A DNA stretch of 64,000 nt, taken from the NCBI RefSeq assembly GCF_015222005.1, contig NZ_JADFFL010000002.1:310001-374000 (forward strand), written 5' to 3'. This document shows, piece after piece, positions 1-64,000 of this stretch. The notes below the pieces were generated by a model. The model was not told the origin of the DNA. It searched no databases and was given only the letters and a program-made list of their open reading frames with translations. The DNA comes from Mucilaginibacter myungsuensis. GTDB lineage: Bacteria; Bacteroidota; Bacteroidia; Sphingobacteriales; Sphingobacteriaceae. Every line of letters starts with the position of its first letter. Position 1 is the first letter of the stretch. The position numbers and the translations under genes were made by a program.

Positions 1-47
1 GGAGCGTTAAGAAATATGTGAAAAACTCCGATCTGTCGTATCAGTAA
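1..47 (+). CDS. possible 3' end of an upstream gene (partial)
   Basis: One frame entering from the left edge stays open for 14 codons (ending K-N-S-D-L-S-Y-Q) and stops with TAA at 45-47. It could be the last residues of a gene outside the window, but 14 codons is too short to be sure and no family can be named. The DUF2911 gene begins about 60 bp later, which is enough room for its own promoter. Confidence 0.3.
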   Translation, partial: SVKKYVKNSDLSYQ

Positions 48-108
48 AATCTTAAAAGATCAGCGGTCCAGATCTCGTACTTTAGCACCAAACTAAAACC
101 AAACAAGC

Positions 109-951
109 ATGAAAAAACAATTAATAGGTTTAGTGGCCATGGCGCTTAGCGTGTGTGCTATGGAAACCAAAGCACAGATCGTTCCGCCGCCAAGTTCGGC
201 GCAGACAATTTCTCAAGGGTTCGGCTTAGGAAAGATCACCCTGACCTACGCCAGACCAAATGTAAAGGGCCGCAAAATATTCGGCGGATTAGAGCCTTAT
301 GGTACTGTATGGCGCACAGGCGCTAACAACGCTACCTCGTTAAAATTCAGCGATGAGGTGATCATCAACAACACTAAAGTCCCGGCCGGTGAGTACGGTC
401 TGTTCAGTATCCCGGGCGAAACCGAATGGACCATCATATTAAGTAAAAAACCGCAACAATGGGGCGCTTACACCTACAGCGATAAAGACGACTTGATGCG
501 CTTTAAGGTGAAGAACGAAAAGCTAAAAGACCTGACCGAAACGATGTATTTAGACTTTATCAACGTTACCCCTACCACTTGCGATCTGCAAATGAAATGG
601 GAACGCTCGAGCTTCGTTTTCCACATCGTTACAGACATCGATGCAAAAGTTGTGGCAAGGATAGACTCAGCCATGGCGACCGCGAAGAAACCTTTGTACG
701 ACGCCATTATCTACTACTACAATAATAACAAGGATATGGACAAGGCCTTAGTATGGGCCAACGAGTTAGAAAAAACTCCCGGCATGCCGGCCTGGGCTTC
801 TAAAATGTGGAAAGCCCGTGTGCAACTAAAGAAAGGTGACAAAGCTGGTGCCATAGCTACTGCCACTGCCGGTATAGAAGCCGCTAAGAAAGATAAGAAT
901 GATGAGTATGTGCGCCTGAACAGCGAGATCATTGCTCAGGCGAAGAAGTAA
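109..951 (+). CDS. DUF2911 domain secreted protein
   Basis: Predicted 280-residue exported protein. Residues 1-22 form a signal peptide ending in the Bacteroidota-typical A-Q cleavage context (TKAQ). Residues about 30-170 match the DUF2911 pattern: a TLTYARPNVKGRKIFGG stretch followed by WRTGANNATSLKFSD and a later PAGEYGLFSIP. The last ~100 residues are helical and alanine/lysine-rich and read like one or two TPR-type repeats. DUF2911 proteins are common in Bacteroidota and have no established biochemical role. A TACTTTAG sequence 24 bp before the start resembles a -7 box with one mismatch. A bidirectional terminator follows at about 1300. Family assignment is fairly secure; function is unknown. 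Confidence 0.9.
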   Translation: MKKQLIGLVAMALSVCAMETKAQIVPPPSSAQTISQGFGLGKITLTYARPNVKGRKIFGGLEPYGTVWRTGANNATSLKFSDEVIINNTKVPAGEYGLFSIPGETEWTIILSKKPQQWGAYTYSDKDDLMRFKVKNEKLKDLTETMYLDFINVTPTTCDLQMKWERSSFVFHIVTDIDAKVVARIDSAMATAKKPLYDAIIYYYNNNKDMDKALVWANELEKTPGMPAWASKMWKARVQLKKGDKAGAIATATAGIEAAKKDKNDEYVRLNSEIIAQAKK

Positions 952-966
952 GACAGTTTCGCTCAA

Positions 967-1062
967 CGTCATTGCGAGGAACGAAGCGATCTCTACACGC
1001 TAAGGTCGGATAAACAAGTCCGCTCTGCAAACGCAGAGATTGCTTCGTTCCTACCCATGACG
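967..1062. repeat. REP-like inverted repeat (GAGGAACGAAG family)
   Basis: Arms begin CGTCATTGCGAGGAACGAAG on the left and end CTTCGTTCCTACCCATGACG on the right, giving an imperfect palindrome of about 28 bp per arm around a ~40-bp centre. The core GAGGAACGAAG recurs in the palindrome at 48343-48440. This is typical of dispersed REP elements of Bacteroidota. No coding content is credible here. Confidence 0.75.
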
Positions 1063-1087
1063 TGTTGGTCGAAGATGCTTTAAAGTC

Positions 1088-1210
1088 GCGCTTCCCCGCT
1101 TGATCGGGGTCAGGGGTGTGTCCTTGACTTGCAAGGTCTGCGAAAGGACACACCCCTATCAAGGGTTCTGCTTGATGCTCGTCCTGTGCTTCCCCGCTCA
1201 AGCGGGGAGA
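1088..1210. repeat. nested palindromic repeat with 14-bp perfect stem
   Basis: The core stem AGGGGTGTGTCCTT (1112-1125) pairs perfectly with 1144-1157. On both sides lies a CTTCCCCGCT-type sequence followed by a short GGGG complement (1091-1109 and 1191-1209), so two small hairpins flank the large one. It fills most of the remaining gap between the DUF2911 gene and the symporter gene. The organisation is REP-like. An ORF on the minus strand crossing it is a by-product of the repeat. Confidence 0.65.
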
Positions 1211-1299
1211 CTTGGGCTTGTCATCTCACCTTCAAGTTCCAACTGATCTAAGAACTTGCATTGACGTATTTAGTAATTAACGATTTCTAAAAAAAATTC

Positions 1300-1319
1300 G
1301 GGGGGCTTCGCCCCTTTTT
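1300..1319. terminator. rho-independent terminator, probably bidirectional
   Basis: GGGGC (1302-1306), a TTC loop and GCCCC (1310-1314) are followed by five T on the plus strand. An A-rich run before the stem gives a T-tract on the other strand. It can serve the DUF2911 gene and, across strands, the symporter gene ending at 1398. Confidence 0.7.
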
Positions 1320-1397
1320 CATTTGTTCAGGTTGCGCCGAAAATTAGCACCACCAACCCCAATCAGCGGCAGCGTAATCATTCTCCTCAGCGGTCTA

Positions 1398-3077
1398 TCA
1401 GCGGTTCAGACGAGAGACAAAGAAGCTAAAAATAATCACCGCAAAACACCCGATCGGATTCAACCATAAATAAGCCACACTATCTGTAAAACCCAATAGG
1501 CAAACCAAAGTCTCAGATAATAAAGCACCGACGAACACTGCCGTCCCTCCGATCTTTTTGAAATAGAAGGCTACTACGAACACGCCCAGGATGGTGCCGT
1601 AGATGAATGATCCTAATTGATTGACCGCTTCTAAAAGGTTACCCATCTTACCGGCAAATAAAGCCATGCCGATGCAAACTATCCCCCAAAAAAAGGTAGC
1701 CAAGCGAGATGCGAAAACGGTTTTTTTATCAGATGCTTCAGGATCGATAATGCGTTTATAAATATCGACGACCGTCGTCGACGCTAAAGAATTTAATGCG
1801 CTTGCCGTCGAACCCATCGAAGCGAGGAATACAATGGCGATCAAAAGCCCAATTAAGCCCGTAGGGAGATTTTGTGTAACGAAGCCAAGGAAGACGTAGT
1901 TGGTGTCGTCGGTGTTGGCTGAGGCGCTATTTTGCTTCATTAAGACGGTACCGCTTTTGCGAATAGCCAAGCTTTGGCTATCGATGACGGCAAGCTGTTG
2001 TTTGGCCACACCGATCTGCTGCTGATCCCCGGTTTTAATGGTCTTCAGCAGGTCCTCGCTTTTTTGATATTTAAGCTGACCGATGGCTTTGTAATCGCGC
2101 TCTAATTTTTGATACTCGGCAGCGTAAGGGCTCTGTTTGATCTTATCTACCTCGTAACGGTTAAAGAACATGGGCGAGGTATTGAACTGATAGAACGCGA
2201 ACACCAGTATCCCGATCAGCAGGATCAGGAATTGCATCGGTATCTTGATCAAACCGTTCATGATCAGACCCAGCCTACTTTGTGCTACCGAACTCCCTGC
2301 CAAATAGCGCCCTACCTGACTTTGATCTGTACCAAAATAAGATAGCTGCAAAAAGAACCCACCGATCAACCCGCTCCAGACGGTGTAACGATTGTTCCAG
2401 TCAAACTTCCAGTCGATCACATTCATCTTGCCCATTTTGCCTGCCAATTGCAGCGAGTCTATAAAGCCGACCTCTTTGGGCAGCAGTTTCACCACCATCA
2501 CCCCGGCAAAGAACATCCCTAAAAAGATAATGCTCATCTGCATTACCTGAGTATAGGATACCGCTTTTGTACCGCCGTACACAGTATAGAACGTAACCAG
2601 CAGACCGATGAACAGCGTGGTATGCACCACATTGATATTCAAGATAGTTGACAGGATGATAGAGGGCGCGTAAATAGTGATCCCGGTAGATAGTCCCCGT
2701 TGGATGAGGAACAGGCCGGAGGTGAGGGTGCGGGTCTTCAGGTCAAAACGTTGCTCTAAAAATTGATAAGCGGTATAAACCTTAAGCTTATGAAAGATGG
2801 GGATGAACGTGATGCACAGCACGATCATGGCCAGCGGCAACCCGAAGTAGAATTGCACAAAGCGCATCCCATCATTATAGGCCTGCCCGGGTGCAGAGAG
2901 AAAAGTAATGGCGCTGGCTTGCGTGGCAATGACAGATAACCCGACATGGTACCACTTCAGCGAACGGTTGCCGACCAGGAACTGATCAGCATTTTGCTGA
3001 CGGCCGCTCTTCCACACACCGTACCCGACGATGGAGAGCAGGGTAACGATAAGAACGATCCAGTCGGTTATGCTCAT
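1398..3077 (-). CDS. sodium:solute symporter (SSS family)
   Basis: Predicted 559-residue inner-membrane carrier with 13 or more hydrophobic segments; the N-terminus (DWIVLIVTLLSIVGYGVW) starts in the membrane. The Q-A-S-A-I-T-F-L-S-A-P-G stretch at about 52-63 and the later TVYGGTKAVSYTQVMQ are hallmarks of the Na+-coupled SSS/SGLT family. Residues roughly 300-395 form a hydrophilic, lysine/glutamine-rich insertion between membrane helices. The substrate cannot be told from sequence. The start codon shares ATGA with the stop of a 47-residue membrane protein gene upstream, so the two are likely translationally coupled. Confidence 0.92.
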   Translation of the reverse strand: MSITDWIVLIVTLLSIVGYGVWKSGRQQNADQFLVGNRSLKWYHVGLSVIATQASAITFLSAPGQAYNDGMRFVQFYFGLPLAMIVLCITFIPIFHKLKVYTAYQFLEQRFDLKTRTLTSGLFLIQRGLSTGITIYAPSIILSTILNINVVHTTLFIGLLVTFYTVYGGTKAVSYTQVMQMSIIFLGMFFAGVMVVKLLPKEVGFIDSLQLAGKMGKMNVIDWKFDWNNRYTVWSGLIGGFFLQLSYFGTDQSQVGRYLAGSSVAQSRLGLIMNGLIKIPMQFLILLIGILVFAFYQFNTSPMFFNRYEVDKIKQSPYAAEYQKLERDYKAIGQLKYQKSEDLLKTIKTGDQQQIGVAKQQLAVIDSQSLAIRKSGTVLMKQNSASANTDDTNYVFLGFVTQNLPTGLIGLLIAIVFLASMGSTASALNSLASTTVVDIYKRIIDPEASDKKTVFASRLATFFWGIVCIGMALFAGKMGNLLEAVNQLGSFIYGTILGVFVVAFYFKKIGGTAVFVGALLSETLVCLLGFTDSVAYLWLNPIGCFAVIIFSFFVSRLNR

Positions 3078-3217
3078 TCAAGATAAATTGTAACGAGCCA
3101 AAATACTAAAATTAAAAAAACCAGCCATACAGCCACAAGGGTGTAAAACTGGTTCCAGTTACGTATAAATGATGGCAGCTCCGGATCAGGCGTCGGCACG
3201 GCCTTTAACCAATGCAT
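3074..3217 (-). CDS. 47-residue single-pass membrane protein
   Basis: A small reading frame begins ATG-CAT-TGG inside the last 32 bp of the preceding 63-residue gene and ends in the ATGA overlap with the symporter start. The product is a short soluble head (MHWLKAVPTPDPELPSF), then I-R-N-W-N-Q-F-Y, then about 22 hydrophobic residues (VAVWLVFLILVFWLVTIYL) ending in E. A GTG at 3199 is an alternative start giving 41 residues. The double overlap and the single clean transmembrane segment are strong signs of a real gene. I do not recognise a family; an accessory role for the symporter is inferred from position only. Confidence 0.75.
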   Translation of the reverse strand: MHWLKAVPTPDPELPSFIRNWNQFYTLVAVWLVFLILVFWLVTIYLE

Positions 3218-3377
3218 TGTAGAAGAACGCCGCGAACAGCAGACCGGTAACTACACCGCCAATAATAGCGTTGATACCCAGATCCAACAGTAGGCCTACA
3301 AAAAAGCCGGCACCGGCACCTACTAACAAATACAGGTTAAGTATATTTTCTTTCTTTTCGGGAGTATGGTGTGACAT
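3186..3377 (-). CDS. small two-helix membrane protein
   Basis: A 63-residue protein with a short polar N-terminus (MSHHTPEKKENI) and two hydrophobic helices (about 14-33 and 36-55) rich in glycine (GAGAGFF, GGVVTGLL), ending KGRADA. The glycine spacing suggests close helix packing. It is the first gene of the operon that continues into the 47-residue protein and the symporter, and a good promoter lies 20 bp upstream. No family is recognised. Confidence 0.75.
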   Translation of the reverse strand: MSHHTPEKKENILNLYLLVGAGAGFFVGLLLDLGINAIIGGVVTGLLFAAFFYNALVKGRADA

Positions 3378-3396
3378 AGTAATATTTTATGTGACG

Positions 3397-3428
3397 CAAA
3401 TGTAGCCGATAAATGTTTAATGTGCAAA
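3397..3428 (-). promoter_or_regulatory. Bacteroidota-type promoter for the symporter operon
   Basis: Read on the minus strand, TTTG (3428-3425), a 20-bp spacer and TACATTTG (3404-3397) match the -33 TTTG and -7 TAnnTTTG pattern exactly. The -7 box ends 20 bp before the ATG at 3377, giving a short leader. Confidence 0.65.
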
Positions 3429-3515
3429 GTTTTTGTCATCCTTGAGCTTAGCTAAGGATCGGGATGTTGGTGGGTGTTATCAATATCCGTGAAGGCATCG
3501 ATCTGCAACTCATCG

Positions 3516-3603
3516 GTTGCGCGTTTTGTAAAAAATTTCAAAACGCAAAAAAAGCATGTTTTTTTGATCAAAAACATGCTTTTAGCAGGGGTAAAACGAA
3601 CGG
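3516..3603 (-). repeat. 88-bp structured 3' element, copy A (contains terminator)
   Basis: Lies just downstream of the S8 peptidase gene and matches 34198-34285, downstream of the other S8 peptidase, at 79 of 88 positions by hand alignment. On the minus strand it contains a terminator hairpin (AAAGCATGTTTTT pairing with AAAAACATGCTTT, then seven T), a second hairpin GCGTTTTG/CAAAACGC and, just past the aligned part, a third GCAAC/GTTGC. See the findings for the compensatory substitution. Confidence 0.7.
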
Positions 3604-3616
3604 ATATTTGCAAGTC

Positions 3617-5203
3617 CTAATACGTTGCCGCCAGTTTCAAAGCTTCATAAGCGTTAACGATACCACCCGTTTGGCAGATATCACTGAACAATACTTTGCG
3701 TTTACCATCACCATTTTTAACGGTCACTTTATGGTCTACTTTTACTGCCGATTTCATTAGGATCTCCTTCACCTGAAGAGCGGTCAGTTTTGGGTAGTAA
3801 GAACGGATCAGCGCAGCCAGGCCCGACACTACCGGGGCCGACATGCTTGTGCCATCCTGCTCTTTATATTTTGAACCAGGCATGGTAGAGTTGATCTTTA
3901 CGCCCGGCGCATAAACATCCACCGTATTTTTGCCGTAGTTAGAAAATGGCGCGGCCAGCGTTTCATCATCGATATAGCCCGATGCGCCTATCTCTATCCA
4001 TGCGGCTGCTTCGCCACTTTTATCTTCATAAAATTTATTGGGGAAGCCCGGCTCTTTGTCGTTATCCTTTCCATCGTTGCCGGCCGAATGTACGATCAGT
4101 ACATCTTTGCTCATGGCAAATTTAACGGCATCATCTACAGCGGTTTTGTTGCTGGAGTAGCCTTTACCAAAACTCATGTTGATCACTTTGGCACCGTTGG
4201 CCGCCGCGTACCTGATAGCATTAGCTACGTCCTTATCGCGCTCATCGCCATTAGGGACGGTACGTACCGACATAATAGCCACATCGTCGGCCACGCCTTT
4301 AATGCCCAGATCGTTGTCCCGTACAGCGGCAATAATACCCGCCACGTGTGACCCATGGTCAGGTGCCGGACCTGCCGCGTCGCCTGTGCCATAATTGCGT
4401 TCGTTCACGTCGGCATAGTTATCGCCAACGGTATCGCGCGAGTCGAAATTGATATTGAAATGGTAGTCTAACTGCTCGCGGTAGTGCTTCATCGCGCCGT
4501 AGATCTCTTCTTCCATAAAGTTATTGAAGTCGCCGGTACCCCAATTCTCTAAGGCTATCTTTTGCAATTGAGTTTCCGCCGGGTCTTCGGGACTATAATC
4601 TGCAAATTGCTTTTTGCTTGGGTTGCGGGAGCCCATTTTGCTCACCATAGAGTTAAACTTTAAAGCTACGTTAAGCATATTGTTCGAGCTTTCTTTGGCC
4701 TTATCTATTTTGCCCTGCAACTCGGCCACCATTTTTTGATAGGCCTTATAAGCTTCCTTATCGGTTGGTGCGATGTTCTTGGGGTCTGCAAACTTGGCCT
4801 GGCCGAGGCGGATCTGGCGCACCAGTTCTAAATTATCATACTGGATACTGCCTTTGGCCGAGCCTAAAAAGCTCCAGCCGTGTACGTCGTCGGCGTAGCC
4901 GTTCTTATCATCGTCGGTGGTGTTGGCGGCTGTCTCTTTGGGGTTTACCCACATGATCTTTTTCAGGTCCTCGTGTTTGATGTCTACCCCGGCATCCAGT
5001 ACGGCCACAACTACCGGCACATGTTTTTTACCTTTCAGCAACTCGTTGTAGGCTTTTTCGGTACTGATGCCGAACTGCCCGTCAGCTTTCAGATCCAGGT
5101 TTTGCCAGTTAGGCAGCGGCGCTTTAATTTTTTGTGCCGACGAAAAAATAGGCGCGCAAATAGCTGCGCCCAAAAGCAATAGTTTAAAATGACGAGGAAT
5201 CAT
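3617..5203 (-). CDS. S8 family serine peptidase (subtilisin-like), secreted
   Basis: A 528-residue subtilisin-like protease with signal peptide 1-23 (cleavage after SSA). The catalytic triad is visible: Asp70 in VVVAVLDAGVD, His283 in DHGSHVAG and Ser453 in DGTSMSAP. Between Asp70 and His283 sits an insertion of about 200 residues, far longer than in classical subtilisins, with a calcium-loop-like DDDKNGYADDVHGW at its start and a mostly helical remainder. The protein lacks a recognisable propeptide. It is a paralogue of the gene at 32503-34146 with the same architecture. It is followed by a strong terminator in a conserved 3' element. Substrate and target are unknown. Confidence 0.93.
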   Translation of the reverse strand: MIPRHFKLLLLGAAICAPIFSSAQKIKAPLPNWQNLDLKADGQFGISTEKAYNELLKGKKHVPVVVAVLDAGVDIKHEDLKKIMWVNPKETAANTTDDDKNGYADDVHGWSFLGSAKGSIQYDNLELVRQIRLGQAKFADPKNIAPTDKEAYKAYQKMVAELQGKIDKAKESSNNMLNVALKFNSMVSKMGSRNPSKKQFADYSPEDPAETQLQKIALENWGTGDFNNFMEEEIYGAMKHYREQLDYHFNINFDSRDTVGDNYADVNERNYGTGDAAGPAPDHGSHVAGIIAAVRDNDLGIKGVADDVAIMSVRTVPNGDERDKDVANAIRYAAANGAKVINMSFGKGYSSNKTAVDDAVKFAMSKDVLIVHSAGNDGKDNDKEPGFPNKFYEDKSGEAAAWIEIGASGYIDDETLAAPFSNYGKNTVDVYAPGVKINSTMPGSKYKEQDGTSMSAPVVSGLAALIRSYYPKLTALQVKEILMKSAVKVDHKVTVKNGDGKRKVLFSDICQTGGIVNAYEALKLAATY

Positions 5204-5256
5204 TGTGTTAAGGTTTGTAGTTAATTATTGTTTATTGTGTTGAAGCAGCGGCCCGC

Positions 5257-7749
5257 TTACTTGGGCCGCGCCAGCAAATTAATAAATAATCTGTATGCGC
5301 CGGGCACACCGGCAGGCAACTCTCTAAAAAAATCTAAAGAAGTGTAAACGAAGCGCCCCTTACCATAGTCGGTGTATATCAGCGAGCCATTGTTGGCTTT
5401 CTCGCCCGGATCGTTCATCTCAAATGGGGTTTGATACTTAGGGTCGATGCTTGCGGCGAAATACAGGCCACGCTCTTGTACCCAATCTTTCATATCATCC
5501 TGGGTGATCTTGTTGGGGTAATTCAACAGCGGACTGTTAGGCAACACATAATTTACAGGTGCCGACTCGTCGGTTACCCGTTGATTCACTACTTTAAAAG
5601 GATACGGACCGATCTGGTTAGTGACCAAATTATTATAGGTATTATACTGTACCAGGTAAGTGCCGCCCGCATTTACATATTCCAGTAACTTGGGCTGCAT
5701 CACCACCATGCGGGGGTTAACATTGTAGGCGCGCACACCAGCAACAATAGCATCATAACTTGACAAGTTGCCGTGCAAAACTTCATCCTCGGTCAACATC
5801 ACCACATCAAAACCTACTTGCTTTAAAGCATCGGCCACCTGATCGCCGGCACCGTTAATGTAACCTATCTTTTTTCCTTTAACCAACAGGTCTATGTTCA
5901 CCAGTTTAGCTTCCGCGGGAGGGAAGAGGGTGATGTTGGGGATGTGATCATACTTAATGCGCATAAAACCCAGGGACGAAGTTTGCCCGTTGATCTCAGC
6001 CACGGCGGTCACCACATCATTTTTAGGCCGGCCATCCAATGGTGATACCTGGAATTCGGCTACCCATTCGTCACCTTTCTTTTTGCCGGTAAAATCTATC
6101 TTAGCCGGACTGATCTTCCAGCCTTGTACCGGTTTCAAACTCACGCTACCGTTGCCGTCCACAAAGGCTTTCAGGTTCACCTGTACAGTTTGCGGCTTAT
6201 TCATTTGCAGGGTATAGATATAATTTTTACCTGCGATATTGGCCGTGATCGGTGGGGTGATCTCTACCGGTTGGTAGATCTCGCCTTTGGCAGGATCGGT
6301 GAATTTGTAAACAAGTTTTCTGTCGACTTTTATTTTAAAAAGTCCTGTATCCATTCCAAATCCTAATGTAAAGATTACTTTAGGTGCGTCTGGATTTTCG
6401 GGGTTGCCAACGAGTGTATCATTTGGCAGAGTATACATTCCTATTCCATGTGGAGCAGCCAACCAATACGGTTGGGACAGATTTTTTGCATACGGAGTTG
6501 TGCCACGTGAACTCGATCGATTTTCCATTTGATTTGATTCTAACAGAAAACCGTGTGTCGATATGGTGCTCATTGTAGCATATCCTCCCGCATTAATATT
6601 GGATGACACCACCAGCGGATGCCTACCTATCATTTGTGCTTTAACTCTTATTGTGTCTCCAAGTGCGTACGTTGGAGCAAAGGAATATGCCTCGAACCAT
6701 AATCCTGAACAAGCTACTATCAGATCTTTTAATTCACCGTCTTTCTCATCTCGCCAATAAGCCTTCGATAATTTTTGTATCATGCCAAGTAATTTGAGTT
6801 CGTTCTTCACCGACCTTTCCGGATGCTCATCATCAAAGTTCTTTTTAATATCAGCGATCGCTGCTGATATCCCTTCGCTGCCTTTCACCCTGTTCCAGGT
6901 CACATCCACACCATCCATCAGGTCGGTCTTGGGAGCATCGCCTAAAATGGTCTTAAAATATTCAAAATACTGCCCGCGTTGACGGGCGGTACCAAAACCT
7001 TGTGAACGATGGTTGGAGCGGCTCTCGGCAGCTATCTCGCCAATATTCTTTCCTAAAAGTGGGTTGTAAACCCCAACATCTATTTTGAACTGATCTGGTG
7101 CGGTCAAGTTAGTGCCGCCAAAATTGAAGGTGTTCCACAGCAGGCGTTTGGCTTGCCATGGTTGTACATATTTTAACTGTTCGGGGAAACGTTTCGGGTC
7201 GGCTGCCGCGGCAAAGGCTTCTTGTGCTAAAATAGCGGATGAGGTGTGGTGGCCGTGGCCACCCTCCCCCGTCGTGGGGAAGCGGGTGATCATTATATCG
7301 GGACGGAACTTGCGGATCACCCAAACCACATCACCTAAAATCTTTTCGCGGTCCCAGATCTTCAGCGTCTCCTCGGGATTTTTGCTGAAGCCGAAATCGT
7401 TGGCGCGGGTAAAGAATTGCTCGGCGCCATCCACACGGCGGGCAGCTAATAGCTCTTGTGTGCGGATCAATCCTAATAGTTCGCTTTGCTCGTTACCGAT
7501 CAGGTTCTGCCCACCGTCGCCGCGGGTGAGCGAGAGGTAGCCGGTGCGGTAGTGTTTCTCCTGGGCTAAATAGGCTAACAGGTTGGTATTCTCGTCGTCG
7601 GGATGGGCGGCGATATAGAGTACGCTGCCCAAAACCTGCATTTTATTAAGGGCCTGTTTAATGGCGACGGTGTTGGCGGGTGGTGCCGTTTGCGCTATGG
7701 CACTTTTTACAAATAGCAGCGAAAACAGGGGTAAATATTTCAATATCAT
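5257..7749 (-). CDS. PIG-L family deacetylase with C-terminal amidotransferase-like domain
   Basis: An 830-residue secreted protein (signal peptide 1-20, SAIAQ). The N-terminal PIG-L/LmbE domain carries the zinc motif AHPDDE (His49, Asp51, Asp52) and the distal HGHHTS (165-170). Such enzymes remove N-acetyl groups from amino sugars or similar conjugates. The middle (about 350-600) is beta-rich and includes an Ig/NEW3-like stretch; the last ~200 residues (LVKGKKIGYINGAGDQVADAL onward) resemble a ThuA/GATase1-like fold without an obvious catalytic Cys. The coding DNA between about 6320 and 6790 is visibly AT-richer than the rest. Located 53 bp upstream of the S8 peptidase gene on the same strand. 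Confidence 0.88.
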   Translation of the reverse strand: MILKYLPLFSLLFVKSAIAQTAPPANTVAIKQALNKMQVLGSVLYIAAHPDDENTNLLAYLAQEKHYRTGYLSLTRGDGGQNLIGNEQSELLGLIRTQELLAARRVDGAEQFFTRANDFGFSKNPEETLKIWDREKILGDVVWVIRKFRPDIMITRFPTTGEGGHGHHTSSAILAQEAFAAAADPKRFPEQLKYVQPWQAKRLLWNTFNFGGTNLTAPDQFKIDVGVYNPLLGKNIGEIAAESRSNHRSQGFGTARQRGQYFEYFKTILGDAPKTDLMDGVDVTWNRVKGSEGISAAIADIKKNFDDEHPERSVKNELKLLGMIQKLSKAYWRDEKDGELKDLIVACSGLWFEAYSFAPTYALGDTIRVKAQMIGRHPLVVSSNINAGGYATMSTISTHGFLLESNQMENRSSSRGTTPYAKNLSQPYWLAAPHGIGMYTLPNDTLVGNPENPDAPKVIFTLGFGMDTGLFKIKVDRKLVYKFTDPAKGEIYQPVEITPPITANIAGKNYIYTLQMNKPQTVQVNLKAFVDGNGSVSLKPVQGWKISPAKIDFTGKKKGDEWVAEFQVSPLDGRPKNDVVTAVAEINGQTSSLGFMRIKYDHIPNITLFPPAEAKLVNIDLLVKGKKIGYINGAGDQVADALKQVGFDVVMLTEDEVLHGNLSSYDAIVAGVRAYNVNPRMVVMQPKLLEYVNAGGTYLVQYNTYNNLVTNQIGPYPFKVVNQRVTDESAPVNYVLPNSPLLNYPNKITQDDMKDWVQERGLYFAASIDPKYQTPFEMNDPGEKANNGSLIYTDYGKGRFVYTSLDFFRELPAGVPGAYRLFINLLARPK

Positions 7750-7844
7750 TTACGAGCGGATGGATACTGCCAAAATAATTAATAAAGTTTTAAATAATGG
7801 TCACGGCAGATCAATTAACGATGTGTGGTAACCGCCGCGCTGTT

Positions 7845-7943
7845 AATCGATTGATTGATATTTTTATCATTGATAATCAAATACTTAATTAACGTTTACA
7901 ATGTTATGACAGGTAGCAAAACACAATAATCAATCGTTTGATT
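7845..7943. promoter_or_regulatory. putative TetR operator sites
   Basis: AATCAATCGTTTGATT (7928-7943) is a spaced inverted repeat (AATCAA-N4-TTGATT) that touches the -7 box of the regulator gene. A similar AATCGATTGATT lies at 7845-7856, and an ATTGATAATCAAAT occurs between them. The spacing and symmetry fit autoregulation by the downstream TetR protein. This is inference from position. Confidence 0.45.
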
Positions 7944-7950
7944 AATTTTG
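7943..7950 (+). promoter_or_regulatory. -7 box (TAATTTTG) of the efflux operon
   Basis: Exact TAnnTTTG match 18 bp before the ATG at 7968. No clear TTG -33 element at normal spacing, consistent with a regulated promoter. It overlaps the palindrome at 7928-7943. Confidence 0.5.
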
Positions 7951-7967
7951 TGCCGTTAAAAATTATC

Positions 7968-8597
7968 ATGGACAAAGATAAGATAGATAAAAAGGACCAT
8001 ATCCTGGATGTAGCCGAGCGCGTGTTCTCGGATCATGGTTTCGACGGCGCTTCTACCCGCAAGATATCGGGCGAGGCCGGCGTGAACATGGCAATGCTAA
8101 ATTACTACTTCGGATCTAAAGAAGGATTGTTCCTTGCTGTGATCAACCGTAAGATCAGCGGGTTCAGGGATATCCTGATCAGTATCACCAACGAGAGCGA
8201 TACCACCCAATGGGAAAAGATCGCTAAATATATTGAGCTCTATAGCGAGAAAATAGTCTCTAACAATTGTTTCCAAAAATTACTGTATCAGGAAATGGGC
8301 ATGAACCGCCGGACTGGATTGGCTAATGAAGTGCGTAGTATATTGATGCAGAACGTTGGCGAATTGAAGAAGATAATGCGCGAGGGTATTGAAAAAGGCG
8401 AGTTTAAAGAGGATAGTGATCTGGAGATGGTGATAGCCACCTTGTATGGTACTAAAAACTACGTCGTCAACATGCCTTTAATGTCATCAGCTCTGTTCGG
8501 GTTTGATATACAAGATGATAAAATGTTGGAAGGGCAATTTAAGCCTCGCATGAAAACCTACATGAAAAACCTACTCAAGTCATACTTACTTAAATAA
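7968..8597 (+). CDS. TetR/AcrR family transcriptional regulator
   Basis: A 209-residue repressor. The N-terminal helix-turn-helix is classical: DHILDVAERVFSDHGFDGAS, then TRKISGEAGVNMAMLNYYFGSKEGL, where N-Y-Y-F-G-S-K is the family signature. The C-terminal ligand-binding region is about 150 residues. I chose ATG 7968 rather than the upstream in-frame start at 7938, because that one lies 5' of the -7 box and inside the operator palindrome. It is 20 bp ahead of the TolC-like gene, so it probably controls the efflux operon and itself. Confidence 0.93.
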   Translation: MDKDKIDKKDHILDVAERVFSDHGFDGASTRKISGEAGVNMAMLNYYFGSKEGLFLAVINRKISGFRDILISITNESDTTQWEKIAKYIELYSEKIVSNNCFQKLLYQEMGMNRRTGLANEVRSILMQNVGELKKIMREGIEKGEFKEDSDLEMVIATLYGTKNYVVNMPLMSSALFGFDIQDDKMLEGQFKPRMKTYMKNLLKSYLLK

Positions 8598-8617
8598 TAA
8601 GCAGCACACACAAATAT

Positions 8618-9976
8618 ATGAACACACCTAATAATTCATCAACCCAACGGTACCTGCCGGGTACAGCGGGCAAGGCTTTGGCTTTGGCGCTGGCACTCAC
8701 AGCTTCCGTTTTTGGCGCACGGGCGCAGGACCGGGCCATTACGCTGGATGAGGCCATTAAGTTGGGCCTGGAGACCAGCAAAACATTAAAACTATCGCAA
8801 ACTAAGATAGACCAGGCGGTATCGCAATTTGCCCAGGCTAAAGATAAGGCCCTGCCTACCGGTAATGTAAGCCTCGCTTATAACCGTGCACAGATCCCGG
8901 CTAATACGTTAGATCTTGGCGCTGGCGACCCTATCCGGTTGCCATCAGCAGCTAATGCTTTTTTAGGCATTGCTTCGGTTAACGAAACCATTTTTGCAGG
9001 CCGCAGATTGCGCTACGCGCAAGAGTCGACCGATCTGTTGGTCAAAGCCGCTAAGCTGGATGCAGATAAGGATAAGGAAGAGATAGCTTATAACGTCATC
9101 TCCGAATATTATAACCTGTATAAGGTAATGCAAAGCAAAAAGGTGGTCGACCAGAACCTGAAGACCATTGATGCGCAGATCAAACAATCGCAGCGCTTTT
9201 TTGAGCAAGGCTTAGTGACCAAGAACGATGTGTTACGTTTCCAATTGCAACGCGCTAATGTGGAGTTGAACGGCATCGACCTGGAGAACAACCGCAAAAT
9301 CGTTAACTACAATCTGGATATCCTGTTGGGTTTGCCTGAAGGTACCCAACTGAGCATTGCCCAGAACATGACCCCGGATAAAAATGTTGGCCCTATGTCT
9401 ACCTACTTAGATTCGGCATATACTAACCGTAAGGAGCTAAGGGTGATGGATATCCGCACACAGTCGGCAGAGACCAACATCAAGTCGATCAACGCAGAAA
9501 AGTCGCCGACCTTATCGGCAAGTCTTGGCGCATACTATGTAAATGCTTCGGCTAATCCATTGCCACGTAGCGGCCAGTTCATAACCCCCATAACCGCCGG
9601 CTTAACTGCTGCCTGGAACTTCGGGACGTTATGGACCACTAAAAATAAAGTGACCGAAGCAAGGATAGAGCGCGACCAGACCGTGATCAATAAAGGCATC
9701 GTTACCGACAACATCAAGAACGAGGTTAACCGCAACTATCAAACATATCAGACCGCTTTAAGCAAGATCAAATTGCTGCAAACGTCAATAGATCAGGCGG
9801 GCGAGAACAACAAGATCCTGGAGAATAAATACCAAAGCAACATCGCCTCAGCAACCGATCGCGCAGACGCGAACACCTTGCTTTACCAGGCCCAGATCAA
9901 CCTGGAATTAGCCAAAGCCGATGCAGGCCTGGCTTACTATACTTTACTAAAGTCGACCGGATCATTAACCAAATAA
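8618..9976 (+). CDS. TolC-family outer membrane efflux protein
   Basis: A 452-residue outer membrane factor with a signal peptide (about 1-36, ending GARAQ). Two copies of the long helical OEP pattern are visible: RAITLDEAIKLGLETSKTLK near the N-terminus, FAGRRLRYAQESTDLLVKAAKLDADKDKEEIAYNVISEYYNLYK in the first half, and the matching coiled-coil region VTDNIKNEVNRNYQTYQTALSKIKLL near the C-terminus. It would form the trimeric exit duct for the EmrA/EmrB-like pump encoded next. Confidence 0.93.
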   Translation: MNTPNNSSTQRYLPGTAGKALALALALTASVFGARAQDRAITLDEAIKLGLETSKTLKLSQTKIDQAVSQFAQAKDKALPTGNVSLAYNRAQIPANTLDLGAGDPIRLPSAANAFLGIASVNETIFAGRRLRYAQESTDLLVKAAKLDADKDKEEIAYNVISEYYNLYKVMQSKKVVDQNLKTIDAQIKQSQRFFEQGLVTKNDVLRFQLQRANVELNGIDLENNRKIVNYNLDILLGLPEGTQLSIAQNMTPDKNVGPMSTYLDSAYTNRKELRVMDIRTQSAETNIKSINAEKSPTLSASLGAYYVNASANPLPRSGQFITPITAGLTAAWNFGTLWTTKNKVTEARIERDQTVINKGIVTDNIKNEVNRNYQTYQTALSKIKLLQTSIDQAGENNKILENKYQSNIASATDRADANTLLYQAQINLELAKADAGLAYYTLLKSTGSLTK

Positions 9977-10005
9977 TTTTAACACACGCATAACATCAAA
10001 ATACA

Positions 10006-11064
10006 ATGGCAACAGAACAAAATACCGCAGCAGCACCTAAAAAGAAGAATAAGGTTGTTCCCATCATCCTTGCGCTGGTACTGATAGGCGGCTCGATATT
10101 CGGGATAAAAGAATATATCTATTACAGCAAACACGAGGATACTGACGACGCTCAGATAGATGCCGACATCAGTCCGGTAGTGGCCCGCGTTGGCGGATAT
10201 GTAGACAGTATCTATTTTGAGGATAACCAACTGGTAAAAAAAGGCCAGGTATTAGTTAAGATAGATGACCACGACTATAAAATAAAAGTAGAGCAGGCCC
10301 AAGCCGCTAAAGAAGGCGCCGGCAGCAGCACCGGTGTAAATGAGGCACAAGTGCTATCGCAAACCGCAAATTCATCAAGCGCTAAAGCGCAGGCTGTATC
10401 GGCACAGGCCCGTTTAGAGAAAGCCGAGAAAGATTACGCTCGTTACGCCAATCTGGTAAAAGATGGTAGCGTTACCCAACAGCAATTTGATCAGGCTAAA
10501 GCCGACCGTGATGTAGCCGTTGCTACTTACCGTGCCGCGCAAGATCAGTACAAAGCTTCGGTTGAGCAGATCGGTGCAACACGTAGCCAAATGAACGTGA
10601 TCAATACCGGTGTCACTCAAAAGCAAGTAGATATAGATTATGCTAACCTGCAATTAAGCTACACTACACTTAAAGCACCTGCCAATGGTATCACATCAAA
10701 AAAATCTATCCAGGTAGGTCAGTTAGTGCAAGCCGGGCAGACCTTATTTTCGGTAGTGAACGAGAACAGCATGTACGTGACCGCCAACTTTAAAGAGACG
10801 CAATTAGAGAAATTGAAGAACGGCCAAAAAGTGGATATAGAGGTTGATGCTTTCCCCGATACTAAGATAGAGGGTACGGTTTACAACTTTTCGCCTGCTA
10901 CCGGCGCCAAATTCTCTTTGCTGCCTCCGGATAATGCTACCGGTAACTTTGTGAAAGTAGTACAAAGGGTGCCTGTAAAAATTAAAATTAACGCTGATAA
11001 AGAGGTGATGGCAAAATTGCGCGCCGGCATGAGTGTTAATGTATCTGTACTAACTAAAGAATAA
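10006..11064 (+). CDS. HlyD/EmrA-type membrane fusion protein
   Basis: A 352-residue periplasmic adaptor with one N-terminal membrane anchor (VVPIILALVLIGGSIFGI, about 18-36). It has the signature TDDAQIDADISPVVARVGGYVDSIYFEDNQLVKKGQVLVKID (biotinyl-lipoyl half), a long coiled coil (about 85-210) and the second lipoyl half and beta-barrel (LKAPANGITSKKSIQVGQLVQAGQTLFSVV). The order TolC-like, EmrA-like, EmrB-like with gaps of 29 and 4 bp indicates one transcript. Substrate is unknown. Confidence 0.93.
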   Translation: MATEQNTAAAPKKKNKVVPIILALVLIGGSIFGIKEYIYYSKHEDTDDAQIDADISPVVARVGGYVDSIYFEDNQLVKKGQVLVKIDDHDYKIKVEQAQAAKEGAGSSTGVNEAQVLSQTANSSSAKAQAVSAQARLEKAEKDYARYANLVKDGSVTQQQFDQAKADRDVAVATYRAAQDQYKASVEQIGATRSQMNVINTGVTQKQVDIDYANLQLSYTTLKAPANGITSKKSIQVGQLVQAGQTLFSVVNENSMYVTANFKETQLEKLKNGQKVDIEVDAFPDTKIEGTVYNFSPATGAKFSLLPPDNATGNFVKVVQRVPVKIKINADKEVMAKLRAGMSVNVSVLTKE

Positions 11065-11068
11065 TACA

Positions 11069-12610
11069 ATGGCTGAAACAGGCTTTAAAAAGTGGATCAT
11101 CACCATTACGGTGATCGTGGCTTCGTTACTGGAGCTGATAGATACCACTATTGTGAACGTTGCCCTGCCCCACATGCAGGGTAACCTTGGGGCGACCCTT
11201 GAAGACGTGGCCTGGGTAGTGACCGGATATGCAGTTGCCAACGTAATTATATTACCGATGTCGGGCTGGTTAGGTGCCCGCTTTGGGCGGAAGAATTACT
11301 TCCTGACATCGATCATCGTGTTCACCATCGTGTCTTTTTTATGCGGTAACGCAGAGACGATGGACGAGCTGATCATCTTCCGTATCCTGCAAGGTTTAGC
11401 CGGTGGTGGTTTAATATCTACCGCGCAAGCTATCCTGATAGAGACCTGGCCGCGCGAACAGATCGGTACGGCTACGGCTCTATTCGGTCTGGGTGCGGTG
11501 GTAGGCCCGACGTTTGGGCCAACCATTGGTGGTTGGATCGTAGAACATTACGACTGGCCTTGGATATTTTATGTAAACATCCCGGTAGGTATCCTGGCTG
11601 CATTCTTTACCTACACGTACATTAATGAAACGCCCAAGGACACCAGTAAACCGGTGGATTGGTGGGGTATTATCTTGCTGGCGGTTGCCGTAGGCAGCTT
11701 ACAGACCGTGTTAGAGAAAGGTGAAAGCGAAGATTGGTTCGCTAAGACGTACATCATTGTACTGACCGTGACCGCGGTATTAGGGGTACTCCTCTTTATA
11801 TGGAGGGAAATGACCTACGACCACCCGATCGTGAATTTCGCCATCCTCCGGCACCGGAGTTTTACGGTGGGGATGTTTACATCCTTTGTATTAGGGTTTG
11901 GTTTGTATGGGTCTATGTTCGTGTTCCCGGTGTTCTGTCAGAATTTGTTAGGGTTTAACGCCCAGCAAACCGGCGAGCTATTGTTCCCCGGTGGTATATG
12001 CACCATTGTGATGATGCCTTTTATTGGTAAGATGCTGAACAAGGGTATCCCGGCGCAATTTATGGCGACAGTGGGCATGTTCTTATTCTTTGTGTTTGCC
12101 AATATGCTAAGCAAGTCGACACTGGCTACCGGCGAGAAAGACGTGTTAGTGCCCTTATTGATCCGTGGTGTTGGTATGGCTCTACTATTCGTTCCGTTGA
12201 CTACTTTAGCCATGGCCGACCTTAAAGGCCCGGAAATAGGCCAGGGGTCCGGTCTGAATAACATGATGCGCCAGTTAGGCGGCTCGTTCGGTATCGCGAT
12301 CTTAACTACTGTTATCCACAATCGCTCTGGCAAACACCGTAGTGATCTGCTGGTAAACGTTAACGAATACAACCCGATATTTACAGATAGACTTAACGGC
12401 CTGGTCCACGGTTTTATGAATACCGGTAAGTCATTGCACGATGCCACCGCGATGGCCTATAAAGCCATTGAAGGCATGGTGACCCGCCAAACCATGTTGC
12501 TGACCTACGATGATGCCTATTGGTTATCGGGCATGATCATGCTATGTTCTATACCGTTATTGTATCTGCAGCCATTTAAGAAATTAAAGGCGGTTGCGGA
12601 TGCGCATTAA
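11069..12610 (+). CDS. DHA2 family MFS drug transporter (EmrB-like)
   Basis: A 513-residue inner-membrane antiporter with 14 predicted helices. The DHA2 motif LLELIDTTIVNVALPHMQGNL is at about 20-40, the MFS motif A GWLGARFGRK follows TM2, and GLGAVVGPTFGPTIGGWI (motif C, antiporter) lies in TM5. It completes a tripartite pump with the two preceding genes and probably exports toxic organic compounds. A terminator lies about 100 bp downstream at 12705. Confidence 0.94.
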   Translation: MAETGFKKWIITITVIVASLLELIDTTIVNVALPHMQGNLGATLEDVAWVVTGYAVANVIILPMSGWLGARFGRKNYFLTSIIVFTIVSFLCGNAETMDELIIFRILQGLAGGGLISTAQAILIETWPREQIGTATALFGLGAVVGPTFGPTIGGWIVEHYDWPWIFYVNIPVGILAAFFTYTYINETPKDTSKPVDWWGIILLAVAVGSLQTVLEKGESEDWFAKTYIIVLTVTAVLGVLLFIWREMTYDHPIVNFAILRHRSFTVGMFTSFVLGFGLYGSMFVFPVFCQNLLGFNAQQTGELLFPGGICTIVMMPFIGKMLNKGIPAQFMATVGMFLFFVFANMLSKSTLATGEKDVLVPLLIRGVGMALLFVPLTTLAMADLKGPEIGQGSGLNNMMRQLGGSFGIAILTTVIHNRSGKHRSDLLVNVNEYNPIFTDRLNGLVHGFMNTGKSLHDATAMAYKAIEGMVTRQTMLLTYDDAYWLSGMIMLCSIPLLYLQPFKKLKAVADAH

Positions 12611-12611
12611 A

Positions 12612-12697
12612 GTTCAAGACCCCTCCCAACCCTCTCCGAAGGGGAGGACTGTAAAAGTCCTTAGAACCCTCCCCCTCGGGGAGGGCAGGGAGGGTTA
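12612..12697. repeat. CCCTCCC/GGGAGGG REP-like repeat
   Basis: Alternating CCCTCCC and GGGGAGG blocks (CCCCTCCCAACCCTCTCCGA, then GGGGAGGGCAGGGAGGG) form overlapping hairpins. Related to the elements at 44502-44630 and 47567-47694. Confidence 0.6.
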
Positions 12698-12704
12698 AAA
12701 AAAT

Positions 12705-12740
12705 AAAGCCGTTCTGCTATGAAACAGAACGGCTTTTTTC
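12705..12740 (+). terminator. rho-independent terminator of the efflux operon
   Basis: AAAGCCGTTCTG (12705-12716) pairs perfectly with 12725-12736 around an 8-nt loop and runs into six T. It is the first terminator after the MFS gene. Confidence 0.85.
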
Positions 12741-12841
12741 CCAAAAATCAACAATTAAGTTTACGCCTCTCGGCGTGTTTAATCATTTTACTAAACTAAA
12801 AAATTTTAATTAATATCTAAAATTTTTTTCAAATGCTCATT

Positions 12842-12860
12842 ATGAGTTTATTAAACTCAT
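12842..12860. promoter_or_regulatory. 19-bp perfect palindrome of unknown role
   Basis: ATGAGTTTA, a single T, TAAACTCAT. It stands alone in AT-rich DNA between two terminators, near no start codon. Confidence 0.4.
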
Positions 12861-12869
12861 TTTAGCTTA

Positions 12870-12908
12870 AAAAAGGGATAACAACAACTTAATGCGCTAT
12901 CCCTTTTT
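12870..12908. terminator. terminator 3' of ahpD
   Basis: AAAAAGGGATA (12870-12880) pairs with TATCCCTTTTT (12898-12908) around a 17-nt loop. It lies 27 bp past the ahpD stop and gives a T-run on both strands; A-rich flanks favour minus-strand use. Confidence 0.65.
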
Positions 12909-12934
12909 GTTGGTATTGTAAAGCACCTAAAACT

Positions 12935-13519
12935 TTAGTAAAGGATCTTTCCGGTAGCGGTCACTAAAGACGCGATGCGGACAGCGTCGAAAATACGCTC
13001 TTCTGTGGTCTGCAATTTGATCAATGAATCCTCGTGCGCGTTAACACACATTTCGCAACCATTAACAGCCGAAATAGCTAAACTCATCAATTCAAAAAAT
13101 TCTTTACCGGTCACCGGCTTCATCATCAGCTGCATGCGAATGCGGGCCGGGATCTGGGTGTACTTTTCTTTTTGCGTAAAGTGACGGAAACGATAGAACA
13201 CGTTGTTAGCGGCTAATAGCGATGCACAGCCCGCAGCCTCAGCTATTTCTGCAGCAGTTGCTTCGCTTTGCTCGGCGTAGGCGGTAAAGTATTTGGTCAG
13301 CACATCATTGTTATTGTTAATGGCGGTGCTTAGGGCCAGCAGGGCGCATTCTTTATTGCTCAGGTGCGCTGATGTCAGCACGCTGGTGAAGTTCAGTTTA
13401 AAGTCGCGTAAGTAGCGTGATTCGCCTTTCTCTAACAAGGTAAGGCTTTCGGTACGATAAGCGGTATCAACGCCAATGGCGGTCAATATTTCGGATATGA
13501 TCTCTGTAGATTCGTTCAT
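12935..13519 (-). CDS. ahpD: AhpD-like alkylhydroperoxidase / carboxymuconolactone decarboxylase family protein
   Basis: A 194-residue all-helical CMD-family protein. The redox motif is NGCEMCVNAHE with Cys155, Cys158 and His162, as in AhpD. Length and the internal repeat-like halves fit AhpD rather than single-domain CMD proteins. It follows the peroxiredoxin gene on the same strand, 167 bp downstream, with a repeat between them. In mycobacteria AhpD reduces AhpC using lipoylated proteins; the same partnership is inferred here, and lipoyl synthase is also encoded in this window. Confidence 0.88.
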   Translation of the reverse strand: MNESTEIISEILTAIGVDTAYRTESLTLLEKGESRYLRDFKLNFTSVLTSAHLSNKECALLALSTAINNNNDVLTKYFTAYAEQSEATAAEIAEAAGCASLLAANNVFYRFRHFTQKEKYTQIPARIRMQLMMKPVTGKEFFELMSLAISAVNGCEMCVNAHEDSLIKLQTTEERIFDAVRIASLVTATGKILY

Positions 13520-13540
13520 GATGTTTTTTGTTTAAGATGT

Positions 13541-13668
13541 AACCACAAAGGTCACAAAGAAAGAAGCACGAAGGACACAAAGCCCTTCTTAGGCAAATGC
13601 TTTTAAAGACAAAGGCCACATCGAATATTCTTTGTGACCTTTGTGAAACCTTAGTGTCCTTTGTGGTT
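13541..13668. repeat. CACAAAGG-type repeat between ahpC and ahpD
   Basis: The left side reads AACCACAAAGGTCACAAAGA and the right side TTCTTTGTGACCTTTGTG and GTCCTTTGTGGTT, giving an interrupted inverted repeat. Same family as 14374-14472 and 29021-29057. Confidence 0.65.
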
Positions 13669-13686
13669 AAAAAGACTAAAAGCTAA

Positions 13687-14232
13687 TTATACAGTTAAAG
13701 TTTCCTGACCTTTTTCCCAGTTGCAAGGACAAAGCTCGTCGGTTTGTAAGCCGTCCAGTACACGTAAAACTTCAGCAACGTTACGGCCAACGCTCAGGTC
13801 GTTAACACATACCCAACGAATAACGCCGGTAGGGTCGACAATGAAAGTAGCACGGTAAGCGATCTTTTCGGTAGGCTCTAAAATACCCAGGTCTTCGGCT
13901 AATGATTTAGAAGTATCAGCTAACATTGGGAATTTAAGATCACGCAGATCGTCGTGGTCTCTTCTCCAGGCAGCGTGTACAAATTCAGAGTCGGTAGAAG
14001 CACCGATCAAACGGGTCTCGCGGTCGCGGAATTCGCCAAAGTTCTTGTTGAACTCAGCGATCTCGGTAGGGCAAACAAAAGTAAAGTCTTTTGGCCACCA
14101 GAACATCACGGTCCAAACGTTATCGTCATTCACCAGGTAATCAGAGGTTAATGTTTCAAATTCTTTACCTTTTTCAAGGCTAACAACCGCTGTTTTAGAG
14201 AATGATGGGAATTTTTGTCCTACAGTTAACAT
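13687..14232 (-). CDS. ahpC: AhpC-type peroxiredoxin
   Basis: A 181-residue 2-Cys peroxiredoxin reducing H2O2 and organic peroxides. The peroxidatic Cys54 is in WWPKDFTFVCPTE. The C-terminus DELCPCNW has Cys168 and Cys170, the arrangement known from actinobacterial AhpC with three reactive cysteines, which pairs with AhpD instead of AhpF. Full length. The neighbouring AhpD-like gene supports this. A -7 box lies 38 bp upstream. Confidence 0.93.
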   Translation of the reverse strand: MLTVGQKFPSFSKTAVVSLEKGKEFETLTSDYLVNDDNVWTVMFWWPKDFTFVCPTEIAEFNKNFGEFRDRETRLIGASTDSEFVHAAWRRDHDDLRDLKFPMLADTSKSLAEDLGILEPTEKIAYRATFIVDPTGVIRWVCVNDLSVGRNVAEVLRVLDGLQTDELCPCNWEKGQETLTV

Positions 14233-14270
14233 AATTGTATGTTTTTTTAAGTTTTGTTAATTATTTGCTA

Positions 14271-14278
14271 CAAAAATA
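14271..14278 (-). promoter_or_regulatory. -7 box (TATTTTTG) of ahpC
   Basis: Exact TAnnTTTG on the minus strand, 38 bp before the ahpC ATG. No TTG at standard spacing was seen. Confidence 0.45.
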
Positions 14279-14373
14279 CGGTTTTTGATGCAAAGGCTTT
14301 TATCGAAAGAGTTGATGCGATATAGAAAAAATCGATGTGGTGTAACTGGTTGAGGGTCATTGATAAGAGAGTC

Positions 14374-14472
14374 AAGGTCACAAAGAAACGGAAACGCAAA
14401 GGGCACAAAGCTTTGCATCCCGAACACAACCTTTGTGTCCTTTGTGCAAACCTCCGCGCCCTTTGTGGTTAG
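14374..14472. repeat. CACAAAGG-type repeat between dapF and ahpC
   Basis: Left: AAGGTCACAAAGAAACG and GCAAAGGGCACAAAG. Right: CTTTGTGTCCTTTGTG and GCGCCCTTTGTGGTT. Interrupted inverted repeat of the same family as 13541-13668. Confidence 0.65.
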
Positions 14473-14488
14473 TTAAACACCAATGAGC

Positions 14489-15280
14489 TTAAAAGAGCAA
14501 CTCGATCTCCCCGCCAAAAACCAACTCGGCCGGGCCTTCTAAAAAGATGTTGGTGAATTTAGCGCCGTCGTAGTTAAAACGAATATTCATGTTGCCGCCC
14601 AATACACGGATAGGTGTGTTGATGGTACCCGTTTGTCCTTTATCTCGCGCCATGGCTAAAGCCACGGCGGTTACACCGGTACCGCAGGCATAGGTCTCGT
14701 CCTCTACACCACGTTCGAAAGTGCGGACGAAGTAGCCCTCGCCTTCCGGCTCCACAAAATTTACGTTGATGCCTTTGACTTTGTACGTTTCGTTATTGCG
14801 GATGGCGTAACCGTCGTTGTAAACATTTTTATCGGTAAGGCCTTTGGCAAATGTTACGTAGTGTGGTGATCCCGTGTTCAATACGTAAGCTTCTGCATCG
14901 CGGGTCACGGTATCTACATCTATCATTTGCAGGCTTACCCAATTGCCATCTGCTGAAATTTTGGCATGGTGCGGACCGTCCACCGCCAAAAAGTCGGTCT
15001 CGGTGTCAATGACACCCAGTTGCTTAGCGAATGCGACGATGCAACGACCACCATTGCCACACATGCTGCTCGGTTGGCCGTCGGCATTGTAATAGACCAT
15101 CTCAAAATCGTAGCCATCCTTACTCTGCAAGAACATGATACCATCGCCGCCGACACCGAAACGGCGGTCGCACAGGCGGGCTATCATAGCCGGATCGTGG
15201 TGGTTTATAGCTAAAAACCGGTTATCGATCATAATAAAATCGTTGCCGGCACCCTGATATTTATAAAAAGGAATTTTCAC
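14489..15280 (-). CDS. dapF: diaminopimelate epimerase
   Basis: A 263-residue PLP-independent racemase converting LL- to meso-diaminopimelate for lysine and peptidoglycan synthesis. The two catalytic cysteines are Cys74 in SSMCGNGGRC and Cys199 in TYACGTGVTA; YQGAGNDFIMIDNR at the N-terminus is the family start. The start codon is GTG. Full length for the family. It stands alone, followed by a CACAAAGG repeat. Confidence 0.95.
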   Translation of the reverse strand: MKIPFYKYQGAGNDFIMIDNRFLAINHHDPAMIARLCDRRFGVGGDGIMFLQSKDGYDFEMVYYNADGQPSSMCGNGGRCIVAFAKQLGVIDTETDFLAVDGPHHAKISADGNWVSLQMIDVDTVTRDAEAYVLNTGSPHYVTFAKGLTDKNVYNDGYAIRNNETYKVKGINVNFVEPEGEGYFVRTFERGVEDETYACGTGVTAVALAMARDKGQTGTINTPIRVLGGNMNIRFNYDGAKFTNIFLEGPAELVFGGEIELLF

Positions 15281-15396
15281 AGTCCAATATTAAGCATTTA
15301 TGTGTTTTTACGGTCTAACAAAAACCATGCTTTGGGTATTAATGACATAGCGCTGAGCATTTAACATTTTTTAACAAAATTGCCGTTAACATATTA

Positions 15397-15428
15397 TTGA
15401 CTAAATAGTCCTATTGGTACTAAATTTG
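15397..15428 (+). promoter_or_regulatory. promoter of the HtrA gene
   Basis: TTG at 15397-15399, a 21-bp spacer and TAAATTTG at 15421-15428 match the Bacteroidota vegetative pattern. It would give a leader of about 46 nt before ATG 15481. Confidence 0.6.
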
Positions 15429-15480
15429 AAATTAGAATTTAAACCTATTTAAACTCAAGTAAAAGCAAAGTGATAGAAAT

Positions 15481-17028
15481 ATGAAAAAGTTTGGTTTAAC
15501 CCTATTGACCGCCTGCGTCGGCGGAGCTATAGCCATAGGTGGCTATAAAGCTATCGAGAGCAAGTATAATGATGACCTTAGTTTTGAGGACAAACAACAA
15601 GTTTATTTTACCAATAACCCGGTATCCAAGAACATCACCGGATCTGCCGGGGATGTGGACTTTACGCAAGCCGCGGCATCAGTAACCCCGGCGGTGGTCT
15701 ATATCCGTACCACTTACCCAATGTCGCAAGGTGGCGGCGGTGGTGGTAGCGAGATGCTGGAGCAATTGTTCGGCGGGCGTATGCGCCGTCAGCCGCAGCA
15801 AGCCCGCCAGGCATCTGGTTCGGGTGTGATCATCTCTCCGGATGGCTACATCGTGACCAATAACCACGTGGTAGAGAAAGCCGAAAAAATACAGGTGACC
15901 ACAAACGATCACCGTGTAATGGAAGCCAAAGTTATAGGCCGTGACCCAAATACCGATCTGGCCCTGATCAAGGTAGAAGGCAGTAACTTGCCAATCGTTA
16001 AATTGGGCAACAGTGACGATGTGCGTGTTGGGGAGTGGGTTTTAGCCGTTGGTAACCCGTTCAACTTAACATCAACTGTTACGGCGGGAATCGTTAGCGC
16101 CAAAGGTCGTGGTATCGGTATCCTTAACCAGCAACAGGACGAGGAAGACTACAATCCTTTTCAGCCGTCGCGTAATACTCCTAAGCAGCCACAGGGCAAC
16201 ACCGCTATCGAATCGTTCATACAAACCGATGCGGCAATTAACCCGGGCAACAGCGGCGGAGCGTTAGTAAATACCAAAGGCGAATTGATCGGGATCAACT
16301 CGGCTATCGCATCGCACACCGGCTCTTACGAGGGTTATGGCTTTGCGGTACCGGTAAACCTGGCCAAAAAAGTATTGAACGATATTAAGCAATTCGGCAC
16401 AGTTAAACGCGGCTATTTAGGTATTGGTTACTATGACCTGAGCGACCGTGAACAAGCTCAAAAAGCGGGCATCACAGATAAATATATTGGCCTGTCTGTA
16501 GGTAACGTGGCTAAAGGCAGTGGTGCCGAAGCAGCAGGCATCCAATCGGGGGATATCCTGACCAAGATAGATGGTAACGTGATATCGGCCGCGTCTGACC
16601 TGACCGAGCACGTTGGCCGTATGCAGCCGGGTGATAAAGTGAAACTGACCGCTACCCGTAACGGTGTAGAAAAACAGTTCACTGTTACCCTGAAAGAGAA
16701 CGCCGGCGAGTTGACCGCTGCGGTTGGTGCCAATGCAGATCTGTTCAAAAAATTAGGGGCGACATTTAAACCGCTTACCCCGGCACAAAAGTCTCAATAT
16801 AAATTGCAGGCAGGCGTGATCGTTACCAATATTACCCCGGGTGGTATTTTGGATGATCTGGAAGTAGCTGAAGGCTCTGTGATCAGCGGTATTAACCGTA
16901 CCATGATCAACAGTGTTGAAGACATCGACCGTGGTTTGGAAGCTGCCCGCCGACGTGGTATGGTGGTGATATCGGGTATCGACCCTAACGGCCGTGCCTT
17001 CACCAATACCTTTGGGTTGTCGCGCTGA
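15481..17028 (+). CDS. Do-like periplasmic serine protease, HtrA/DegP type
   Basis: A 515-residue envelope quality-control protease. A single N-terminal hydrophobic segment (about 6-22) acts as anchor or signal. The trypsin-like domain has His129 (TNNHVVEKA), Asp159 (PNTDLALIKV) and Ser258 (NPGNSGGAL). A glycine-rich loop (83-90) and Q-rich stretches lie near the entry. Two PDZ domains follow: about 310-410 (GYLGIGYYDL...SGDILTKIDG) and about 425-510 (VTNITPGGILDDLEVAEGSVI). It has its own promoter and terminator, so it is probably monocistronic. Confidence 0.94.
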   Translation: MKKFGLTLLTACVGGAIAIGGYKAIESKYNDDLSFEDKQQVYFTNNPVSKNITGSAGDVDFTQAAASVTPAVVYIRTTYPMSQGGGGGGSEMLEQLFGGRMRRQPQQARQASGSGVIISPDGYIVTNNHVVEKAEKIQVTTNDHRVMEAKVIGRDPNTDLALIKVEGSNLPIVKLGNSDDVRVGEWVLAVGNPFNLTSTVTAGIVSAKGRGIGILNQQQDEEDYNPFQPSRNTPKQPQGNTAIESFIQTDAAINPGNSGGALVNTKGELIGINSAIASHTGSYEGYGFAVPVNLAKKVLNDIKQFGTVKRGYLGIGYYDLSDREQAQKAGITDKYIGLSVGNVAKGSGAEAAGIQSGDILTKIDGNVISAASDLTEHVGRMQPGDKVKLTATRNGVEKQFTVTLKENAGELTAAVGANADLFKKLGATFKPLTPAQKSQYKLQAGVIVTNITPGGILDDLEVAEGSVISGINRTMINSVEDIDRGLEAARRRGMVVISGIDPNGRAFTNTFGLSR

Positions 17029-17060
17029 TCAGGATAATTAATGTGTGATAGTTTTTCCAA

Positions 17061-17096
17061 AAGCCCCGTTGGTGCAAACCGACGGGGCTTTGTTGT
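17061..17096 (+). terminator. terminator of the HtrA gene
   Basis: AAGCCCCGTTGG (17061-17072) pairs with 17079-17090, with one U-G pair only when read on the plus strand, which supports plus orientation. A T-rich tail follows. Confidence 0.75.
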
Positions 17097-17116
17097 TGAT
17101 AGACTAAAGTCAAACA

Positions 17117-17148
17117 AAAAGCCCCTGTCCGGAATGGACAAGGGCTTG
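17117..17148 (-). terminator. terminator of yebC
   Basis: Arms 17119-17130 and 17136-17147 form a 12-bp stem in which the one mismatch becomes a U-G pair on the minus strand; a TTTGTTTG tail follows in that direction. It lies 23 bp past the yebC stop. Confidence 0.75.
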
Positions 17149-17170
17149 ATATCAATATATTGATGAGTGA

Positions 17171-17896
17171 CTATTCTGCCATGTTATGGTACACAGCTTG
17201 CACGTCGTCGTCCTCTTCCAGTTTGTCTATTAGTTTCATAATGTCGGCCACCTGATCTTCAGAAACTTCGTGGAATGATTGCGGAATACGCTCCAGCTTA
17301 GCCGACTTAGTTTCGATACCCAACTCTTCCAGCATCTTTTGCATTTTGCCAAAATCCTCGTAAGCGGTGTGGATAACGGCAATGTCGTTGCCCTCTTCAT
17401 CGGCCTCTACAAATATCTCTTCTAAGCCGGCGTCAATAAGTTCAAATTCCAGTTCTTCCAGATCACGTTCACCCGGAACAAAGGTGAATACCGCTTTGCG
17501 GGTGAAGATAAAATCCAGTGAACCGGTCTTGCCTAAGCTACCACCAACTTTGGTAAAGTAGCTACGCACGTTGGCAACGGTACGGTTAATGTTATCGGTA
17601 GCGGTCTCTACCAATACGGCCACGCCATGGGGCGCATAGCCCTCGTACACCAGCTCTTCGTAATCTTTCTCATCACGGCTCGTTGCGCGCTTAATGGCGG
17701 CCTCTACGCGGTCCTTAGGCATGTTCACGGCCTTGGCGTTCTGTACGGCAGTACGCAGGCGCGAGTTGGTTGTCGGGTCGCCGCCGCCGGCTTTGACAGC
17801 CATAACGATCTCTTTACCCAAACGGGTGAACTGGATGGCCATTTTGGCCCAACGTTTAAATTTTCTCTCTTTACGGAATTCGAATGCTCTTCCCAT
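17171..17896 (-). CDS. yebC: YebC/PmpR family (TACO1) protein
   Basis: A 241-residue protein of the universally conserved YebC family. MGRAFEFRKERKFKRWAKMA at the start, GGGDPTTNSRLRTAVQNAKAVNMPKDRVEAAIKRA and LVYEGYAPHGVAVLVETATDNINRTVANVRSYF are diagnostic. Members act in translation of difficult motifs and have also been described as transcription regulators. An acidic middle (about 150-180) is normal. A strong REP separates it from the upstream dehydrogenase gene. Confidence 0.95.
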   Translation of the reverse strand: MGRAFEFRKERKFKRWAKMAIQFTRLGKEIVMAVKAGGGDPTTNSRLRTAVQNAKAVNMPKDRVEAAIKRATSRDEKDYEELVYEGYAPHGVAVLVETATDNINRTVANVRSYFTKVGGSLGKTGSLDFIFTRKAVFTFVPGERDLEELEFELIDAGLEEIFVEADEEGNDIAVIHTAYEDFGKMQKMLEELGIETKSAKLERIPQSFHEVSEDQVADIMKLIDKLEEDDDVQAVYHNMAE

Positions 17897-17899
17897 GTA

Positions 17900-17985
17900 G
17901 CCCCCTAACCCCCTAAAGGGGGAATTTGTTGTTTTAAGTTTATCTAATGAACCCTTCCTGTTCCCCCTTCAGGGGGTTAGGGGGC
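17900..17985. repeat. REP palindrome GCCCCCTAACCCCCT family
   Basis: Two 25-bp arms (17900-17924 and 17961-17985), complementary except for one position, flank a 36-bp AT-rich centre. It fills the gap between yebC and the dehydrogenase stop codon. Confidence 0.8.
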
Positions 17986-18936
17986 CTATATCGTTTGTTT
18001 CAAGTTCGTCAACATATCATCTACCATCTTTGGCAGATCGTATTCTAATTTCCAATCCCAGTCTATGGCAGCCTGGCTGTCATCGATAGATTTTGGCCAG
18101 CTATCGGCAATGCTTTGGCGCGGATCATTATCAGCATAGCTGATATCGAAACCGGGGATACGCTCGGCAATCTCGGCGGCCAATTGTTTTGGCGTAAAGC
18201 TCATGCCCGCTAAGTTATAGCTACTGCGGATGGTCAGTCGTTCGGCCGGTGCATCCATCAGGCTTAAAGTAGCACGGATGGCATCATCCATATACATCAT
18301 TGGCAGGGCGGTGTTTTCGCTCAAAAAGCTTTCATACTTGCCGGTCTTCAGCGCCTCGTGAAAAATGTGTACCGCATAATCGGTAGTACCACCGCCGGGG
18401 GCAGCTTTCCAGCCAATCAACCCCGGATAGCGGATGCTGCGTACATCCAATCCGTATTTGGCAAAATAATATTCGCACCAGCGCTCGCCGGCTAACTTAC
18501 TGAAACCGTAAACCGTGTTAGGGTCCATTACGCAATATTGCGGCGTTTGGTGTTGTGGTGAGTGCGGCCCGAATACAGCGATAGAGCTTGGCCAAAAAAC
18601 CTTGGCCGTTTTAAATTCAACTGCCAGATCCAATACATGGATCAGTCCGTTCATGTTCAGGTCCCAGGCCAGTTTAGGTTTCTTTTCGCCTACGGCCGAT
18701 AGGATGGCCGCTAACAAATAAACCTGTGTTGGCTGATGCTTGGTGAACACGTGGTGCAGGTTATCCTTATCCAAAACGTTAACAAACTCAAAAGGTCCGC
18801 TGTTGCGGATAGCGTAGGCCGGCTCGTTGATGTCGGATGCGATCACCTGGTCCCTGCCATGTATGCCACGCAGTGTGTTGACCAATTCGGTACCTATTTG
18901 TCCGTTCGCGCCTATTACTAAGATCTTTTCGCTCAT
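17986..18936 (-). CDS. L-threonine 3-dehydrogenase, epimerase (extended SDR) type
   Basis: A 316-residue NAD-dependent extended SDR. GANGQIGTELV near the N-terminus is the Rossmann GxxGxxG; Y-G-F-S-K in DPNTVYGFSKLAGE supplies the catalytic Tyr and Lys, with the serine in WPSSIAVFGP. The motif GGGTTDYAVHIFHEAL and TALPMMYMDDAIRAT are characteristic of the threonine dehydrogenases of this fold known from Bacteroidota. It would start threonine breakdown to glycine. I chose the second ATG (MSEKILVIG); the upstream MRINPEKR adds a tail not expected in the family. Confidence 0.88.
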   Translation of the reverse strand: MSEKILVIGANGQIGTELVNTLRGIHGRDQVIASDINEPAYAIRNSGPFEFVNVLDKDNLHHVFTKHQPTQVYLLAAILSAVGEKKPKLAWDLNMNGLIHVLDLAVEFKTAKVFWPSSIAVFGPHSPQHQTPQYCVMDPNTVYGFSKLAGERWCEYYFAKYGLDVRSIRYPGLIGWKAAPGGGTTDYAVHIFHEALKTGKYESFLSENTALPMMYMDDAIRATLSLMDAPAERLTIRSSYNLAGMSFTPKQLAAEIAERIPGFDISYADNDPRQSIADSWPKSIDDSQAAIDWDWKLEYDLPKMVDDMLTNLKQTI

Positions 18937-19096
18937 TCGTTTTTCAGGATTGATGCGCAAAGGTAAAAAATTGTATGATCTGTTGGCAAGTGCCCAGTAC
19001 GGAAAAATACGGTAGAGAAATGTCTGCCCGTCATCATCTTAAGCGCAGATCAACACGATCGTTACGAAGCGGCCCATCCGCGCTATGCTATTTTGT

Positions 19097-19104
19097 TAAC
19101 TTTG
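19097..19104 (+). promoter_or_regulatory. -7 box (TAACTTTG) upstream of the Cys/His protein
   Basis: Exact TAnnTTTG, 22 bp before the TTG start at 19127. No standard -33 element was seen, so an activator or weak promoter is possible. Confidence 0.4.
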
Positions 19105-19126
19105 CGCTGTATTTACCCCCTGCGGT

Positions 19127-19444
19127 TTGAAACGTAAACAACAGAATATACTTTATGCCTGGCTTTTGCTGCTGTTTTTTGCGGCGGGGCAGTATATTGT
19201 ATTCTCGCATACGCACTACCGCATAGGCAAGGTGATCACAGCGCCAAAGTCGGCCACGGCTACGGTAAAAGAGAAGTGCGACATTTGCGACGTAATGCAC
19301 CATACCCATGCCGAGATCGTTGAGCATGCTTATTTTACCCCGGTAGCGGCCATACTTTGCCACTACACTTTTAAACAGACCGATGTTAAACTCATCCAGT
19401 TGGTGCTGGCATCGGGCCGGGCTCCCCCTGTTGTAATTTCATAA
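19127..19444 (+). CDS. small Cys/His-rich exported protein, TonB-receptor linked
   Basis: A 105-residue protein starting at TTG. A hydrophobic signal or anchor (about 8-28) precedes S-H-T-H-Y and then a dense potential metal site C-D-I-C-D-V-M-H-H-T-H (about 51-61) followed by E-I-V-E-H-A-Y. The gene ends 77 bp before the TonB-dependent receptor on the same strand. I do not recognise a named family. The residue pattern and neighbour suggest binding of a transition metal in the periplasm, but this is inference. Confidence 0.65.
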   Translation: MKRKQQNILYAWLLLLFFAAGQYIVFSHTHYRIGKVITAPKSATATVKEKCDICDVMHHTHAEIVEHAYFTPVAAILCHYTFKQTDVKLIQLVLASGRAPPVVIS

Positions 19445-19521
19445 TTACCCACATTTATTATTTTCTTGTTTTCATTGCCCGAGCGTTTAGCACGGGCATG
19501 CTACTATTTAATTGATTTTTT

Positions 19522-21852
19522 ATGAAATTAAGGATATTCGGCTTTTTGCTGTTACAATTGATATTTGTTGCCGCTAAGGCAAACGTTATAGCCATTACCG
19601 GTAAGGTAATTGATGCTAAAGATAAAAGCACCCTGCCGGGTGCAACCGTTTCTATCCCCGATCTTAAATTGAGCGCCGCTACCGATGCTAACGGTAATTT
19701 CTCGTTCCGCTCTTTACCTAACCGCGGAAAGATCCTGATGGAGGTGCAGTACGTTGGCTACAAGGCCATGACCAAGATCGTTGATCTGCCGTTGAACGGG
19801 GCGCTTGTTTTTGAACTACAGCCGACCAGTATTGAAACGCGCGAGATCGTGATCACCGGTACGCCAACAAGCTCTAACTCTAAGCGCAACAGTACATCGG
19901 TATCTACCCTGAACAAAAATGATCTGCAAAGACCATCTACCAATCTGATAGACGCGATAGCCAAACAAGTGCCGGGCGTATCGCAGATCACTACCGGTCC
20001 TTCTATATCAAAACCGGTGATCCGCGGCCTAAGTGCTAACCGCGTGGTGACCATGGATGGCGGTGTAAAGCAACAAGGCCAGCAATTTGGCGACGAGCAT
20101 GGTATGGAGATAGATCAATTTAAAGTTGACCGTGTGGAGGTGCTGAAGGGTGCCGCGTCGCTGATCTACGGATCTGACGCGTTAGGTGGTGTGCTAAATT
20201 TCCTAGATCCCTTGACCACGCCCGACGGTCAGATCCGCGGCGAATTATCATCGAACTACCAAACCAACAGCGGGCTGACCGGTAACTCGTTGATGCTGAC
20301 CGGTAACGAGAATGGCTTTGTGTGGCGCGGACGCGGTTCTTACAAGAACGCGCACTCCTTCAATACGCCGGGTGGATACTTCCCTAACTCGGGCTTTAAC
20401 GAGACCAACTTTAGCGGGATGGTGGGTGTAAATAAAAGCTGGGGTTTCTCGCACCTTAACTTTTCTTACTTTAAAAACAACATAGGTTTTTACGAACCTA
20501 ACTTGGACGCCAATGGTCAGTTTGTTGACGAGGACGGCAACGATTATACAGATAAGGACTACAAGAGCCGTGCATTGGCTTATCCTCGTCAGGACATCCG
20601 CCACTATAAAATATCATTAGATAATAACTTCCTGTTCAATTCGGGATCATTAAAGGTGACGTTGGGTTACCAAAAGAACCAGCGCCGCGAGTTGGAGGAA
20701 GCGATCCCGGGATTATTCTTCGACCTGAACACGTACTCTGCCGATGCTAAATATTACCTGAACCAAAAGAACGGTTGGGAGCCGGTATTCGGTATCAGCA
20801 CAGATGCGGGTCAAAGCCAAAATAAAGGCACCGAGTTTTTGATCCCTGCTTATGATACTTATGGCTTGGGTGCTTTCGGTTACATCAAAAAGAACTGGGA
20901 AAAGAATACGCTGAACTTTGGCTTGCGTTACGACTATCGTAGCAACAAAGGCAAAGGCCTGGTTGATGATGGCGAAGTAAGATTCACTGAATTTACTAAC
21001 ACCGCATCTAACATCAGCACAGCCTTAGGTTTCACCCACGAGTTTAACGAGCAGCTGAGCTTTAAGGCTAACGCCGGTACCGCCTTCCGCGCGCCTAACG
21101 CAGCCGAGCTGGGTTCTAACGGTGTCCACGAGGGTACTTACCGTTATGAGGTGGGCAATGCTAATTTATCACCCGAGCGCAGTTACCAGACAGATGCCGC
21201 TTTGCAGTACGATAGCAATATCATATCGGCAGGTGTAAGCATTTACAATAACTACATCAATAACTTTATTTACGCGGCCAACACCCCGGGCGACGAGACG
21301 ACTGTGACCGATGAGAATGGCAATAGCGAACTTTTCGCGGTCTATCGTTACCGCCAGGTTAAAGCGAACTTGTACGGTGCTGAAGCAAACCTGATCATCC
21401 ACCCCGTAAGTTTCCTGCATATCGATAATACTTTCGGTTACACGCACGCGCAAAACACTACGCTGAACAGGCCATTGTCGTTCATTCCGGCGGGTGTGGT
21501 GCGTAACAGTATTCAGATAGAGCCCAAGATAAAAGGCTTGCAGGATAACTATATCTCCTTCGGTATAGAGAACTATTTTACACAAAACCGGGTGGATACA
21601 GAATTTGAGACACCGACGGCCGCCTACACATTACTGAATGCATCGGCAGGTGCCACCGTGAAGATCGGCAGGAAAAAAGTAAAGATATTTGTAGCCGCCA
21701 ACAACCTGACCAATAAACGCTACTACGACGCGCTGAGCCGCCTGAAACCTGGCCGCTTTGAAGCCAGCAACCCAGCCTTGGGTGTTTATAACCCAGGCCG
21801 TAACATCACGTTCGGGCTGAATATACCGTTTATGCTGAGCCTGGCTAAATAG
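19522..21852 (+). CDS. TonB-dependent receptor with carboxypeptidase-like N-terminal domain
   Basis: A 776-residue outer membrane receptor. Signal peptide 1-20, then a carboxypeptidase-regulatory-like beta domain (about 22-105: ITGKVIDAKDKSTLPGATVSI), a plug (about 120-225: RPSTNLIDAIAKQVPGV, VDRVEVLKGAASLIYGSDALGGVLNF) and a 22-strand-type barrel ending in an aromatic-rich terminus. D-E-H-G at about 191-194 in the plug is shared with zinc/copper-type receptors as far as I recall. With the Cys/His-rich neighbour this points to metal rather than glycan import, but no SusD-like gene or other proof is present. Confidence 0.9.
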   Translation: MKLRIFGFLLLQLIFVAAKANVIAITGKVIDAKDKSTLPGATVSIPDLKLSAATDANGNFSFRSLPNRGKILMEVQYVGYKAMTKIVDLPLNGALVFELQPTSIETREIVITGTPTSSNSKRNSTSVSTLNKNDLQRPSTNLIDAIAKQVPGVSQITTGPSISKPVIRGLSANRVVTMDGGVKQQGQQFGDEHGMEIDQFKVDRVEVLKGAASLIYGSDALGGVLNFLDPLTTPDGQIRGELSSNYQTNSGLTGNSLMLTGNENGFVWRGRGSYKNAHSFNTPGGYFPNSGFNETNFSGMVGVNKSWGFSHLNFSYFKNNIGFYEPNLDANGQFVDEDGNDYTDKDYKSRALAYPRQDIRHYKISLDNNFLFNSGSLKVTLGYQKNQRRELEEAIPGLFFDLNTYSADAKYYLNQKNGWEPVFGISTDAGQSQNKGTEFLIPAYDTYGLGAFGYIKKNWEKNTLNFGLRYDYRSNKGKGLVDDGEVRFTEFTNTASNISTALGFTHEFNEQLSFKANAGTAFRAPNAAELGSNGVHEGTYRYEVGNANLSPERSYQTDAALQYDSNIISAGVSIYNNYINNFIYAANTPGDETTVTDENGNSELFAVYRYRQVKANLYGAEANLIIHPVSFLHIDNTFGYTHAQNTTLNRPLSFIPAGVVRNSIQIEPKIKGLQDNYISFGIENYFTQNRVDTEFETPTAAYTLLNASAGATVKIGRKKVKIFVAANNLTNKRYYDALSRLKPGRFEASNPALGVYNPGRNITFGLNIPFMLSLAK

Positions 21853-21867
21853 GCAGAGCCGGGATAG

Positions 21868-21895
21868 AGTCAAGACGCAAGAGTCAAGATACAAG
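21868..21895 (+). repeat. two-copy 14-bp tandem repeat
   Basis: AGTCAAGACGCAAG followed directly by AGTCAAGATACAAG, 15 bp past the receptor stop. Short repeats of this wording recur in related genomes as far as I remember. Confidence 0.5.
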
Positions 21896-21906
21896 GCCTG
21901 TTTGAG

Positions 21907-21940
21907 AGCGCGGCCGACTAATCAGTCGGCCGCGCTTGTT
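21907..21940 (+). terminator. strong hairpin after the TonB receptor gene
   Basis: A perfect 13-bp GC-rich stem (21907-21919 with 21924-21936) closed by the tetraloop AATC and followed by TGTTTATAA. The tail is only moderately T-rich, but position suggests termination. Confidence 0.65.
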
Positions 21941-21976
21941 TATAAACCTTTTGCACAACAACATTGTATTGATACT

Positions 21977-22954
21977 ATGAGACTACGCCATCTGCTTACC
22001 CTGCTATTTTTTATCTCGACATGCGGCTTCGCGCAAGATACGCTGTCGATCAACCTTGAGAATGTAAAGTACCCTTACCCCGTCCACTTCTTGTCTCTGA
22101 ATACAGAGGGCCAGGATATCCGTATGGCATTTATGGACGTCAAGCCAAGTTCGCCCAATGGCAAAACATTTATACTGTTCCACGGAAAGAACTTTGGCGG
22201 GTATTACTGGACCAACGTCATTAAAGCGCTTAGCGCAAACGGCTATCGGGTGATAGTGCCGGATCAGATCGGGTTTGGAAAATCTTCCAAACCTTTTATC
22301 CACTACAGCTTTCACGGTATGGCACGTTGGAATAAAAAACTATTGGACACTTTAGGCATCGGTAAAACCTACGTGCTCGGCCACTCCATGGGCGGGATGT
22401 TGGCTACCCGATTTGCGTTAATGTACCCGGCTGCTGTCCAGCAATTGTTATTAGAGAACCCGATAGGTTTGGAAGATTACCGAACCTTTGTCCCTTATCG
22501 CTCGGCTGAAGATCAATACAAAACCGAACTGAAGACGACCGCCGAGAGTGTGAAGACGTATTACCAAGGCTCCTATTTTACCCAATGGAAGCCTGAGTAT
22601 GACTATCTGGTAGAAATAGGCAGTGGTGTTGCCAAAAGCTCTGATTTTCCGCGCTACGCTAAAGTTGCGGCGATGACCTTCGAGATGATATACGAGCAGC
22701 CGGTATGCTATGAGTTTGTGGACATTAAAGTACCCACCGTCCTATTCATTGGCCAAAAGGATAATACCATAGTGGGCAAAGCCCTGCTTAGCGAAGTGGA
22801 AAAAGCCAGGCATGGTCGTTATGCCGAACTTGGCCCTGCTACGGCAAAAAAAATACCCGGCAGCCAGTTGGTCATCTTCCCGCAAGCCATGCATATCCCT
22901 CACGTAGAGATAGCTGACGAGTTTTTAAAAAGCCTGTTGTCCAATATCCGTTAA
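21977..22954 (+). CDS. secreted alpha/beta hydrolase
   Basis: A 325-residue alpha/beta-hydrolase with a signal peptide (MRLRHLLTLLFFISTCGFAQ). The oxyanion region is LFHGKNFGGYYW, the nucleophile elbow is GHSMGGM and the likely catalytic His lies in AMHIPHVE; the acid is probably the Asp in IGQKDNTIVG. Starting at ATG 21977 gives the signal peptide at the very N-terminus; the longer frame from 21902 would begin inside the terminator hairpin. Substrate unknown. Confidence 0.88.
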   Translation: MRLRHLLTLLFFISTCGFAQDTLSINLENVKYPYPVHFLSLNTEGQDIRMAFMDVKPSSPNGKTFILFHGKNFGGYYWTNVIKALSANGYRVIVPDQIGFGKSSKPFIHYSFHGMARWNKKLLDTLGIGKTYVLGHSMGGMLATRFALMYPAAVQQLLLENPIGLEDYRTFVPYRSAEDQYKTELKTTAESVKTYYQGSYFTQWKPEYDYLVEIGSGVAKSSDFPRYAKVAAMTFEMIYEQPVCYEFVDIKVPTVLFIGQKDNTIVGKALLSEVEKARHGRYAELGPATAKKIPGSQLVIFPQAMHIPHVEIADEFLKSLLSNIR

Positions 22955-22970
22955 GTGAAAATAATATGGG

Positions 22971-22997
22971 TTGATGGGGATGATAGGTTTATCTTTG
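22971..22997 (+). promoter_or_regulatory. promoter of comB
   Basis: TATCTTTG (22990-22997) is an exact -7 box, with TTG at 22971-22973, 16 bp upstream, slightly closer than usual. Confidence 0.45.
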
Positions 22998-23016
22998 CCG
23001 TTATAAAAATTTGATA

Positions 23017-23751
23017 GTGGACAAGAAGTACTTAGACGTTTGCCTTACCCCGGCCCTGATACATTTATACAACGTTGAAAAATATGTAGTGGTGATCATC
23101 GATATCTTCCGTGCTACGTCATCCATTTGCTATGGCATGGATAACGGCGCCGAAGCGATCATCCCGGTAGCTGAGGTGGAAGAATGCGTGGCCTACAAAG
23201 AAAGCCATCCCGATTACCTGGTGGCGGCAGAGCGCAACGGTGAGGTTGTTAAAGGCTTCGACTTTGGTAACTCACCATTCAGTTACACACGCGAAAAAGT
23301 AGCCGGAAAGACCATCGTACTGACCACTACCAACGGAACGCAGGCGCTACACCTGTCGCGCAATGCCAAACAAGTTTTCATCGGCTCGTTCCTTAACCTG
23401 ACCGCCCTTTGCGATAAGCTTCGTACCCTTAACGATAATATCCTGCTGGTGTGCGCCGGCTGGAAATATAATTTTAATCTGGAAGATACGCTATTTGCCG
23501 GGGCCGTTGCCGACCAGCTTAAAAACGACGGTTATATTTTGGATGACCCTGCTTTAGGGGCCTTGGACCTTTACCAATGCGGTAAAGAGGATATTAGAGC
23601 TTACCTGAAAAAGACATCACACAGCGAGCGGCTAAAGCAATTGGGAATAGAGGATGATATAGCGTTCTGTCTTAATGTAGATATTACCACAGCCATACCT
23701 GTTTTACAGGGCGAGCGGCTTGTAAAACTCGACCTTAGTTTTCAGGCTTAA
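23017..23751 (+). CDS. comB: 2-phosphosulfolactate phosphatase (ComB)
   Basis: A 244-residue Mg2+-dependent phosphatase family protein. VVIIDIFRATSSICYGMDNGAE, AERNGEVVKGFDFGNSP and TIVLTTTNGTQAL are the conserved ComB blocks. The family removes phosphate from (R)-2-phospho-3-sulfolactate. I prefer the GTG start at 23017 (MDKKYLDVCLTP); TTG at 23011 would add two residues. The gene ends in a 17-bp convergent overlap with the zinc-ribbon gene. ComA, which makes its substrate, is encoded 3.5 kb away at 27220-27987. Confidence 0.9.
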   Translation: MDKKYLDVCLTPALIHLYNVEKYVVVIIDIFRATSSICYGMDNGAEAIIPVAEVEECVAYKESHPDYLVAAERNGEVVKGFDFGNSPFSYTREKVAGKTIVLTTTNGTQALHLSRNAKQVFIGSFLNLTALCDKLRTLNDNILLVCAGWKYNFNLEDTLFAGAVADQLKNDGYILDDPALGALDLYQCGKEDIRAYLKKTSHSERLKQLGIEDDIAFCLNVDITTAIPVLQGERLVKLDLSFQA

Positions 23752-23959
23752 CTACCCGTAACGGACTTTCCGGGTTTGCCGGTGGTGCGGGCGGAGTACG
23801 GTTATAAATATGTGTTTTACGGCGGCAATTATCGCATTTGTAACGCGTAATAGGCAACCAAAACAGCAATACTTTTACCAATGTTGCGCGCGCCGTTCGG
23901 GTATCTAAGTGCCCCCGCTTACATTTGGGGCATCGCCGGATAATATTTGCTGGTTCCAT
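23735..23959 (-). CDS. small zinc-ribbon protein
   Basis: A 74-residue protein with two CxxC knuckles, Cys10/Cys13 (RRCPKCKRGH) and Cys42/Cys45 (YKCDNCRRK), separated by a short hydrophobic stretch (LVKVLLFWLPI). The C-terminus is proline-rich. It overlaps the end of comB on the opposite strand. I chose ATG 23959; the longer frame back to 24064 has no signal or domain. Function unknown. Confidence 0.65.
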   Translation of the reverse strand: MEPANIIRRCPKCKRGHLDTRTARATLVKVLLFWLPITRYKCDNCRRKTHIYNRTPPAPPANPESPLRVVKPEN

Positions 23960-24126
23960 TATGCTGCTTAAAAATACCAGGGTAGGTGTCAAAATTTTAC
24001 TAACACGAATATACGCCGACGTATGTGCGATATTATTTAGGTGGCAGGGACAAATAAGGGACAATTATTCTTAAAATGGGTACAAATAATATTTGAAAGG
24101 CCAAAATTTGTACCCTTGGGAGTGGA

Positions 24127-25896
24127 CTATATGCTTGCTACCACACCTTCAATGTCGGTATCCTGATCCAACTGCATTTTTTTGCGCAGGCGTTGCTTCG
24201 ATTTTTTGATGCCCTCTACCGTTATCCCTAACATATTGGCCATTTCGCGGTTATTAAGGCCCAATTTTACAAGCGCCAGCAGGCGGGTGTCGGTATCGGT
24301 AAGGTAAGGGTACTTATTGCGTAGTTTTGAAAAAAAGCCGCCGTGTACTTTGGTGAACAGTTTCTTAAATTCGTCCCAGGTCTCATCTGTCATGATGTGG
24401 GCTTGCATTAGGCGCTCCAGGTTCTCGGTACCGGCCCGGTCTTTAGATTGGGCTTTAAACAGGTCGATCTCCAATTTAAATTTCTCTATCAGAGCGTTAT
24501 TCTGCTTCAGGTTCTCGGTGTATTGCTCTAACGATTCGGCTGCAGCTTTCAACTTCTCGTCCACCCGCTTCTTACGGATAAGCAACATCTCCTGATCCCG
24601 CTTGGCATCCAGCCTAAGCCGGTTGAATACTAACAGGAAGATGATCATCAACAGGAACAGGATAGCTATTACAGCATTGCGTTTAAAGGCATCAGTATCG
24701 TGTTTGGTTTTTAGGTGATCTACCTCGTCCCGGTATTTTTCCTGCTCCCATTTCAGCTTTACACCTTCTATATCGGCTACATTATCGCGAGCGGCAAGGC
24801 TGTCTTTGGTCTCCTCAAATCTCTTTCGGAATTTGAGCGCTTCGCCCAGGTTGCCTAACTGCTCGTTAAGGTCGCTTCGTTGCCAGTTGTAGCTTATAGC
24901 AAGCTCCAGTTCCTCGTCCGGGGTTTTTGCTGTCAGCCATTTCACGGTGTCTAATTGTCTGGCTGATATATCAAGCTCGTGCCTCGCCAGGGCTATCCTG
25001 GTCATCCTTAATAAGGTGCGTGCCGCGTTAGACCATTGCTCGTATTTTACAGATGCCTGGTAGTCGGCCTTAAGCAAAGGCAAAGCCCTTTCATAATCTT
25101 CCTGCCAAAAATACACCGAACCTATGTTACCCGTGACAATACCGATCCAGGCGCTGTCCCTACGGGCGATGGCGGTATCGCGTGCCCGTTCAAAATATCT
25201 GATCGCTGTATCGTATTTTTTTTCCATGCGGTAGATCAGTCCGATGGTATTGATCACATTGATATGCACCCGGGGGTTTTTGATCGGGTACTTCAAGGCT
25301 ATCTCTAACATTTCTTTGGCGGTAGCCAGATCTTTAACGGTGTAGTAGAACTTGGCTTGCTCTAAAATATAGGTAGAGATATCGGGGATATTGCTAAAGC
25401 CTATCTCCTTAAACTTATCATAAGCTTGCAAAAAATACCGGCAAGCATCAACCTGATGGTTAAACACATAATAGTAAAGCCCCTTTTTATGCAAATAAAG
25501 TGCTTCCTCCAAAGGCATTTTGTTCTCTGCGGCAAACGCTATAGCCTGCTCATGATAGAACAAACTGGTGTTATTAAACCCCTTATTCACCGAGTAATAG
25601 TCGGCCCGCATCAACGCTATACCACCCTCCAGTTCTTTATCATTCAGTTTACGGGCTTGCGTTCGCATACTGTCCAGCAATGCCATTGCCGTTTTTTCGG
25701 GCAGGCGGCGGCAGTACTTTCTGTACATATCGTTAGCGCGTTGTGTGCGATCAGTAGTAGCAACAGTATCTAAATGTTTAAAAATGTTGAGTGCGGTGAT
25801 GATCGTATCCCGGCGAGACGCCTGTGCTTGGGTGGGCTGCACATATAATGTCAGTAATATAACTCCTGTAAAAAGTTTGATCAATAGAGATGGCAT
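24127..25896 (-). CDS. TPR - transmembrane - coiled-coil - LuxR-type HTH regulator
   Basis: A ~589-residue membrane regulator of a type common in Bacteroidota. After a signal peptide (ending QPTQAQA), about ten helical TPR-like repeats span roughly residues 60-390, one transmembrane helix (AVIAILFLLMIIFLLVF) follows, then a coiled coil and a C-terminal GerE/LuxR-type helix-turn-helix (LTDTDTRLLALVKLGLNNRE, MANMLGITVEGIKKSKQRLRKKM). It likely senses something through its periplasmic TPRs and regulates transcription from the membrane. An earlier ATG at 25926 is equally possible. Confidence 0.88.
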   Translation of the reverse strand: MPSLLIKLFTGVILLTLYVQPTQAQASRRDTIITALNIFKHLDTVATTDRTQRANDMYRKYCRRLPEKTAMALLDSMRTQARKLNDKELEGGIALMRADYYSVNKGFNNTSLFYHEQAIAFAAENKMPLEEALYLHKKGLYYYVFNHQVDACRYFLQAYDKFKEIGFSNIPDISTYILEQAKFYYTVKDLATAKEMLEIALKYPIKNPRVHINVINTIGLIYRMEKKYDTAIRYFERARDTAIARRDSAWIGIVTGNIGSVYFWQEDYERALPLLKADYQASVKYEQWSNAARTLLRMTRIALARHELDISARQLDTVKWLTAKTPDEELELAISYNWQRSDLNEQLGNLGEALKFRKRFEETKDSLAARDNVADIEGVKLKWEQEKYRDEVDHLKTKHDTDAFKRNAVIAILFLLMIIFLLVFNRLRLDAKRDQEMLLIRKKRVDEKLKAAAESLEQYTENLKQNNALIEKFKLEIDLFKAQSKDRAGTENLERLMQAHIMTDETWDEFKKLFTKVHGGFFSKLRNKYPYLTDTDTRLLALVKLGLNNREMANMLGITVEGIKKSKQRLRKKMQLDQDTDIEGVVASI

Positions 25897-25995
25897 ATAT
25901 ACGGCCTTGCGATCGATATTCGACATTGTAATTATTAAGGGATACGCAAATATGGCGAACAATTTGCTGTTTTTGCAATAAGGCGGCTGTTTTTA

Positions 25996-26661
25996 TTACT
26001 TAATACAATAACGTGCTAATAGAGGATCGGCTTTTATACTGCCAATATTACGGATAAACTTCCAATCGGCACAAGCGCCTTCGTTATCTCCCTGCTTGCG
26101 TTTTTCATCGGCCTGGGCCAGTATGTCTTCAATAAAGTCTTCGTCGAACCCAAGCTGCTGTTTCAGGGAGATGATGTAGGCCTCTTTGGAGGTATCGGCT
26201 TTGCCTGCGTGTTTGTTTTGGTAGTAATTGGTTACGGCGTTCTCCTGCTCCTGCCGCTGGTGATAGGCGTTAATGGCTTGCTCGCGACTTAATTTGGTAG
26301 ATGAATTGCACCGTGACGGATCCGGGGTAAACCTGACAGGCAGCACGGCGGTAGCAGCTTCTACTCCGGCCGGCAACGTCCACTTACCAGCGGTGCGTTT
26401 TACCACACGGATAGCTTCCTCGTCAAGATCGATACCGGGGCCGCTTTGTACTTTTACCTTGTCCACACGGCCATCTTTATAAACCCTGAACTTGACATGC
26501 ACCACCGCGCTAATACAATTGCGGCTGGCAAAATCGGGATAGATGATCTTCTCTTTCAAAAATTTGTTCAACGCCTGCTCGCCGCCTTTAAAGGTGGGTT
26601 GGGCCAATGCCGCGTAAGCTCCGCTGATCAGCGCTATGGTGAAAATTATCCGTCTGAACAT
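25996..26661 (-). CDS. secreted protein with TonB C-terminal-like domain
   Basis: A 221-residue protein with a cleavable signal peptide (1-20, ALAQ). Residues about 22-115 match the TonB C-terminal fold: FKGGEQALNKFLKEKIIYP, VVHVKFRVYKDGRVDKVKVQ and GIDLDEEAIRVVKRTAGKW. The normal N-terminal inner-membrane anchor and proline-rich spacer are absent. The C-terminal half is helical and of unknown family, ending CADWKFIRNIG...LARYCIK with two Cys. It is probably periplasmic and not a classical energy transducer. Confidence 0.8.
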   Translation of the reverse strand: MFRRIIFTIALISGAYAALAQPTFKGGEQALNKFLKEKIIYPDFASRNCISAVVHVKFRVYKDGRVDKVKVQSGPGIDLDEEAIRVVKRTAGKWTLPAGVEAATAVLPVRFTPDPSRCNSSTKLSREQAINAYHQRQEQENAVTNYYQNKHAGKADTSKEAYIISLKQQLGFDEDFIEDILAQADEKRKQGDNEGACADWKFIRNIGSIKADPLLARYCIK

Positions 26662-26752
26662 AATTGGTAAAATACTATAACGGTAACAACCAAATATACG
26701 TATGGTGTTGCTGCATCCGAAGTATTATCTTGCAGCACAATTATTTGGTGCG

Positions 26753-27199
26753 ATGAAAAGAATATTTGTTTTGATGGTTTTGATATTAGCGTTGGGCGAG
26801 ACAAGCTTTGCTCAGGATAAACTTGACAAGGTACCACCAATGGTATTAGGCAATTTTACCGACGACTACGGCATTAAATACGCTATCAGCGATACGCTTT
26901 GGCAGCAATTGCCGCGTACCAAATTCCATATCATCCGCTGGAATGTGGCGCAGCAATATTTGATCGCCAAAAATGATGAAGCTAATCCCGGCGACCGCGG
27001 CCTTTATACCCGCATAGACTTTATGCACTTTGATGGCATGGATCCCTGGAAATGGGGTTATTGCCTGACGGCCTACAACGCCAAAAGTGATAAAGATGCC
27101 GAAGCCGTAGCAGCGGCCGACCGCGCCAATCCAAAGAAAGGCTGCGGCGGTTATCCCTTCTCGCGCATGAAGGTTAACGAGAACGGCCGCACTAAGTAG
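26753..27199 (+). CDS. secreted hypothetical protein
   Basis: A 148-residue protein with signal peptide MKRIFVLMVLILALGETSFAQ. The mature part has an FTDDYGIKYAISDTLWQQLP beginning, a WDPWKWGYC-like aromatic stretch (DGMDPWKWGYCLTAYNAKSD) and a single later Cys in KKGCGGYPFSRMK. I recognise the type from Bacteroidota genomes but no function. ATG 26753 is chosen because the signal peptide begins there; the ORF extends further upstream without features. A hairpin overlaps its stop codon. Confidence 0.72.
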   Translation: MKRIFVLMVLILALGETSFAQDKLDKVPPMVLGNFTDDYGIKYAISDTLWQQLPRTKFHIIRWNVAQQYLIAKNDEANPGDRGLYTRIDFMHFDGMDPWKWGYCLTAYNAKSDKDAEAVAAADRANPKKGCGGYPFSRMKVNENGRTK

Positions 27200-27209
27200 C
27201 GCGGCCGTT
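27182..27209 (+). terminator. GC-rich hairpin around the stop codon
   Basis: AACGGCCGC (27182-27190) pairs perfectly with GCGGCCGTT (27201-27209); the TAG stop lies in the loop. Only a weak T-rich tail follows. It probably helps end the 26753 gene or protects both convergent transcripts. Confidence 0.5.
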
Positions 27210-27219
27210 GCGGTATGTT

Positions 27220-27987
27220 TTAAACTTGATCATTTAAAAAGTGGTCGAAGGTATCGCTTCGTAAGCCCAGTCGAATGGTCTCTAACGGGATCATATCGGC
27301 TGGGGCAATGTTGCCCAGGTTTACGTTGGCGCCGATCAATTTAATGAACCAAACCTGCTGTGGTTTTTGCGGGGCTTCCCAAATGATCTTTTCTTCGGGG
27401 ATCTGGGTCAGGATCTCGTCCACCAAACCCTGGCGCACCTCGCCCGAGTCGCGGTAGATACCTACGTTACCGCTTTCGCGGGCCTCAGCAATCACTTTCC
27501 ATGATCCGGCTTCCAATTCGGCTTTCATCAGTTGGATCCATTTATAAGGGGCAAATATCTTTTGCACATCTTTAGAACCCACTTCGGATATGACGGTCAC
27601 TTGCTCTTTTAATTTATGAATGTATTCGCATTTAACCTCGTGAGGGATGGTGATCGATCCGTCTGATATTTCGGCGTGTTGCAGTTGATATTTGTCCAGT
27701 AAACGGCGATAATCCTCAAACTGACCGCGGACAATGAATGCCTCGAACATGGTACCGCCAAAATATACCGGGATGCCGGCATCTTTGTACAGTTTTAGTT
27801 TTGCATCCAGGTTAGGACTAACGTAAGATGTTGCCCAACCTAATTTTACAATATCGGTATTATGGCCTGCCGTCTCTATCAGGTCCTCTACCCCACGCAG
27901 GCTTAAGCCTTTATCCATCACCATGGTATAACCCTTTTCGCGCGGCTTTACGGTACGATCGGGCAGGTCGTTTATTGTAAAATTCAT
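27220..27987 (-). CDS. comA: phosphosulfolactate synthase (ComA)
   Basis: A 255-residue TIM-barrel enzyme adding sulfite to phosphoenolpyruvate to give (R)-2-phospho-3-sulfolactate. YTMVMDKGLSLRGVEDLIET, DIVKLGWATS, GIPVYFGGTMFEAFIVRGQ, AEISDGSITI and VISEVGSKD are the conserved ComA blocks. Full length. It has its own -7 box and converges with the preceding secreted-protein gene. ComB is 3.5 kb away; ComC or ComDE-like genes were not seen, so the pathway end product is open. Confidence 0.93.
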   Translation of the reverse strand: MNFTINDLPDRTVKPREKGYTMVMDKGLSLRGVEDLIETAGHNTDIVKLGWATSYVSPNLDAKLKLYKDAGIPVYFGGTMFEAFIVRGQFEDYRRLLDKYQLQHAEISDGSITIPHEVKCEYIHKLKEQVTVISEVGSKDVQKIFAPYKWIQLMKAELEAGSWKVIAEARESGNVGIYRDSGEVRQGLVDEILTQIPEEKIIWEAPQKPQQVWFIKLIGANVNLGNIAPADMIPLETIRLGLRSDTFDHFLNDQV

Positions 27988-28023
27988 ATTGGTTATAAGC
28001 TATAACTAAAAGTACTAATGGCG

Positions 28024-28031
28024 CAAATTTA
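28024..28031 (-). promoter_or_regulatory. -7 box (TAAATTTG) of comA
   Basis: Exact TAnnTTTG on the minus strand, 36 bp before the comA start. No standard -33 TTG was found. Confidence 0.45.
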
Positions 28032-28166
28032 GCAATTAGTCTTTAAACTAATGTTAAAAATGTAGCTGACCTGTTGCTTATTAGCAGATAATGGTTTGGA
28101 AGGGTTAAACTAACGTCTTATGAGCCTATCCAAGAGCTATAAAAACCAAACTACCACCGGCTATTT

Positions 28167-28469
28167 ATGAAAACATCAATCAAATTATTATCGATCATGG
28201 TGATCGTTCTTTTCCTATCATCATGTGCTGCATTACGTGGGCCTGATATGACCAAAATATCTATGGGTATGGATAAAGAGACCGTTATAGCCACACTGAA
28301 ACGCAAACCAGAAAGCGTCATCGGAACTAAAAAATACTCGAGAGAAACAGAGGAAATACTGCAATATGTACACCAGATCAACACCACCCCTGTGGAATAC
28401 GACTGGCTTTTCTTTTACAATAACAAGCTGGTGCAGTATGGCCGCAGTATGGGCATTTTGATCAAATAG
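28167..28469 (+). CDS. small lipoprotein, SmpA/BamE-like
   Basis: A 100-residue lipoprotein. The signal peptide ends in the lipobox L-S-S-C (Cys20). The mature part begins with ISMGMDKETVIATLKRKPESVIG, typical of the SmpA/OmlA (BamE-like) fold in which a short helix pair opens the domain, and continues with a Y-D-W-L-F-F-Y-N-N-K-L-V-Q-Y strand. Specific function is unknown. It converges with the 28475 gene with a gap of only 5 bp. Confidence 0.8.
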   Translation: MKTSIKLLSIMVIVLFLSSCAALRGPDMTKISMGMDKETVIATLKRKPESVIGTKKYSRETEEILQYVHQINTTPVEYDWLFFYNNKLVQYGRSMGILIK

Positions 28470-28474
28470 CGGCT

Positions 28475-28996
28475 TTATTCGCATTGGTGGATACAGGCGT
28501 ATTTCTTTCCGGTCCAATAGATCAACCCTCCTGCCAATGGAGAGCCATCCTCCGACTGCCAAATTGAAAGCCCGCCATAAGGCGTCTTTACTTTGGCCGA
28601 CCCAAGTATATCACCGTCTTTGTCAAAGGTCGTCTCATAAGCAACCATCGCTTTGTCCACTTTCCATCGGTCCATCCAGTCCAACCTGTCGCTTTCATCA
28701 AAATTTGGCTTGCCAACTTTTGTGCCCGCACCAAAAACGAAGTAGCGGTCGCTATTGCCTTCAATAAGTAGGATACCTTTTTTCTTGGTGCGTTTTTGGA
28801 TGATCAGGGCAGCTACGTCTTTAACGCCATCGCCGTTAAAGTCAGCCTGCTGATAAGATGGTTTGGCGAACGTTGCTAACGAATATTGCAGATCCAATTT
28901 CAACGCCTTGAACTTAGCTGTGTACCAAGCAGGTCTCTGAGCGTTGACAAATTGCGACAGTAATGTCAATGAAATAATGGCGATGAATTTGTTCAT
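28475..28996 (-). CDS. secreted protein with a calcium-type DxNxDG motif
   Basis: A 173-residue exported protein (signal peptide 1-19, VNAQ). DFNGDGVKDVAALII at about 53-67 is a FG-GAP/EF-loop-like calcium motif. Later parts (KVKTPYGGLSIWQSEDGSPL, CIHQCE) are not assigned. It may be a small beta-rich envelope protein. No wider family is named. Confidence 0.72.
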   Translation of the reverse strand: MNKFIAIISLTLLSQFVNAQRPAWYTAKFKALKLDLQYSLATFAKPSYQQADFNGDGVKDVAALIIQKRTKKKGILLIEGNSDRYFVFGAGTKVGKPNFDESDRLDWMDRWKVDKAMVAYETTFDKDGDILGSAKVKTPYGGLSIWQSEDGSPLAGGLIYWTGKKYACIHQCE

Positions 28997-29020
28997 GTTT
29001 AGGTAGATAAGATATAAGAA

Positions 29021-29057
29021 TGCCCTTTGTGGTCAATTGATCCGAACACAAAGGGCA
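29021..29057. repeat. CACAAAGG-type inverted repeat
   Basis: TGCCCTTTGTG (29021-29031) and CACAAAGGGCA (29047-29057) form a perfect 11-bp inverted repeat. Third copy of the family seen at 13541 and 14374. Confidence 0.6.
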
Positions 29058-29122
29058 CGAAGGTTTTTCACAACGATGGATCCCTGCTTTCGCCTTTCAG
29101 CTTTAACCTTTAACCTTCCCTC

Positions 29123-30532
29123 TTACCCCTGCATGTACTTATTCACTATCTCCATGATCACTTTATTCTGCTGCAATTGCGGCAAGTACTCGAACAGGAT
29201 ATAGTGTTTTTCTGGGTCTGTCGAAAGCGCACGTTCCAGTTGGGCCAGTGCTTCGGTATATTCTCCTTTAGCGAACAGGTAAGCTACCATGCGGTAGTAC
29301 AGTTCGGCGGCGTCAGGGTTATTCTTGATAGCTTGAGTGATCACATCGATCGCGTCGTCCAATCGTTTTTGCTCGTATAGGATGGACGAAAAATCCAGCC
29401 AGGCATCCACATCCAGCGGGTTCAATTCAACCACTTTTTCGTAAGCTGATTCCGCCTCGGGCATGTGCCCAAGTTTGTATTCCGCATCGGCAATGGCAAA
29501 CCAGTAGTCGCCGTTGGCAATGTCCAGATCTAATGCTTTGCGGTAAAAGTGCAGGGCCTCAAAATAGCGTTCCTCAAAATCAAGGGTCACCCCTATGCCA
29601 AACCAGGCATCGGCCAGTTTGCTGTCCATTTTTACCGCTTTTTTGTAGAAAGAGCGGGCCTCGTCCATTTGTTCCAGCTTTTCGTAGCACTCGCCAATGG
29701 CACAATAGGTATCGGCATTGGGCTGCTCGTACTCGAAAGTTTGGCGGTAAACGTCTATCGCATCCTGATATTTTTCCAGGTTAACCAAGGCGTTACCTTT
29801 GTTAAAATATGCCGATGCAAAGCTATCCTTGATCAGGATGGCATAATCGTAAGCATCTATGGCTTTCTCGAACAAGCTCAGCTTGGTGAACGCGTTACCC
29901 AGATTATACCAGGCGGCATAGCTGTATGGCTCGTTGTCGATATATTGCTCGTAAAACTGGATACTCTCCTGCTGATTGTCCAGCACATCATAACAGAAAG
30001 CCAGTTCATAAAGGGCATCCTGATTCTCCATGTTCTGCTCCAAACACTGTTTCAGGTAGCTGATGGCCGTGGTATAGTCGCCCATGTTTTGATGGACGTA
30101 GGCAATGTGCAGTAAAATATCGTCGGTCTCTTCGGCCAGCGAAAGGGCTTTTTCGTAATTCTCTAAAGCTTCGCCAAAGCGCTCCAAATTCTCGAACAGG
30201 TTTCCGCGGATGATATAGATATCGGCATCGCTGGCTTCCAGCATTTCGGCTTTTTCAAGACAGGTCAGCGCTTCGTCAATGCGGTTGCTAACCACCAGTA
30301 ATTGCGCTTGCTTGATCAGGAACACGGCGGCATAAGGGTGCTGGTTGCGGGCAAATTCAACTACCTGCAGGGCGCGGGCCGCGTCGTTCTTTTCGATGTA
30401 GTAATCAGTGATGTTCTCGAAAGCTTGGGCATCGAAAAAATACTGATCGTGGTTGCGGATCATTTCCTCGTAGCGTTCTACAGAAAACTTCGGGTCCTCG
30501 CTGTTAAGATCAAATTCAAATTCGTCTTCCAT
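29123..30532 (-). CDS. tetratricopeptide repeat protein
   Basis: A 469-residue protein built almost entirely of TPR units (about 11 to 12). Clear copies include NYEKALSLAEETDDILLHIA, WYNLGNAFTKLSLFEKAIDA, AYFNKGNALVNLEKYQDAID, AWFGIGVTLDFEERYFEALH and ALAQLERALSTDPEKHYILF. It has no signal peptide and an acidic start (MEDEFEFDLNSEDPK), so it is probably cytoplasmic and acts as a scaffold. Partner unknown. Confidence 0.9.
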   Translation of the reverse strand: MEDEFEFDLNSEDPKFSVERYEEMIRNHDQYFFDAQAFENITDYYIEKNDAARALQVVEFARNQHPYAAVFLIKQAQLLVVSNRIDEALTCLEKAEMLEASDADIYIIRGNLFENLERFGEALENYEKALSLAEETDDILLHIAYVHQNMGDYTTAISYLKQCLEQNMENQDALYELAFCYDVLDNQQESIQFYEQYIDNEPYSYAAWYNLGNAFTKLSLFEKAIDAYDYAILIKDSFASAYFNKGNALVNLEKYQDAIDVYRQTFEYEQPNADTYCAIGECYEKLEQMDEARSFYKKAVKMDSKLADAWFGIGVTLDFEERYFEALHFYRKALDLDIANGDYWFAIADAEYKLGHMPEAESAYEKVVELNPLDVDAWLDFSSILYEQKRLDDAIDVITQAIKNNPDAAELYYRMVAYLFAKGEYTEALAQLERALSTDPEKHYILFEYLPQLQQNKVIMEIVNKYMQG

Positions 30533-30755
30533 TCACTTCAATTTGATGTAAAAACCGTCCGGAAATTAGGGTCAGGGAAAATCAACTTTGATCAAATTAC
30601 GTTTTAAAGACGTTAAAGTATTACTTTAGTTTTCAACAAGCGGCCGTTTTTAACACCCCGGCTTGTTAAGTGATTGATAATAAACAGTAATTGAACTATC
30701 TAAAAAAGCCGTGAGAAATTAGCGGCGCAAGAATAAAAATGCCAAATTGATCGCC

Positions 30756-32297
30756 ATGCACGTTAACATCCCCTCTATCCTGGATCGTTTACAAATAAAC
30801 GAAAATAACGGGTCATTTAGTATCGGTAACGGCTTGGCCGGTTATCATGACACCGCTGTGAAGAACATCAACTCACCGGTAGACGGTAAACTGATCGCGG
30901 CTGTTACCATGGCATCCGGCGCCAATTATGATCAGGTAGTCGCCGCCGCTCAGGACGCTTTTAAAGTGTGGAGGACCTGGCCCGCCCCCAAGCGCGGCGA
31001 GATCGTGCGGCAAGTAGGCGATGCCTTACGCCAACACAAAGCCGACCTCGGCGCGCTGGTATCCTACGAGATGGGCAAGAGCCTGCAGGAAGGCTTTGGC
31101 GAGGTGCAGGAAATGATAGACATCTGCGACTTTGCCGTTGGCCAAAGCCGGCAACTGTATGGCCTTACCATGCACTCCGAGCGGCCACAGCACCGCATGT
31201 ACGAGCAGTATCATCCGTTGGGTGTGGTGGGTATTATATCCGCCTTTAATTTTCCGGTAGCGGTATGGAGCTGGAACGCTGCCCTGGCCTGGGTTTGCGG
31301 CAATGTCTGCATTTGGAAGCCGTCAGAAAAAACACCATTGACGGCGATCGCCTGTCAGCATATCGTTGAGGAGGTTTTTAAGGCGAATGATGTGCCGACG
31401 GGAGTATCCTGCTTAGTTCTTGGCGATAGGGCCATCGGCGAAGCCATGGCGGACGATACGCGTGTGCCGTTAATATCAGCGACGGGATCTACCCGAATGG
31501 GCAAAGCCGTGGCTACTAAAGTAGCTGCGCGATTAGGCAAAAGCCTGTTAGAGCTTGGCGGCAACAACGCCATCATCATTACCGAAAATGCCGATCTGGA
31601 TATGGCACTGATCGGGGCAGTATTCGGTGCGGTGGGCACCGCCGGGCAGCGTTGTACCACCACGCGTCGCTTGATCATTCATAACAGCGTTTACGATAGT
31701 TTTAAGCAGAAACTGATCAGTGCTTATGGGCAGATCCGCATTGGCGATCCGCTGGACGAGCATAACCACATGGGGCCACTGATCGACCAGGACGCCGTAA
31801 CGGCATATTTACGATCCATTGAAGCTTGCAAAGCCGAAGGCGGACAATTTGTGGTCGATGGCGGCGTTTTAGAAGGCGCGGGATATGAGTCGGGTTGCTA
31901 CGTAAAACCTTGCATTGCCGAGGTGGAGAATAGCTTCGCGATCGTTCAGCACGAGACCTTTGCACCGATATTATACCTGATCAGATATAATGCGTTGGAT
32001 GAGGCCATCGAATTGCAGAACGCGGTACCGCAAGGATTATCATCGGCCATTATGACCAATAATTTGCGGCAGGCCGAACAATTTTTGTCGTACGCGGGTT
32101 CTGATTGCGGCATTGCCAACGTCAATATAGGCACCTCTGGCGCTGAGATAGGTGGCGCCTTCGGCGGTGAAAAAGAGACCGGCGGCGGCCGCGAATCCGG
32201 CTCGGATGCCTGGAAAGCCTACATGCGCCGGCAGACCAACACGATCAACTACTCCTCGGCATTGCCGCTGGCACAGGGGATAAAGTTTGATCTTTGA
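30756..32297 (+). CDS. amaB: ALDH7-type aldehyde dehydrogenase (L-aminoadipate-semialdehyde dehydrogenase)
   Basis: A 513-residue NAD-dependent dehydrogenase. Catalytic Cys300 lies in GTAGQRCTTTRRL and Glu266 in LLELGGNNAI. The C-terminal TSGAEIGGAFGGEKETGGGR and GSDAWKAYMRRQTNTINYS are very close to antiquitin (ALDH7A1), which oxidises alpha-aminoadipic semialdehyde/piperideine-6-carboxylate in lysine catabolism. I chose ATG 30756; a TTG nine bases upstream is possible. No other lysine-catabolism gene is near, so the role is inferred from family. Confidence 0.9.
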   Translation: MHVNIPSILDRLQINENNGSFSIGNGLAGYHDTAVKNINSPVDGKLIAAVTMASGANYDQVVAAAQDAFKVWRTWPAPKRGEIVRQVGDALRQHKADLGALVSYEMGKSLQEGFGEVQEMIDICDFAVGQSRQLYGLTMHSERPQHRMYEQYHPLGVVGIISAFNFPVAVWSWNAALAWVCGNVCIWKPSEKTPLTAIACQHIVEEVFKANDVPTGVSCLVLGDRAIGEAMADDTRVPLISATGSTRMGKAVATKVAARLGKSLLELGGNNAIIITENADLDMALIGAVFGAVGTAGQRCTTTRRLIIHNSVYDSFKQKLISAYGQIRIGDPLDEHNHMGPLIDQDAVTAYLRSIEACKAEGGQFVVDGGVLEGAGYESGCYVKPCIAEVENSFAIVQHETFAPILYLIRYNALDEAIELQNAVPQGLSSAIMTNNLRQAEQFLSYAGSDCGIANVNIGTSGAEIGGAFGGEKETGGGRESGSDAWKAYMRRQTNTINYSSALPLAQGIKFDL

Positions 32298-32329
32298 TCG
32301 GCGGGCGTAGGCCGTTGGCGCATTTTAAA

Positions 32330-32450
32330 CCCTCTTTCCGCTTTAGCGGAGAGAGGGTGACAAGCGAAGCGATGTCGGGTGAGTCAACTCGGCGGCTATG
32401 CGTAACCGCTCTGCCTGTCTGTTGACTCAGAAACGATTTGGAGATTGACC
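32330..32450. repeat. REP-like hairpin cluster between amaB and the S8 peptidase gene
   Basis: CCCTCTTTCCGC (32330-32341) pairs with 32346-32357 around TTTA with a single U-G pair. TGAGTCAAC (32380-32388) and GTTGACTCA (32421-32429) form a second, wider stem. Confidence 0.55.
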
Positions 32451-32502
32451 GCTTCGGTTGCGAATAATTTAACAATGCCGCAATGGCATAGCAAAACAAT
32501 AA

Positions 32503-34146
32503 ATGAATATAACCAAATACGCCGCCGGCATGGCTTTAAGTGCCGCCCTTTTTGCAAGCATTAACGTAAACGCTCAGTTTGTCCCTGCACCGCCACCCAA
32601 GCCATCGCCACAAAACTGGCATGCGCTGGATCTGACTACCGATGGCTACTACGGCGTCAGCTTGGCTAAAGCTTATGCCTTGCTGAAAGGCAAAAAAAGT
32701 AAGCCCGTGACCGTAGCTGTGATAGACAGCGGTGTAGACACCCTGCAAAAAGACCTGAAAAGCATTTTTTGGGTAAACACCAAAGAGATACCGGGTAACG
32801 GTATCGATGATGACAAGAACGGCTACATAGACGACATACACGGATGGAACTTTTTAGGCGGCCCGGGTGGCCAATGCGACCATAACGAGACCACCGAAGA
32901 GGTACGTGAATACAACCGCCTGAAAGGCAAATACCTTGGTGCGAACACTTCTACGACCGCCGATCCGAAAGAAGAAGCTTACTGGCAGCAGGTGCGCACC
33001 ACTTATGAAACGACGGTAAATAAATCGCGTGAGGAGTTGCAAGACTTGAAACCTTACATGAATATTTTGGTGGGTACCAGCGGCTTTATTAAACGCGAAC
33101 TGAAATTGAAGCCTTCGGATAGTTTTACCATGATGGATCTTGGCCGCATCACTACCCCTAACGACACGGTGCGTGAGTGCAAAAATGCCTGGATGTCGGT
33201 ATTTCAACAGCAGGGTGTAGAAAAAAGTAACGCTGATATCATTAAAGGCCTGAGTGAATATATCACCAAGCTAAGCAACGACGTTAACCCGGATCTGGAA
33301 GCCCGCAAACGCATTGTAGGCGATGACCCGAATAATTGGGAAGACAAAAAATATGGCAGCAACCAACTCAAATTCCCGGATGCGCAGCACGGGACAATGG
33401 TGGCAGGTTTTATTGGCGCTATGCGTGGCAACGGTTATGGCATTGATGGCGTGGCCGATAACGTGCGCATCATGGCTATCAAAGCGGTACCTAACGGCGA
33501 CGAGTACGATAAAGATATTGCCTACGCCATCCGCTACGCGGTGGATAATGGTGCTAAGATCGTTAACATGAGTTTTGGTAAAAAGCTGTCGCCGCATAAG
33601 GATTGGGTAGATGCTGCATACAAATATGCTGCCGAGCACGATGTACTGCTCATATCGGCAGCCGGTAACGACAATCAAGATGTGGACAGTAAAGCCGATT
33701 ACCCCAATGACACGTTTGCTGATGGCTCGGCCGCCGATGCCGACAACGTGATCAACGTCGGTGCATCGGGCCCTAAAAAGGATGAGACCCTGGCTGCCGA
33801 GTTCAGCAACTACGGTAAAAAGAATGTGGACGTATTTGCTCCGGGTGTTAAAGTAACTTCGGTAAATACCGACGGCGAGTTCAGTACAGAGGATGGTACC
33901 AGCTTTGCCTCGCCGATAACCGCCGGTATAGCCGCGCTGATCTTAGAGTATTACCCTACCCTAAGTTCAAAACAGATCAAGCAGGCCATTTTAGGTTCGG
34001 CCAAGCCATTGACTGGTGTAATGGTTTTGAAACCCGGCAGTAAAGAAGAGAAAGTTGATTTCGCCACCCTAAGTAAGACCGGCGGTGTAGTGAATGCCTA
34101 CGAAGCCTTGTTACTGGCATCGAAGATGAAGGGCGAAAGGAAGTAA
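32503..34146 (+). CDS. S8 family serine peptidase (subtilisin-like), secreted
   Basis: A 547-residue paralogue of the peptidase at 3617-5203. Signal peptide 1-24 (VNAQ). Catalytic residues are Asp75 (TVAVIDSGVD), His296 (DAQHGTMVAG) and Ser467 (EDGTSFASP). The Asp-to-His interval is about 220 residues and again starts with DDDKNGYIDDIHGW; the insert diverges strongly in sequence from the paralogue. Shared mature start (PNW/QNW-LDL) and shared 3' element argue for an old duplication. Processing target unknown. Confidence 0.93.
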   Translation: MNITKYAAGMALSAALFASINVNAQFVPAPPPKPSPQNWHALDLTTDGYYGVSLAKAYALLKGKKSKPVTVAVIDSGVDTLQKDLKSIFWVNTKEIPGNGIDDDKNGYIDDIHGWNFLGGPGGQCDHNETTEEVREYNRLKGKYLGANTSTTADPKEEAYWQQVRTTYETTVNKSREELQDLKPYMNILVGTSGFIKRELKLKPSDSFTMMDLGRITTPNDTVRECKNAWMSVFQQQGVEKSNADIIKGLSEYITKLSNDVNPDLEARKRIVGDDPNNWEDKKYGSNQLKFPDAQHGTMVAGFIGAMRGNGYGIDGVADNVRIMAIKAVPNGDEYDKDIAYAIRYAVDNGAKIVNMSFGKKLSPHKDWVDAAYKYAAEHDVLLISAAGNDNQDVDSKADYPNDTFADGSAADADNVINVGASGPKKDETLAAEFSNYGKKNVDVFAPGVKVTSVNTDGEFSTEDGTSFASPITAGIAALILEYYPTLSSKQIKQAILGSAKPLTGVMVLKPGSKEEKVDFATLSKTGGVVNAYEALLLASKMKGERK

Positions 34147-34151
34147 GCCCC

Positions 34152-34170
34152 GGCTCCCAAAAGGGGAGCC
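34152..34170 (+). terminator. short GC hairpin after the S8 peptidase gene
   Basis: GGCTCCC, AAAA, G, GGGAGCC: a 7-bp stem 5 bp past the stop, without a T-run. It may be a first stabilising hairpin before the real terminator. Confidence 0.4.
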
Positions 34171-34197
34171 AATGAGTGAACTGCGAAGTCAAAAAAG

Positions 34198-34285
34198 CCG
34201 TTCGTTTTAACCATACTAAAAGCACGTTTTTGTTCAAAAAAGCGTGCTTTTTTTGCGTTTTGAAATTTTTTGCAAAATGCGCAAC
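34198..34285 (+). repeat. 88-bp structured 3' element, copy B (contains terminator)
   Basis: Matches 3516-3603 (reverse complement) at 79 of 88 positions by hand alignment. The terminator hairpin AAAAGCACG / CGTGCTTTT with seven T is followed by GCGTTTTG/CAAAATGC and GCGCAAC/GTTGCGC hairpins, the last ending at 34297. Confidence 0.7.
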
Positions 34286-34336
34286 CCACGGTTGCGCGTT
34301 TTGCGGATCTGTTGCTACTGACGCCGTTTTTTGGCT

Positions 34337-34448
34337 GTCATGGTGAGCGTGTCGAACCATGGTGCGGAGGGTTCGACACTATGCCAGTGGCGACCATGCA
34401 CATCGGCCAAGCCCTGCGCACGTCGCTCTTCGACACGCTCAGGGTGAA
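34337..34448. repeat. GTCATGGTGAGC...GCTCAGGGTGA repeat, copy 1
   Basis: Starts GTCATGGTGAGCGTGTCGAA and ends TTCGACACGCTCAGGGTGA, with the outer arms complementary (TGAGCGTGTCGAA/TTCGACACGCTCA). Its interior also holds GGTTCGACAC. Homologous to 41561-41616 and 41664-41775. With the 88-bp element it fills the 368-bp gap before the phosphatase gene. Confidence 0.7.
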
Positions 34449-34514
34449 TCCCTCTCATTAAAGGTCCAATGGGACCATAAACTCGCAACTGTAAAAGCGA
34501 AAAGCAGTTTTTTA

Positions 34515-35753
34515 CTAAAACACCCTCAAAGTCAGCAAAGTAACATCATCGATAGGCTTGCCCCGCATGATCAGGTTAAGGTGGTCCATCAGCATTTGGT
34601 TGAACTTGTCGGGGGGGCGGTGGCCTTGTTGCAGGGCAAAGTTCAGTAGCTCGTGCTCGTTCCAGCGTTGGTTGGGGTTAAGCTCGTAGTCCATCAGGCC
34701 GTCGGTATAGTTGATGATGAGCGAGCCGGGGTCAACATCCACCTCGCCCTGATTAATGAATGGCAGCTCCTCAAAAGCGCCGATCATGGTGGTGCCCAGC
34801 TTTAATAACATGGCCTGGCCATTGCAATACAGGATCGACGGATTATGCCCGGCGTTGATGTAGGTAAGCTTGCGGGTCTGCTGGTTGTATTTCGCTAAAA
34901 AGAGGGTAATGAATTTCTCGCCCCGTGTGTTCTTTACTACGATACTGTTCAGGCGTTCGATAACCGACGTCAGGTCATCATCAACCGTGGCCCAGGCGCG
35001 TAGACTGGCCTGGAAGTTAGCCATCAGTAGCGCGGCTGATACGCCCTTGCCCGATACGTCGGCTATGCACCAGATCAGCTCGTGCTCGTTAATGCGCATA
35101 AAGTCGAAGTAGTCGCCGCCGATGTTTTGGTGGGGCAGGTACATGGCTCCTATCTCCACCGCCGAATCCTTATGCAGCTTGCCGGGGATCAGCATGTTCT
35201 GTACTTCAGATGCCAGCTCCATTTCGCGCTGCATACGCTCGGCCTCCAATCGCTGGCGGAACAACTTTTTATTTTGCAGGGCCAGGATAATAGCATTGAT
35301 CAGCGTCTGAATGAACGACAGGTCGTTGTCCATCATCTCTGCCGGCGAGTTAAAATCACCTATCAGTGCGTATGCAAGGTTCTTGGTCTTATCGTTAAAG
35401 GGGATAAAATGGCTGTAGTTTTTCAGCAATGCATGTTCGCTATCTGCCAATGGCAGGGGATGGCGGTTTTTCTTTAACGTGGTGCAGGCCTTAAGGAGCA
35501 CAGGCAGCGTTTCGAACTGGCCGCCGTACTTGGATATGCAGATAAAGCTACCGTCCTTCTCGATCAGTAAACGCAACTTGCCCACATTCAGGTGGTTCTG
35601 CAAAATAGCTTCCATCATCTCTATCAACACGGGGGTCGATGAGTTTTTGTTGATGGCGCGGGTGATCTCTAAAAGAGCGTTCAACTCCGATTGCCGTTTT
35701 AGCAACAGTCGGATCAGTTCGTCTTCTCCAGGGTCAAAGTTGGTATCTTGCAT
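34515..35753 (-). CDS. PP2C-type (SpoIIE/RsbU-like) protein phosphatase with GAF-like domain
   Basis: A 412-residue signalling phosphatase. Residues about 20-165 look like a GAF-type sensor. A coiled linker (RQRLEAERMQREMELASEVQ) leads to the SpoIIE domain with metal-binding GGDYFDF, the ADVSGKGVSAALLMA motif, TLFLAKYN, YINAGHNPSIL and YTDGLMDYE. Such enzymes dephosphorylate anti-anti-sigma proteins or response partners. No RsbV/W-like genes are in the window. Confidence 0.9.
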   Translation of the reverse strand: MQDTNFDPGEDELIRLLLKRQSELNALLEITRAINKNSSTPVLIEMMEAILQNHLNVGKLRLLIEKDGSFICISKYGGQFETLPVLLKACTTLKKNRHPLPLADSEHALLKNYSHFIPFNDKTKNLAYALIGDFNSPAEMMDNDLSFIQTLINAIILALQNKKLFRQRLEAERMQREMELASEVQNMLIPGKLHKDSAVEIGAMYLPHQNIGGDYFDFMRINEHELIWCIADVSGKGVSAALLMANFQASLRAWATVDDDLTSVIERLNSIVVKNTRGEKFITLFLAKYNQQTRKLTYINAGHNPSILYCNGQAMLLKLGTTMIGAFEELPFINQGEVDVDPGSLIINYTDGLMDYELNPNQRWNEHELLNFALQQGHRPPDKFNQMLMDHLNLIMRGKPIDDVTLLTLRVF

Positions 35754-35851
35754 TAGGCAGCTTGTGGGCTCGCATCTAAATTATAAAAAATACTTCAAAA
35801 ACGCCGGTTATGCATTTTTTAACAAATTCGCAAAAAATGTCCGCCCGGATA

Positions 35852-35882
35852 TTTGCACTTTAAAACCTGTTTGCTATATTTG
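35852..35882 (+). promoter_or_regulatory. promoter of the 35903 gene
   Basis: TTTG (35852-35855), a 19-bp spacer and TATATTTG (35875-35882): both boxes match the Bacteroidota consensus. Start codon 20 bp downstream. Confidence 0.65.
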
Positions 35883-35902
35883 TTAGTATCAACCTATCTG
35901 TC

Positions 35903-36322
35903 ATGAAAACCATTCTTAAAACTTTTATCCTGTTTTCTTTCCTGTATATCTCTAACATCGCATCTGCACAGGTCAGCAAAAAAGACTTTGTAGGCATTTG
36001 GGAATTTGTACAATTTGGGGCCGATCCCAATAACCTTGGTCCATCTGCCCGAGGCGTACTTACTATCCGTACCGACACTTCGTTTACCATTGTAAGGCAG
36101 TCAGGCCAAGGGGCTGTGATCACCCAAAGCGGAACATATAAAGTAGCCGACGATAAATTCTTCGTCCAAAAGAAAACCTACCAAATGCCGGCCCTTGGTA
36201 ACGAAGGCGTTGGTCAGGAAGATAAATTAACTTACTGGTTCAGCGAGGATAAAAAGGCTTTAAGGTATTCGTACGCCCTGGCATCGGGCGAGGTTTATTA
36301 CGAGGTTTGGCGGAGGTTGTAG
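35903..36322 (+). CDS. small secreted beta-rich (lipocalin-like) protein
   Basis: A 139-residue protein with signal peptide (about 1-22, IASAQ). KKDFVGIWEFVQFG at the mature start and the later GTYKVADDKFFVQKKT and EDKLTYWFSEDKKALRYSY pattern suggest a small beta-barrel of the lipocalin-like/DUF4488 type, where GxW is the usual opening. No ligand can be named. Confidence 0.72.
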   Translation: MKTILKTFILFSFLYISNIASAQVSKKDFVGIWEFVQFGADPNNLGPSARGVLTIRTDTSFTIVRQSGQGAVITQSGTYKVADDKFFVQKKTYQMPALGNEGVGQEDKLTYWFSEDKKALRYSYALASGEVYYEVWRRL

Positions 36323-36344
36323 AAGAGATCAAGAGATCAACAGC

Positions 36345-36428
36345 AAGTCCCGTATCTGGTCGAAGTTGAAAACTTCAACCTAAAATTAAGCAAGCATTCT
36401 GCTTGTGGAAGCTGAAAGCTTCCAACAA
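36345..36428. repeat. cluster of three short palindromes
   Basis: GTTGAAAACTTCAAC (36365-36379), CAAGCATTCTGCTTG (36391-36405) and TGGAAGCTGAAAGCTTCCA (36406-36424) stand in a row between convergent genes. REP-like; may also act as transcription barrier. Confidence 0.5.
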
Positions 36429-36467
36429 TTCCGGACGAAGCTGGATGCTTTGTACAGGAGGCAGATC

Positions 36468-36791
36468 TTAATATTGCCCCAATATCCTCGCCTTCTGACG
36501 CTTAAACTCCTCTTCGGATATCGTGCCGTTATCCAGCAGGGTTTTATACTTGGTCAACTCATCGGCCGATGATGTTGGTGTGTTGAAATTGTAGAAAACC
36601 GGTTGTTGTTTGCGGCTGCTCAATAAAACAATGATCACGCCCAGGTAACTTAAGAAAAAGCCCAGGATGAGTCCAACGCCGCCGCCAATGGTCCTGTCTT
36701 TACCTAAGGAGTAGCCTAAAAATATCGGTGCGATCCAAATGCCGACGCCGACGATCAAGATCAAAATGATCTCGCTCATGCCAATGCCCAT
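36468..36791 (-). CDS. SHOCT domain membrane protein
   Basis: A 107-residue protein with two N-terminal transmembrane segments (about 7-28 and 37-60, glycine-rich) and a C-terminal SHOCT domain (about 78-107: LTKYKTLLDNGTISEEEFKRQKARIL), the short two-helix module often placed at protein ends. Function unknown. It is third in line behind tilS and the PH-like protein, after a 33-bp gap. Confidence 0.8.
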   Translation of the reverse strand: MGIGMSEIILILIVGVGIWIAPIFLGYSLGKDRTIGGGVGLILGFFLSYLGVIIVLLSSRKQQPVFYNFNTPTSSADELTKYKTLLDNGTISEEEFKRQKARILGQY

Positions 36792-36824
36792 TTTGTGTGT
36801 TGTTTAAGGTTTATAAATTGTGGT

Positions 36825-37310
36825 TTATTTAAGTTTCATTTCATCCTTTATCGCCCGCAAAAACTCGTTGGCATGTTGCGATCCAATGATGTATAAAAGG
36901 CCGTCGCGATCGGTAAGGTGGATGGCATCGTTACCGGCTGTATAAAAACGGATGGTGCCGCTTTTGTGCAAATTATAAACAGGGTTGTTGAACAGGTAGC
37001 GGCTGTAGCTGCCCTTCTCTACCTTAACAATGCTGTTCAGGTCTATCTTGACCAGTTTACTGCTCCACAGGCCGTCTACCATAATGCTTTTGTTGATGAC
37101 ACGGGTACGGAAATGCAACAAGAAACCCAGGATGATGGATATAGTGATAATGCCAAAACCGACCACTAATAGCAGGTCGCCGTTACGCTCGCGCTCGTCG
37201 GTAAAAAAGTAAGCGGCAAAGCAAAACATAGCCAAAACCAGGCGTATAGTTATCGGGATCCACTCGCGCCCCAGGTATTGCTTCTCGGTAAAAGCCGTAT
37301 TATCTGTCAT
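36825..37310 (-). CDS. membrane protein with PH-like domain
   Basis: A 161-residue protein with two transmembrane helices (about 17-36 and 45-66) and a C-terminal half (about 75-155) with a bPH-like strand pattern (SIMVDGLWSSKLVKIDLNSIVKVE...GTIRFYTAGNDAIHLTDRDG). Its start overlaps the tilS stop by 4 bp (ATGA), so it is co-transcribed with tilS. Function unknown. Confidence 0.75.
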   Translation of the reverse strand: MTDNTAFTEKQYLGREWIPITIRLVLAMFCFAAYFFTDERERNGDLLLVVGFGIITISIILGFLLHFRTRVINKSIMVDGLWSSKLVKIDLNSIVKVEKGSYSRYLFNNPVYNLHKSGTIRFYTAGNDAIHLTDRDGLLYIIGSQHANEFLRAIKDEMKLK

Positions 37311-38641
37311 AGGGTATTATTCAGTTCGAATATAGTAACTTTTTTAGTCTTTGCACTCACTTTGTACCGGTCATCCAACCGGTATCCGCCCAGCCAAATA
37401 ATGTCGCCGTTGCCATTGATCAGCACGGGCACTTGTTCTTTTTGATGCAGCGGTAATTTTTGCTGTATAAAAAAGTCGCTCAGCAATTGCCGCCCTTTCA
37501 TCCCCAGTGGCTGAAACGTATCGCCTTGTTGCCAGGGGCGCATTAGCAAGGGGTAGATCAGCCGGTCCGTATCAACCGATGTCGCCATCGGGTTATCGCG
37601 GATCACCAACGGACTATCATCGTGCAAAACAGACAAACGGAACGCGCCATAGTTTAACAAGTGCGCATCGGCAGCAATCGTTAAAGAGGCATGTTCTTTT
37701 ATACGGTTTTCCGTCAGGATGAGTTTATCCCTGTCCAGCAATAAATTGTGCGTAGCCGAATTAAACGTGCGGCCCGAATGTTTATCTAATGATGTGATGA
37801 TGCGGTCGACGTTCTCGCGGTTGAACCCGTAAGGCTGCAACAAGCTGAACAGCAACAGGTGTTGCGGCGAAAGCTGACGGATCACAGCCAAAGGCAAATG
37901 CAATTCATCGCCATGGATGATCAATTGTTGACGGTATTTGTCCGTCTCTTGCTCCAGCAGTTGCTCCAACTGGCGAAAGTGTTGCAGGTTATGCTCAAAA
38001 GTGCGTTCTAATGATGGATTGAGTGTTTTGAGTTTAGGGATCACCTCGTGCCGGATGAGGTTGCGGGCATATTTGGTGGATGAATTGCTGCTATCCTCGC
38101 GGTAGGGGATGTTGTTTTTGGACACGATCGACTCGATCTCGTCGCGGCCTAAAAATAGTAATGGCCTGGTTAGGTGGCCGTTTTGGGGTAAAATACCGTG
38201 CAGGCCGGTAATACCGGTGCCGCGGGTAAGGTTCAACAATATTGTTTCGATGGCATCGTTTTGGTGGTGTGCTAAAGCGATGGTGCAGTAATGGTTTTGC
38301 AGGCGCAATTCATCGAACCATTGGTAACGCAATTGCCGGGCGGCCATTTGTATAGATAGCTTGTGGCGGGCGGCAAAAGCGGTAGTATCAAAGTTGATGG
38401 TATGGAAGGGGGCGTTCATTTCGGTTGCAAGGTCCCGGCAAAATGCCTGATCAGCATCGGCCTCGGCACCCCTAAGCTGAAAGTTACAATGGGCAATGGC
38501 GAAAGCCTGACCACTGGCGGCCAGCAAACGCGCCATCAATACCGAATCCATACCGCCGCTAACGGCAGCCAAAACAACGCTGCCGCTATTGAACAAGCGG
38601 TTTTGGGTAACAAACTCGGAGAACTGGCTAACAGGCAGCAT
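37307..38641 (-). CDS. tilS: tRNA(Ile)-lysidine synthase
   Basis: A 444-residue ATP-dependent enzyme that modifies C34 of the CAU-anticodon isoleucine tRNA to lysidine. The P-loop is AAVSGGMDSVLMARLL (SGGxDS at 28-33), followed by AIAHCNFQLRGAEADAD and the typical IALAHHQNDAIETILLNLTRGTG. The C-terminal TilS substrate domain is present (residues ~370-435: LMRPWQQGDTFQPLGMKGRQ and KLPLHQKEQVPVLING). Essential in most bacteria. It diverges from the OstA-like gene with only 52 bp between. Confidence 0.95.
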   Translation of the reverse strand: MLPVSQFSEFVTQNRLFNSGSVVLAAVSGGMDSVLMARLLAASGQAFAIAHCNFQLRGAEADADQAFCRDLATEMNAPFHTINFDTTAFAARHKLSIQMAARQLRYQWFDELRLQNHYCTIALAHHQNDAIETILLNLTRGTGITGLHGILPQNGHLTRPLLFLGRDEIESIVSKNNIPYREDSSNSSTKYARNLIRHEVIPKLKTLNPSLERTFEHNLQHFRQLEQLLEQETDKYRQQLIIHGDELHLPLAVIRQLSPQHLLLFSLLQPYGFNRENVDRIITSLDKHSGRTFNSATHNLLLDRDKLILTENRIKEHASLTIAADAHLLNYGAFRLSVLHDDSPLVIRDNPMATSVDTDRLIYPLLMRPWQQGDTFQPLGMKGRQLLSDFFIQQKLPLHQKEQVPVLINGNGDIIWLGGYRLDDRYKVSAKTKKVTIFELNNTL

Positions 38642-38680
38642 CCATCAAAATTATTAATTTAATAAGCGCAACCAAAAAAC

Positions 38681-38688
38681 TAATTTTG
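38681..38688 (+). promoter_or_regulatory. -7 box (TAATTTTG) directly before the OstA-like start
   Basis: Exact TAnnTTTG ending 6 bp before the GTG at 38694, so transcription would begin at or next to the start codon. Confidence 0.5.
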
Positions 38689-38693
38689 CCAAC

Positions 38694-41519
38694 GTGATAA
38701 AAAGGCTCTTAACGTTTTTGCTATTAACCCTATCTGTGCAGGCTATAGCGCAGAAGAACACCCTGAATATAACCAGGTCCAGCAGTTCGGTAATGGCATC
38801 GCCGGATCTGTTGAAGGTTTATAATGGCACATTCACGCAAAAATATTCGGTGCTTACCTGCGATAGCGCCTACGTGTACACCAAGCTGAACACCTTTGAT
38901 GCTTTTGGCCACGTGGTGATCACCCAGGGCGATACCCTGCACGTGTACTCGGACAAGCTGAATTATAACGACAACACCAAAATAGCGCTGCTGACCGAGA
39001 ACGTGAAAATGGTGGAGAAGGACGCGGTGCTGACCACAAACTGGCTCAACTATAATACGGCTACCAAGGTGGGTACTTATATTGACGGCGGGAAGATCGT
39101 TAATAAAGAGAACACCCTCACCAGTCGCAATGGGTATTATTATGCCAACACCCGCGATGTTTATTTCCGTTACGATGTAGTGACCAACGGCCCCGACGCG
39201 TTGATCCGAACCGATACTATGCGTTATAACTCGGGTACCAAGATCACTTACTTTTACGGCCCTACCCGCATTTTTGGTAAAAAAGACAAGGATACCCTGT
39301 ACACCGAGAACGGCACCTATAACACCAAGACCGAGCAGGCCTTTTTTGGCAAGCGCAACCGCTACTCGCAAGGCACTAAATCGCTTAAAGGGGACAGTCT
39401 TTTTTACGATAAGCTGAAAGGCTACGGTAAGGCCATCCGCAATATCACTTTTGAGGATACCGAACAGCGTATGGTTTTGAAGGGGCATTTGGGCGAATAT
39501 TTCCGCAAGGAGGAAAAGGCCGTAGTGACTCAAAACCCTTATGTGGTATTGATATCCGAAGAGAAAGATACTACTAAGAAAGTTGCTACGGTAGACCCGG
39601 CAAAAACGCCTAAGATAACCGATGGGGTATCGTCGGCCATCAGCACCGCTACTACCTTATTGCCGGGAGGTAAATTATTAGATAACCCCGCGAGTATTGC
39701 CGGGGTGCTGCCATTGAACAAGGTAGACTCGTTAACTAAGGCCATGGGCGCGCAACCCGGACTAAAAAACGCGCTCACTCCGGCTAACATCAAAACGGCC
39801 GACTCTTTAGCAAAATTAAAGTCGACACAAGCGGCTATAAAAGCGGCTATGCCATTGGCGAGCAGCAAAATGGCCGACTCGATAAAACGGGCAGCGACCA
39901 AAGCTTTGGTTACCGGGAAAGCCCCGACGGTTACGTCCGCGCAAAAGAAAGCGGTAACGCAAGTGGTGGGTAATTTTGGCGTGGCCGTTCCAGCACCTAA
40001 GCCGGCAACTGTTAAACCTGCGCCGGCTAAAGCCCCTGCGATAGTAAAATACGTAACGCCCAAAGCCCCGCCAAGGATCCCGGACCCGGTATACACCGGG
40101 CCCGACCTGCATTTGAACGATCCCAAACCAAAAAATACGCCCGGCATTAAGCGCGATACCATGTTTATTGGGGCAGACACTTTAGAGACCCGCATGGTCA
40201 CTTTTAAAACGTTGAAAGAATTACAGGAGAAACGCAGGCTGGCAGGTATAGTGGACCCTAATCGTAAGATCGTTCCGCCGGTAGTTCCGTACACGTTAAA
40301 GAACTTGCCTAAGGTGCTGGAAACTATCCCGCCAAAATTTCCTTATTTAGCTTATCCGCCGTTCAAGGAAAGGCCGCTGCCTTACCTGCCTAAAAAGGAT
40401 ACGGTGGCTAAAGTTGAACCGGCCAAAAAACCGGACCTTAAACCGAAGCCTAAACCAGATCCTAAAAAGATAGCGGCCGATTCGGTTTTAAAAGCGAAGC
40501 GCCTGGCCGATTCTATAAAGCTGGCCAAAATGCAGCTGCCCGATACCGCCCGTGTACGGATCTTGAGCGCACACCACAACGTGCGGATCTTTAGGGCCGA
40601 CCTGCAGGGACGTGCCGATTCGTTGTTCTACAGCTCGAGCGATTCGATCATCCGCAACTATGTTAAACCGATGTATTGGACGCAGGGCGCGCAATTATCG
40701 GGCGATACCATCAACTTGCAGCTGAAGAACAAGAAGGCCGATTATATGGATGTGTTCCCTAAAAGCTTTGTGGTCTACATAGAGAAAAAGGATTCGACAC
40801 ATTTTAACCAGATCGGCGGTAAGCGCATTCAGTTCTGGTTTAAAGAGAATAAGATATCGCGCGTGTTCGTGACCGGCAATGCCGAGACCATTTACAATAA
40901 ACGATCTGATAAGACCGATGCCGTGACCGATCTGTACCGCTCCATCAGCAGTACGCTCAATTTTAATTTCAAAAATAACGAGATGGCCAATATGATGGCC
41001 AGCACCAAGGTTGACGAAAAGATCACCCCGATAAAGGAGGTGACCGAGGAGGATAAAACGTTGAAGAACTTTATCTGGAAGCCCAAGGACCGCCCGGCAT
41101 CAAAAGAAGAGATCATCAACCCGCCAAAAAAACCTGTCGAACCTAAAAAAGTAGCCCCTAAAAAAGGCACCGACCCGGCAGCAAAGCCCGGAGCAAAACC
41201 AACCACGGATGGTAAGCCAACAGGCAAAGCAGCATCGGCAACTGATAAGGCAGGTTCGGCCACCACGGCAGGAAAGGATTCGATCAAAACAATATCCGAA
41301 AAGTTGGTACCTCCTAAAGCGTTAGTTGATTCATTGAATAAGGCCAAGGGTAAGCCGATTACCGCTCCCGCCCGCAAAGACTCGTCTAAGAATATTTTGG
41401 GCGATAAGACAGCTACGCCGAAAGCGTACGTAGATTCTTTAAATAAAGAGAAAGCCAAAGAAGAAGCTGCAAAGAAAGCTGCCCCGCCGGTTAAGGACAC
41501 TACGGTTAGGAAGCCGTAA
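38694..41519 (+). CDS. OstA-like (LptA-type) protein with a very long linker
   Basis: A 941-residue secreted protein, GTG start, signal peptide 1-19 (VQAIAQ). Residues about 22-285 are OstA/LptA-like beta-jellyroll repeats (TCDSAYVYTKLNTFDAFGHV, THVYSDKLNYN-type strands), which in other phyla carry lipopolysaccharide to the outer membrane. About 285-615 is a linker rich in K, P, A and T. A second OstA-like block lies at about 615-770 (LSAHHNVRIFRADLQGRADS). The tail (about 790-941) is again K/P/A/T-rich and contains two PKA(L/Y)VDSLNK copies. A role in lipopolysaccharide transport is likely but not proven. Confidence 0.88.
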   Translation: MIKRLLTFLLLTLSVQAIAQKNTLNITRSSSSVMASPDLLKVYNGTFTQKYSVLTCDSAYVYTKLNTFDAFGHVVITQGDTLHVYSDKLNYNDNTKIALLTENVKMVEKDAVLTTNWLNYNTATKVGTYIDGGKIVNKENTLTSRNGYYYANTRDVYFRYDVVTNGPDALIRTDTMRYNSGTKITYFYGPTRIFGKKDKDTLYTENGTYNTKTEQAFFGKRNRYSQGTKSLKGDSLFYDKLKGYGKAIRNITFEDTEQRMVLKGHLGEYFRKEEKAVVTQNPYVVLISEEKDTTKKVATVDPAKTPKITDGVSSAISTATTLLPGGKLLDNPASIAGVLPLNKVDSLTKAMGAQPGLKNALTPANIKTADSLAKLKSTQAAIKAAMPLASSKMADSIKRAATKALVTGKAPTVTSAQKKAVTQVVGNFGVAVPAPKPATVKPAPAKAPAIVKYVTPKAPPRIPDPVYTGPDLHLNDPKPKNTPGIKRDTMFIGADTLETRMVTFKTLKELQEKRRLAGIVDPNRKIVPPVVPYTLKNLPKVLETIPPKFPYLAYPPFKERPLPYLPKKDTVAKVEPAKKPDLKPKPKPDPKKIAADSVLKAKRLADSIKLAKMQLPDTARVRILSAHHNVRIFRADLQGRADSLFYSSSDSIIRNYVKPMYWTQGAQLSGDTINLQLKNKKADYMDVFPKSFVVYIEKKDSTHFNQIGGKRIQFWFKENKISRVFVTGNAETIYNKRSDKTDAVTDLYRSISSTLNFNFKNNEMANMMASTKVDEKITPIKEVTEEDKTLKNFIWKPKDRPASKEEIINPPKKPVEPKKVAPKKGTDPAAKPGAKPTTDGKPTGKAASATDKAGSATTAGKDSIKTISEKLVPPKALVDSLNKAKGKPITAPARKDSSKNILGDKTATPKAYVDSLNKEKAKEEAAKKAAPPVKDTTVRKP

Positions 41520-41560
41520 CATTGAGCGAAGCAAAGCGGTCTTGCCTATTTGTTTAGGCC

Positions 41561-41616
41561 GTCATGGTGAGCGCGTCGAACCATGGTGCGTTGGGCTGGA
41601 CAGGCTCAGGGTGACA
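41561..41616. repeat. GTCATGGTGAGC repeat, copy 2 (short)
   Basis: Shares the GTCATGGTGAG-CG-GTCGAACCATGG start and ends GGCTCAGGGTGACA, but the middle of the 112-bp form is missing, leaving about 56 bp. Confidence 0.6.
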
Positions 41617-41663
41617 GCCCTTGTCATTTACTTCAAAATCAAACAGATCTAATAACTCAGGCC

Positions 41664-41775
41664 GTCATGGTGAGCTTGTCGAACCATGGTGCGGTGGACT
41701 TGACACTATGCAAAGGCGACCATGCATATCGGCCATGCCCCGCGCACGTTGCCCTTCGACAAGCTCAGGGTGACT
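41664..41775. repeat. GTCATGGTGAGC repeat, copy 3 (full length)
   Basis: A 112-bp copy matching 34337-34448 throughout, with outer arms TGAGCTTGTCGAA/TTCGACAAGCTCA. Together with copy 2 it fills most of the 398-bp gap between the OstA-like and M1 peptidase genes. Confidence 0.7.
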
Positions 41776-41861
41776 GCCCCGCTCCCCGTCGTTTGTGTCC
41801 TCGCAAACGACCAAAGGAAAAAACGTTAAGCTCACGTTGATGCCCGGCACAATGCCATAAA

Positions 41862-41898
41862 AGCGAAAAGCCACCCTTTTGGGATGGCTTTTCGCTTC
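41862..41898 (-). terminator. terminator of the M1 peptidase gene
   Basis: AAGCGAAAAGCCACCC and GGGATGGCTTTTCGCTT form a long stem around a short TTTT loop, 20 bp past the peptidase stop on the minus strand. One mismatch becomes U-G on the minus strand. Confidence 0.65.
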
Positions 41899-41917
41899 AT
41901 CAATTATCGATCAGACC

Positions 41918-44407
41918 TTAATTCCCGATCTCTTTAATAGCTGCATCAATGGCGGCTACCGAAGCATTATCATTCTTTGTAGCACGGGCAGCCTTCAACG
42001 TGGTCAGTAAGTTGATCACAAGTGGACCAGCTCCTTGCGACTTGAATTGCACACCAATATTTTTTAGTATCGCGACGCCTTCTTGCACGTAAGTTGCATT
42101 ATCGATACGGCCAAGGTAGCCCGGCAACTGACGGAAAAATGGAAGCGCATTTTGCACATCGCCACTGATCTTGCTTTTGATCATCGGCCACTCGGCTGAT
42201 GTGCCCGTCTCTAAGTAAAGACCGATCAGCGGGGTTTGTAAAGCTTCCTGACTTTCTTTGTCCATGGTTTTTAATGCGGCGGTAGCCTCATCTTTAGCGA
42301 TAGGCAACATGGCCACAAACGCAGCACCCTGCACCGACAATGATTGGCTGCCCAATGCCGTTTTAAATAACGGCAGGTTGGTCTGGTCTTTCAATTTACC
42401 CAAAGCAGCAATAGCTGCAGCCTTAACCAAATTGTTAGCATCGCTTTGCGCCAATTGTTTAAGGACAGGCAGCGCAGTTGCACGGATATCGGCATTGGTA
42501 GGGTCTAAGGCCGAGATGGCACGTTGCTGCAAACCAAAGTATTTATCCTTTAAAGCCGCGATCAGCACGCGCTGCGCGCCTTTGTCGTTCTTGTTGGCAA
42601 TAGCAGCGGTCAATGCCTCGTTACGGTCCAAAAACAACGGCGCGTTGAAATATTGAAATACGTATTCTTCCAGCGACTTGTTGTCGGTTTTAGCCCATAG
42701 GATCTTTTTGTCGCCGTCCACATTAACCAACTCCGGTTTAGCATCCAGTTTGTAGCTGATGGTATCCGACGCGTCTTTCATCCAGTAAGCATGGCGTGTT
42801 TTTTTTCCGCCTGAGTAGATATCCACGAACATTGGCAAGGTAAAGATCTGTCCGGTCTGCGTTTGTTTCAGGTAGATGCTTTGGGTTTTGGTTGCGGCAT
42901 CCCATTTGTAGTCGATAGTAACTACCGGGTGACCCGCGCCAAAGTACCATTGGTTAAAGAACCAGTTCAGGTCCTTACCGCTGGCTTCTTCTAATGCCAA
43001 ACGTAATTGGTGAGCTTCGCCGTTCTTAAAGGCATTGGTCTTCAAGTAGATGTTCAAACCTTTGTAGAAAGTCTCGCGGCCTAAATAGGTGCGCAGCATA
43101 TTTAGGATGGTACCACCTTTTTGGTAGGTAACACCATCGAAAACATCCTCTTTATCGTTGTAATAGAAACGCACCAGGTCCTTTTTATCATTACCTCTGC
43201 CGCCCATGTAGTTACGCATGTCCTGGTAAGAATGCGCGTCGCCGGCATCCTGACCGTATTTGTGTTCGGCCCAAAGGGTCTCACTCAAGTCGGCGAAAGA
43301 TTCGTTAACGGTAAGGTTGCTCCAGCTCTCGGCCGTAACATAATCACCGAACCACTGGTGGAATAACTCGTGCGCGATGGTGCTTTGGCCCTGGCTAAAG
43401 TAAGCGTCCAGCAATTCGCGTTTGGTGGCTTGTACATACTCGCCGTGCAGCGTAGCGCTCGTATTCTCCATAGCACCGCTCACGTAATCACGGCAAACGA
43501 TCTGGGCATATTTGTCCCAAGGGTAATCAACACCCAAGATCTTTGAGTAAAAGTCGATTATCTCCGGGGTGTCGCCAAAGATCTCTTTAGCATATGGGGC
43601 ATATTTTGCTTCCAGATAGTAATCAACCGGAACGGTTTTCCATTTATCGCGATAGATCTTAAAATCGCCCACGGCCATCATAAATAAGTATGGCGAGTGC
43701 GGTTTTAGCTGCTGCCAGGTATCGGTACGGGTACCGTCGGCATTTTTCTTTTGCGATATCAGTTTACCGTTAGATAGCGTAACGTACTTAGACTGTACGG
43801 TCATGCTGATCTCTTCGGTAGTTTTCTGATTAGGCTTGTCAATGGTCGGGAACCAGCAAGATGAACTTTCGGTCTCGCCCTGTGTCCAGATCTGGGTCGG
43901 CTTGTCCTTTTCGGTACCGTCAGGGTTAATAAAGTACAACCCTTTGGCATCGCTGATGGCCGCGCTGCCTTTAGCCTTTAACTCGTTAGGTTTAGAGGTG
44001 TAATCGATGTAAACGATATAGCTTTCGTTATTACGGTAAACCTTATCCAGCTTAATGTTCAGTTGCAGGCTATCCTCGTAAACGTATTTAAGCGGCGTAG
44101 CTCTCCCGGCTTTGATCACCGAGATGCTCTTAATGTCCATCCCTTTAGCGTCCAGACGCAAGGTATCGGTAGGATACTGGTGCGGTTTTAGGGTGATCCA
44201 GGCCTTACCATACAGGTAACGCTTTTTGTAATCGAATTTAACATCCAGTTTGGTATGCACCAGATCGTTGATCTTATCTACCGTGGCGCGGTACACCTTA
44301 CTGGTAGTAGGCACCGCCGGAGGGGCTTGTGCAAAAGCCGGCGCGCCGATAGTAGCAACGCCCGCCACCGCCATAAAAGCGGCGGCTATCGTGTTCAGTT
44401 TTGTCAT
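41918..44407 (-). CDS. M1 family metallo-aminopeptidase
   Basis: An 829-residue zinc aminopeptidase, signal peptide 1-26 (PAFAQ). The exopeptidase motif GAMEN is at 311-315, and the zinc site is H346-E-L-F-H350 with Glu369 in NESFADLSE. The N-terminal beta domain and the thermolysin-like domain are complete; the last ~220 residues look like HEAT-type helical repeats. Probably periplasmic. It is a lone gene between repeat clusters. Confidence 0.94.
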   Translation of the reverse strand: MTKLNTIAAAFMAVAGVATIGAPAFAQAPPAVPTTSKVYRATVDKINDLVHTKLDVKFDYKKRYLYGKAWITLKPHQYPTDTLRLDAKGMDIKSISVIKAGRATPLKYVYEDSLQLNIKLDKVYRNNESYIVYIDYTSKPNELKAKGSAAISDAKGLYFINPDGTEKDKPTQIWTQGETESSSCWFPTIDKPNQKTTEEISMTVQSKYVTLSNGKLISQKKNADGTRTDTWQQLKPHSPYLFMMAVGDFKIYRDKWKTVPVDYYLEAKYAPYAKEIFGDTPEIIDFYSKILGVDYPWDKYAQIVCRDYVSGAMENTSATLHGEYVQATKRELLDAYFSQGQSTIAHELFHQWFGDYVTAESWSNLTVNESFADLSETLWAEHKYGQDAGDAHSYQDMRNYMGGRGNDKKDLVRFYYNDKEDVFDGVTYQKGGTILNMLRTYLGRETFYKGLNIYLKTNAFKNGEAHQLRLALEEASGKDLNWFFNQWYFGAGHPVVTIDYKWDAATKTQSIYLKQTQTGQIFTLPMFVDIYSGGKKTRHAYWMKDASDTISYKLDAKPELVNVDGDKKILWAKTDNKSLEEYVFQYFNAPLFLDRNEALTAAIANKNDKGAQRVLIAALKDKYFGLQQRAISALDPTNADIRATALPVLKQLAQSDANNLVKAAAIAALGKLKDQTNLPLFKTALGSQSLSVQGAAFVAMLPIAKDEATAALKTMDKESQEALQTPLIGLYLETGTSAEWPMIKSKISGDVQNALPFFRQLPGYLGRIDNATYVQEGVAILKNIGVQFKSQGAGPLVINLLTTLKAARATKNDNASVAAIDAAIKEIGN

Positions 44408-44501
44408 CTGTGTTTTGTAAAACGCTAAAGTAGGGCTTTTGCGCTAAAAGGCTGAATATTCACATCGATATGTGATGTGCGGGAATCACCCGGGGGGATT
44501 C

Positions 44502-44630
44502 AATCCCTCCTTGGGGAGGGGTGTGCAGGGAATGAGCGGGAGCAGGGAGGGGTTTTGCCACAATGCATAGCTGATCTCCCCTCCCTGCCATTTCAACACG
44601 AGCCAACCGCACCCCTCCCCAGGGAGGGAC
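44502..44630. repeat. 128-bp REP element (ATCCCTCCTTGG family), copy 1
   Basis: Outer arms ATCCCTCCTTGGGGAGGGG and CCCCTCCCCAGGGAGGGA, inner arms GCAGGGAGGGG and CCCCTCCCTGC, with TGCAT-type sequence in the middle. Homologous to 47567-47694. It fills most of the 306-bp gap between the M1 peptidase and bacilliredoxin genes. Confidence 0.75.
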
Positions 44631-44635
44631 TTAAC

Positions 44636-44667
44636 AAAAAAACGCCCCGCAAATGCGGAGCGTTCAA
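44636..44667 (-). terminator. terminator of the bacilliredoxin gene
   Basis: Arms 44641-44650 and 44655-44664; the single mismatch on the plus strand is a U-G pair on the minus strand, and a T-run follows in that direction. Confidence 0.75.
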
Positions 44668-44713
44668 TATCATAACCGGTCACTGATCAACCAGTCACCG
44701 ATCACCGACCTGA

Positions 44714-45127
44714 TTAGCAATACTGCTCAAACGCATCGATCAAATTATCAGCGATCATTTGGGCAGGGCGGCCTTCAATTTGGTAACGCTCGATGATGTG
44801 TACCAATTTACCATCTTTGAACAGCGCCATTGACGGAGATGATGGCGGGTAAGGGGCCATATAACCACGGGCTTTATCAACCGCTTCTTTTTCCATACCG
44901 GCAAAAACGGTCACCAATCTATCCGGGTGTTTACCGTGTGCCGATGCCATTTTAGCGGCAGGGCGGGCGTTAGCGGCGGCGCAACCGCAAACCGAGTTCA
45001 CCATTACAAAAACGGTACCTTCGCTTTCAATAGCGGCAGTTACAGCTTCGGCATCTTTTAATTCGGTGAAACCAACTTTGGTCAGGTCCTCGCGCATTGG
45101 GGCAACTAAATATTCTGGATACATCAT
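44714..45127 (-). CDS. BrxA/BrxB family bacilliredoxin
   Basis: A 137-residue thioredoxin-fold protein of the YphP/YqiW family. The motif V-C47-G-C49-A replaces CxxC. In Firmicutes these proteins remove bacillithiol from oxidised proteins; Bacteroidota are also known or predicted to use bacillithiol. ARPAAKMASAHGKHPDRLVTVFAGMEKEA and PYPPSSPSMALFKDGKL are conserved blocks. A -7 box TATTTTTG lies at 45164-45157. Confidence 0.92.
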   Translation of the reverse strand: MMYPEYLVAPMREDLTKVGFTELKDAEAVTAAIESEGTVFVMVNSVCGCAAANARPAAKMASAHGKHPDRLVTVFAGMEKEAVDKARGYMAPYPPSSPSMALFKDGKLVHIIERYQIEGRPAQMIADNLIDAFEQYC

Positions 45128-45156
45128 AGTGTTTGTTCTTTTTAAATTTACAAGTG

Positions 45157-45164
45157 CAAAAATA
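45157..45164 (-). promoter_or_regulatory. -7 box (TATTTTTG) of the bacilliredoxin gene
   Basis: Exact TAnnTTTG on the minus strand, 29 bp before the first ATG. Confidence 0.4.
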
Positions 45165-45302
45165 TCAAAACATTAACACATTTTATTTTCGGCGATAAAT
45201 AATAACAATGGGTTGACTTTCGTTAAAATTATCTTTTACAGTAACTTGTTAACCAACACTTACGTAGAAAGCGTACTACCCTAATTTTTATTAAACTAAA
45301 GG

Positions 45303-46181
45303 ATGAACTTGAAGCAAACGCTATTGAGCAAAAATTTATTTATAAAAAAATCACGCTCCACTTCTGAAACCGTCGCCATTAAGGCAAAGAATTTTAGGAG
45401 GTTCAAAACTTTCGCTATTACGTCGTCGTTAGCGCTGGCTGTAATGGTATGGATCATTGCCGACCTGTCGCAAAAGAACAAGGTACAAGAGGCCGAAAAG
45501 GCGCAGCTGATGGCCCAGATCAGTGTGTTAAATCAGCAAATGAATAAAACCAGCTCGGCGCTTGACTCTGTCACCAACAAACAACTCAGCAGCGACGAAA
45601 AGGCTATGACCTACATTGGCGCGATCGAGAAAAAGCTGACCACCATTAATAATTACTTATCTAAACGCGGCTTGCGCGGTTTCTCTTTCAAAAAAGTGAA
45701 GACCGGCGGAGACAGCAAAGTAGCGGCCGAGAAGATATTTTCTAAGTACGATAGCTACCTCTCTCGCCTGGTGAGTAATGTGAGTTTGATGCCGATGGGT
45801 TACCCAAGGATCAGCGCTTTCACCTCGCTGTTCGGTCACCGTGGCAACCCGTTCGGGTTCGGTAATAAGGAATTCCATCCGGGGATAGATTTTAAGGGCA
45901 AGACAGGTGACCCGGTAAAATGCACCGCTGCCGGTACGGTAGAGTTTGCCGGAAAGGCAGGTGGTTACGGTAACTGTGTCCGCATTAAACATATCAACGG
46001 CATCATGACCTTGTATGGTCACCTCTCTAAGATAAATGTTCGCGAGGGTCAACAGGTAAGTGTTGGGCAACTGATCGGTAAGGTCGGTTCAACCGGGCGC
46101 TCTACCGCGGCACACTTGCATTATGAGGTGCGCCGGAACGGAAAAGCCGTAAACCCTAAGGAATATCTAAGCCTGAATTAA
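45303..46181 (+). CDS. M23 family metalloendopeptidase (first of pair)
   Basis: A 292-residue peptidoglycan hydrolase. N-terminal inner-membrane anchor (about 39-58: FAITSSLALAVMVWIIADL), coiled coil (about 60-110), then the LytM/M23 domain with H192-P-G-I-D196, and HLHYE with His271/His273 as zinc and catalytic residues. YGHLSKINVREGQQVSVGQLIGKVG is the typical strand-turn. Same architecture as the next gene, which implies tandem duplication. Confidence 0.93.
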   Translation: MNLKQTLLSKNLFIKKSRSTSETVAIKAKNFRRFKTFAITSSLALAVMVWIIADLSQKNKVQEAEKAQLMAQISVLNQQMNKTSSALDSVTNKQLSSDEKAMTYIGAIEKKLTTINNYLSKRGLRGFSFKKVKTGGDSKVAAEKIFSKYDSYLSRLVSNVSLMPMGYPRISAFTSLFGHRGNPFGFGNKEFHPGIDFKGKTGDPVKCTAAGTVEFAGKAGGYGNCVRIKHINGIMTLYGHLSKINVREGQQVSVGQLIGKVGSTGRSTAAHLHYEVRRNGKAVNPKEYLSLN

Positions 46182-46309
46182 CCAATAGGTTAAGTGCTTT
46201 AACCTCAGCAATAAACGGCATGTGTAAGGCTATTTTTACGCAGATTAATTAGGAATATTGGCTCGGCAAGCCCTATATTGCACGTCCTAAACGTTGCAAT
46301 TTTGAAATA

Positions 46310-47179
46310 ATGAAGTCGAAAAAGAAAGATATTAGTACCATCATGATCTTGAATAAAGATCGGGTTGGCGCTAAAACCATACAGGTAAACACCAAGCATA
46401 TCAGCCGTTTTTGGCATTACGTTACAGGCATCCTGTTATTGGTGGTCTCTCTTACGTTGAGCATTTTTTATCTGCACGGACAAAACCAACAAAAGGACGC
46501 GGAAAAGCAACAGCTGATCGCCCAGATCACCAAACTGAAAGGCCACATGGCCACCGTTGAAAGCAACGCCAAAGAGACCCAGAGTGCCCAAACCTACATC
46601 CAGGCGATCGAAAATAAACTGCAGACCATCAACTCTTATTTACGTAAACGCGGCCTGCCGGGCTTCAGCAACAAAAAAGTTGGCGGCAGCGGCGGCAAAC
46701 ACGAAGAAGAGGACCTGACCGATAAAGAAAAATACACCTTATATGACGAATACTTAGGCCGCCTGGCAAAAACCATTGCCTACACCCCAATGGGTTACCC
46801 GCGTTTAAGTTCTTTCAACTCCATTTTTGGTTACCGTAGCGATCCGTTTAACGGGGCGCGTGCCGAGTATCATCCCGGTATCGATTTTAAAGGCAACCAT
46901 GGCGATCCGGTTAAGGCAACAGCTACAGGTACTATTGTACACGCGGGCTGGTTCGGTGGTTATGGTAACTGTGTGCGTATCCGTCATGCTAACAACCTCG
47001 AGACGCTGTATGGACATTTGTCAAAGATCACCGTACGCGAGGGTCAAAAAGTGACCGTAGGCGATGTGGTAGGTAAAGTAGGTTCGACAGGTCATAGCAC
47101 CGGCAGCCACTTGCATTACGAGGTACGCCGCGATGGTAAGCCCATCAACCCGGTAAAATTCCTTTCTATCAGCAACTAA
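46310..47179 (+). CDS. M23 family metalloendopeptidase (second of pair)
   Basis: A 289-residue paralogue of the preceding gene: anchor at about 40-58 (YVTGILLLVVSLTLSIFYL), coiled coil, M23 domain with H188-P-G-I-D192 and His267/His269 in HLHYE. A charged insert HEEEDLTDKEKY lies before the peptidase domain. The stop codon overlaps the bactofilin start (TAATG), giving translational coupling. M23 enzymes coupled to bactofilins shape the cell wall in other bacteria. Confidence 0.94.
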   Translation: MKSKKKDISTIMILNKDRVGAKTIQVNTKHISRFWHYVTGILLLVVSLTLSIFYLHGQNQQKDAEKQQLIAQITKLKGHMATVESNAKETQSAQTYIQAIENKLQTINSYLRKRGLPGFSNKKVGGSGGKHEEEDLTDKEKYTLYDEYLGRLAKTIAYTPMGYPRLSSFNSIFGYRSDPFNGARAEYHPGIDFKGNHGDPVKATATGTIVHAGWFGGYGNCVRIRHANNLETLYGHLSKITVREGQKVTVGDVVGKVGSTGHSTGSHLHYEVRRDGKPINPVKFLSISN

Positions 47180-47535
47180 TGGCCCTGTTTAAAAATCAAC
47201 AGCATAAGGGCATAGATGAGCAGCCCATATCCAGCATCATCAGCGAGGGTTCGGTCATCGACGGTACATTTAAAGCCCCCGGCTTTGTACGTGTAGACGG
47301 CCAGATAAACGGTAACGTAACCATAGAAGGCGGCATGATCCTGGGTGAAAAGGGCAGCGTTAAAGGCAACGTGAATACCAAACAAATAGTAGTTTACGGC
47401 ATCGTGGACGGCGACGTGACCGCCGAAGCCTTAGAGATACGCAGCACCGGCAAGATCAAAGGCAATATCAAAACCAACAGCATCCAAATGGACTCAGGCG
47501 CGGTGTACAACGGTACGCTGAGTATGAGTGTTTAG
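47179..47535 (+). CDS. bactofilin (polymer-forming cytoskeletal protein)
   Basis: A 118-residue bactofilin. After a variable N-terminus, the right-handed beta-helix core is seen as SIISEGSVIDGTFKAPGFVR, VDGQINGNVTIEGGMILGEK, GSVKGNVNTKQIVVYGIVDG and DVTAEALEIRSTGKIKGNIK. Bactofilins polymerise without nucleotide and position wall enzymes. Tight overlap with the M23 gene strongly suggests a direct partnership. A REP element follows. Confidence 0.95.
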   Translation: MALFKNQQHKGIDEQPISSIISEGSVIDGTFKAPGFVRVDGQINGNVTIEGGMILGEKGSVKGNVNTKQIVVYGIVDGDVTAEALEIRSTGKIKGNIKTNSIQMDSGAVYNGTLSMSV

Positions 47536-47566
47536 AAGTCACACAAACATTTTCGGATATTTTCAC

Positions 47567-47694
47567 ATCCCTCCTTGGAGAGGGGTGCAATGGCTTGTGA
47601 TGAAAAAGGCAGGGAGGGGTTTCGCCGCTTTGCATTGTGTTTAACCCCTCCCTACTCACGCTCTTACCTCCCACGCCCCTCCCCAAGGAGGGAT
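47567..47694. repeat. 128-bp REP element (ATCCCTCCTTGG family), copy 2
   Basis: Outer arms ATCCCTCCTTGGAGAGGGG and CCCCTCCCCAAGGAGGGAT, inner arms GCAGGGAGGGG / ACCCCTCCCT. Same length and order of blocks as 44502-44630. Confidence 0.75.
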
Positions 47695-47703
47695 TAAAAA
47701 AAC

Positions 47704-48279
47704 TTACTGTCCCTTCTGCTCCAAAAACTCATCTATCGCCGCTACCGCGCTATCGTACCGTTCCTGCCCCGTTCCGGATATCACTACGTAGTTTGCGTTA
47801 AGCGCCTGCAATTCCTTGTGCCAAACATTCATAAAATGCTCGCGCTGGTCGGGGAAATCGCGTAGCGGGTCGTCCTGCCAGGGCAGGTCGATATCTAAAA
47901 GCAAGTAAAGATCATAATGATGTTTGGGCAACTCGTCCAATACCTCTTGCGGGGTATAGCCAAAAAAAGCGTCGCTCCAGATCTTTACGGTGATGAATGT
48001 GGTATCGCATATCAGTATCCCGTTGGTCTTCGGCGCCATTTCTTTTTCCAGTGCGATCTGTCCACGGAACATGGCAACCTCATCCTCAATGGTCGGCGGG
48101 GCGGTTAGCGCGGCACAGTAATCGCGTGCGAATTCCGGCACCCAAATGGTGTGGTAATGCTCAGCCAAATAAGCCGACATAGTAGATTTACCGGTAGATT
48201 CCGGACCTACGATGGCGATCTTTGCCCGCTCGCCCCCTGAAGGAGGAGTAGAATTTTTTATATTGTTGAGTTGACTCAT
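47704..48279 (-). CDS. NadR-type nicotinamide riboside kinase (AAA_28 family)
   Basis: A 191-residue P-loop kinase. Walker A is GPESTGKST (25-33), followed by the NadR-like VPEFARDYCAAL and ILICDTTFITVKIWSDAFFG, YDLYLLLDIDLPWQDDPLRD and DQREHFMNVWHKEL. This matches the ribosylnicotinamide-kinase half of NadR without the adenylyltransferase half. It fits with PnuC encoded 4.6 kb away on the same strand. Residues 10-19 (STPPSGGERA) appear to come from a repeat-like DNA stretch. Confidence 0.88.
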   Translation of the reverse strand: MSQLNNIKNSTPPSGGERAKIAIVGPESTGKSTMSAYLAEHYHTIWVPEFARDYCAALTAPPTIEDEVAMFRGQIALEKEMAPKTNGILICDTTFITVKIWSDAFFGYTPQEVLDELPKHHYDLYLLLDIDLPWQDDPLRDFPDQREHFMNVWHKELQALNANYVVISGTGQERYDSAVAAIDEFLEQKGQ

Positions 48280-48342
48280 TGTTCTTTTTTTAGATCTCTC
48301 CTTGGGGAATATAGCCGTCGACTAAAGCTCTATTTACCACCT

Positions 48343-48440
48343 TGTCATCCTGAGGAACGAAGGACCTTCACCACTTGGTTTAACGGATATGCATGGTCCG
48401 TTTAGCATGGTAGCGAAGGTCCTTCGTTCCTCAGGATGAC
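48343..48440. repeat. REP palindrome with 25-bp perfect arms
   Basis: The arms 48343-48367 and 48416-48440 are perfect reverse complements (outer GTCATCCTGAGGAACGAAGG). A smaller inverted pair (AACGGA/TCCGTT) sits inside around ATGCAT. Shares the GAGGAACGAAG core with 967-1062. Confidence 0.85.
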
Positions 48441-48448
48441 ATTTTCGT

Positions 48449-49582
48449 TTAAGGTTGCATCGCCAACATTGCCACCTCTTCCCCCACCAAACTACCCATT
48501 GCAACACCCATACCATTGCACCGGACCGCGCAATACACATTCGGCCTAACCTCTTTAATGAGCGGCGACAGCTGCTCGCCAAAACCCATGATCCCGCTCC
48601 ACCAAATGTCCGGTTCGGTCGGCTGCCCGGGCGCGATCACTTCGCGAAGATAAGTAAGCAATTGTTGCTGTACAGCTTCGGTATGACCGAAGTCCGTCGT
48701 TTCTTCTGCCGCAAAGTCGATATTACGGCCGCCACCGAAAAGAATGCGATCGTCGATGTTCCTAAAATAGTAATAGCCCTCGTTAAAGTGATAGGTGCCT
48801 TTCAGTTTCAACCCTGGGATCGGTTTGGTGACCAGCACTTGCCCGCGACCGGGGATGACATCCAGTTCTGGATAAAGATCTTTGGCGAAAGCGTTGGTGG
48901 CTAAGATCACTTTCCCGGCCTGGAATACGCCCTGATCTGTTTCGATCTGCACGCCTTTGTCTTCAGTTTTGATATCTGTCACCGTACAATTATTCAGTAC
49001 GATGGTGCCGGTCTGATAAACCTTATGCAACAGCGTCCGCATCATGTAACCGGTGTGTATCTGTCCCTCGAAAAGGTTGTATATCATACGCTTAACACTT
49101 TTGAAGCCAAAGTGGCCGACTGTTTGGTCGGCTGCTTGATAAACGTCGGTTTTGAATAGCGGCCTGAGCAGGTCATTCAGATAAGGCAGTTGTTCGATGA
49201 TTGAGTCGGCTTCGGCCTGTTCATGATCAAGGAATAATTCGTAACCCCCGTGCTGATGATAGCGGATATTATCATCGCCTAAATTTTGGCGCAGGCGTTG
49301 CAGCCCGCGCCATTTATAGTCGACCAATTTAAGGGCTTCTTCGGGTGATGAGCGTTGGATGTTATCTAATAATTCGGATGCCGTACCAAAACAGGCGAAG
49401 CCGGCATTTTTGGTACTTGCTCCGCTGGGCAGGAAACCGCGCTCTAACACCAAAACGAGCTTATCAGGATGCTGTTGCTTGATGGAAAGCGCGGCACTTA
49501 AGCCCACCAACCCGCTGCCAACGATGATCACATCGGCCCGACCGGTAAAAGCTGTCCGTTCCCAATACGAGAAGTTATCCAT
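48449..49582 (-). CDS. FAD-dependent oxidoreductase (DAO family)
   Basis: A 377-residue flavoprotein. GSGLVGLSAALSIK with the following VLVLERGFLPSGASTKNAGF is the FAD-binding start of glycine/D-amino-acid oxidase-type enzymes; the S-T-K-N-A-G-F segment is typical of gamma-glutamylputrescine oxidase-like members. The C-terminal DIWWSGIMGFGEQLSPLIKE and CNGMGVAMGS complete the domain. Substrate is probably an amine or amino acid. Confidence 0.88.
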   Translation of the reverse strand: MDNFSYWERTAFTGRADVIIVGSGLVGLSAALSIKQQHPDKLVLVLERGFLPSGASTKNAGFACFGTASELLDNIQRSSPEEALKLVDYKWRGLQRLRQNLGDDNIRYHQHGGYELFLDHEQAEADSIIEQLPYLNDLLRPLFKTDVYQAADQTVGHFGFKSVKRMIYNLFEGQIHTGYMMRTLLHKVYQTGTIVLNNCTVTDIKTEDKGVQIETDQGVFQAGKVILATNAFAKDLYPELDVIPGRGQVLVTKPIPGLKLKGTYHFNEGYYYFRNIDDRILFGGGRNIDFAAEETTDFGHTEAVQQQLLTYLREVIAPGQPTEPDIWWSGIMGFGEQLSPLIKEVRPNVYCAVRCNGMGVAMGSLVGEEVAMLAMQP

Positions 49583-49615
49583 AAGGCCAAGTTAAGCAAT
49601 TTTGCTTTCGGAGAC

Positions 49616-51016
49616 CTACATCACCATCTTACCGGTATCCTTCATGGGCATTTTATGCTTACCGCCCATCTTCATCATCGCCGGGCTAATCCTCAGGTAA
49701 ACCTGTACGGCCATTGGGGCTGTCCCGTAAAGTGAGCGCACTTCATTTGGCGAAAAATTGGCCGTGGCTTGCAGGCCGGCCCGCAGGTCGGTCTTTTTAA
49801 AACTGCCGAGTATGCGGCTTGCACCCAGCGTGAGCGCGTTGATGTTGAGCGTGGGGTTGGTCGGTAAGGTGGTCAGCAGATCTAATTCGTTCGCATCTTT
49901 GCTTACCAGTTCATAACGGCCGTAAATGGCGGTCTTTGATAACTGTAGCGTGCTCTCTAATAAGGCCGAAGGACGGGTCTTCCCATGGGCGTTATTCTGC
50001 CCGTACACAAAGGTGCTGGCGATGAAACTGTCGTCGCTTAACATTTTAGTGTAGATGGCCGATGCTGTTGTTCTGGTGACGTTATCATGCGGGTCCAATT
50101 CTTCCGGACTGTGCAGCCAGCCGTTAGACACCTGTAAGGCCCACTCTTTTGATGGATTGTAAGACAAGCGCACCGAGTAAGAATCGAACTTAGGTTCATC
50201 AAAGTCGTATCGTTTTTCATTTGGCTCGCGGCCGGTAAATACCGAACCTTCTATCTTCACATCCTTATACCGGAAACCCAAAGTGGTTGTCCCGAAAGTA
50301 ATATGTGTAGCATCGGCATAATGGTGCGATAGCGGTGCATCAGGGTTGCTCAAGGCTGATAAACGGTGCATGAACACCGGCGGACCAAGCGCAGGTTCTC
50401 CGGGATATCCGAAGGAAATATAAGCATCTGCATCTTTAGCGATGTGTTGCGCGTAACTAACAGTCAGGGCAGAGAACAGATCGTGCGGGTGTTGCTTATC
50501 CACCAGTTTGCTGCCTTTGTAAGCCTCGCCGCTTTGATATAGTAATGGATAACCGCCATTGCCAACGGTGAACGGATCTAAGGATAACATGGCATGCACG
50601 GCGAACAGCCCGTTCTTGCCGATGTTGCGCTGGGTCATCCCCATTAACATATTTGGCGCATCAAAACGATAAGCCCCGCGGCTGCCGGAGTTAAATACAT
50701 CCTGACGGTTATAGCGGGCATAAACGCTGCCGTGCAACATGCTCATCCACTTTTTACCGTGGAACATGTAAGCATACATCGGGCTTGCGTCGGGCTGCCA
50801 TGATGTACCGGAACCGTCGCGGTTCATGGGCAGATCTTTGGAGTAGCTGCTGCTCATAGGTGCGCCATGTGCCGAATGATCCATGGTTTTTGGCGTGGTG
50901 TCTTTCTTCATTTCCATGCCGCCCATATTGTGCATGGAGTGGTCCATCGGTTTGTTTTGGGCGAATACGCCCGTGGCCGATAGCAGGATGATATATATGA
51001 TGATCTGTTTTTTCAT
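49616..51016 (-). CDS. Met/His-rich outer membrane beta-barrel protein (copper-type)
   Basis: A 466-residue protein, signal peptide 1-19 (GVFAQ). Both ends carry metal-binding-type residues: N-terminal MDHSMHNMGGMEMKKD and MDHSAHG, C-terminal MMKMGGKHKMPMKD. The middle (about 75-440) is alternating aromatic strands with final RISPAM, as in an outer membrane barrel. The M/H motifs resemble copper-handling proteins such as CopB/PcoB but full homology is not certain. It is the last gene of a four-gene set. Confidence 0.75.
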   Translation of the reverse strand: MKKQIIIYIILLSATGVFAQNKPMDHSMHNMGGMEMKKDTTPKTMDHSAHGAPMSSSYSKDLPMNRDGSGTSWQPDASPMYAYMFHGKKWMSMLHGSVYARYNRQDVFNSGSRGAYRFDAPNMLMGMTQRNIGKNGLFAVHAMLSLDPFTVGNGGYPLLYQSGEAYKGSKLVDKQHPHDLFSALTVSYAQHIAKDADAYISFGYPGEPALGPPVFMHRLSALSNPDAPLSHHYADATHITFGTTTLGFRYKDVKIEGSVFTGREPNEKRYDFDEPKFDSYSVRLSYNPSKEWALQVSNGWLHSPEELDPHDNVTRTTASAIYTKMLSDDSFIASTFVYGQNNAHGKTRPSALLESTLQLSKTAIYGRYELVSKDANELDLLTTLPTNPTLNINALTLGASRILGSFKKTDLRAGLQATANFSPNEVRSLYGTAPMAVQVYLRISPAMMKMGGKHKMPMKDTGKMVM

Positions 51017-51027
51017 AGTGTGGTAGT

Positions 51028-51840
51028 TTAAAACACGTTGAATAAATTGTATTCCAACCGCACCAAAAACATGTTTTGGGTATTGCGGGTCATGTTGCCA
51101 TAGATCGGTGTTCGGTACGACGCATCTGCACGGAATACACTGTTAAATATGAATTGCACGGCGGGAGCTGCATCAAGATAGCTTTGCCCATAGCCGGGAT
51201 TGGTTTTGCCTAAAAGTTCCAGATACAAGTTGACATTTACCTGGTCGTAATCGGTATAAGTTTTCGGCAGCAGCAGGTATCCGGCAGAAAGCGAATATGC
51301 TAAAGCATCCCGGGAGTTTGCTACAGGCATTACGTAGCTACCACGATTATCGAACCCCCGGATATAACTTGCCGACCCGGATATTGCCAACTTATGTATC
51401 AATTGAGTAATGATCACGCCGCCTTGCATCCCCGAGTTATCACCCTCTAAGCTGATCTCCTGATTAATAAAAGGGTTGCTGATGCTCGCCGCCTTGGCGA
51501 ACACCGCTCCACGCAGATGACGCTGCACGGTATCTACAGAAAAGAAGCGGTACTTGGCATAAACGCTCCCACCCTCAAAGTGGCGGCCGGGAGTGTTAAA
51601 GTTGGATGCATAACCGGCCAAATGCAGCATCAGATCTTTGTTAGCGCCATACATCATCTCGATGGTGCCACGGTCGCGCAGTTTGCCGTTGGCGCTGAAG
51701 GCCTGCCCTTCTGCACGGAGCGCTAATGAACGGGCGGGCATATTGCTGGCCGGTTCGGTGTTCACGTACAACTCCTGTGCCCACAGGGACTGGGCCGATG
51801 CTATCAGCATCAGCGCCATTAATGATCGCTTTATCATCAA
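51028..51840 (-). CDS. outer membrane protein of the copper-type cluster
   Basis: A 270-residue exported protein (signal peptide about 1-21, SLWAQ). Beta-strand-rich throughout (SLALRAEGQAFSANGKLRDR, YAKYRFFSVDTVQRH, LVRLEYNLFNVF ending in Phe), so an outer membrane barrel is likely. 11 bp before the Met/His-rich barrel gene and 8 bp after the HMA gene. Family not named. Confidence 0.72.
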   Translation of the reverse strand: MMIKRSLMALMLIASAQSLWAQELYVNTEPASNMPARSLALRAEGQAFSANGKLRDRGTIEMMYGANKDLMLHLAGYASNFNTPGRHFEGGSVYAKYRFFSVDTVQRHLRGAVFAKAASISNPFINQEISLEGDNSGMQGGVIITQLIHKLAISGSASYIRGFDNRGSYVMPVANSRDALAYSLSAGYLLLPKTYTDYDQVNVNLYLELLGKTNPGYGQSYLDAAPAVQFIFNSVFRADASYRTPIYGNMTRNTQNMFLVRLEYNLFNVF

Positions 51841-51848
51841 AATAAAGC

Positions 51849-52343
51849 TTAAATAGTTACGCGGTAAACTTTGCCGCTTTTAACATCGGCGGTTTGCGCG
51901 GCGTATTTTTTGTAGACCGATACGGGCGCGAAACCTTTATCAACCACAGTGACCGGCATCGGGCCGTTCGGAGCTTTTTCGGCACCGTCCACTATCAAAA
52001 AAGTATCGCCGGCATAGCTGAAGCTATTGCCGTTCAGTTTTTGGTTAGCGAAGTTAAAAGTAGCTTTAAGGTTGTTTACAAAGAAACCCGCGCCCTGCAC
52101 TTTTTTGCTGATCATCTCCAGGTTAACGGGAGCGCCGCCCTTAAATGTGAGGGTGAAAACGTTGCGGTTAAGGTCGGGCTTAATGTCGCCGATAAAGTCT
52201 AATGTACGCAAGGCTTTCTCGGTCGCTTTGCTGCACATGGAGCAGGTTAGGCCGCTTACTTGTACTTCGGCTTTGGTAAATTGGGCTTTGGCTGTAGCCG
52301 AGGTAAGGGCTAACAGCAGTATGGTTGCTTTAAGAAATTTCAT
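51849..52343 (-). CDS. secreted heavy-metal-associated (HMA) domain protein
   Basis: A 164-residue periplasmic protein with signal peptide 1-20 (TAKAQ). The HMA motif GLTCSMCSKATEKALRTL places Cys34 and Cys37 in the usual CxxC copper-binding loop, followed by the KPDLNRNVFTLTFKGG strand. The C-terminal ~80 residues are unassigned. The start is MKFLKATILL; an upstream frame from 52400 adds no signal. Confidence 0.88.
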   Translation of the reverse strand: MKFLKATILLLALTSATAKAQFTKAEVQVSGLTCSMCSKATEKALRTLDFIGDIKPDLNRNVFTLTFKGGAPVNLEMISKKVQGAGFFVNNLKATFNFANQKLNGNSFSYAGDTFLIVDGAEKAPNGPMPVTVVDKGFAPVSVYKKYAAQTADVKSGKVYRVTI

Positions 52344-52429
52344 AATGTCGTCGGGATAATTAAAATTGTACAGATGGGCATACGGCAAAACCATAGCCAA
52401 CAGTTTGGACAGGAATAATTAGCGACGGA

Positions 52430-52807
52430 TCAAATACGGTAAGTGCAGTTCTTGATATAAACGGGGACGGCGCAGAGGGCATCGGGCGGGCCGCGTTTAG
52501 GTTGGGCAGGCTGGTCGAATGTTTTTAACGGCGCAATGAAGTTCTGGTATAAGAACTTAGGCAAGTCAAAAACTACGGGGTCAGCATTTTTGGAGCTTTC
52601 TGCCGAGGCTTTATGCGCGTCCTTTACTTTTACTTCCACGCTCTTATCGTGGCAGCATTTCATTTTTACAGGACCGCATTTTTTAGACGGGGCATTGATC
52701 TTGACCGATGCCAGCATTTTGCCGCAATAGTGCAAATTAAGCGCAAAGCCGGTCGATGTACCAAAGTACAGCAACAAAATGGCCAATACACTTATTCTCT
52801 TGATCAT
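52430..52807 (-). CDS. HYC_CC_PP family protein
   Basis: A 125-residue protein with N-terminal hydrophobic segment (about 5-22) and the conserved order N-L-H-Y-C-G-K (Cys28), then Cys44 and Cys51-Cys52 (KMKCCHDK), then a proline-rich C-terminal part (QPAQPKRGPP). This HYC..CC..PP pattern defines a small Bacteroidota family usually found with copper and other metal genes. It is the first gene of the copper-type set and has a consensus promoter ending 8 bp before the ATG. Confidence 0.85.
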   Translation of the reverse strand: MIKRISVLAILLLYFGTSTGFALNLHYCGKMLASVKINAPSKKCGPVKMKCCHDKSVEVKVKDAHKASAESSKNADPVVFDLPKFLYQNFIAPLKTFDQPAQPKRGPPDALCAVPVYIKNCTYRI

Positions 52808-52815
52808 ATTACAGG

Positions 52816-52847
52816 CAAAGTTAGGGTGATAACGATCCCCCTCCAAA
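52816..52847 (-). promoter_or_regulatory. promoter of the copper-type cluster
   Basis: On the minus strand TTTG (52847-52844), a 20-bp spacer and TAACTTTG (52823-52816) match both boxes. It lies inside the upstream part of the open frame, so 52807 is the real start and the leader is very short. Confidence 0.65.
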
Positions 52848-52880
52848 TAAATTATAGCTAACTGTATAAATAATTGATGG

Positions 52881-53510
52881 TTAGGCCCTTTTGGCTTGTT
52901 TTAAATAGATCCGGTGCCAATCTACATACCCCCAGGCGGCCACGATGGTATAAATAAAGAACATGAACGCGAAGGCAAGCACGCCCTTAGTCCCATAAAT
53001 GCCAACATAAACAATGTCGACAAAAACCCAGATCAGCCAGTTCTCCAAAACCTTACGAGCCATTAATACCTGGGCTGCCAGGCTCACTACCGTGCAAAAA
53101 CTATCCAGATAAGGATATGCCGGCGGGTTATACTTTAATGCTGCGGAGAATTTGATAAGCGTGAAACCCAATATTGGGCTGATCATAACAACGGCTACTA
53201 TCGACCAAATGATCTGTTTTCGGCTGATCCTGACAATCGGGCGTTTATCGTCACCCTTCCGCTTTGTCCAGATCACCCAGCCGTAAACGTTAATGACCGT
53301 TAAATAGCAATATTGCAGCATATCGGCATAGAAGCCTGTTTTGGCCATTACATAAACAGAGATGACCGTGCTGATGATGGCGATGGGCCAGTTCCAGATA
53401 TTGTTAATGGCTGCCAGATAAACGCACGCCGAGCCCGTGATCACCGCTACGATCTCGGGCCAGGTGAGGGCCAGCCACCATTGTTGTAAGGCTTCTGTCA
53501 GTTGATGCAT
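52881..53510 (-). CDS. pnuC: nicotinamide riboside transporter PnuC
   Basis: A 209-residue inner-membrane protein with about seven helices. EIVAVITGSACVYLAAINNIWNWPIAIIST and FYADMLQYCYLTVINVYGWVIWTK are the PnuC signature (W and N residues that line the substrate site), as are YPYLDSFCTVVSLAAQVLMARK and NWLIWVFVDIVYVGIYGTKG. It imports nicotinamide riboside. It lies upstream of the NadR-type kinase gene on the same strand, separated by six other genes. Confidence 0.95.
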   Translation of the reverse strand: MHQLTEALQQWWLALTWPEIVAVITGSACVYLAAINNIWNWPIAIISTVISVYVMAKTGFYADMLQYCYLTVINVYGWVIWTKRKGDDKRPIVRISRKQIIWSIVAVVMISPILGFTLIKFSAALKYNPPAYPYLDSFCTVVSLAAQVLMARKVLENWLIWVFVDIVYVGIYGTKGVLAFAFMFFIYTIVAAWGYVDWHRIYLKQAKRA

Positions 53511-53589
53511 TATTATCCCGAAGATAACACATCCGTATGGCTTATCAGCCTAATTTATCTTGATACGGAGCCCGAACTTTACAGGCATA

Positions 53590-53626
53590 AAAAAACCGCC
53601 TGCAGGTATCATGCAGGCGGTTTCAC
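53590..53626. terminator. terminator, minus strand preferred
   Basis: A perfect 12-bp stem (53593-53604 with 53612-53623) and a run of A at its left, which is a T-run when read from the anti-sigma gene. Confidence 0.8.
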
Positions 53627-53717
53627 TAACTATTAACTGATCTTATAAAGAACGAAATACGCTTCTATTCCATAAGACGCAGAACTAATCAAATAGTTAC
53701 AGTTTTTTAAAAGTTTT

Positions 53718-54545
53718 TTATATCGCCCTGATAACCGTGAGGTTAGCCATGGTCGGTTGTGGCACTCCGCCACGTTTTTCTAACGTTACGGCGAAGGCCT
53801 GTGGCTTATCTACCGACTTCATTACCTTCATAAATTCTTTCGGGTCCGCTTCTGCATCAAACACACCCAGATCTACCGGTTTGCCATCAACAATAGCCCA
53901 AAGTTGGTATTGGTGTTCGGCATCGTTTGCAGGAAGATTCAATCCATCCAGATCAATGATCACCTTTTTGTGGTTCGGGCTCCAGGCTACAGACATTGCA
54001 GCATCAGGCGTTTTGCCCTGCCCTTGCAGATTGAATACGCGGTAAGACGTATCGCGGAACACTTTTAACTGCTCCTCTTTCATGCTCACCGTGTTGCTGT
54101 ATTGCTGGCTTTGCGCACTAAGGGCCAGCATGCGGGTATTGGTTTCCTCTAATCTGTTATACAAATTATACAGTACTACCGTGCTTGCTATCAGTAAAGC
54201 CAAGCAGGCCGCGAAGGCGTATTTGTAAAAATTATTTTGAGGCGGGGTCATCGTTACCACTTTCGCTTCCTCTGCAACCGATCGGTGAGAAGGGGCAAAA
54301 GTATTGTCATCGGCAAAGTTGGTCAATAAGCCGTTCAGTATGCGGTCGCGCAGGTCCTCGTTAGGTTCCATGGCGTGCTCGGCAGCGAATAATTCTATAG
54401 AGCGCTCTATCTCTCTCAGCTCGGCTTTCACAGTTGGGTGCTGTTCGGCCATTGCCTCCACCTCTAACTTTTCGTCATGGCTGATGTCTCCCAGAACGTA
54501 AAGTTCAAGTATCCCCGTCTCTATATATGCCTTTGCGTCTTTCAC
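53718..54545 (-). CDS. anti-sigma-K factor-type protein (RskA-like)
   Basis: A 275-residue single-pass membrane protein starting at GTG. The N-terminal ~90 residues (YIETGILELYVLGDISHDEKLEVEAMAEQHP) match the zinc-less anti-sigma domain, a transmembrane helix follows (about 108-126), then a periplasmic beta-rich RskA domain (about 165-275: SVAWSPNHKKVIIDLDGLNL, YQLWAIVDGKPVDLGVFD, FAVTLEKRGGVPQPT). It starts 1 bp after the stop of the sigma gene. Confidence 0.92.
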   Translation of the reverse strand: MKDAKAYIETGILELYVLGDISHDEKLEVEAMAEQHPTVKAELREIERSIELFAAEHAMEPNEDLRDRILNGLLTNFADDNTFAPSHRSVAEEAKVVTMTPPQNNFYKYAFAACLALLIASTVVLYNLYNRLEETNTRMLALSAQSQQYSNTVSMKEEQLKVFRDTSYRVFNLQGQGKTPDAAMSVAWSPNHKKVIIDLDGLNLPANDAEHQYQLWAIVDGKPVDLGVFDAEADPKEFMKVMKSVDKPQAFAVTLEKRGGVPQPTMANLTVIRAI

Positions 54546-54546
54546 T

Positions 54547-55098
54547 TTAGTTAAAATGCTTTCTCAGTTCTTGTATAGCCATTCGTAAACGAGTTTTTAC
54601 CGTACCCAGAGGGATGCCAAGCTCTTCGGCAACCTCTACGTGCGTATAACCTTTAAAATAAACTAATTCAAGGATCGATCGCTGCTCGGGTCGTAGCGTT
54701 TTGACCAGATCTTTAACACCCAATAACTCGGGCTTATAAACCGTACTATTTTGCTCGTCGATTAAATTTACGGTGTTTTCGATGTCTTGGTTTTTATTTT
54801 GATTACGAAAATCTTTAGACCTTACTTTATCGATAGAGAGATTGCGGGCGATGTTGACCATCCAGGTGAACAGACGGCCTTTTTCGGGACTGTAGCCTGA
54901 AAAAGACTGCCATATTTTTACAAAAGTTTCCTGCAGGATGTCTTCGGCAAGAGAGGTTTCATTAACTATACGGAAAATTACGCCGTATAGCGATGCGGAA
55001 TACATATCGTACAAAGCTTCGGCCGCGATCTTTTCACGGTTGCGCAAAGCCTGCACCAATTCTTCTTCCGATAAGGATATTTTCCGCTTCTTGCTCAA
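54547..55098 (-). CDS. ECF RNA polymerase sigma factor (SigK-like)
   Basis: A 183-residue sigma factor beginning at TTG. Region 2 is AEALYDMYSASLYGVIFRIV...ILQETFVKIWQSFSGYSPEKGRLFTWMVNIARNLSIDKVRS; region 4 is LRPEQRSILELVYFKGYTHV, then EVAEELGIPLGTVKTRLRMAIQELRKHF. Pairs with the downstream anti-sigma gene. Target promoters were not identified in the window. Confidence 0.93.
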   Translation of the reverse strand: MSKKRKISLSEEELVQALRNREKIAAEALYDMYSASLYGVIFRIVNETSLAEDILQETFVKIWQSFSGYSPEKGRLFTWMVNIARNLSIDKVRSKDFRNQNKNQDIENTVNLIDEQNSTVYKPELLGVKDLVKTLRPEQRSILELVYFKGYTHVEVAEELGIPLGTVKTRLRMAIQELRKHFN

Positions 55099-55140
55099 GT
55101 GGGTTTAACTATAGTTAGTGGTGTAATTTAGCAAGAAATA

Positions 55141-56019
55141 TCAAAAATCAAACAAATGTTTTTCGGCGTGGTAAGATGATCGCACCAGCGGACCACTTTC
55201 TACATATTTAAAGCCCATCTTCAGGCCTGCTTCTTTGTAGAACGCGAACTGATCCGGGTGTATCCAATCTATCACCGGGTGGTGCATTTTGGTGGGTTGC
55301 AGGTACTGGCCCAAGGTAAGGATATGAACGCCAGCATTAAGCAGATCTTGCATCGCCTCTAAAACGTCCTCTTCTTTTTCGCCCAGACCAAGCATAATGC
55401 CCGATTTGGTACGCAAGCCGGCAGCCGATATACGGCTCAATGCCTCTAAGCTGCGATCGTATTTTGCCTGGATACGTACCTCGCGGGTAAGGCGGCGTAC
55501 GGTCTCCAGGTTGTGAGATACAACCTCAGGGCGTACGGCGATGACACGGTCCAGGTTAGCCCAAATGCCACGGAAATCGGGCAGTAGGGTCTCTAAAGTA
55601 GTTTCTGGGCTTTCGCGACGAATAGCGTTGATGGTCTCGGCCCAAATAATGGAGCCGCCATCTTTAAGATCGTCACGATCTACCGAGGTAATTACGCAGT
55701 GTTTTACCTGCATTAGTTTTACCGATAATGCTACACGCTCCGGTTCTTCCATATCTACAGCCAGCGGGCGCCCGGTAGCCACCGCACAGAACGAGCATGA
55801 ACGGGTACAAATGTTACCCAAGATCATGAAAGTAGCTGTACCTGCGCCCCAGCACTCGCCCATGTTGGGGCAATTGCCGCTCTCGCAAATGGTGTGTAGT
55901 TTATGGGTATCAACCAAACTGCGTACATGCGCATATTCTTTCCCGATGGGAAGTTTTACCCGAAGCCAATCAGGCTTGCGTTGGGTTTGGCTTACTGGTA
56001 TTACCGGAAGTTCGATCAT
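55141..56019 (-). CDS. lipA: lipoyl synthase
   Basis: A 292-residue radical SAM enzyme inserting sulfur into octanoyl-protein. Auxiliary cluster cysteines are C45, C50, C56 ([12 protein letters not shown]), radical SAM cluster C71, C75, C78 (CTRSCSFC), and the RSSYHAE motif closes the protein. I start at ATG 56019; a TTG nine bases upstream adds three residues. Its product may also support the AhpD system, which uses lipoyl carriers in other bacteria. Confidence 0.96.
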
Positions 56020-56115
56020 TGTCTGCAAATTTAGCTAAAATACTTTACAAGCGTATGCAGCAGCAAAAGCTGACTTTGGGATGAGGTTGGCGGGAAAGTT
56101 CATAGTTAACGGATC

Positions 56116-56203
56116 ATGGTTCATAGTGAAAGTAGGTTTAGCTTGGATGTATCCAACATATTGTGTCCCGGCTATGATCTATCAGCCATAAACTATGAAC
56201 CAT
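56116..56203. repeat. ATGGTTCATAGT inverted repeat
   Basis: ATGGTTCATAGT (56116-56127) and its complement (56192-56203), perfect over 12 bp, with a loosely repetitive centre. Non-coding, between lipA and the GAF-PAS gene. Confidence 0.55.
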
Positions 56204-56207
56204 TAGA

Positions 56208-57323
56208 CTACTTGGTCACCCCTTCTTCGATATTGCTAAGTACATTCCTTATCTTATCGTCGAGCATATCTATAGCCTGCTCCATAAATTGAAGATAGGA
56301 TAAAGGTGCAACGTAGTTCTCTTCTTTGATGAGATTCATTAAACCCATAATTGTAGTTAGGGGGCCGCGGTATTCATGAGCCTGGATATGCGCGATCTTT
56401 AGTAGCGACCGGTTCTGCTCTAATATTTTTTGTTCTTTAATTTTCCGTTCGGTGGCATCACGTACCAGGTACGATACGCCAATGATCTCGCCATCGTCGT
56501 TATAAGCCGGATCAAAATAAGCTTCCCACCAAACTATCCCGGCATCGCCGTAATCGGTAGATCCCTCTTCTATCACTTTTGCCCCATCCAGCGCCTGGTG
56601 GAAACGGTCCAAAAAGGTACTTACGAAAGATGGTGCGATGTATTGCAGCAACAGATCGCCGCGTTTCATTTTAGCCTTATGTATCTTCTTTACAAATCTG
56701 TAGGCCGTTTTATTATAATCTATCACCTCGCCACCCCGGCCTAACAGCACATGCAAATTTGCCGAACTTTCAAAGAATGAACGTAAGCGGATAGAGGCTT
56801 CTTTAATGATCTCTTTTTGTTTTTCAACCTCCTGCTCGCTGCGGGCCAGTTCGGCCAGCCGTACCGATAGCTCCATGGCTTTGGTCACCTGGTTGGCCAG
56901 CGTTTTCAACAAAAGCTCTTGCGTGGCATCTAAAGCATGCGGTTCTACATCCAGTATGCAAAGGCTGCCCAATGCCAAACCATTACTGGTAATAAGTGGT
57001 GCCCCTGCATAAAAGCGGATCACCTGCCCGTTCACCACTAAGGGCGAATCTTTAAAGCGGTCGTCGGTAAGGGTATCGGGAACGATCATCAGCCCGGCCT
57101 GGCGGATGGTGTAGCTGCAAAAGTATTGGTCGCAGGTTAGGGTATCCATATCTAAGCCTTTGCGGGCTTTAAAATGTAGGGTTTCGGCATCAAGCAATGT
57201 CACCAATACTACCGGCACTTTACAAAAAACCGAGGCTAATTCAAGCACCTGTTGCAGTTCGGCATCGTTCTGCAGGTCAATATCAATATAGCGCGAAACT
57301 TCCTTTAGCCGGGGGTCCGTCAT
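56208..57323 (-). CDS. GAF-PAS protein with a lone histidine-kinase dimerisation segment
   Basis: A 371-residue signalling protein. GAF domain about 20-160 (VPVVLVTLLDAETLHFKARKG, FYAGAPLITSNGLALGSLCI), PAS domain about 185-300 (SFFESSANLHVLLGRGGEVI, VSYLVRDATERK), then an H-box-like AHEYRGPLTTIMGLMNLI with His316. Only 55 residues follow the His, so the ATP-binding domain of a kinase is missing. The frame ends at a normal stop. A partner-dependent or degenerate kinase is likely. Confidence 0.82.
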   Translation of the reverse strand: MTDPRLKEVSRYIDIDLQNDAELQQVLELASVFCKVPVVLVTLLDAETLHFKARKGLDMDTLTCDQYFCSYTIRQAGLMIVPDTLTDDRFKDSPLVVNGQVIRFYAGAPLITSNGLALGSLCILDVEPHALDATQELLLKTLANQVTKAMELSVRLAELARSEQEVEKQKEIIKEASIRLRSFFESSANLHVLLGRGGEVIDYNKTAYRFVKKIHKAKMKRGDLLLQYIAPSFVSTFLDRFHQALDGAKVIEEGSTDYGDAGIVWWEAYFDPAYNDDGEIIGVSYLVRDATERKIKEQKILEQNRSLLKIAHIQAHEYRGPLTTIMGLMNLIKEENYVAPLSYLQFMEQAIDMLDDKIRNVLSNIEEGVTK

Positions 57324-57444
57324 GGCGTGTCAACGTGTTTAAGCAAACACATATACGTTGTATATACGTGTTGCGGTTTGCTTATAGTATGTTTTTCTTA
57401 AAAATGCTGTTTGTAAGATAGCGTTTATCTTTTGCGATAACAAC

Positions 57445-58107
57445 TTAATTTTCAACAGGCATCTCGCGCAATTGTTGCGGGGTAAGCTTAATGAAACCGG
57501 CAGGGGCTGTAAATATACCCGCAGGGACGGTTTCTAATTTAACCTCTTTTAGTTTGGTGGTGGTGATCATACCGTTCTGGTTCAGGCTAAATTCCACCGG
57601 GGTGCCCAACTCGGGGTTGAACACCATGCTGATAAAATTGGCAGGCACTTTAAGGTCATGCGTGAACCAGGCGCTGGTGGTATCGCCCGTGACTTTATCT
57701 TTTACAATGTATTGATCGGCTTTGTAACCCGCAACGGTTTTAGTAGCAGTGCCTTTAGTGAATTCGAAGCCCGAAAGATCAGGCAGTTCCATCTTTTGCT
57801 CCTCTTTACCAAATTGCACCTGAAAACGCTTTAATGGACCCGACTTGAACAGGCCGACCAAATAGTCGGTCGGATGATAGGTGATCATCGTTGTCGATTC
57901 TTCCTCGCTGCCTTGTATGGTAACGGCCGAGTCGCCTTTAAAATGCAGGATAGCGCTTTTTGGTAGAAAGGCTGCAAAGCTTTTCAGGCTGTCGGGTAAT
58001 TGATAGTCAAGTTCGTAAGTAAGTGTTCCTTCGGTTTGCTTGTTACCGCAAGCGGTAGTTAAAGCTAAAGTAGCGGCAAGTAAGGTAATGATCAAACTGT
58101 TTTTCAT
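57445..58107 (-). CDS. hypothetical lipoprotein
   Basis: A 220-residue lipoprotein (lipobox L-T-T-A-C, Cys20). The mature part is beta-rich (GTLTYELDYQLPDSLKSFAA, TKTVAGYKADQYIVKD, TSAWFTHDLKVPAN), a pattern seen in DUF4412/LolA-like secreted proteins of Bacteroidota. The end is VPAGIFTAPAGFIKLTPQQL. A -7 box ends 7 bp before the ATG, so the transcript may be leaderless. Confidence 0.75.
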   Translation of the reverse strand: MKNSLIITLLAATLALTTACGNKQTEGTLTYELDYQLPDSLKSFAAFLPKSAILHFKGDSAVTIQGSEEESTTMITYHPTDYLVGLFKSGPLKRFQVQFGKEEQKMELPDLSGFEFTKGTATKTVAGYKADQYIVKDKVTGDTTSAWFTHDLKVPANFISMVFNPELGTPVEFSLNQNGMITTTKLKEVKLETVPAGIFTAPAGFIKLTPQQLREMPVEN

Positions 58108-58114
58108 GGTGGTG

Positions 58115-58122
58115 CAAAAGTA
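58115..58122 (-). promoter_or_regulatory. -7 box (TACTTTTG) before the lipoprotein gene
   Basis: Exact TAnnTTTG on the minus strand, ending 7 bp before the start codon. Confidence 0.45.
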
Positions 58123-58149
58123 AGGTTTTTATACTGATGCCGGATAGTA

Positions 58150-59721
58150 CTATCCGTTGATAGGTATAGTGAACCAAAATTTGCTGCCTTCGCCCCACTC
58201 GCTCTCAACGCCGATCTTGCCGCCGTGGCGGGTAATGATCTCCGAGCAGATGTACAACCCCAATCCTAAACCGGAGAACTGGTGACCCAGCGCATCTACC
58301 CGGTAATACCTATCAAACAAGTGCGGTAATTTTTCCGGATTGATACCTATACCGTAATCTTTCACCGATACGGTGGCAAATTCGTCATCGTGACTAATAT
58401 GCAGATCTATCTGCTTAGAGCGCGGCGCGTATTTCACGGCGTTGTTCACCAGATTGACCAAAACCTGATCTATGCGACGGTAATCGGCATAGATCATCAG
58501 TTCTTTATCACCGGTAATATTTATCTCCAGGTTGCCATCCATGCGGACGTGTTCGCTACAATCGCTCACCAACTCGGGCAGGTTGAACATAGTCTTGTTT
58601 AAAGCCAACTGGCCTTGTTGTATGCGGGTAACGTTCAAAAGATCATCCAACAAGCTCACCAATTTTTGCAGACTGCCGTTGGCCTTATCTACAAAGAATG
58701 GGATTTTAACAGATGCCGGGTCGGTCTTCACCAATTTCTGCAATAACTGCATCGACGCGTTCAGCGTAGTGATCGGCGTCTTCAACTCGTGGCTAGCCAC
58801 GCTTATGAATTCGTCTTTACGTTGCTGCATTTGGTAATCGTCGGTGACGTCCTGCAAAATGCCGCTCAGGCGGTAGGCTTCGCCATCTTCACCGAAGACC
58901 GCCTTGCCACTTGCTTTAACCACCCGCTGCTCGCCATCTTTTTTGCTGATGATAGTATAGACCGCCGAATAATTGCCGTCCGATCCCTTTTTCATGGCAT
59001 CAGCTATTGCTTTGGCAACCTGTTCCCGGTCGGGTTCTATAATAGCTTCTAAGGCATCGGTCAGCGCGATCTCATCTGCCGGATCCAACCCGAACCAGAT
59101 TTTTAGCCTGTCGTTACCAACAAATTTTTGGGTTTTGGGGTCAAGATCCCAGGTGGCCAGTTCGGCGGCCTCAATGGCTAATTCCAGATCGCGTTTAGCT
59201 GATTTAAGGGTGTTATATGATGATATCTTATCGGTGGTCTCGCTGCAGGTCACTAAAACACCTGCGGTCTCGCCGTCGTCTCCCCGTGCTTTGCTGTAGC
59301 TAAAGGTCCAGTAAACATCCTCTAATTTATTATTGCGATAGATGGGCAATAGCTGATCCTCGTTCCAACTGGCTTCGCCGCCAATCATCACATTGTCAAT
59401 TATCGGTTTAATGAAAGGCCATATCTCGGGCCAGCAATCTACTGCGCGCTGACCTAAGGCCGTAGGGTGTTTGCCGTTATTGCCTAAGCTTGGCCGATAG
59501 GCATCGTTGTAGAACTGGATAAGATCCGGCCCCCAAAATAAGAACATGGGGAATTTAGAATTCAGTATCAAACTGACCGTAGTAAGCAAACTGCGCGGCC
59601 ACTCTTCGGGCGGGCCTAATGATGTTGCCTGCCAGTTATATTCGCGGGTCAGCCGGCCCATTTCTCCACCACCTTCTAAATATCTAAGGGCAACGGAACG
59701 CGGGTTATCAGATAGCGACAT
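58150..59721 (-). CDS. PAS-domain sensor histidine kinase
   Basis: A 523-residue kinase with no signal peptide or membrane segment. Two PAS/PAC regions (about 30-155 and 165-290, the second ending RLSGILQDVTDDYQMQQ), H-box ASHELKTPITTLNASMQLL with His311, N-box QVLVNLVNNAVKYAP, G1 DYGIGINPEKLPHLFDRYYR and G2 GLGLGLYICSEIITRHGGKI. Complete. No response regulator is adjacent, so the partner is elsewhere. Confidence 0.92.
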   Translation of the reverse strand: MSLSDNPRSVALRYLEGGGEMGRLTREYNWQATSLGPPEEWPRSLLTTVSLILNSKFPMFLFWGPDLIQFYNDAYRPSLGNNGKHPTALGQRAVDCWPEIWPFIKPIIDNVMIGGEASWNEDQLLPIYRNNKLEDVYWTFSYSKARGDDGETAGVLVTCSETTDKISSYNTLKSAKRDLELAIEAAELATWDLDPKTQKFVGNDRLKIWFGLDPADEIALTDALEAIIEPDREQVAKAIADAMKKGSDGNYSAVYTIISKKDGEQRVVKASGKAVFGEDGEAYRLSGILQDVTDDYQMQQRKDEFISVASHELKTPITTLNASMQLLQKLVKTDPASVKIPFFVDKANGSLQKLVSLLDDLLNVTRIQQGQLALNKTMFNLPELVSDCSEHVRMDGNLEINITGDKELMIYADYRRIDQVLVNLVNNAVKYAPRSKQIDLHISHDDEFATVSVKDYGIGINPEKLPHLFDRYYRVDALGHQFSGLGLGLYICSEIITRHGGKIGVESEWGEGSKFWFTIPING

Positions 59722-59852
59722 AATAAAGTGGCAGATGTTTGTTTAACGGGACTAAGCTATACAATTTACAGATCTATTTTAACGCATAGCAACCGAAAAT
59801 AGTTTTACGGCGGTGCGAACAAATATCGGGCTTTAGCAGATGTGTAAAACAA

Positions 59853-59899
59853 AAACGAGGGTATCATACAGAAGCTTAGCCCTGCAGATACCCCCGTTG
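59853..59899 (-). terminator. terminator of the ABC permease gene
   Basis: Arms 59855-59865 and 59887-59897 (ten of eleven pairs), with a T-run on the minus strand, 18 bp past the permease stop. Confidence 0.65.
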
Positions 59900-59914
59900 A
59901 ATATAAAGTTGAGG

Positions 59915-62275
59915 TTATTCGCTGCGTAAACTATCCGCCGGTCGGGATAAAGCCACTTTAATGGTTTGTAAAATGATGATGCCACCCGTAAGCAAGCTAA
60001 GGCCGGCAACAGCCAGTAAGAACGGACCGGGCGATAGTGTTATTTTTTTAGCATAGTCGGCAAGCCAATTGTGCATTAGCGCCCAGGCGATGGGGCAAGC
60101 TAACACTCCGGCAATGGCAACCACCGTTAAAATATCTTTTAAGAACAAGCTACTTATGCCCATGGCCGATGAGCCTAATACTTTACGGATACCGATCTCT
60201 TTTGTACGTTTCTGTACACTTTGCGATACCAGGCCGATGACACCCAACAGCACAATGATCACCGCTAACACAGTTGCGGTGTAGGCCGCTTTTTGCAGGC
60301 GCAATTCCTCGCGGTACATTTTGGCCAGGGCATCATCAATAAATTGATATTCGAACGGGGTGCCAGGCATTTCCCAATCCCACAGCTTTTGTACCGAGGC
60401 TATGCGTTGCTGCAGGTTGCCCGTGCGCAGTTTGATGGTGAAGTAACGGTAGAGGTTAACATAGCGCTGGTTTACAAATATGATAGATGGGGTAACGGCC
60501 TGCATCGATCCAAATTGATGGTCGGCCGTTACTCCGCATATGGTCAGTACCGATTGATATTCGGTAACGCGGATCTGTTGGCCTACGGCTTTTTTAGGGT
60601 CGGACCAGCCCAGTGCTTTGGCTTGGCTTTGGTTGATCACTACCCTTAATTCGTCGCCTTGTTTGTAAGTCGCATTTAAGAAAGTGCCAGCTACAAGCTT
60701 GATGCCATAAGTTGACGCGTAATGGCCGTCGCAAACAATAGGGTCTACTGCTATAGCTTTGGTAGAATCTGCGCCGTGTTTAAATACGTTGACAGAGCCA
60801 TACACGCGCCCGTCGGATATGGAATAAGACAAGGTAAGGTCGCTGATATCAGGACTCTGTATCAACCTGTCACGAATAGCTTCCATTTTCATAACACCTT
60901 CGCCAGACCAATAACGGGGGGGCTTGGCATAGATCAGCAGGTCTTTATTATATCCCAGATCTTTACCAAAGAATAGGCTTATCTGCTGCGAGATGACCAA
61001 AGCGCTGCTTAACACCACCAGCGCTGTGCCGAATTGGAATGCCACTAACGACTTACGGACAAATACCTTTTCGTTAACGGTAGCTAATTTGCCTTTAAGC
61101 GCATCTACCGATCGCAGCGCGGTAAGCACAAGCGCAGGGTAGATACCGGCCAGTAGGCCCACCAGTATGGCAAAGGAAAAAGGTATCAGATAAATGTACC
61201 AAGGATACGAAAAAAAGCCTACCATCTCGCTGTTGAGCATATTGCTGAAGAACGGGCGCGCAATAAGATAAAATATCAGGGCCACCACCGTCGAAATTAA
61301 AACCAGCACGACAGACTCGGCTAAAAATTGCCTGATCAGCTGACCGCGCATGCCGCCCAAGACTTTGCGGATGCCCATTTCTTTTAACCGGTTGGATGAA
61401 CGGCTTACACACATGTTTACATAATTGATCACCGCCATCAGTAAAATAAACAGGCCAACGTAGGATAGTGTGTAAAGCATGCGCTTAGTGCCATTCAAGT
61501 AATAACTTTTTAAGGGGATAAGATATGGCCGCGCGGTGGCTGCAATTTGCGGATCAGAATTCTTTTTGATCAGCTTTTGCATAGGTATATCAAAAAACTT
61601 AGGGTCAACGCCGGGTTTGAGTTCTATATAACTGGCTATGTTGGGGTTATTCCAACCGTTGGTGGTACGCTCCATAAATTGGGTTGCACCGGTAGACATG
61701 AAAATATCGCCCCTGCCATCGACGAACATATCGGTCACCGAGTTTTTAGGTAGGTTATCTAACACCCCTCCCACAGTGAACGGATGGGTCTGACCGTTGA
61801 AGTTAGCAATAGTCAGGGTTTGGCCGACAACATCGGTAGTGCCAAAGTATTTTAGCGCAACCTTTGGCGTTATCACAACATTGAAGGGATCTTTAAACGC
61901 GGCACTCGCGTTACCGTGCATTAGCTTAAACCCGAACATGCTTAGTAATGTAGTATCGCCGATCTGCAAATTTTCGGTAAAGTGTTTATCGCCCCTGCTT
62001 ACGATCGTGCCAATACCATCCCAGCGATAATAGTTGACCACTTGTTCCGGAAAGTTCTCTTTCAGCGCACGTGGTAACTCGCCTATAGTAATATCTAAAG
62101 TATATTGGTTATCGGCATTACGCAGGTTGCGGTTCACTTGTACTTCGGCCCATATGTAGCCTGCTACCAACAACGTAAAAGCAATGCCCACAGATAAGCC
62201 GAGGATATTAACTATAGAATAGAACCTGTTCTTTAAGATATTGCGCCAGGCCAGTTTTAGGTAGTTTTTTAACAT
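59915..62275 (-). CDS. MacB-like ABC transporter permease (FtsX family)
   Basis: A 786-residue protein with the MacB layout: N-terminal helix (about 18-40: FYSIVNILGLSVGIAFTLLVAGYI), periplasmic core (about 45-270), FtsX membrane block (about 275-445, including NRLKEMGIRKVLGGMRGQLIRQFL), a second periplasmic core (about 450-660) and a second FtsX block (about 665-780, KRTKEIGIRKVLGSS). It is of the long, double-FtsX type typical of Bacteroidota. No ABC ATPase is encoded nearby. Exports or signals through lipid or peptide substrates in general; substrate unknown. Confidence 0.9.
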   Translation of the reverse strand: MLKNYLKLAWRNILKNRFYSIVNILGLSVGIAFTLLVAGYIWAEVQVNRNLRNADNQYTLDITIGELPRALKENFPEQVVNYYRWDGIGTIVSRGDKHFTENLQIGDTTLLSMFGFKLMHGNASAAFKDPFNVVITPKVALKYFGTTDVVGQTLTIANFNGQTHPFTVGGVLDNLPKNSVTDMFVDGRGDIFMSTGATQFMERTTNGWNNPNIASYIELKPGVDPKFFDIPMQKLIKKNSDPQIAATARPYLIPLKSYYLNGTKRMLYTLSYVGLFILLMAVINYVNMCVSRSSNRLKEMGIRKVLGGMRGQLIRQFLAESVVLVLISTVVALIFYLIARPFFSNMLNSEMVGFFSYPWYIYLIPFSFAILVGLLAGIYPALVLTALRSVDALKGKLATVNEKVFVRKSLVAFQFGTALVVLSSALVISQQISLFFGKDLGYNKDLLIYAKPPRYWSGEGVMKMEAIRDRLIQSPDISDLTLSYSISDGRVYGSVNVFKHGADSTKAIAVDPIVCDGHYASTYGIKLVAGTFLNATYKQGDELRVVINQSQAKALGWSDPKKAVGQQIRVTEYQSVLTICGVTADHQFGSMQAVTPSIIFVNQRYVNLYRYFTIKLRTGNLQQRIASVQKLWDWEMPGTPFEYQFIDDALAKMYREELRLQKAAYTATVLAVIIVLLGVIGLVSQSVQKRTKEIGIRKVLGSSAMGISSLFLKDILTVVAIAGVLACPIAWALMHNWLADYAKKITLSPGPFLLAVAGLSLLTGGIIILQTIKVALSRPADSLRSE

Positions 62276-62360
62276 AGTGATGGTTTTGTTAGGCGATATT
62301 AGTCAACATTAAGCTGATGGGCAACGGGATTAACATAGTTTAACAAATACGGGCGCCCTA

Positions 62361-62403
62361 AAAACACAAAAGCACGCCTGTCATCAAGCGTGCTTTGTGT
62401 TTT
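62361..62403 (-). terminator. terminator of the DUF3127 gene
   Basis: A ~16-bp stem (AAAACACAAAAGCACGC with GCGTGCTTTGTGTTTT, one bulged A). T-runs occur on both strands; it lies 42 bp past the DUF3127 stop. Confidence 0.75.
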
Positions 62404-62444
62404 ATCTTAGCCCATCACTTTAGGGGAGGGCAGGGTGGGGCTTT

Positions 62445-62807
62445 TTAGAACGGCAGATCGTCGTCGTCAGGTGCCGAGCTGATATCAACCGGTGGAGCGT
62501 ACTCCGGAGTGCTGGCCGCGCCTGCACCGCTTAATACGTTCAGTTTCCATAATTGTAAAGTGTTAAAGTAAACCACTTTACCCATTTTGTCGGTCCATTT
62601 ACGGCCTTTCAGGTTAAAGAAAACCTCAACGTCGTCGCCAACTTTCACAGTATCCATTAAGGCAGTGCGATCTTGGATAGCCTCGAACTTCAAGTATTCA
62701 GGATACTGTGGGTTCTCTATGTATTCAATGATCAATTCTCTTTTCTTTAACGAGTCGGTAACTTGTTGAGTAGCCGATACTTCATATACTTTGCCTTTTA
62801 TCTCCAT
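62445..62807 (-). CDS. DUF3127 domain protein with SSB-like acidic tail
   Basis: A 120-residue protein. Residues 1-92 form the DUF3127 OB-fold-like domain (MEIKGKVYEVSATQQVTDSL, REIIIEY-type strand, YLKFEAIQDR, VEVFFNLKGRKW). After a short S/P/A linker it ends in DDDDLPF, closely matching the D-D-x-I/L-P-F tip by which SSB recruits DNA-repair partners. It likely binds single-stranded DNA or partners of SSB. Start codon ATG after a gap of 169 bp from the ABC permease gene. Confidence 0.85.
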   Translation of the reverse strand: MEIKGKVYEVSATQQVTDSLKKRELIIEYIENPQYPEYLKFEAIQDRTALMDTVKVGDDVEVFFNLKGRKWTDKMGKVVYFNTLQLWKLNVLSGAGAASTPEYAPPVDISSAPDDDDLPF

Positions 62808-62889
62808 TGTGCTTATAATTAAAAATGTAAAGTTAGCAGATGTATCGTAAAAAACACCAGTTTAATATGCGTAATTTTGCCAGCTGATT

Positions 62890-64000
62890 ATGCAAGTTTT
62901 CCACACCGAAAGTAAAATAGTAATAACCTGTAACAAAAGGCTTTCGCCATATCTCGAAAAAGAAGTGGTGGAGTTAGGTTATAAACCCACCCGCGTTTTC
63001 CAGACCGGCGTTGAGTTACAAGGCACTATTAATGATACCATCCCGCTTAACCTGAATTTGCGCACGGCGAGCCAGGTGTTGTACCTTTTAAAGAGCTTCC
63101 ACGCGGCCAACCCTAAAGAACTCTACGAACAGTTGGTAGAGATACCCTGGGAAGATCTGATCGATTTTACCGGCTACTTTTCGGTAACCAGTAATGTGAA
63201 TAACGAGCACATCCTGACCCCGCTTTTTGCTAACGTGAAAGTGAAGGATGCGATAGTTGACCGTATTAAAGATAAAAAAGGTATCCGCCCAAATTCCGGT
63301 CCGGAACTGAACAAGACCGTTGTGCACTTATACTGGCAAGAAGATAAGGCCGACATTTTTATTGATACCAGCGGCGAAACTTTAGCTAAACACAGCTACC
63401 GTAAGATCCCGGGCAAAGCGCCTATGTTAGAGGCTTTAGCAGCATCAACCATTATGGCTACCAAATGGGATATGGCAAGTCCGTTCATTAACCCGATGTG
63501 TGGATCCGGCACGTTGGCTATCGAGGCCGCTTTATTGGCGACCGATAAACGCCCGGGCCTGTTCCGTATGAATTATGGTTTTATGCACGTGATGGGTTAT
63601 GACGAGCAGGTGTTTTTTGTGGAGCGCCGTAAACTGAAGGACCGCGCTAAAAAAGAGACCGGTTTTAAGATCATCGCTACCGATATTTCTGAAGACGCCG
63701 TAAGCATCGCCCGCAAAAATGCCAATACCGCCGGTGTAGAACATTTGATAGATTTTGCCGTTTGTGATTTTGCCGAAACCGAAGTGCCTGAGCAACCGGG
63801 AGTGGTAATGTTCAACCCCGAATATGGCGAGCGTTTAGGTGTGCATACCAAGCTGGAGATCACCTACAAACGCATTGGTGATTACATGAAGCAGCAATGC
63901 AAAGGTTATAGTGGTTATATATTTACGGGCAATGCCGACCTGGCAAAAAAGATCGGTCTGCGCCCTGCACGAAGGATAGAGTTTTACAACGGTAAGCTGG
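62890..64000 (+). CDS. THUMP domain class I SAM-dependent RNA methyltransferase (partial, runs off the end)
   Basis: 370 codons are visible from ATG 62890 to the window edge with no stop, so the gene continues outside. The N-terminal ~150 residues fit a THUMP/ferredoxin-like RNA-binding region; then come SAM motif I NPMCGSGTLAIEA, IIATDISEDAVSIARKNA and motif IV VVMFNPEYGERLG at about 305-317. The family is close to RlmL N-terminal half (23S rRNA m2G2445) and archaeal Trm14-like enzymes. The motif IV reads NPEY, not the usual NPPY. It diverges from the DUF3127 gene with 82 bp between. Confidence 0.88.
   Translation, partial: MQVFHTESKIVITCNKRLSPYLEKEVVELGYKPTRVFQTGVELQGTINDTIPLNLNLRTASQVLYLLKSFHAANPKELYEQLVEIPWEDLIDFTGYFSVTSNVNNEHILTPLFANVKVKDAIVDRIKDKKGIRPNSGPELNKTVVHLYWQEDKADIFIDTSGETLAKHSYRKIPGKAPMLEALAASTIMATKWDMASPFINPMCGSGTLAIEAALLATDKRPGLFRMNYGFMHVMGYDEQVFFVERRKLKDRAKKETGFKIIATDISEDAVSIARKNANTAGVEHLIDFAVCDFAETEVPEQPGVVMFNPEYGERLGVHTKLEITYKRIGDYMKQQCKGYSGYIFTGNADLAKKIGLRPARRIEFYNGKL

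Follow-up and report, generated by a model that had tools for sequence, protein, structure and literature searches.

Species-specific families of intergenic stem-loops have been surveyed in 40 bacterial genomes, with 9 to 164 elements each (PMC2267715); the terms Bacteroides and Bacteroidetes have 0 occurrences in the accessible part of the survey text. Elements of the REP/REPIN type, which are associated with RAYT transposases, are small, species-specific extragenic palindromes and can act in termination and bind proteins, as described in the accessible parts of three sources (PMC2817692, PMC6006769, PMC3733652). The DNA uptake signal repeats of Neisseria and Pasteurellaceae offer a third precedent, a recurrent protein-recognised word at terminators; according to the accessible text, a genome contains about 1000 or more of these words, which themselves form the terminator stem (PMC1852404). 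The main text of a 2025 REP survey mentions Bacteroidota a single time, and Mucilaginibacter and Sphingobacteria not at all (PMC12306157). No description of Mucilaginibacter or Sphingobacteriaceae repeats of the sort reported here was found in the openly licensed literature.

The element of Mucilaginibacter myungsuensis described below is a species-specific intergenic stem-loop repeat family, a kind of which many have already been described. Like the families of PMC2267715, it is short, structured, intergenic, multi-copy and found in one species; unlike those families as the accessible text describes them, it carries an operator-like module. It shares with REP/REPIN elements small size, palindromic structure, extragenic position and species specificity, but no GTAG/CGTC foot was seen in it, and it comprises three hairpins, numbers only about 16 copies and has no cognate RAYT adjoining it. 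With the uptake signals it shares a recurrent word at terminators, although at about 16 copies and with the word beside the terminator. We assign a probability of roughly 0.72 to the whole reading: a species-specific dispersed intergenic repeat in which a terminator-type hairpin (H1) is followed by an AT-rich inverted repeat (H2) and then by a palindrome (H3).

The genome comprises 5.09 Mb in 23 contigs, and the window, which is the whole stretch of 64,000 nucleotides that was analysed, is part of contig C2. None of the relatives covered is close: the best hit for a 5 kb segment of the window shares about 77% identity over 1.5 kb. Two Peptidase_S8 genes, whose closest relatives among named genomes are Mucilaginibacter proteins, each precede one copy of the element, and the features of the window are as follows (R2 is the full-length model described below).

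32503 to 34146, plus strand: Peptidase_S8 gene (PF00082 match), neighbour of copy 1, outside the element
34198 to 34300, plus strand: copy 1 of the dispersed repeat, 3' of the S8 gene at 32503-34146 (R2 match 34205-34299)
34218 to 34251, plus strand: H1 of copy 1, terminator-like hairpin with 14 pairs and a 6-nt loop, followed by a T run
34255 to 34280, plus strand: H2 of copy 1, inverted repeat GCGTTTTG...CAAAATGC
34281 to 34295, plus strand: H3 of copy 1, operator-like palindrome GCAACC-CAC-GGTTGC with a 3-nt loop
3617 to 5203, minus strand: Peptidase_S8 gene (PF00082 match), neighbour of copy 2, outside the element
3501 to 3603, minus strand: copy 2 of the dispersed repeat, 3' of the S8 gene at 3617-5203 (R2 match 3596-3501)
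3550 to 3583, minus strand: H1 of copy 2, terminator-like hairpin and T run
3521 to 3546, minus strand: H2 of copy 2, GCGTTTTG...CAAAACGC
3505 to 3520, minus strand: H3 of copy 2, GCAACC-GATG-AGTTGC

A sequence-only reading of the window had described an 88-bp structured element shared by the two S8 loci, and its description of the DNA was accurate. Global alignment of 34198-34300 (plus strand) with 3500-3603 (minus strand) yields 79 identities in the first 88 columns, both copies present H1, H2 and H3 in the same order, the first stem shows the reported T-A to C-G change (GCATG/CATGC versus GCACG/CGTGC), and the second stem, H2, differs by the single G-U change. The similarity ends after H3, and the next 300 bp beyond both copies give a local score of 12, against a mean of 11.1 and a maximum of 17 in 200 shuffles. 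On the gene strand, both copies fold better than 200 shuffles (z -4.0 and -5.0). The coding parts have diverged far more than the element, as had also been claimed: the two S8 proteins are 40% identical across 545 aligned positions. A duplication that included the coding part was rejected on this low identity and on the existence of other copies without S8 genes.

Two further observations concern the surroundings of copy 1. The right arm of its H2 can alternatively pair with GCGTTTTGC at 34297-34305, beyond H3, in a stem of 18 pairs that includes H3 (window 34269-34307). A second dispersed repeat, of the form GTCATGGTGAGC..GTCGAACCATGG, adjoins copy 1 as well as the copy at C2:241941 (locus L065), where it lies downstream of the element; repeats of this type occur in the window at 34337-34400, 41560-41588 and 41663-41691.

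The evidence for a repeat family comes from searches of the whole genome. With the 131-bp region as query, BLAST returned 14 matches at E <= 0.001. A covariance model of H2 and H3 built from 11 sequences (R1) gave 22 matches at E <= 0.1; as 14 of these reach E values under 1e-9, the match between the two window copies is not due to chance. The full-length model R2, made from 15 sequences, yielded 15 matches at E < 1e-10 and a sixteenth at 1e-6, followed by a weaker tail. There are thus at least 16 similar copies in one genome, as expected of a dispersed stem-loop repeat, each about 95-110 bp long. Weak R2 matches at C6:216721, C4:279510, C3:141856, C2:783244, C2:203493, C1:557128 and other places were kept outside this count; several of them, H3-type palindromes next to terminators of other origin, may be decayed members. 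Alignments were made with 15 copies, leaving out the copy at L081. Six of these copies, both S8 copies included, form class A, with a compact H1, while the other nine carry about 10 extra bases around H1. Pairwise identity in the aligned region varies between about 0.56 and 0.92.

All 16 copies are intergenic and lie beside unrelated genes by rough ORF calls. These calls (ORFs of at least 100 aa, accepting overlaps of as much as 30 bp, a tolerance that affects one copy) place five copies in convergent, eight in tandem and three in divergent gaps. At least one gene 3' end borders 13 of the 16 gaps, which locates the element often, and not solely, at gene ends. Genes other than S8 adjoin 14 of the 16 copies; among the neighbours are genes that may encode an EF-P-like protein and a dCTP-deaminase-like protein. 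That the element is a dispersed repeat is stated here with high confidence. The gene conversion between S8 loci that had been offered as one explanation is unneeded, given that copy 2 (L066, the copy at 3616) is as close to L065, beside unrelated genes (0.89), as to the other S8 copy, L072 (0.88), and that two pairs of non-S8 copies, at 0.92 and 0.91, are closer than the S8 pair. The association with S8 genes is accidental, since 14 of the 16 copies lie elsewhere and the element was found within 3 kb of none of 41 S8-orthologue loci of named genomes. A mobile terminator, the remaining earlier option, is borne out in that the repeat is dispersed and terminator-bearing; its movement and its ending of transcripts we infer.

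Outside this genome the element was looked for in samples drawn from 97,973 of 199,900 species. R1 gave three weak matches (E 0.0007-0.0034; G014, G036 and G056) in 59 relatives (36 of the genus and 23 of other families) and one weak match (E 7e-4; G164) in 148 other genomes of the genus. The H3 motif is absent from all four places, which were therefore dropped as copies. The covariance-model search of Sphingobacteriaceae proposed by the sequence-only reading covered 398 family genomes, some of them shared with the 148, and found no match at E 1e-4; the hits belong to the own genome, and most are not 3' of S8 genes. The large scans used stricter filters and scored the best candidates alone, a setting in which weak matches could be lost and in which the 14 strong own copies were recovered with only 15 candidates scored. 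In the genus and family samples, the element is restricted to one species or lineage.

The S8 orthologues of other species were also inspected. The lone pattern match among their loci, with 3 edits (L040), lies in a different structure. Other sequences, often other palindromes, occupy the 160 bp downstream of the S8 stop in 22 of 23 Mucilaginibacter-type loci (L043, at a contig end, was excluded from this reading). Some of these orthologues are followed by long perfect or near-perfect palindromes of the forms AGATTTGACAACTTTT/AAAAGTTGTCAAATCT and ACGAAGTTTT/AAAACTTCGT (L025, L026, L030, L034 and L042; L035, L036, L038 and L040), which are perhaps those lineages' own repeats.

In both window copies, H1 has a GC-containing stem and a T run and scores as a terminator, and an A run on the opposite side of H1 in copy 1 makes it potentially bidirectional. 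In copies with an intact H1, the S8 pair among them, terminator action is likely. Other copies lack an intact H1 terminator, as three class-B copies fold only slightly better than shuffles: on the element strand, their z values are -2.2, -1.2 and -1.8, against -4.0, -5.0 and -4.4 in three class-A copies. Three copies occupy divergent gaps, in which a terminator would serve no gene end, and these count against the preferred explanation. According to that explanation, the repeat would have spread by copying within the lineage, and at gene ends, those of both S8 genes included, H1 would work as a Rho-independent and probably bidirectional terminator, so that insertion there would be harmless or useful.

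H3, with the form GCAACY-N4-RGTTGC, is the most conserved part of the element, its arms being near-invariant and its loop free. For the five outermost positions, the mean minority fraction is 0.013 in one arm and 0.0 in the other, and it is 0.35 in the loop, compared with 0.09 and 0.08 in the arms of H2 and 0.24 in the H1 region. The H3 arms differ from the rest at P 4e-5 and from the H2 arms at P 0.002 (Mann-Whitney; rough values, as columns are not independent). As a control for the use of H3 in the searches, a model of H1 and H2 alone (R3) was run, which gave 18 matches at E <= 1; all 16 at E < 0.01 are known copies with H3. The conservation of H3 is not a search artefact, because R3 finds no copy without H3 at E < 0.01. 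H3 is kept as sequence. Its inner pair is C-G in seven, U-G in six and C-A in two of 15 copies, and 13 of the 16 copies hold the exact GCAACY-N4-RGTTGC.

The same palindrome recurs at promoters of ArsR-type regulators in the genus. There are 10 occurrences of GCAACC-N4-GGTTGC in the own genome, and 12 of 40 other genomes have a single one; of these 12 sites, four lie in ORFs and eight immediately precede an ArsR-type gene that has an AHSA1 (SRPBCC-type) gene behind it. Pfam HTH_20/HTH_5 and AHSA1 matches were obtained for the gene pair of the own genome and of one relative, and a relative that has the same operator encodes a regulator sharing 63% identity with the own ArsR-type protein. At nine of nine ArsR-type promoters (eight relatives and the own genome; 18 sites), two sites stand exactly 26 bp apart and enclose TATATTTG or a close variant. 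The inner pair of these 18 sites is C-G in nine, T-A in six, C-A in two and T-G in one. The exact GCAACYN4RGTTGC pattern has 21 occurrences in the own genome, where a reversed-pattern control has 0, and 0 to 7 in each of 148 other genomes of the genus. Among the matches listed, 19 of 31 other genomes have a pair 25-32 bp apart. Within 30 loci taken from those listed matches, the ArsR motif DPTRR follows the site by 56-65 nt in 11 of 11 paired loci and is found in two of 19 single-site loci. Of 21 unpaired sites inspected (in 20 stretches), 16 are in ORFs, two precede an ArsR or AHSA1 gene and three have no assignment. These positions suggest that, between genes, GCAACY-N4-RGTTGC is chiefly the operator of an ArsR-type regulator in Mucilaginibacter. 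No description of this operator was found in the openly licensed literature. Tandem operator loci were seen across the genus (L130, L132, L133, L135-L139, L079 and 11 more), mostly with a 26 bp spacing.

Of the 21 own-genome sites, 19 were placed: 13 in copies, two in the ArsR promoter and four beside other terminator-like hairpins. H3-type palindromes beside unrelated terminator-like hairpins lie at C2:203559, C3:141860, C4:279514 and C6:216725, those at C4:279514 and C3:141860 inside the 3' end of a gene. R2 matches the own ArsR promoter (39 bits, E 5e-4), while R3 has no match to it at E 1 or better, and this promoter was dropped as a founder copy of the family since R3, which lacks H3, does not match it. 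The element resembles the ArsR-AHSA1 tandem operator in its half-sites, in the freedom of its loop and, in most copies, in a GCG before the first half. Unlike that operator, it offers one site, has no TATATTTG box and stands next to a terminator instead of a promoter. The H3 of each element copy is a single site and not part of a tandem pair over a regulator promoter, and no such regulator gene adjoins the copies, the one exception being the ArsR promoter, which R3 does not recognise as an element.

In the preferred explanation, a DNA-binding protein would occupy H3, the likeliest candidate being the ArsR-type repressor encoded at about 342,900 of C4; the copies would then be extra promoter-less binding sites, acting as a sponge or a roadblock. 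Binding of H3 by an ArsR-type repressor is a possibility that we hold only tentatively, because the link was noticed post hoc and rests on about 11 specified bases, each copy is a single promoter-less site, and R3 makes no connection to the ArsR promoter. Its competitor, a coincidental identity of H3 with the ArsR operator in which the palindrome is kept through recognition by the copying machinery or through the youth of the copies, is somewhat more probable than not. The single, promoter-less sites, many of them at gene ends, and the post hoc nature of the match fit such a coincidence. It accounts less well for the fixed arms and free loop, as in a protein site, for an inner position that varies as Y and R independently in H3 and likewise in the operators, and for the scarcity of the motif elsewhere between genes of the genus, where 16 of 21 unpaired sites are in ORFs. 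More doubtful still is the further proposal of a selfish or domesticated repeat that spreads a repressor operator coupled to a terminator, whose approximately 16 promoter-less ArsR sites might titrate the repressor or serve as ligand-controlled roadblocks.

Regarding mobility, the element could be the truncated, non-autonomous relic (MITE-like) of a transposon of another type. The existence of two size classes differing by about 10 bp around H1, the variable left extents and the dispersal beside unrelated genes are compatible with this origin, which is nevertheless rather unlikely. In the alignments, where the boundaries are not sharp, no terminal inverted repeats or target duplications were recognised by eye, and no plasmid or phage match was obtained. 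A plasmid or phage origin was discarded on the same lack of matches.

It appears less probable than such a relic that the element is a REP/REPIN-like palindrome mobilised by a Y1 (RAYT) transposase. The element is indeed small, palindromic, intergenic, species-specific and multi-copy, and the genome holds two PF01797 genes (L091, C5:362595-362939; L092, C1:366739-366948). One of these Y1 genes has WQ and YIHNNP motifs like those of the Bacteroidetes subclass 2.6, which the accessible part of PMC6006769 describes as flanked by atypical structures. Against this mode of transfer, R2 has no match in the two Y1 loci of 3.2-3.3 kb, which hold other palindromes; no GT[AG]G or CGTC foot was seen by eye at H2 or H3 in the alignment; and the copies number only about 16. 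RAYT was dropped as the mover, both Y1 genes being without an adjoining element, and no mobilising enzyme for the element was found among the Y1 transposases of the genome. The flanks of L091 and L092 carry palindromes that differ from each other (GTAACCCCTACGGGG; TCCGGGATTGTAAATCCGGA), possibly the cognate repeats of the Y1 genes.

It remains to consider the structure as RNA, since the sequence-only reading had proposed a selected RNA element beside the S8 genes. In 15 copies, H2 and H3 have 92.3% of cells paired, against a shuffled mean of 92.9%, and none of their 14 pairs is changed on both sides, against a shuffled mean of 0.9; four of the six H3 pairs are invariant and uninformative for or against structure. 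In the six class-A copies, two of the 14 H1 pairs are changed on both sides, a number reached by 283 of 500 shuffles, while the covariation score is reached by 10 of 500 and the paired percentage by 20 of 500. This suggestive H1 signal gives weak support and is expected of any working terminator. Covarying stems, the mark of a cis-regulatory RNA, are thus missing in H2 and H3 and weak in H1, the latter in six copies only. Rfam returned 0 matches in the window at the gathering score and six sub-threshold matches at chance level (E 0.1-0.98). With copies beside unrelated genes and this lack of covariation, the S8-linked RNA reading fails by the refutation criterion that had been set for it. A cis-acting RNA, whether a regulatory or a stabilising 3' structure of S8 peptidase mRNAs, is therefore very improbable: the stable folds of both S8 copies, their one compensatory difference and the weak H1 signal speak for it, and the 14 copies beside other genes, the 41 S8-orthologue loci devoid of the element, the H2/H3 pairs and the Rfam result speak against it.

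What appeared to be a gene-linked RNA is therefore a genome-wide repeat family, which advises caution in taking the conservation of two copies as a sign of function. Should the ArsR-type repressor bind H3, this genome would offer a clear natural example of a dispersed repeat that brings a transcription-factor site to the ends of genes. If the roadblock reading is true, termination or antisense read-through at those gene ends would answer the ArsR signal. Furthermore, the tandem operator of the ArsR-AHSA1 operons leads directly to a prediction about that regulator throughout Mucilaginibacter.
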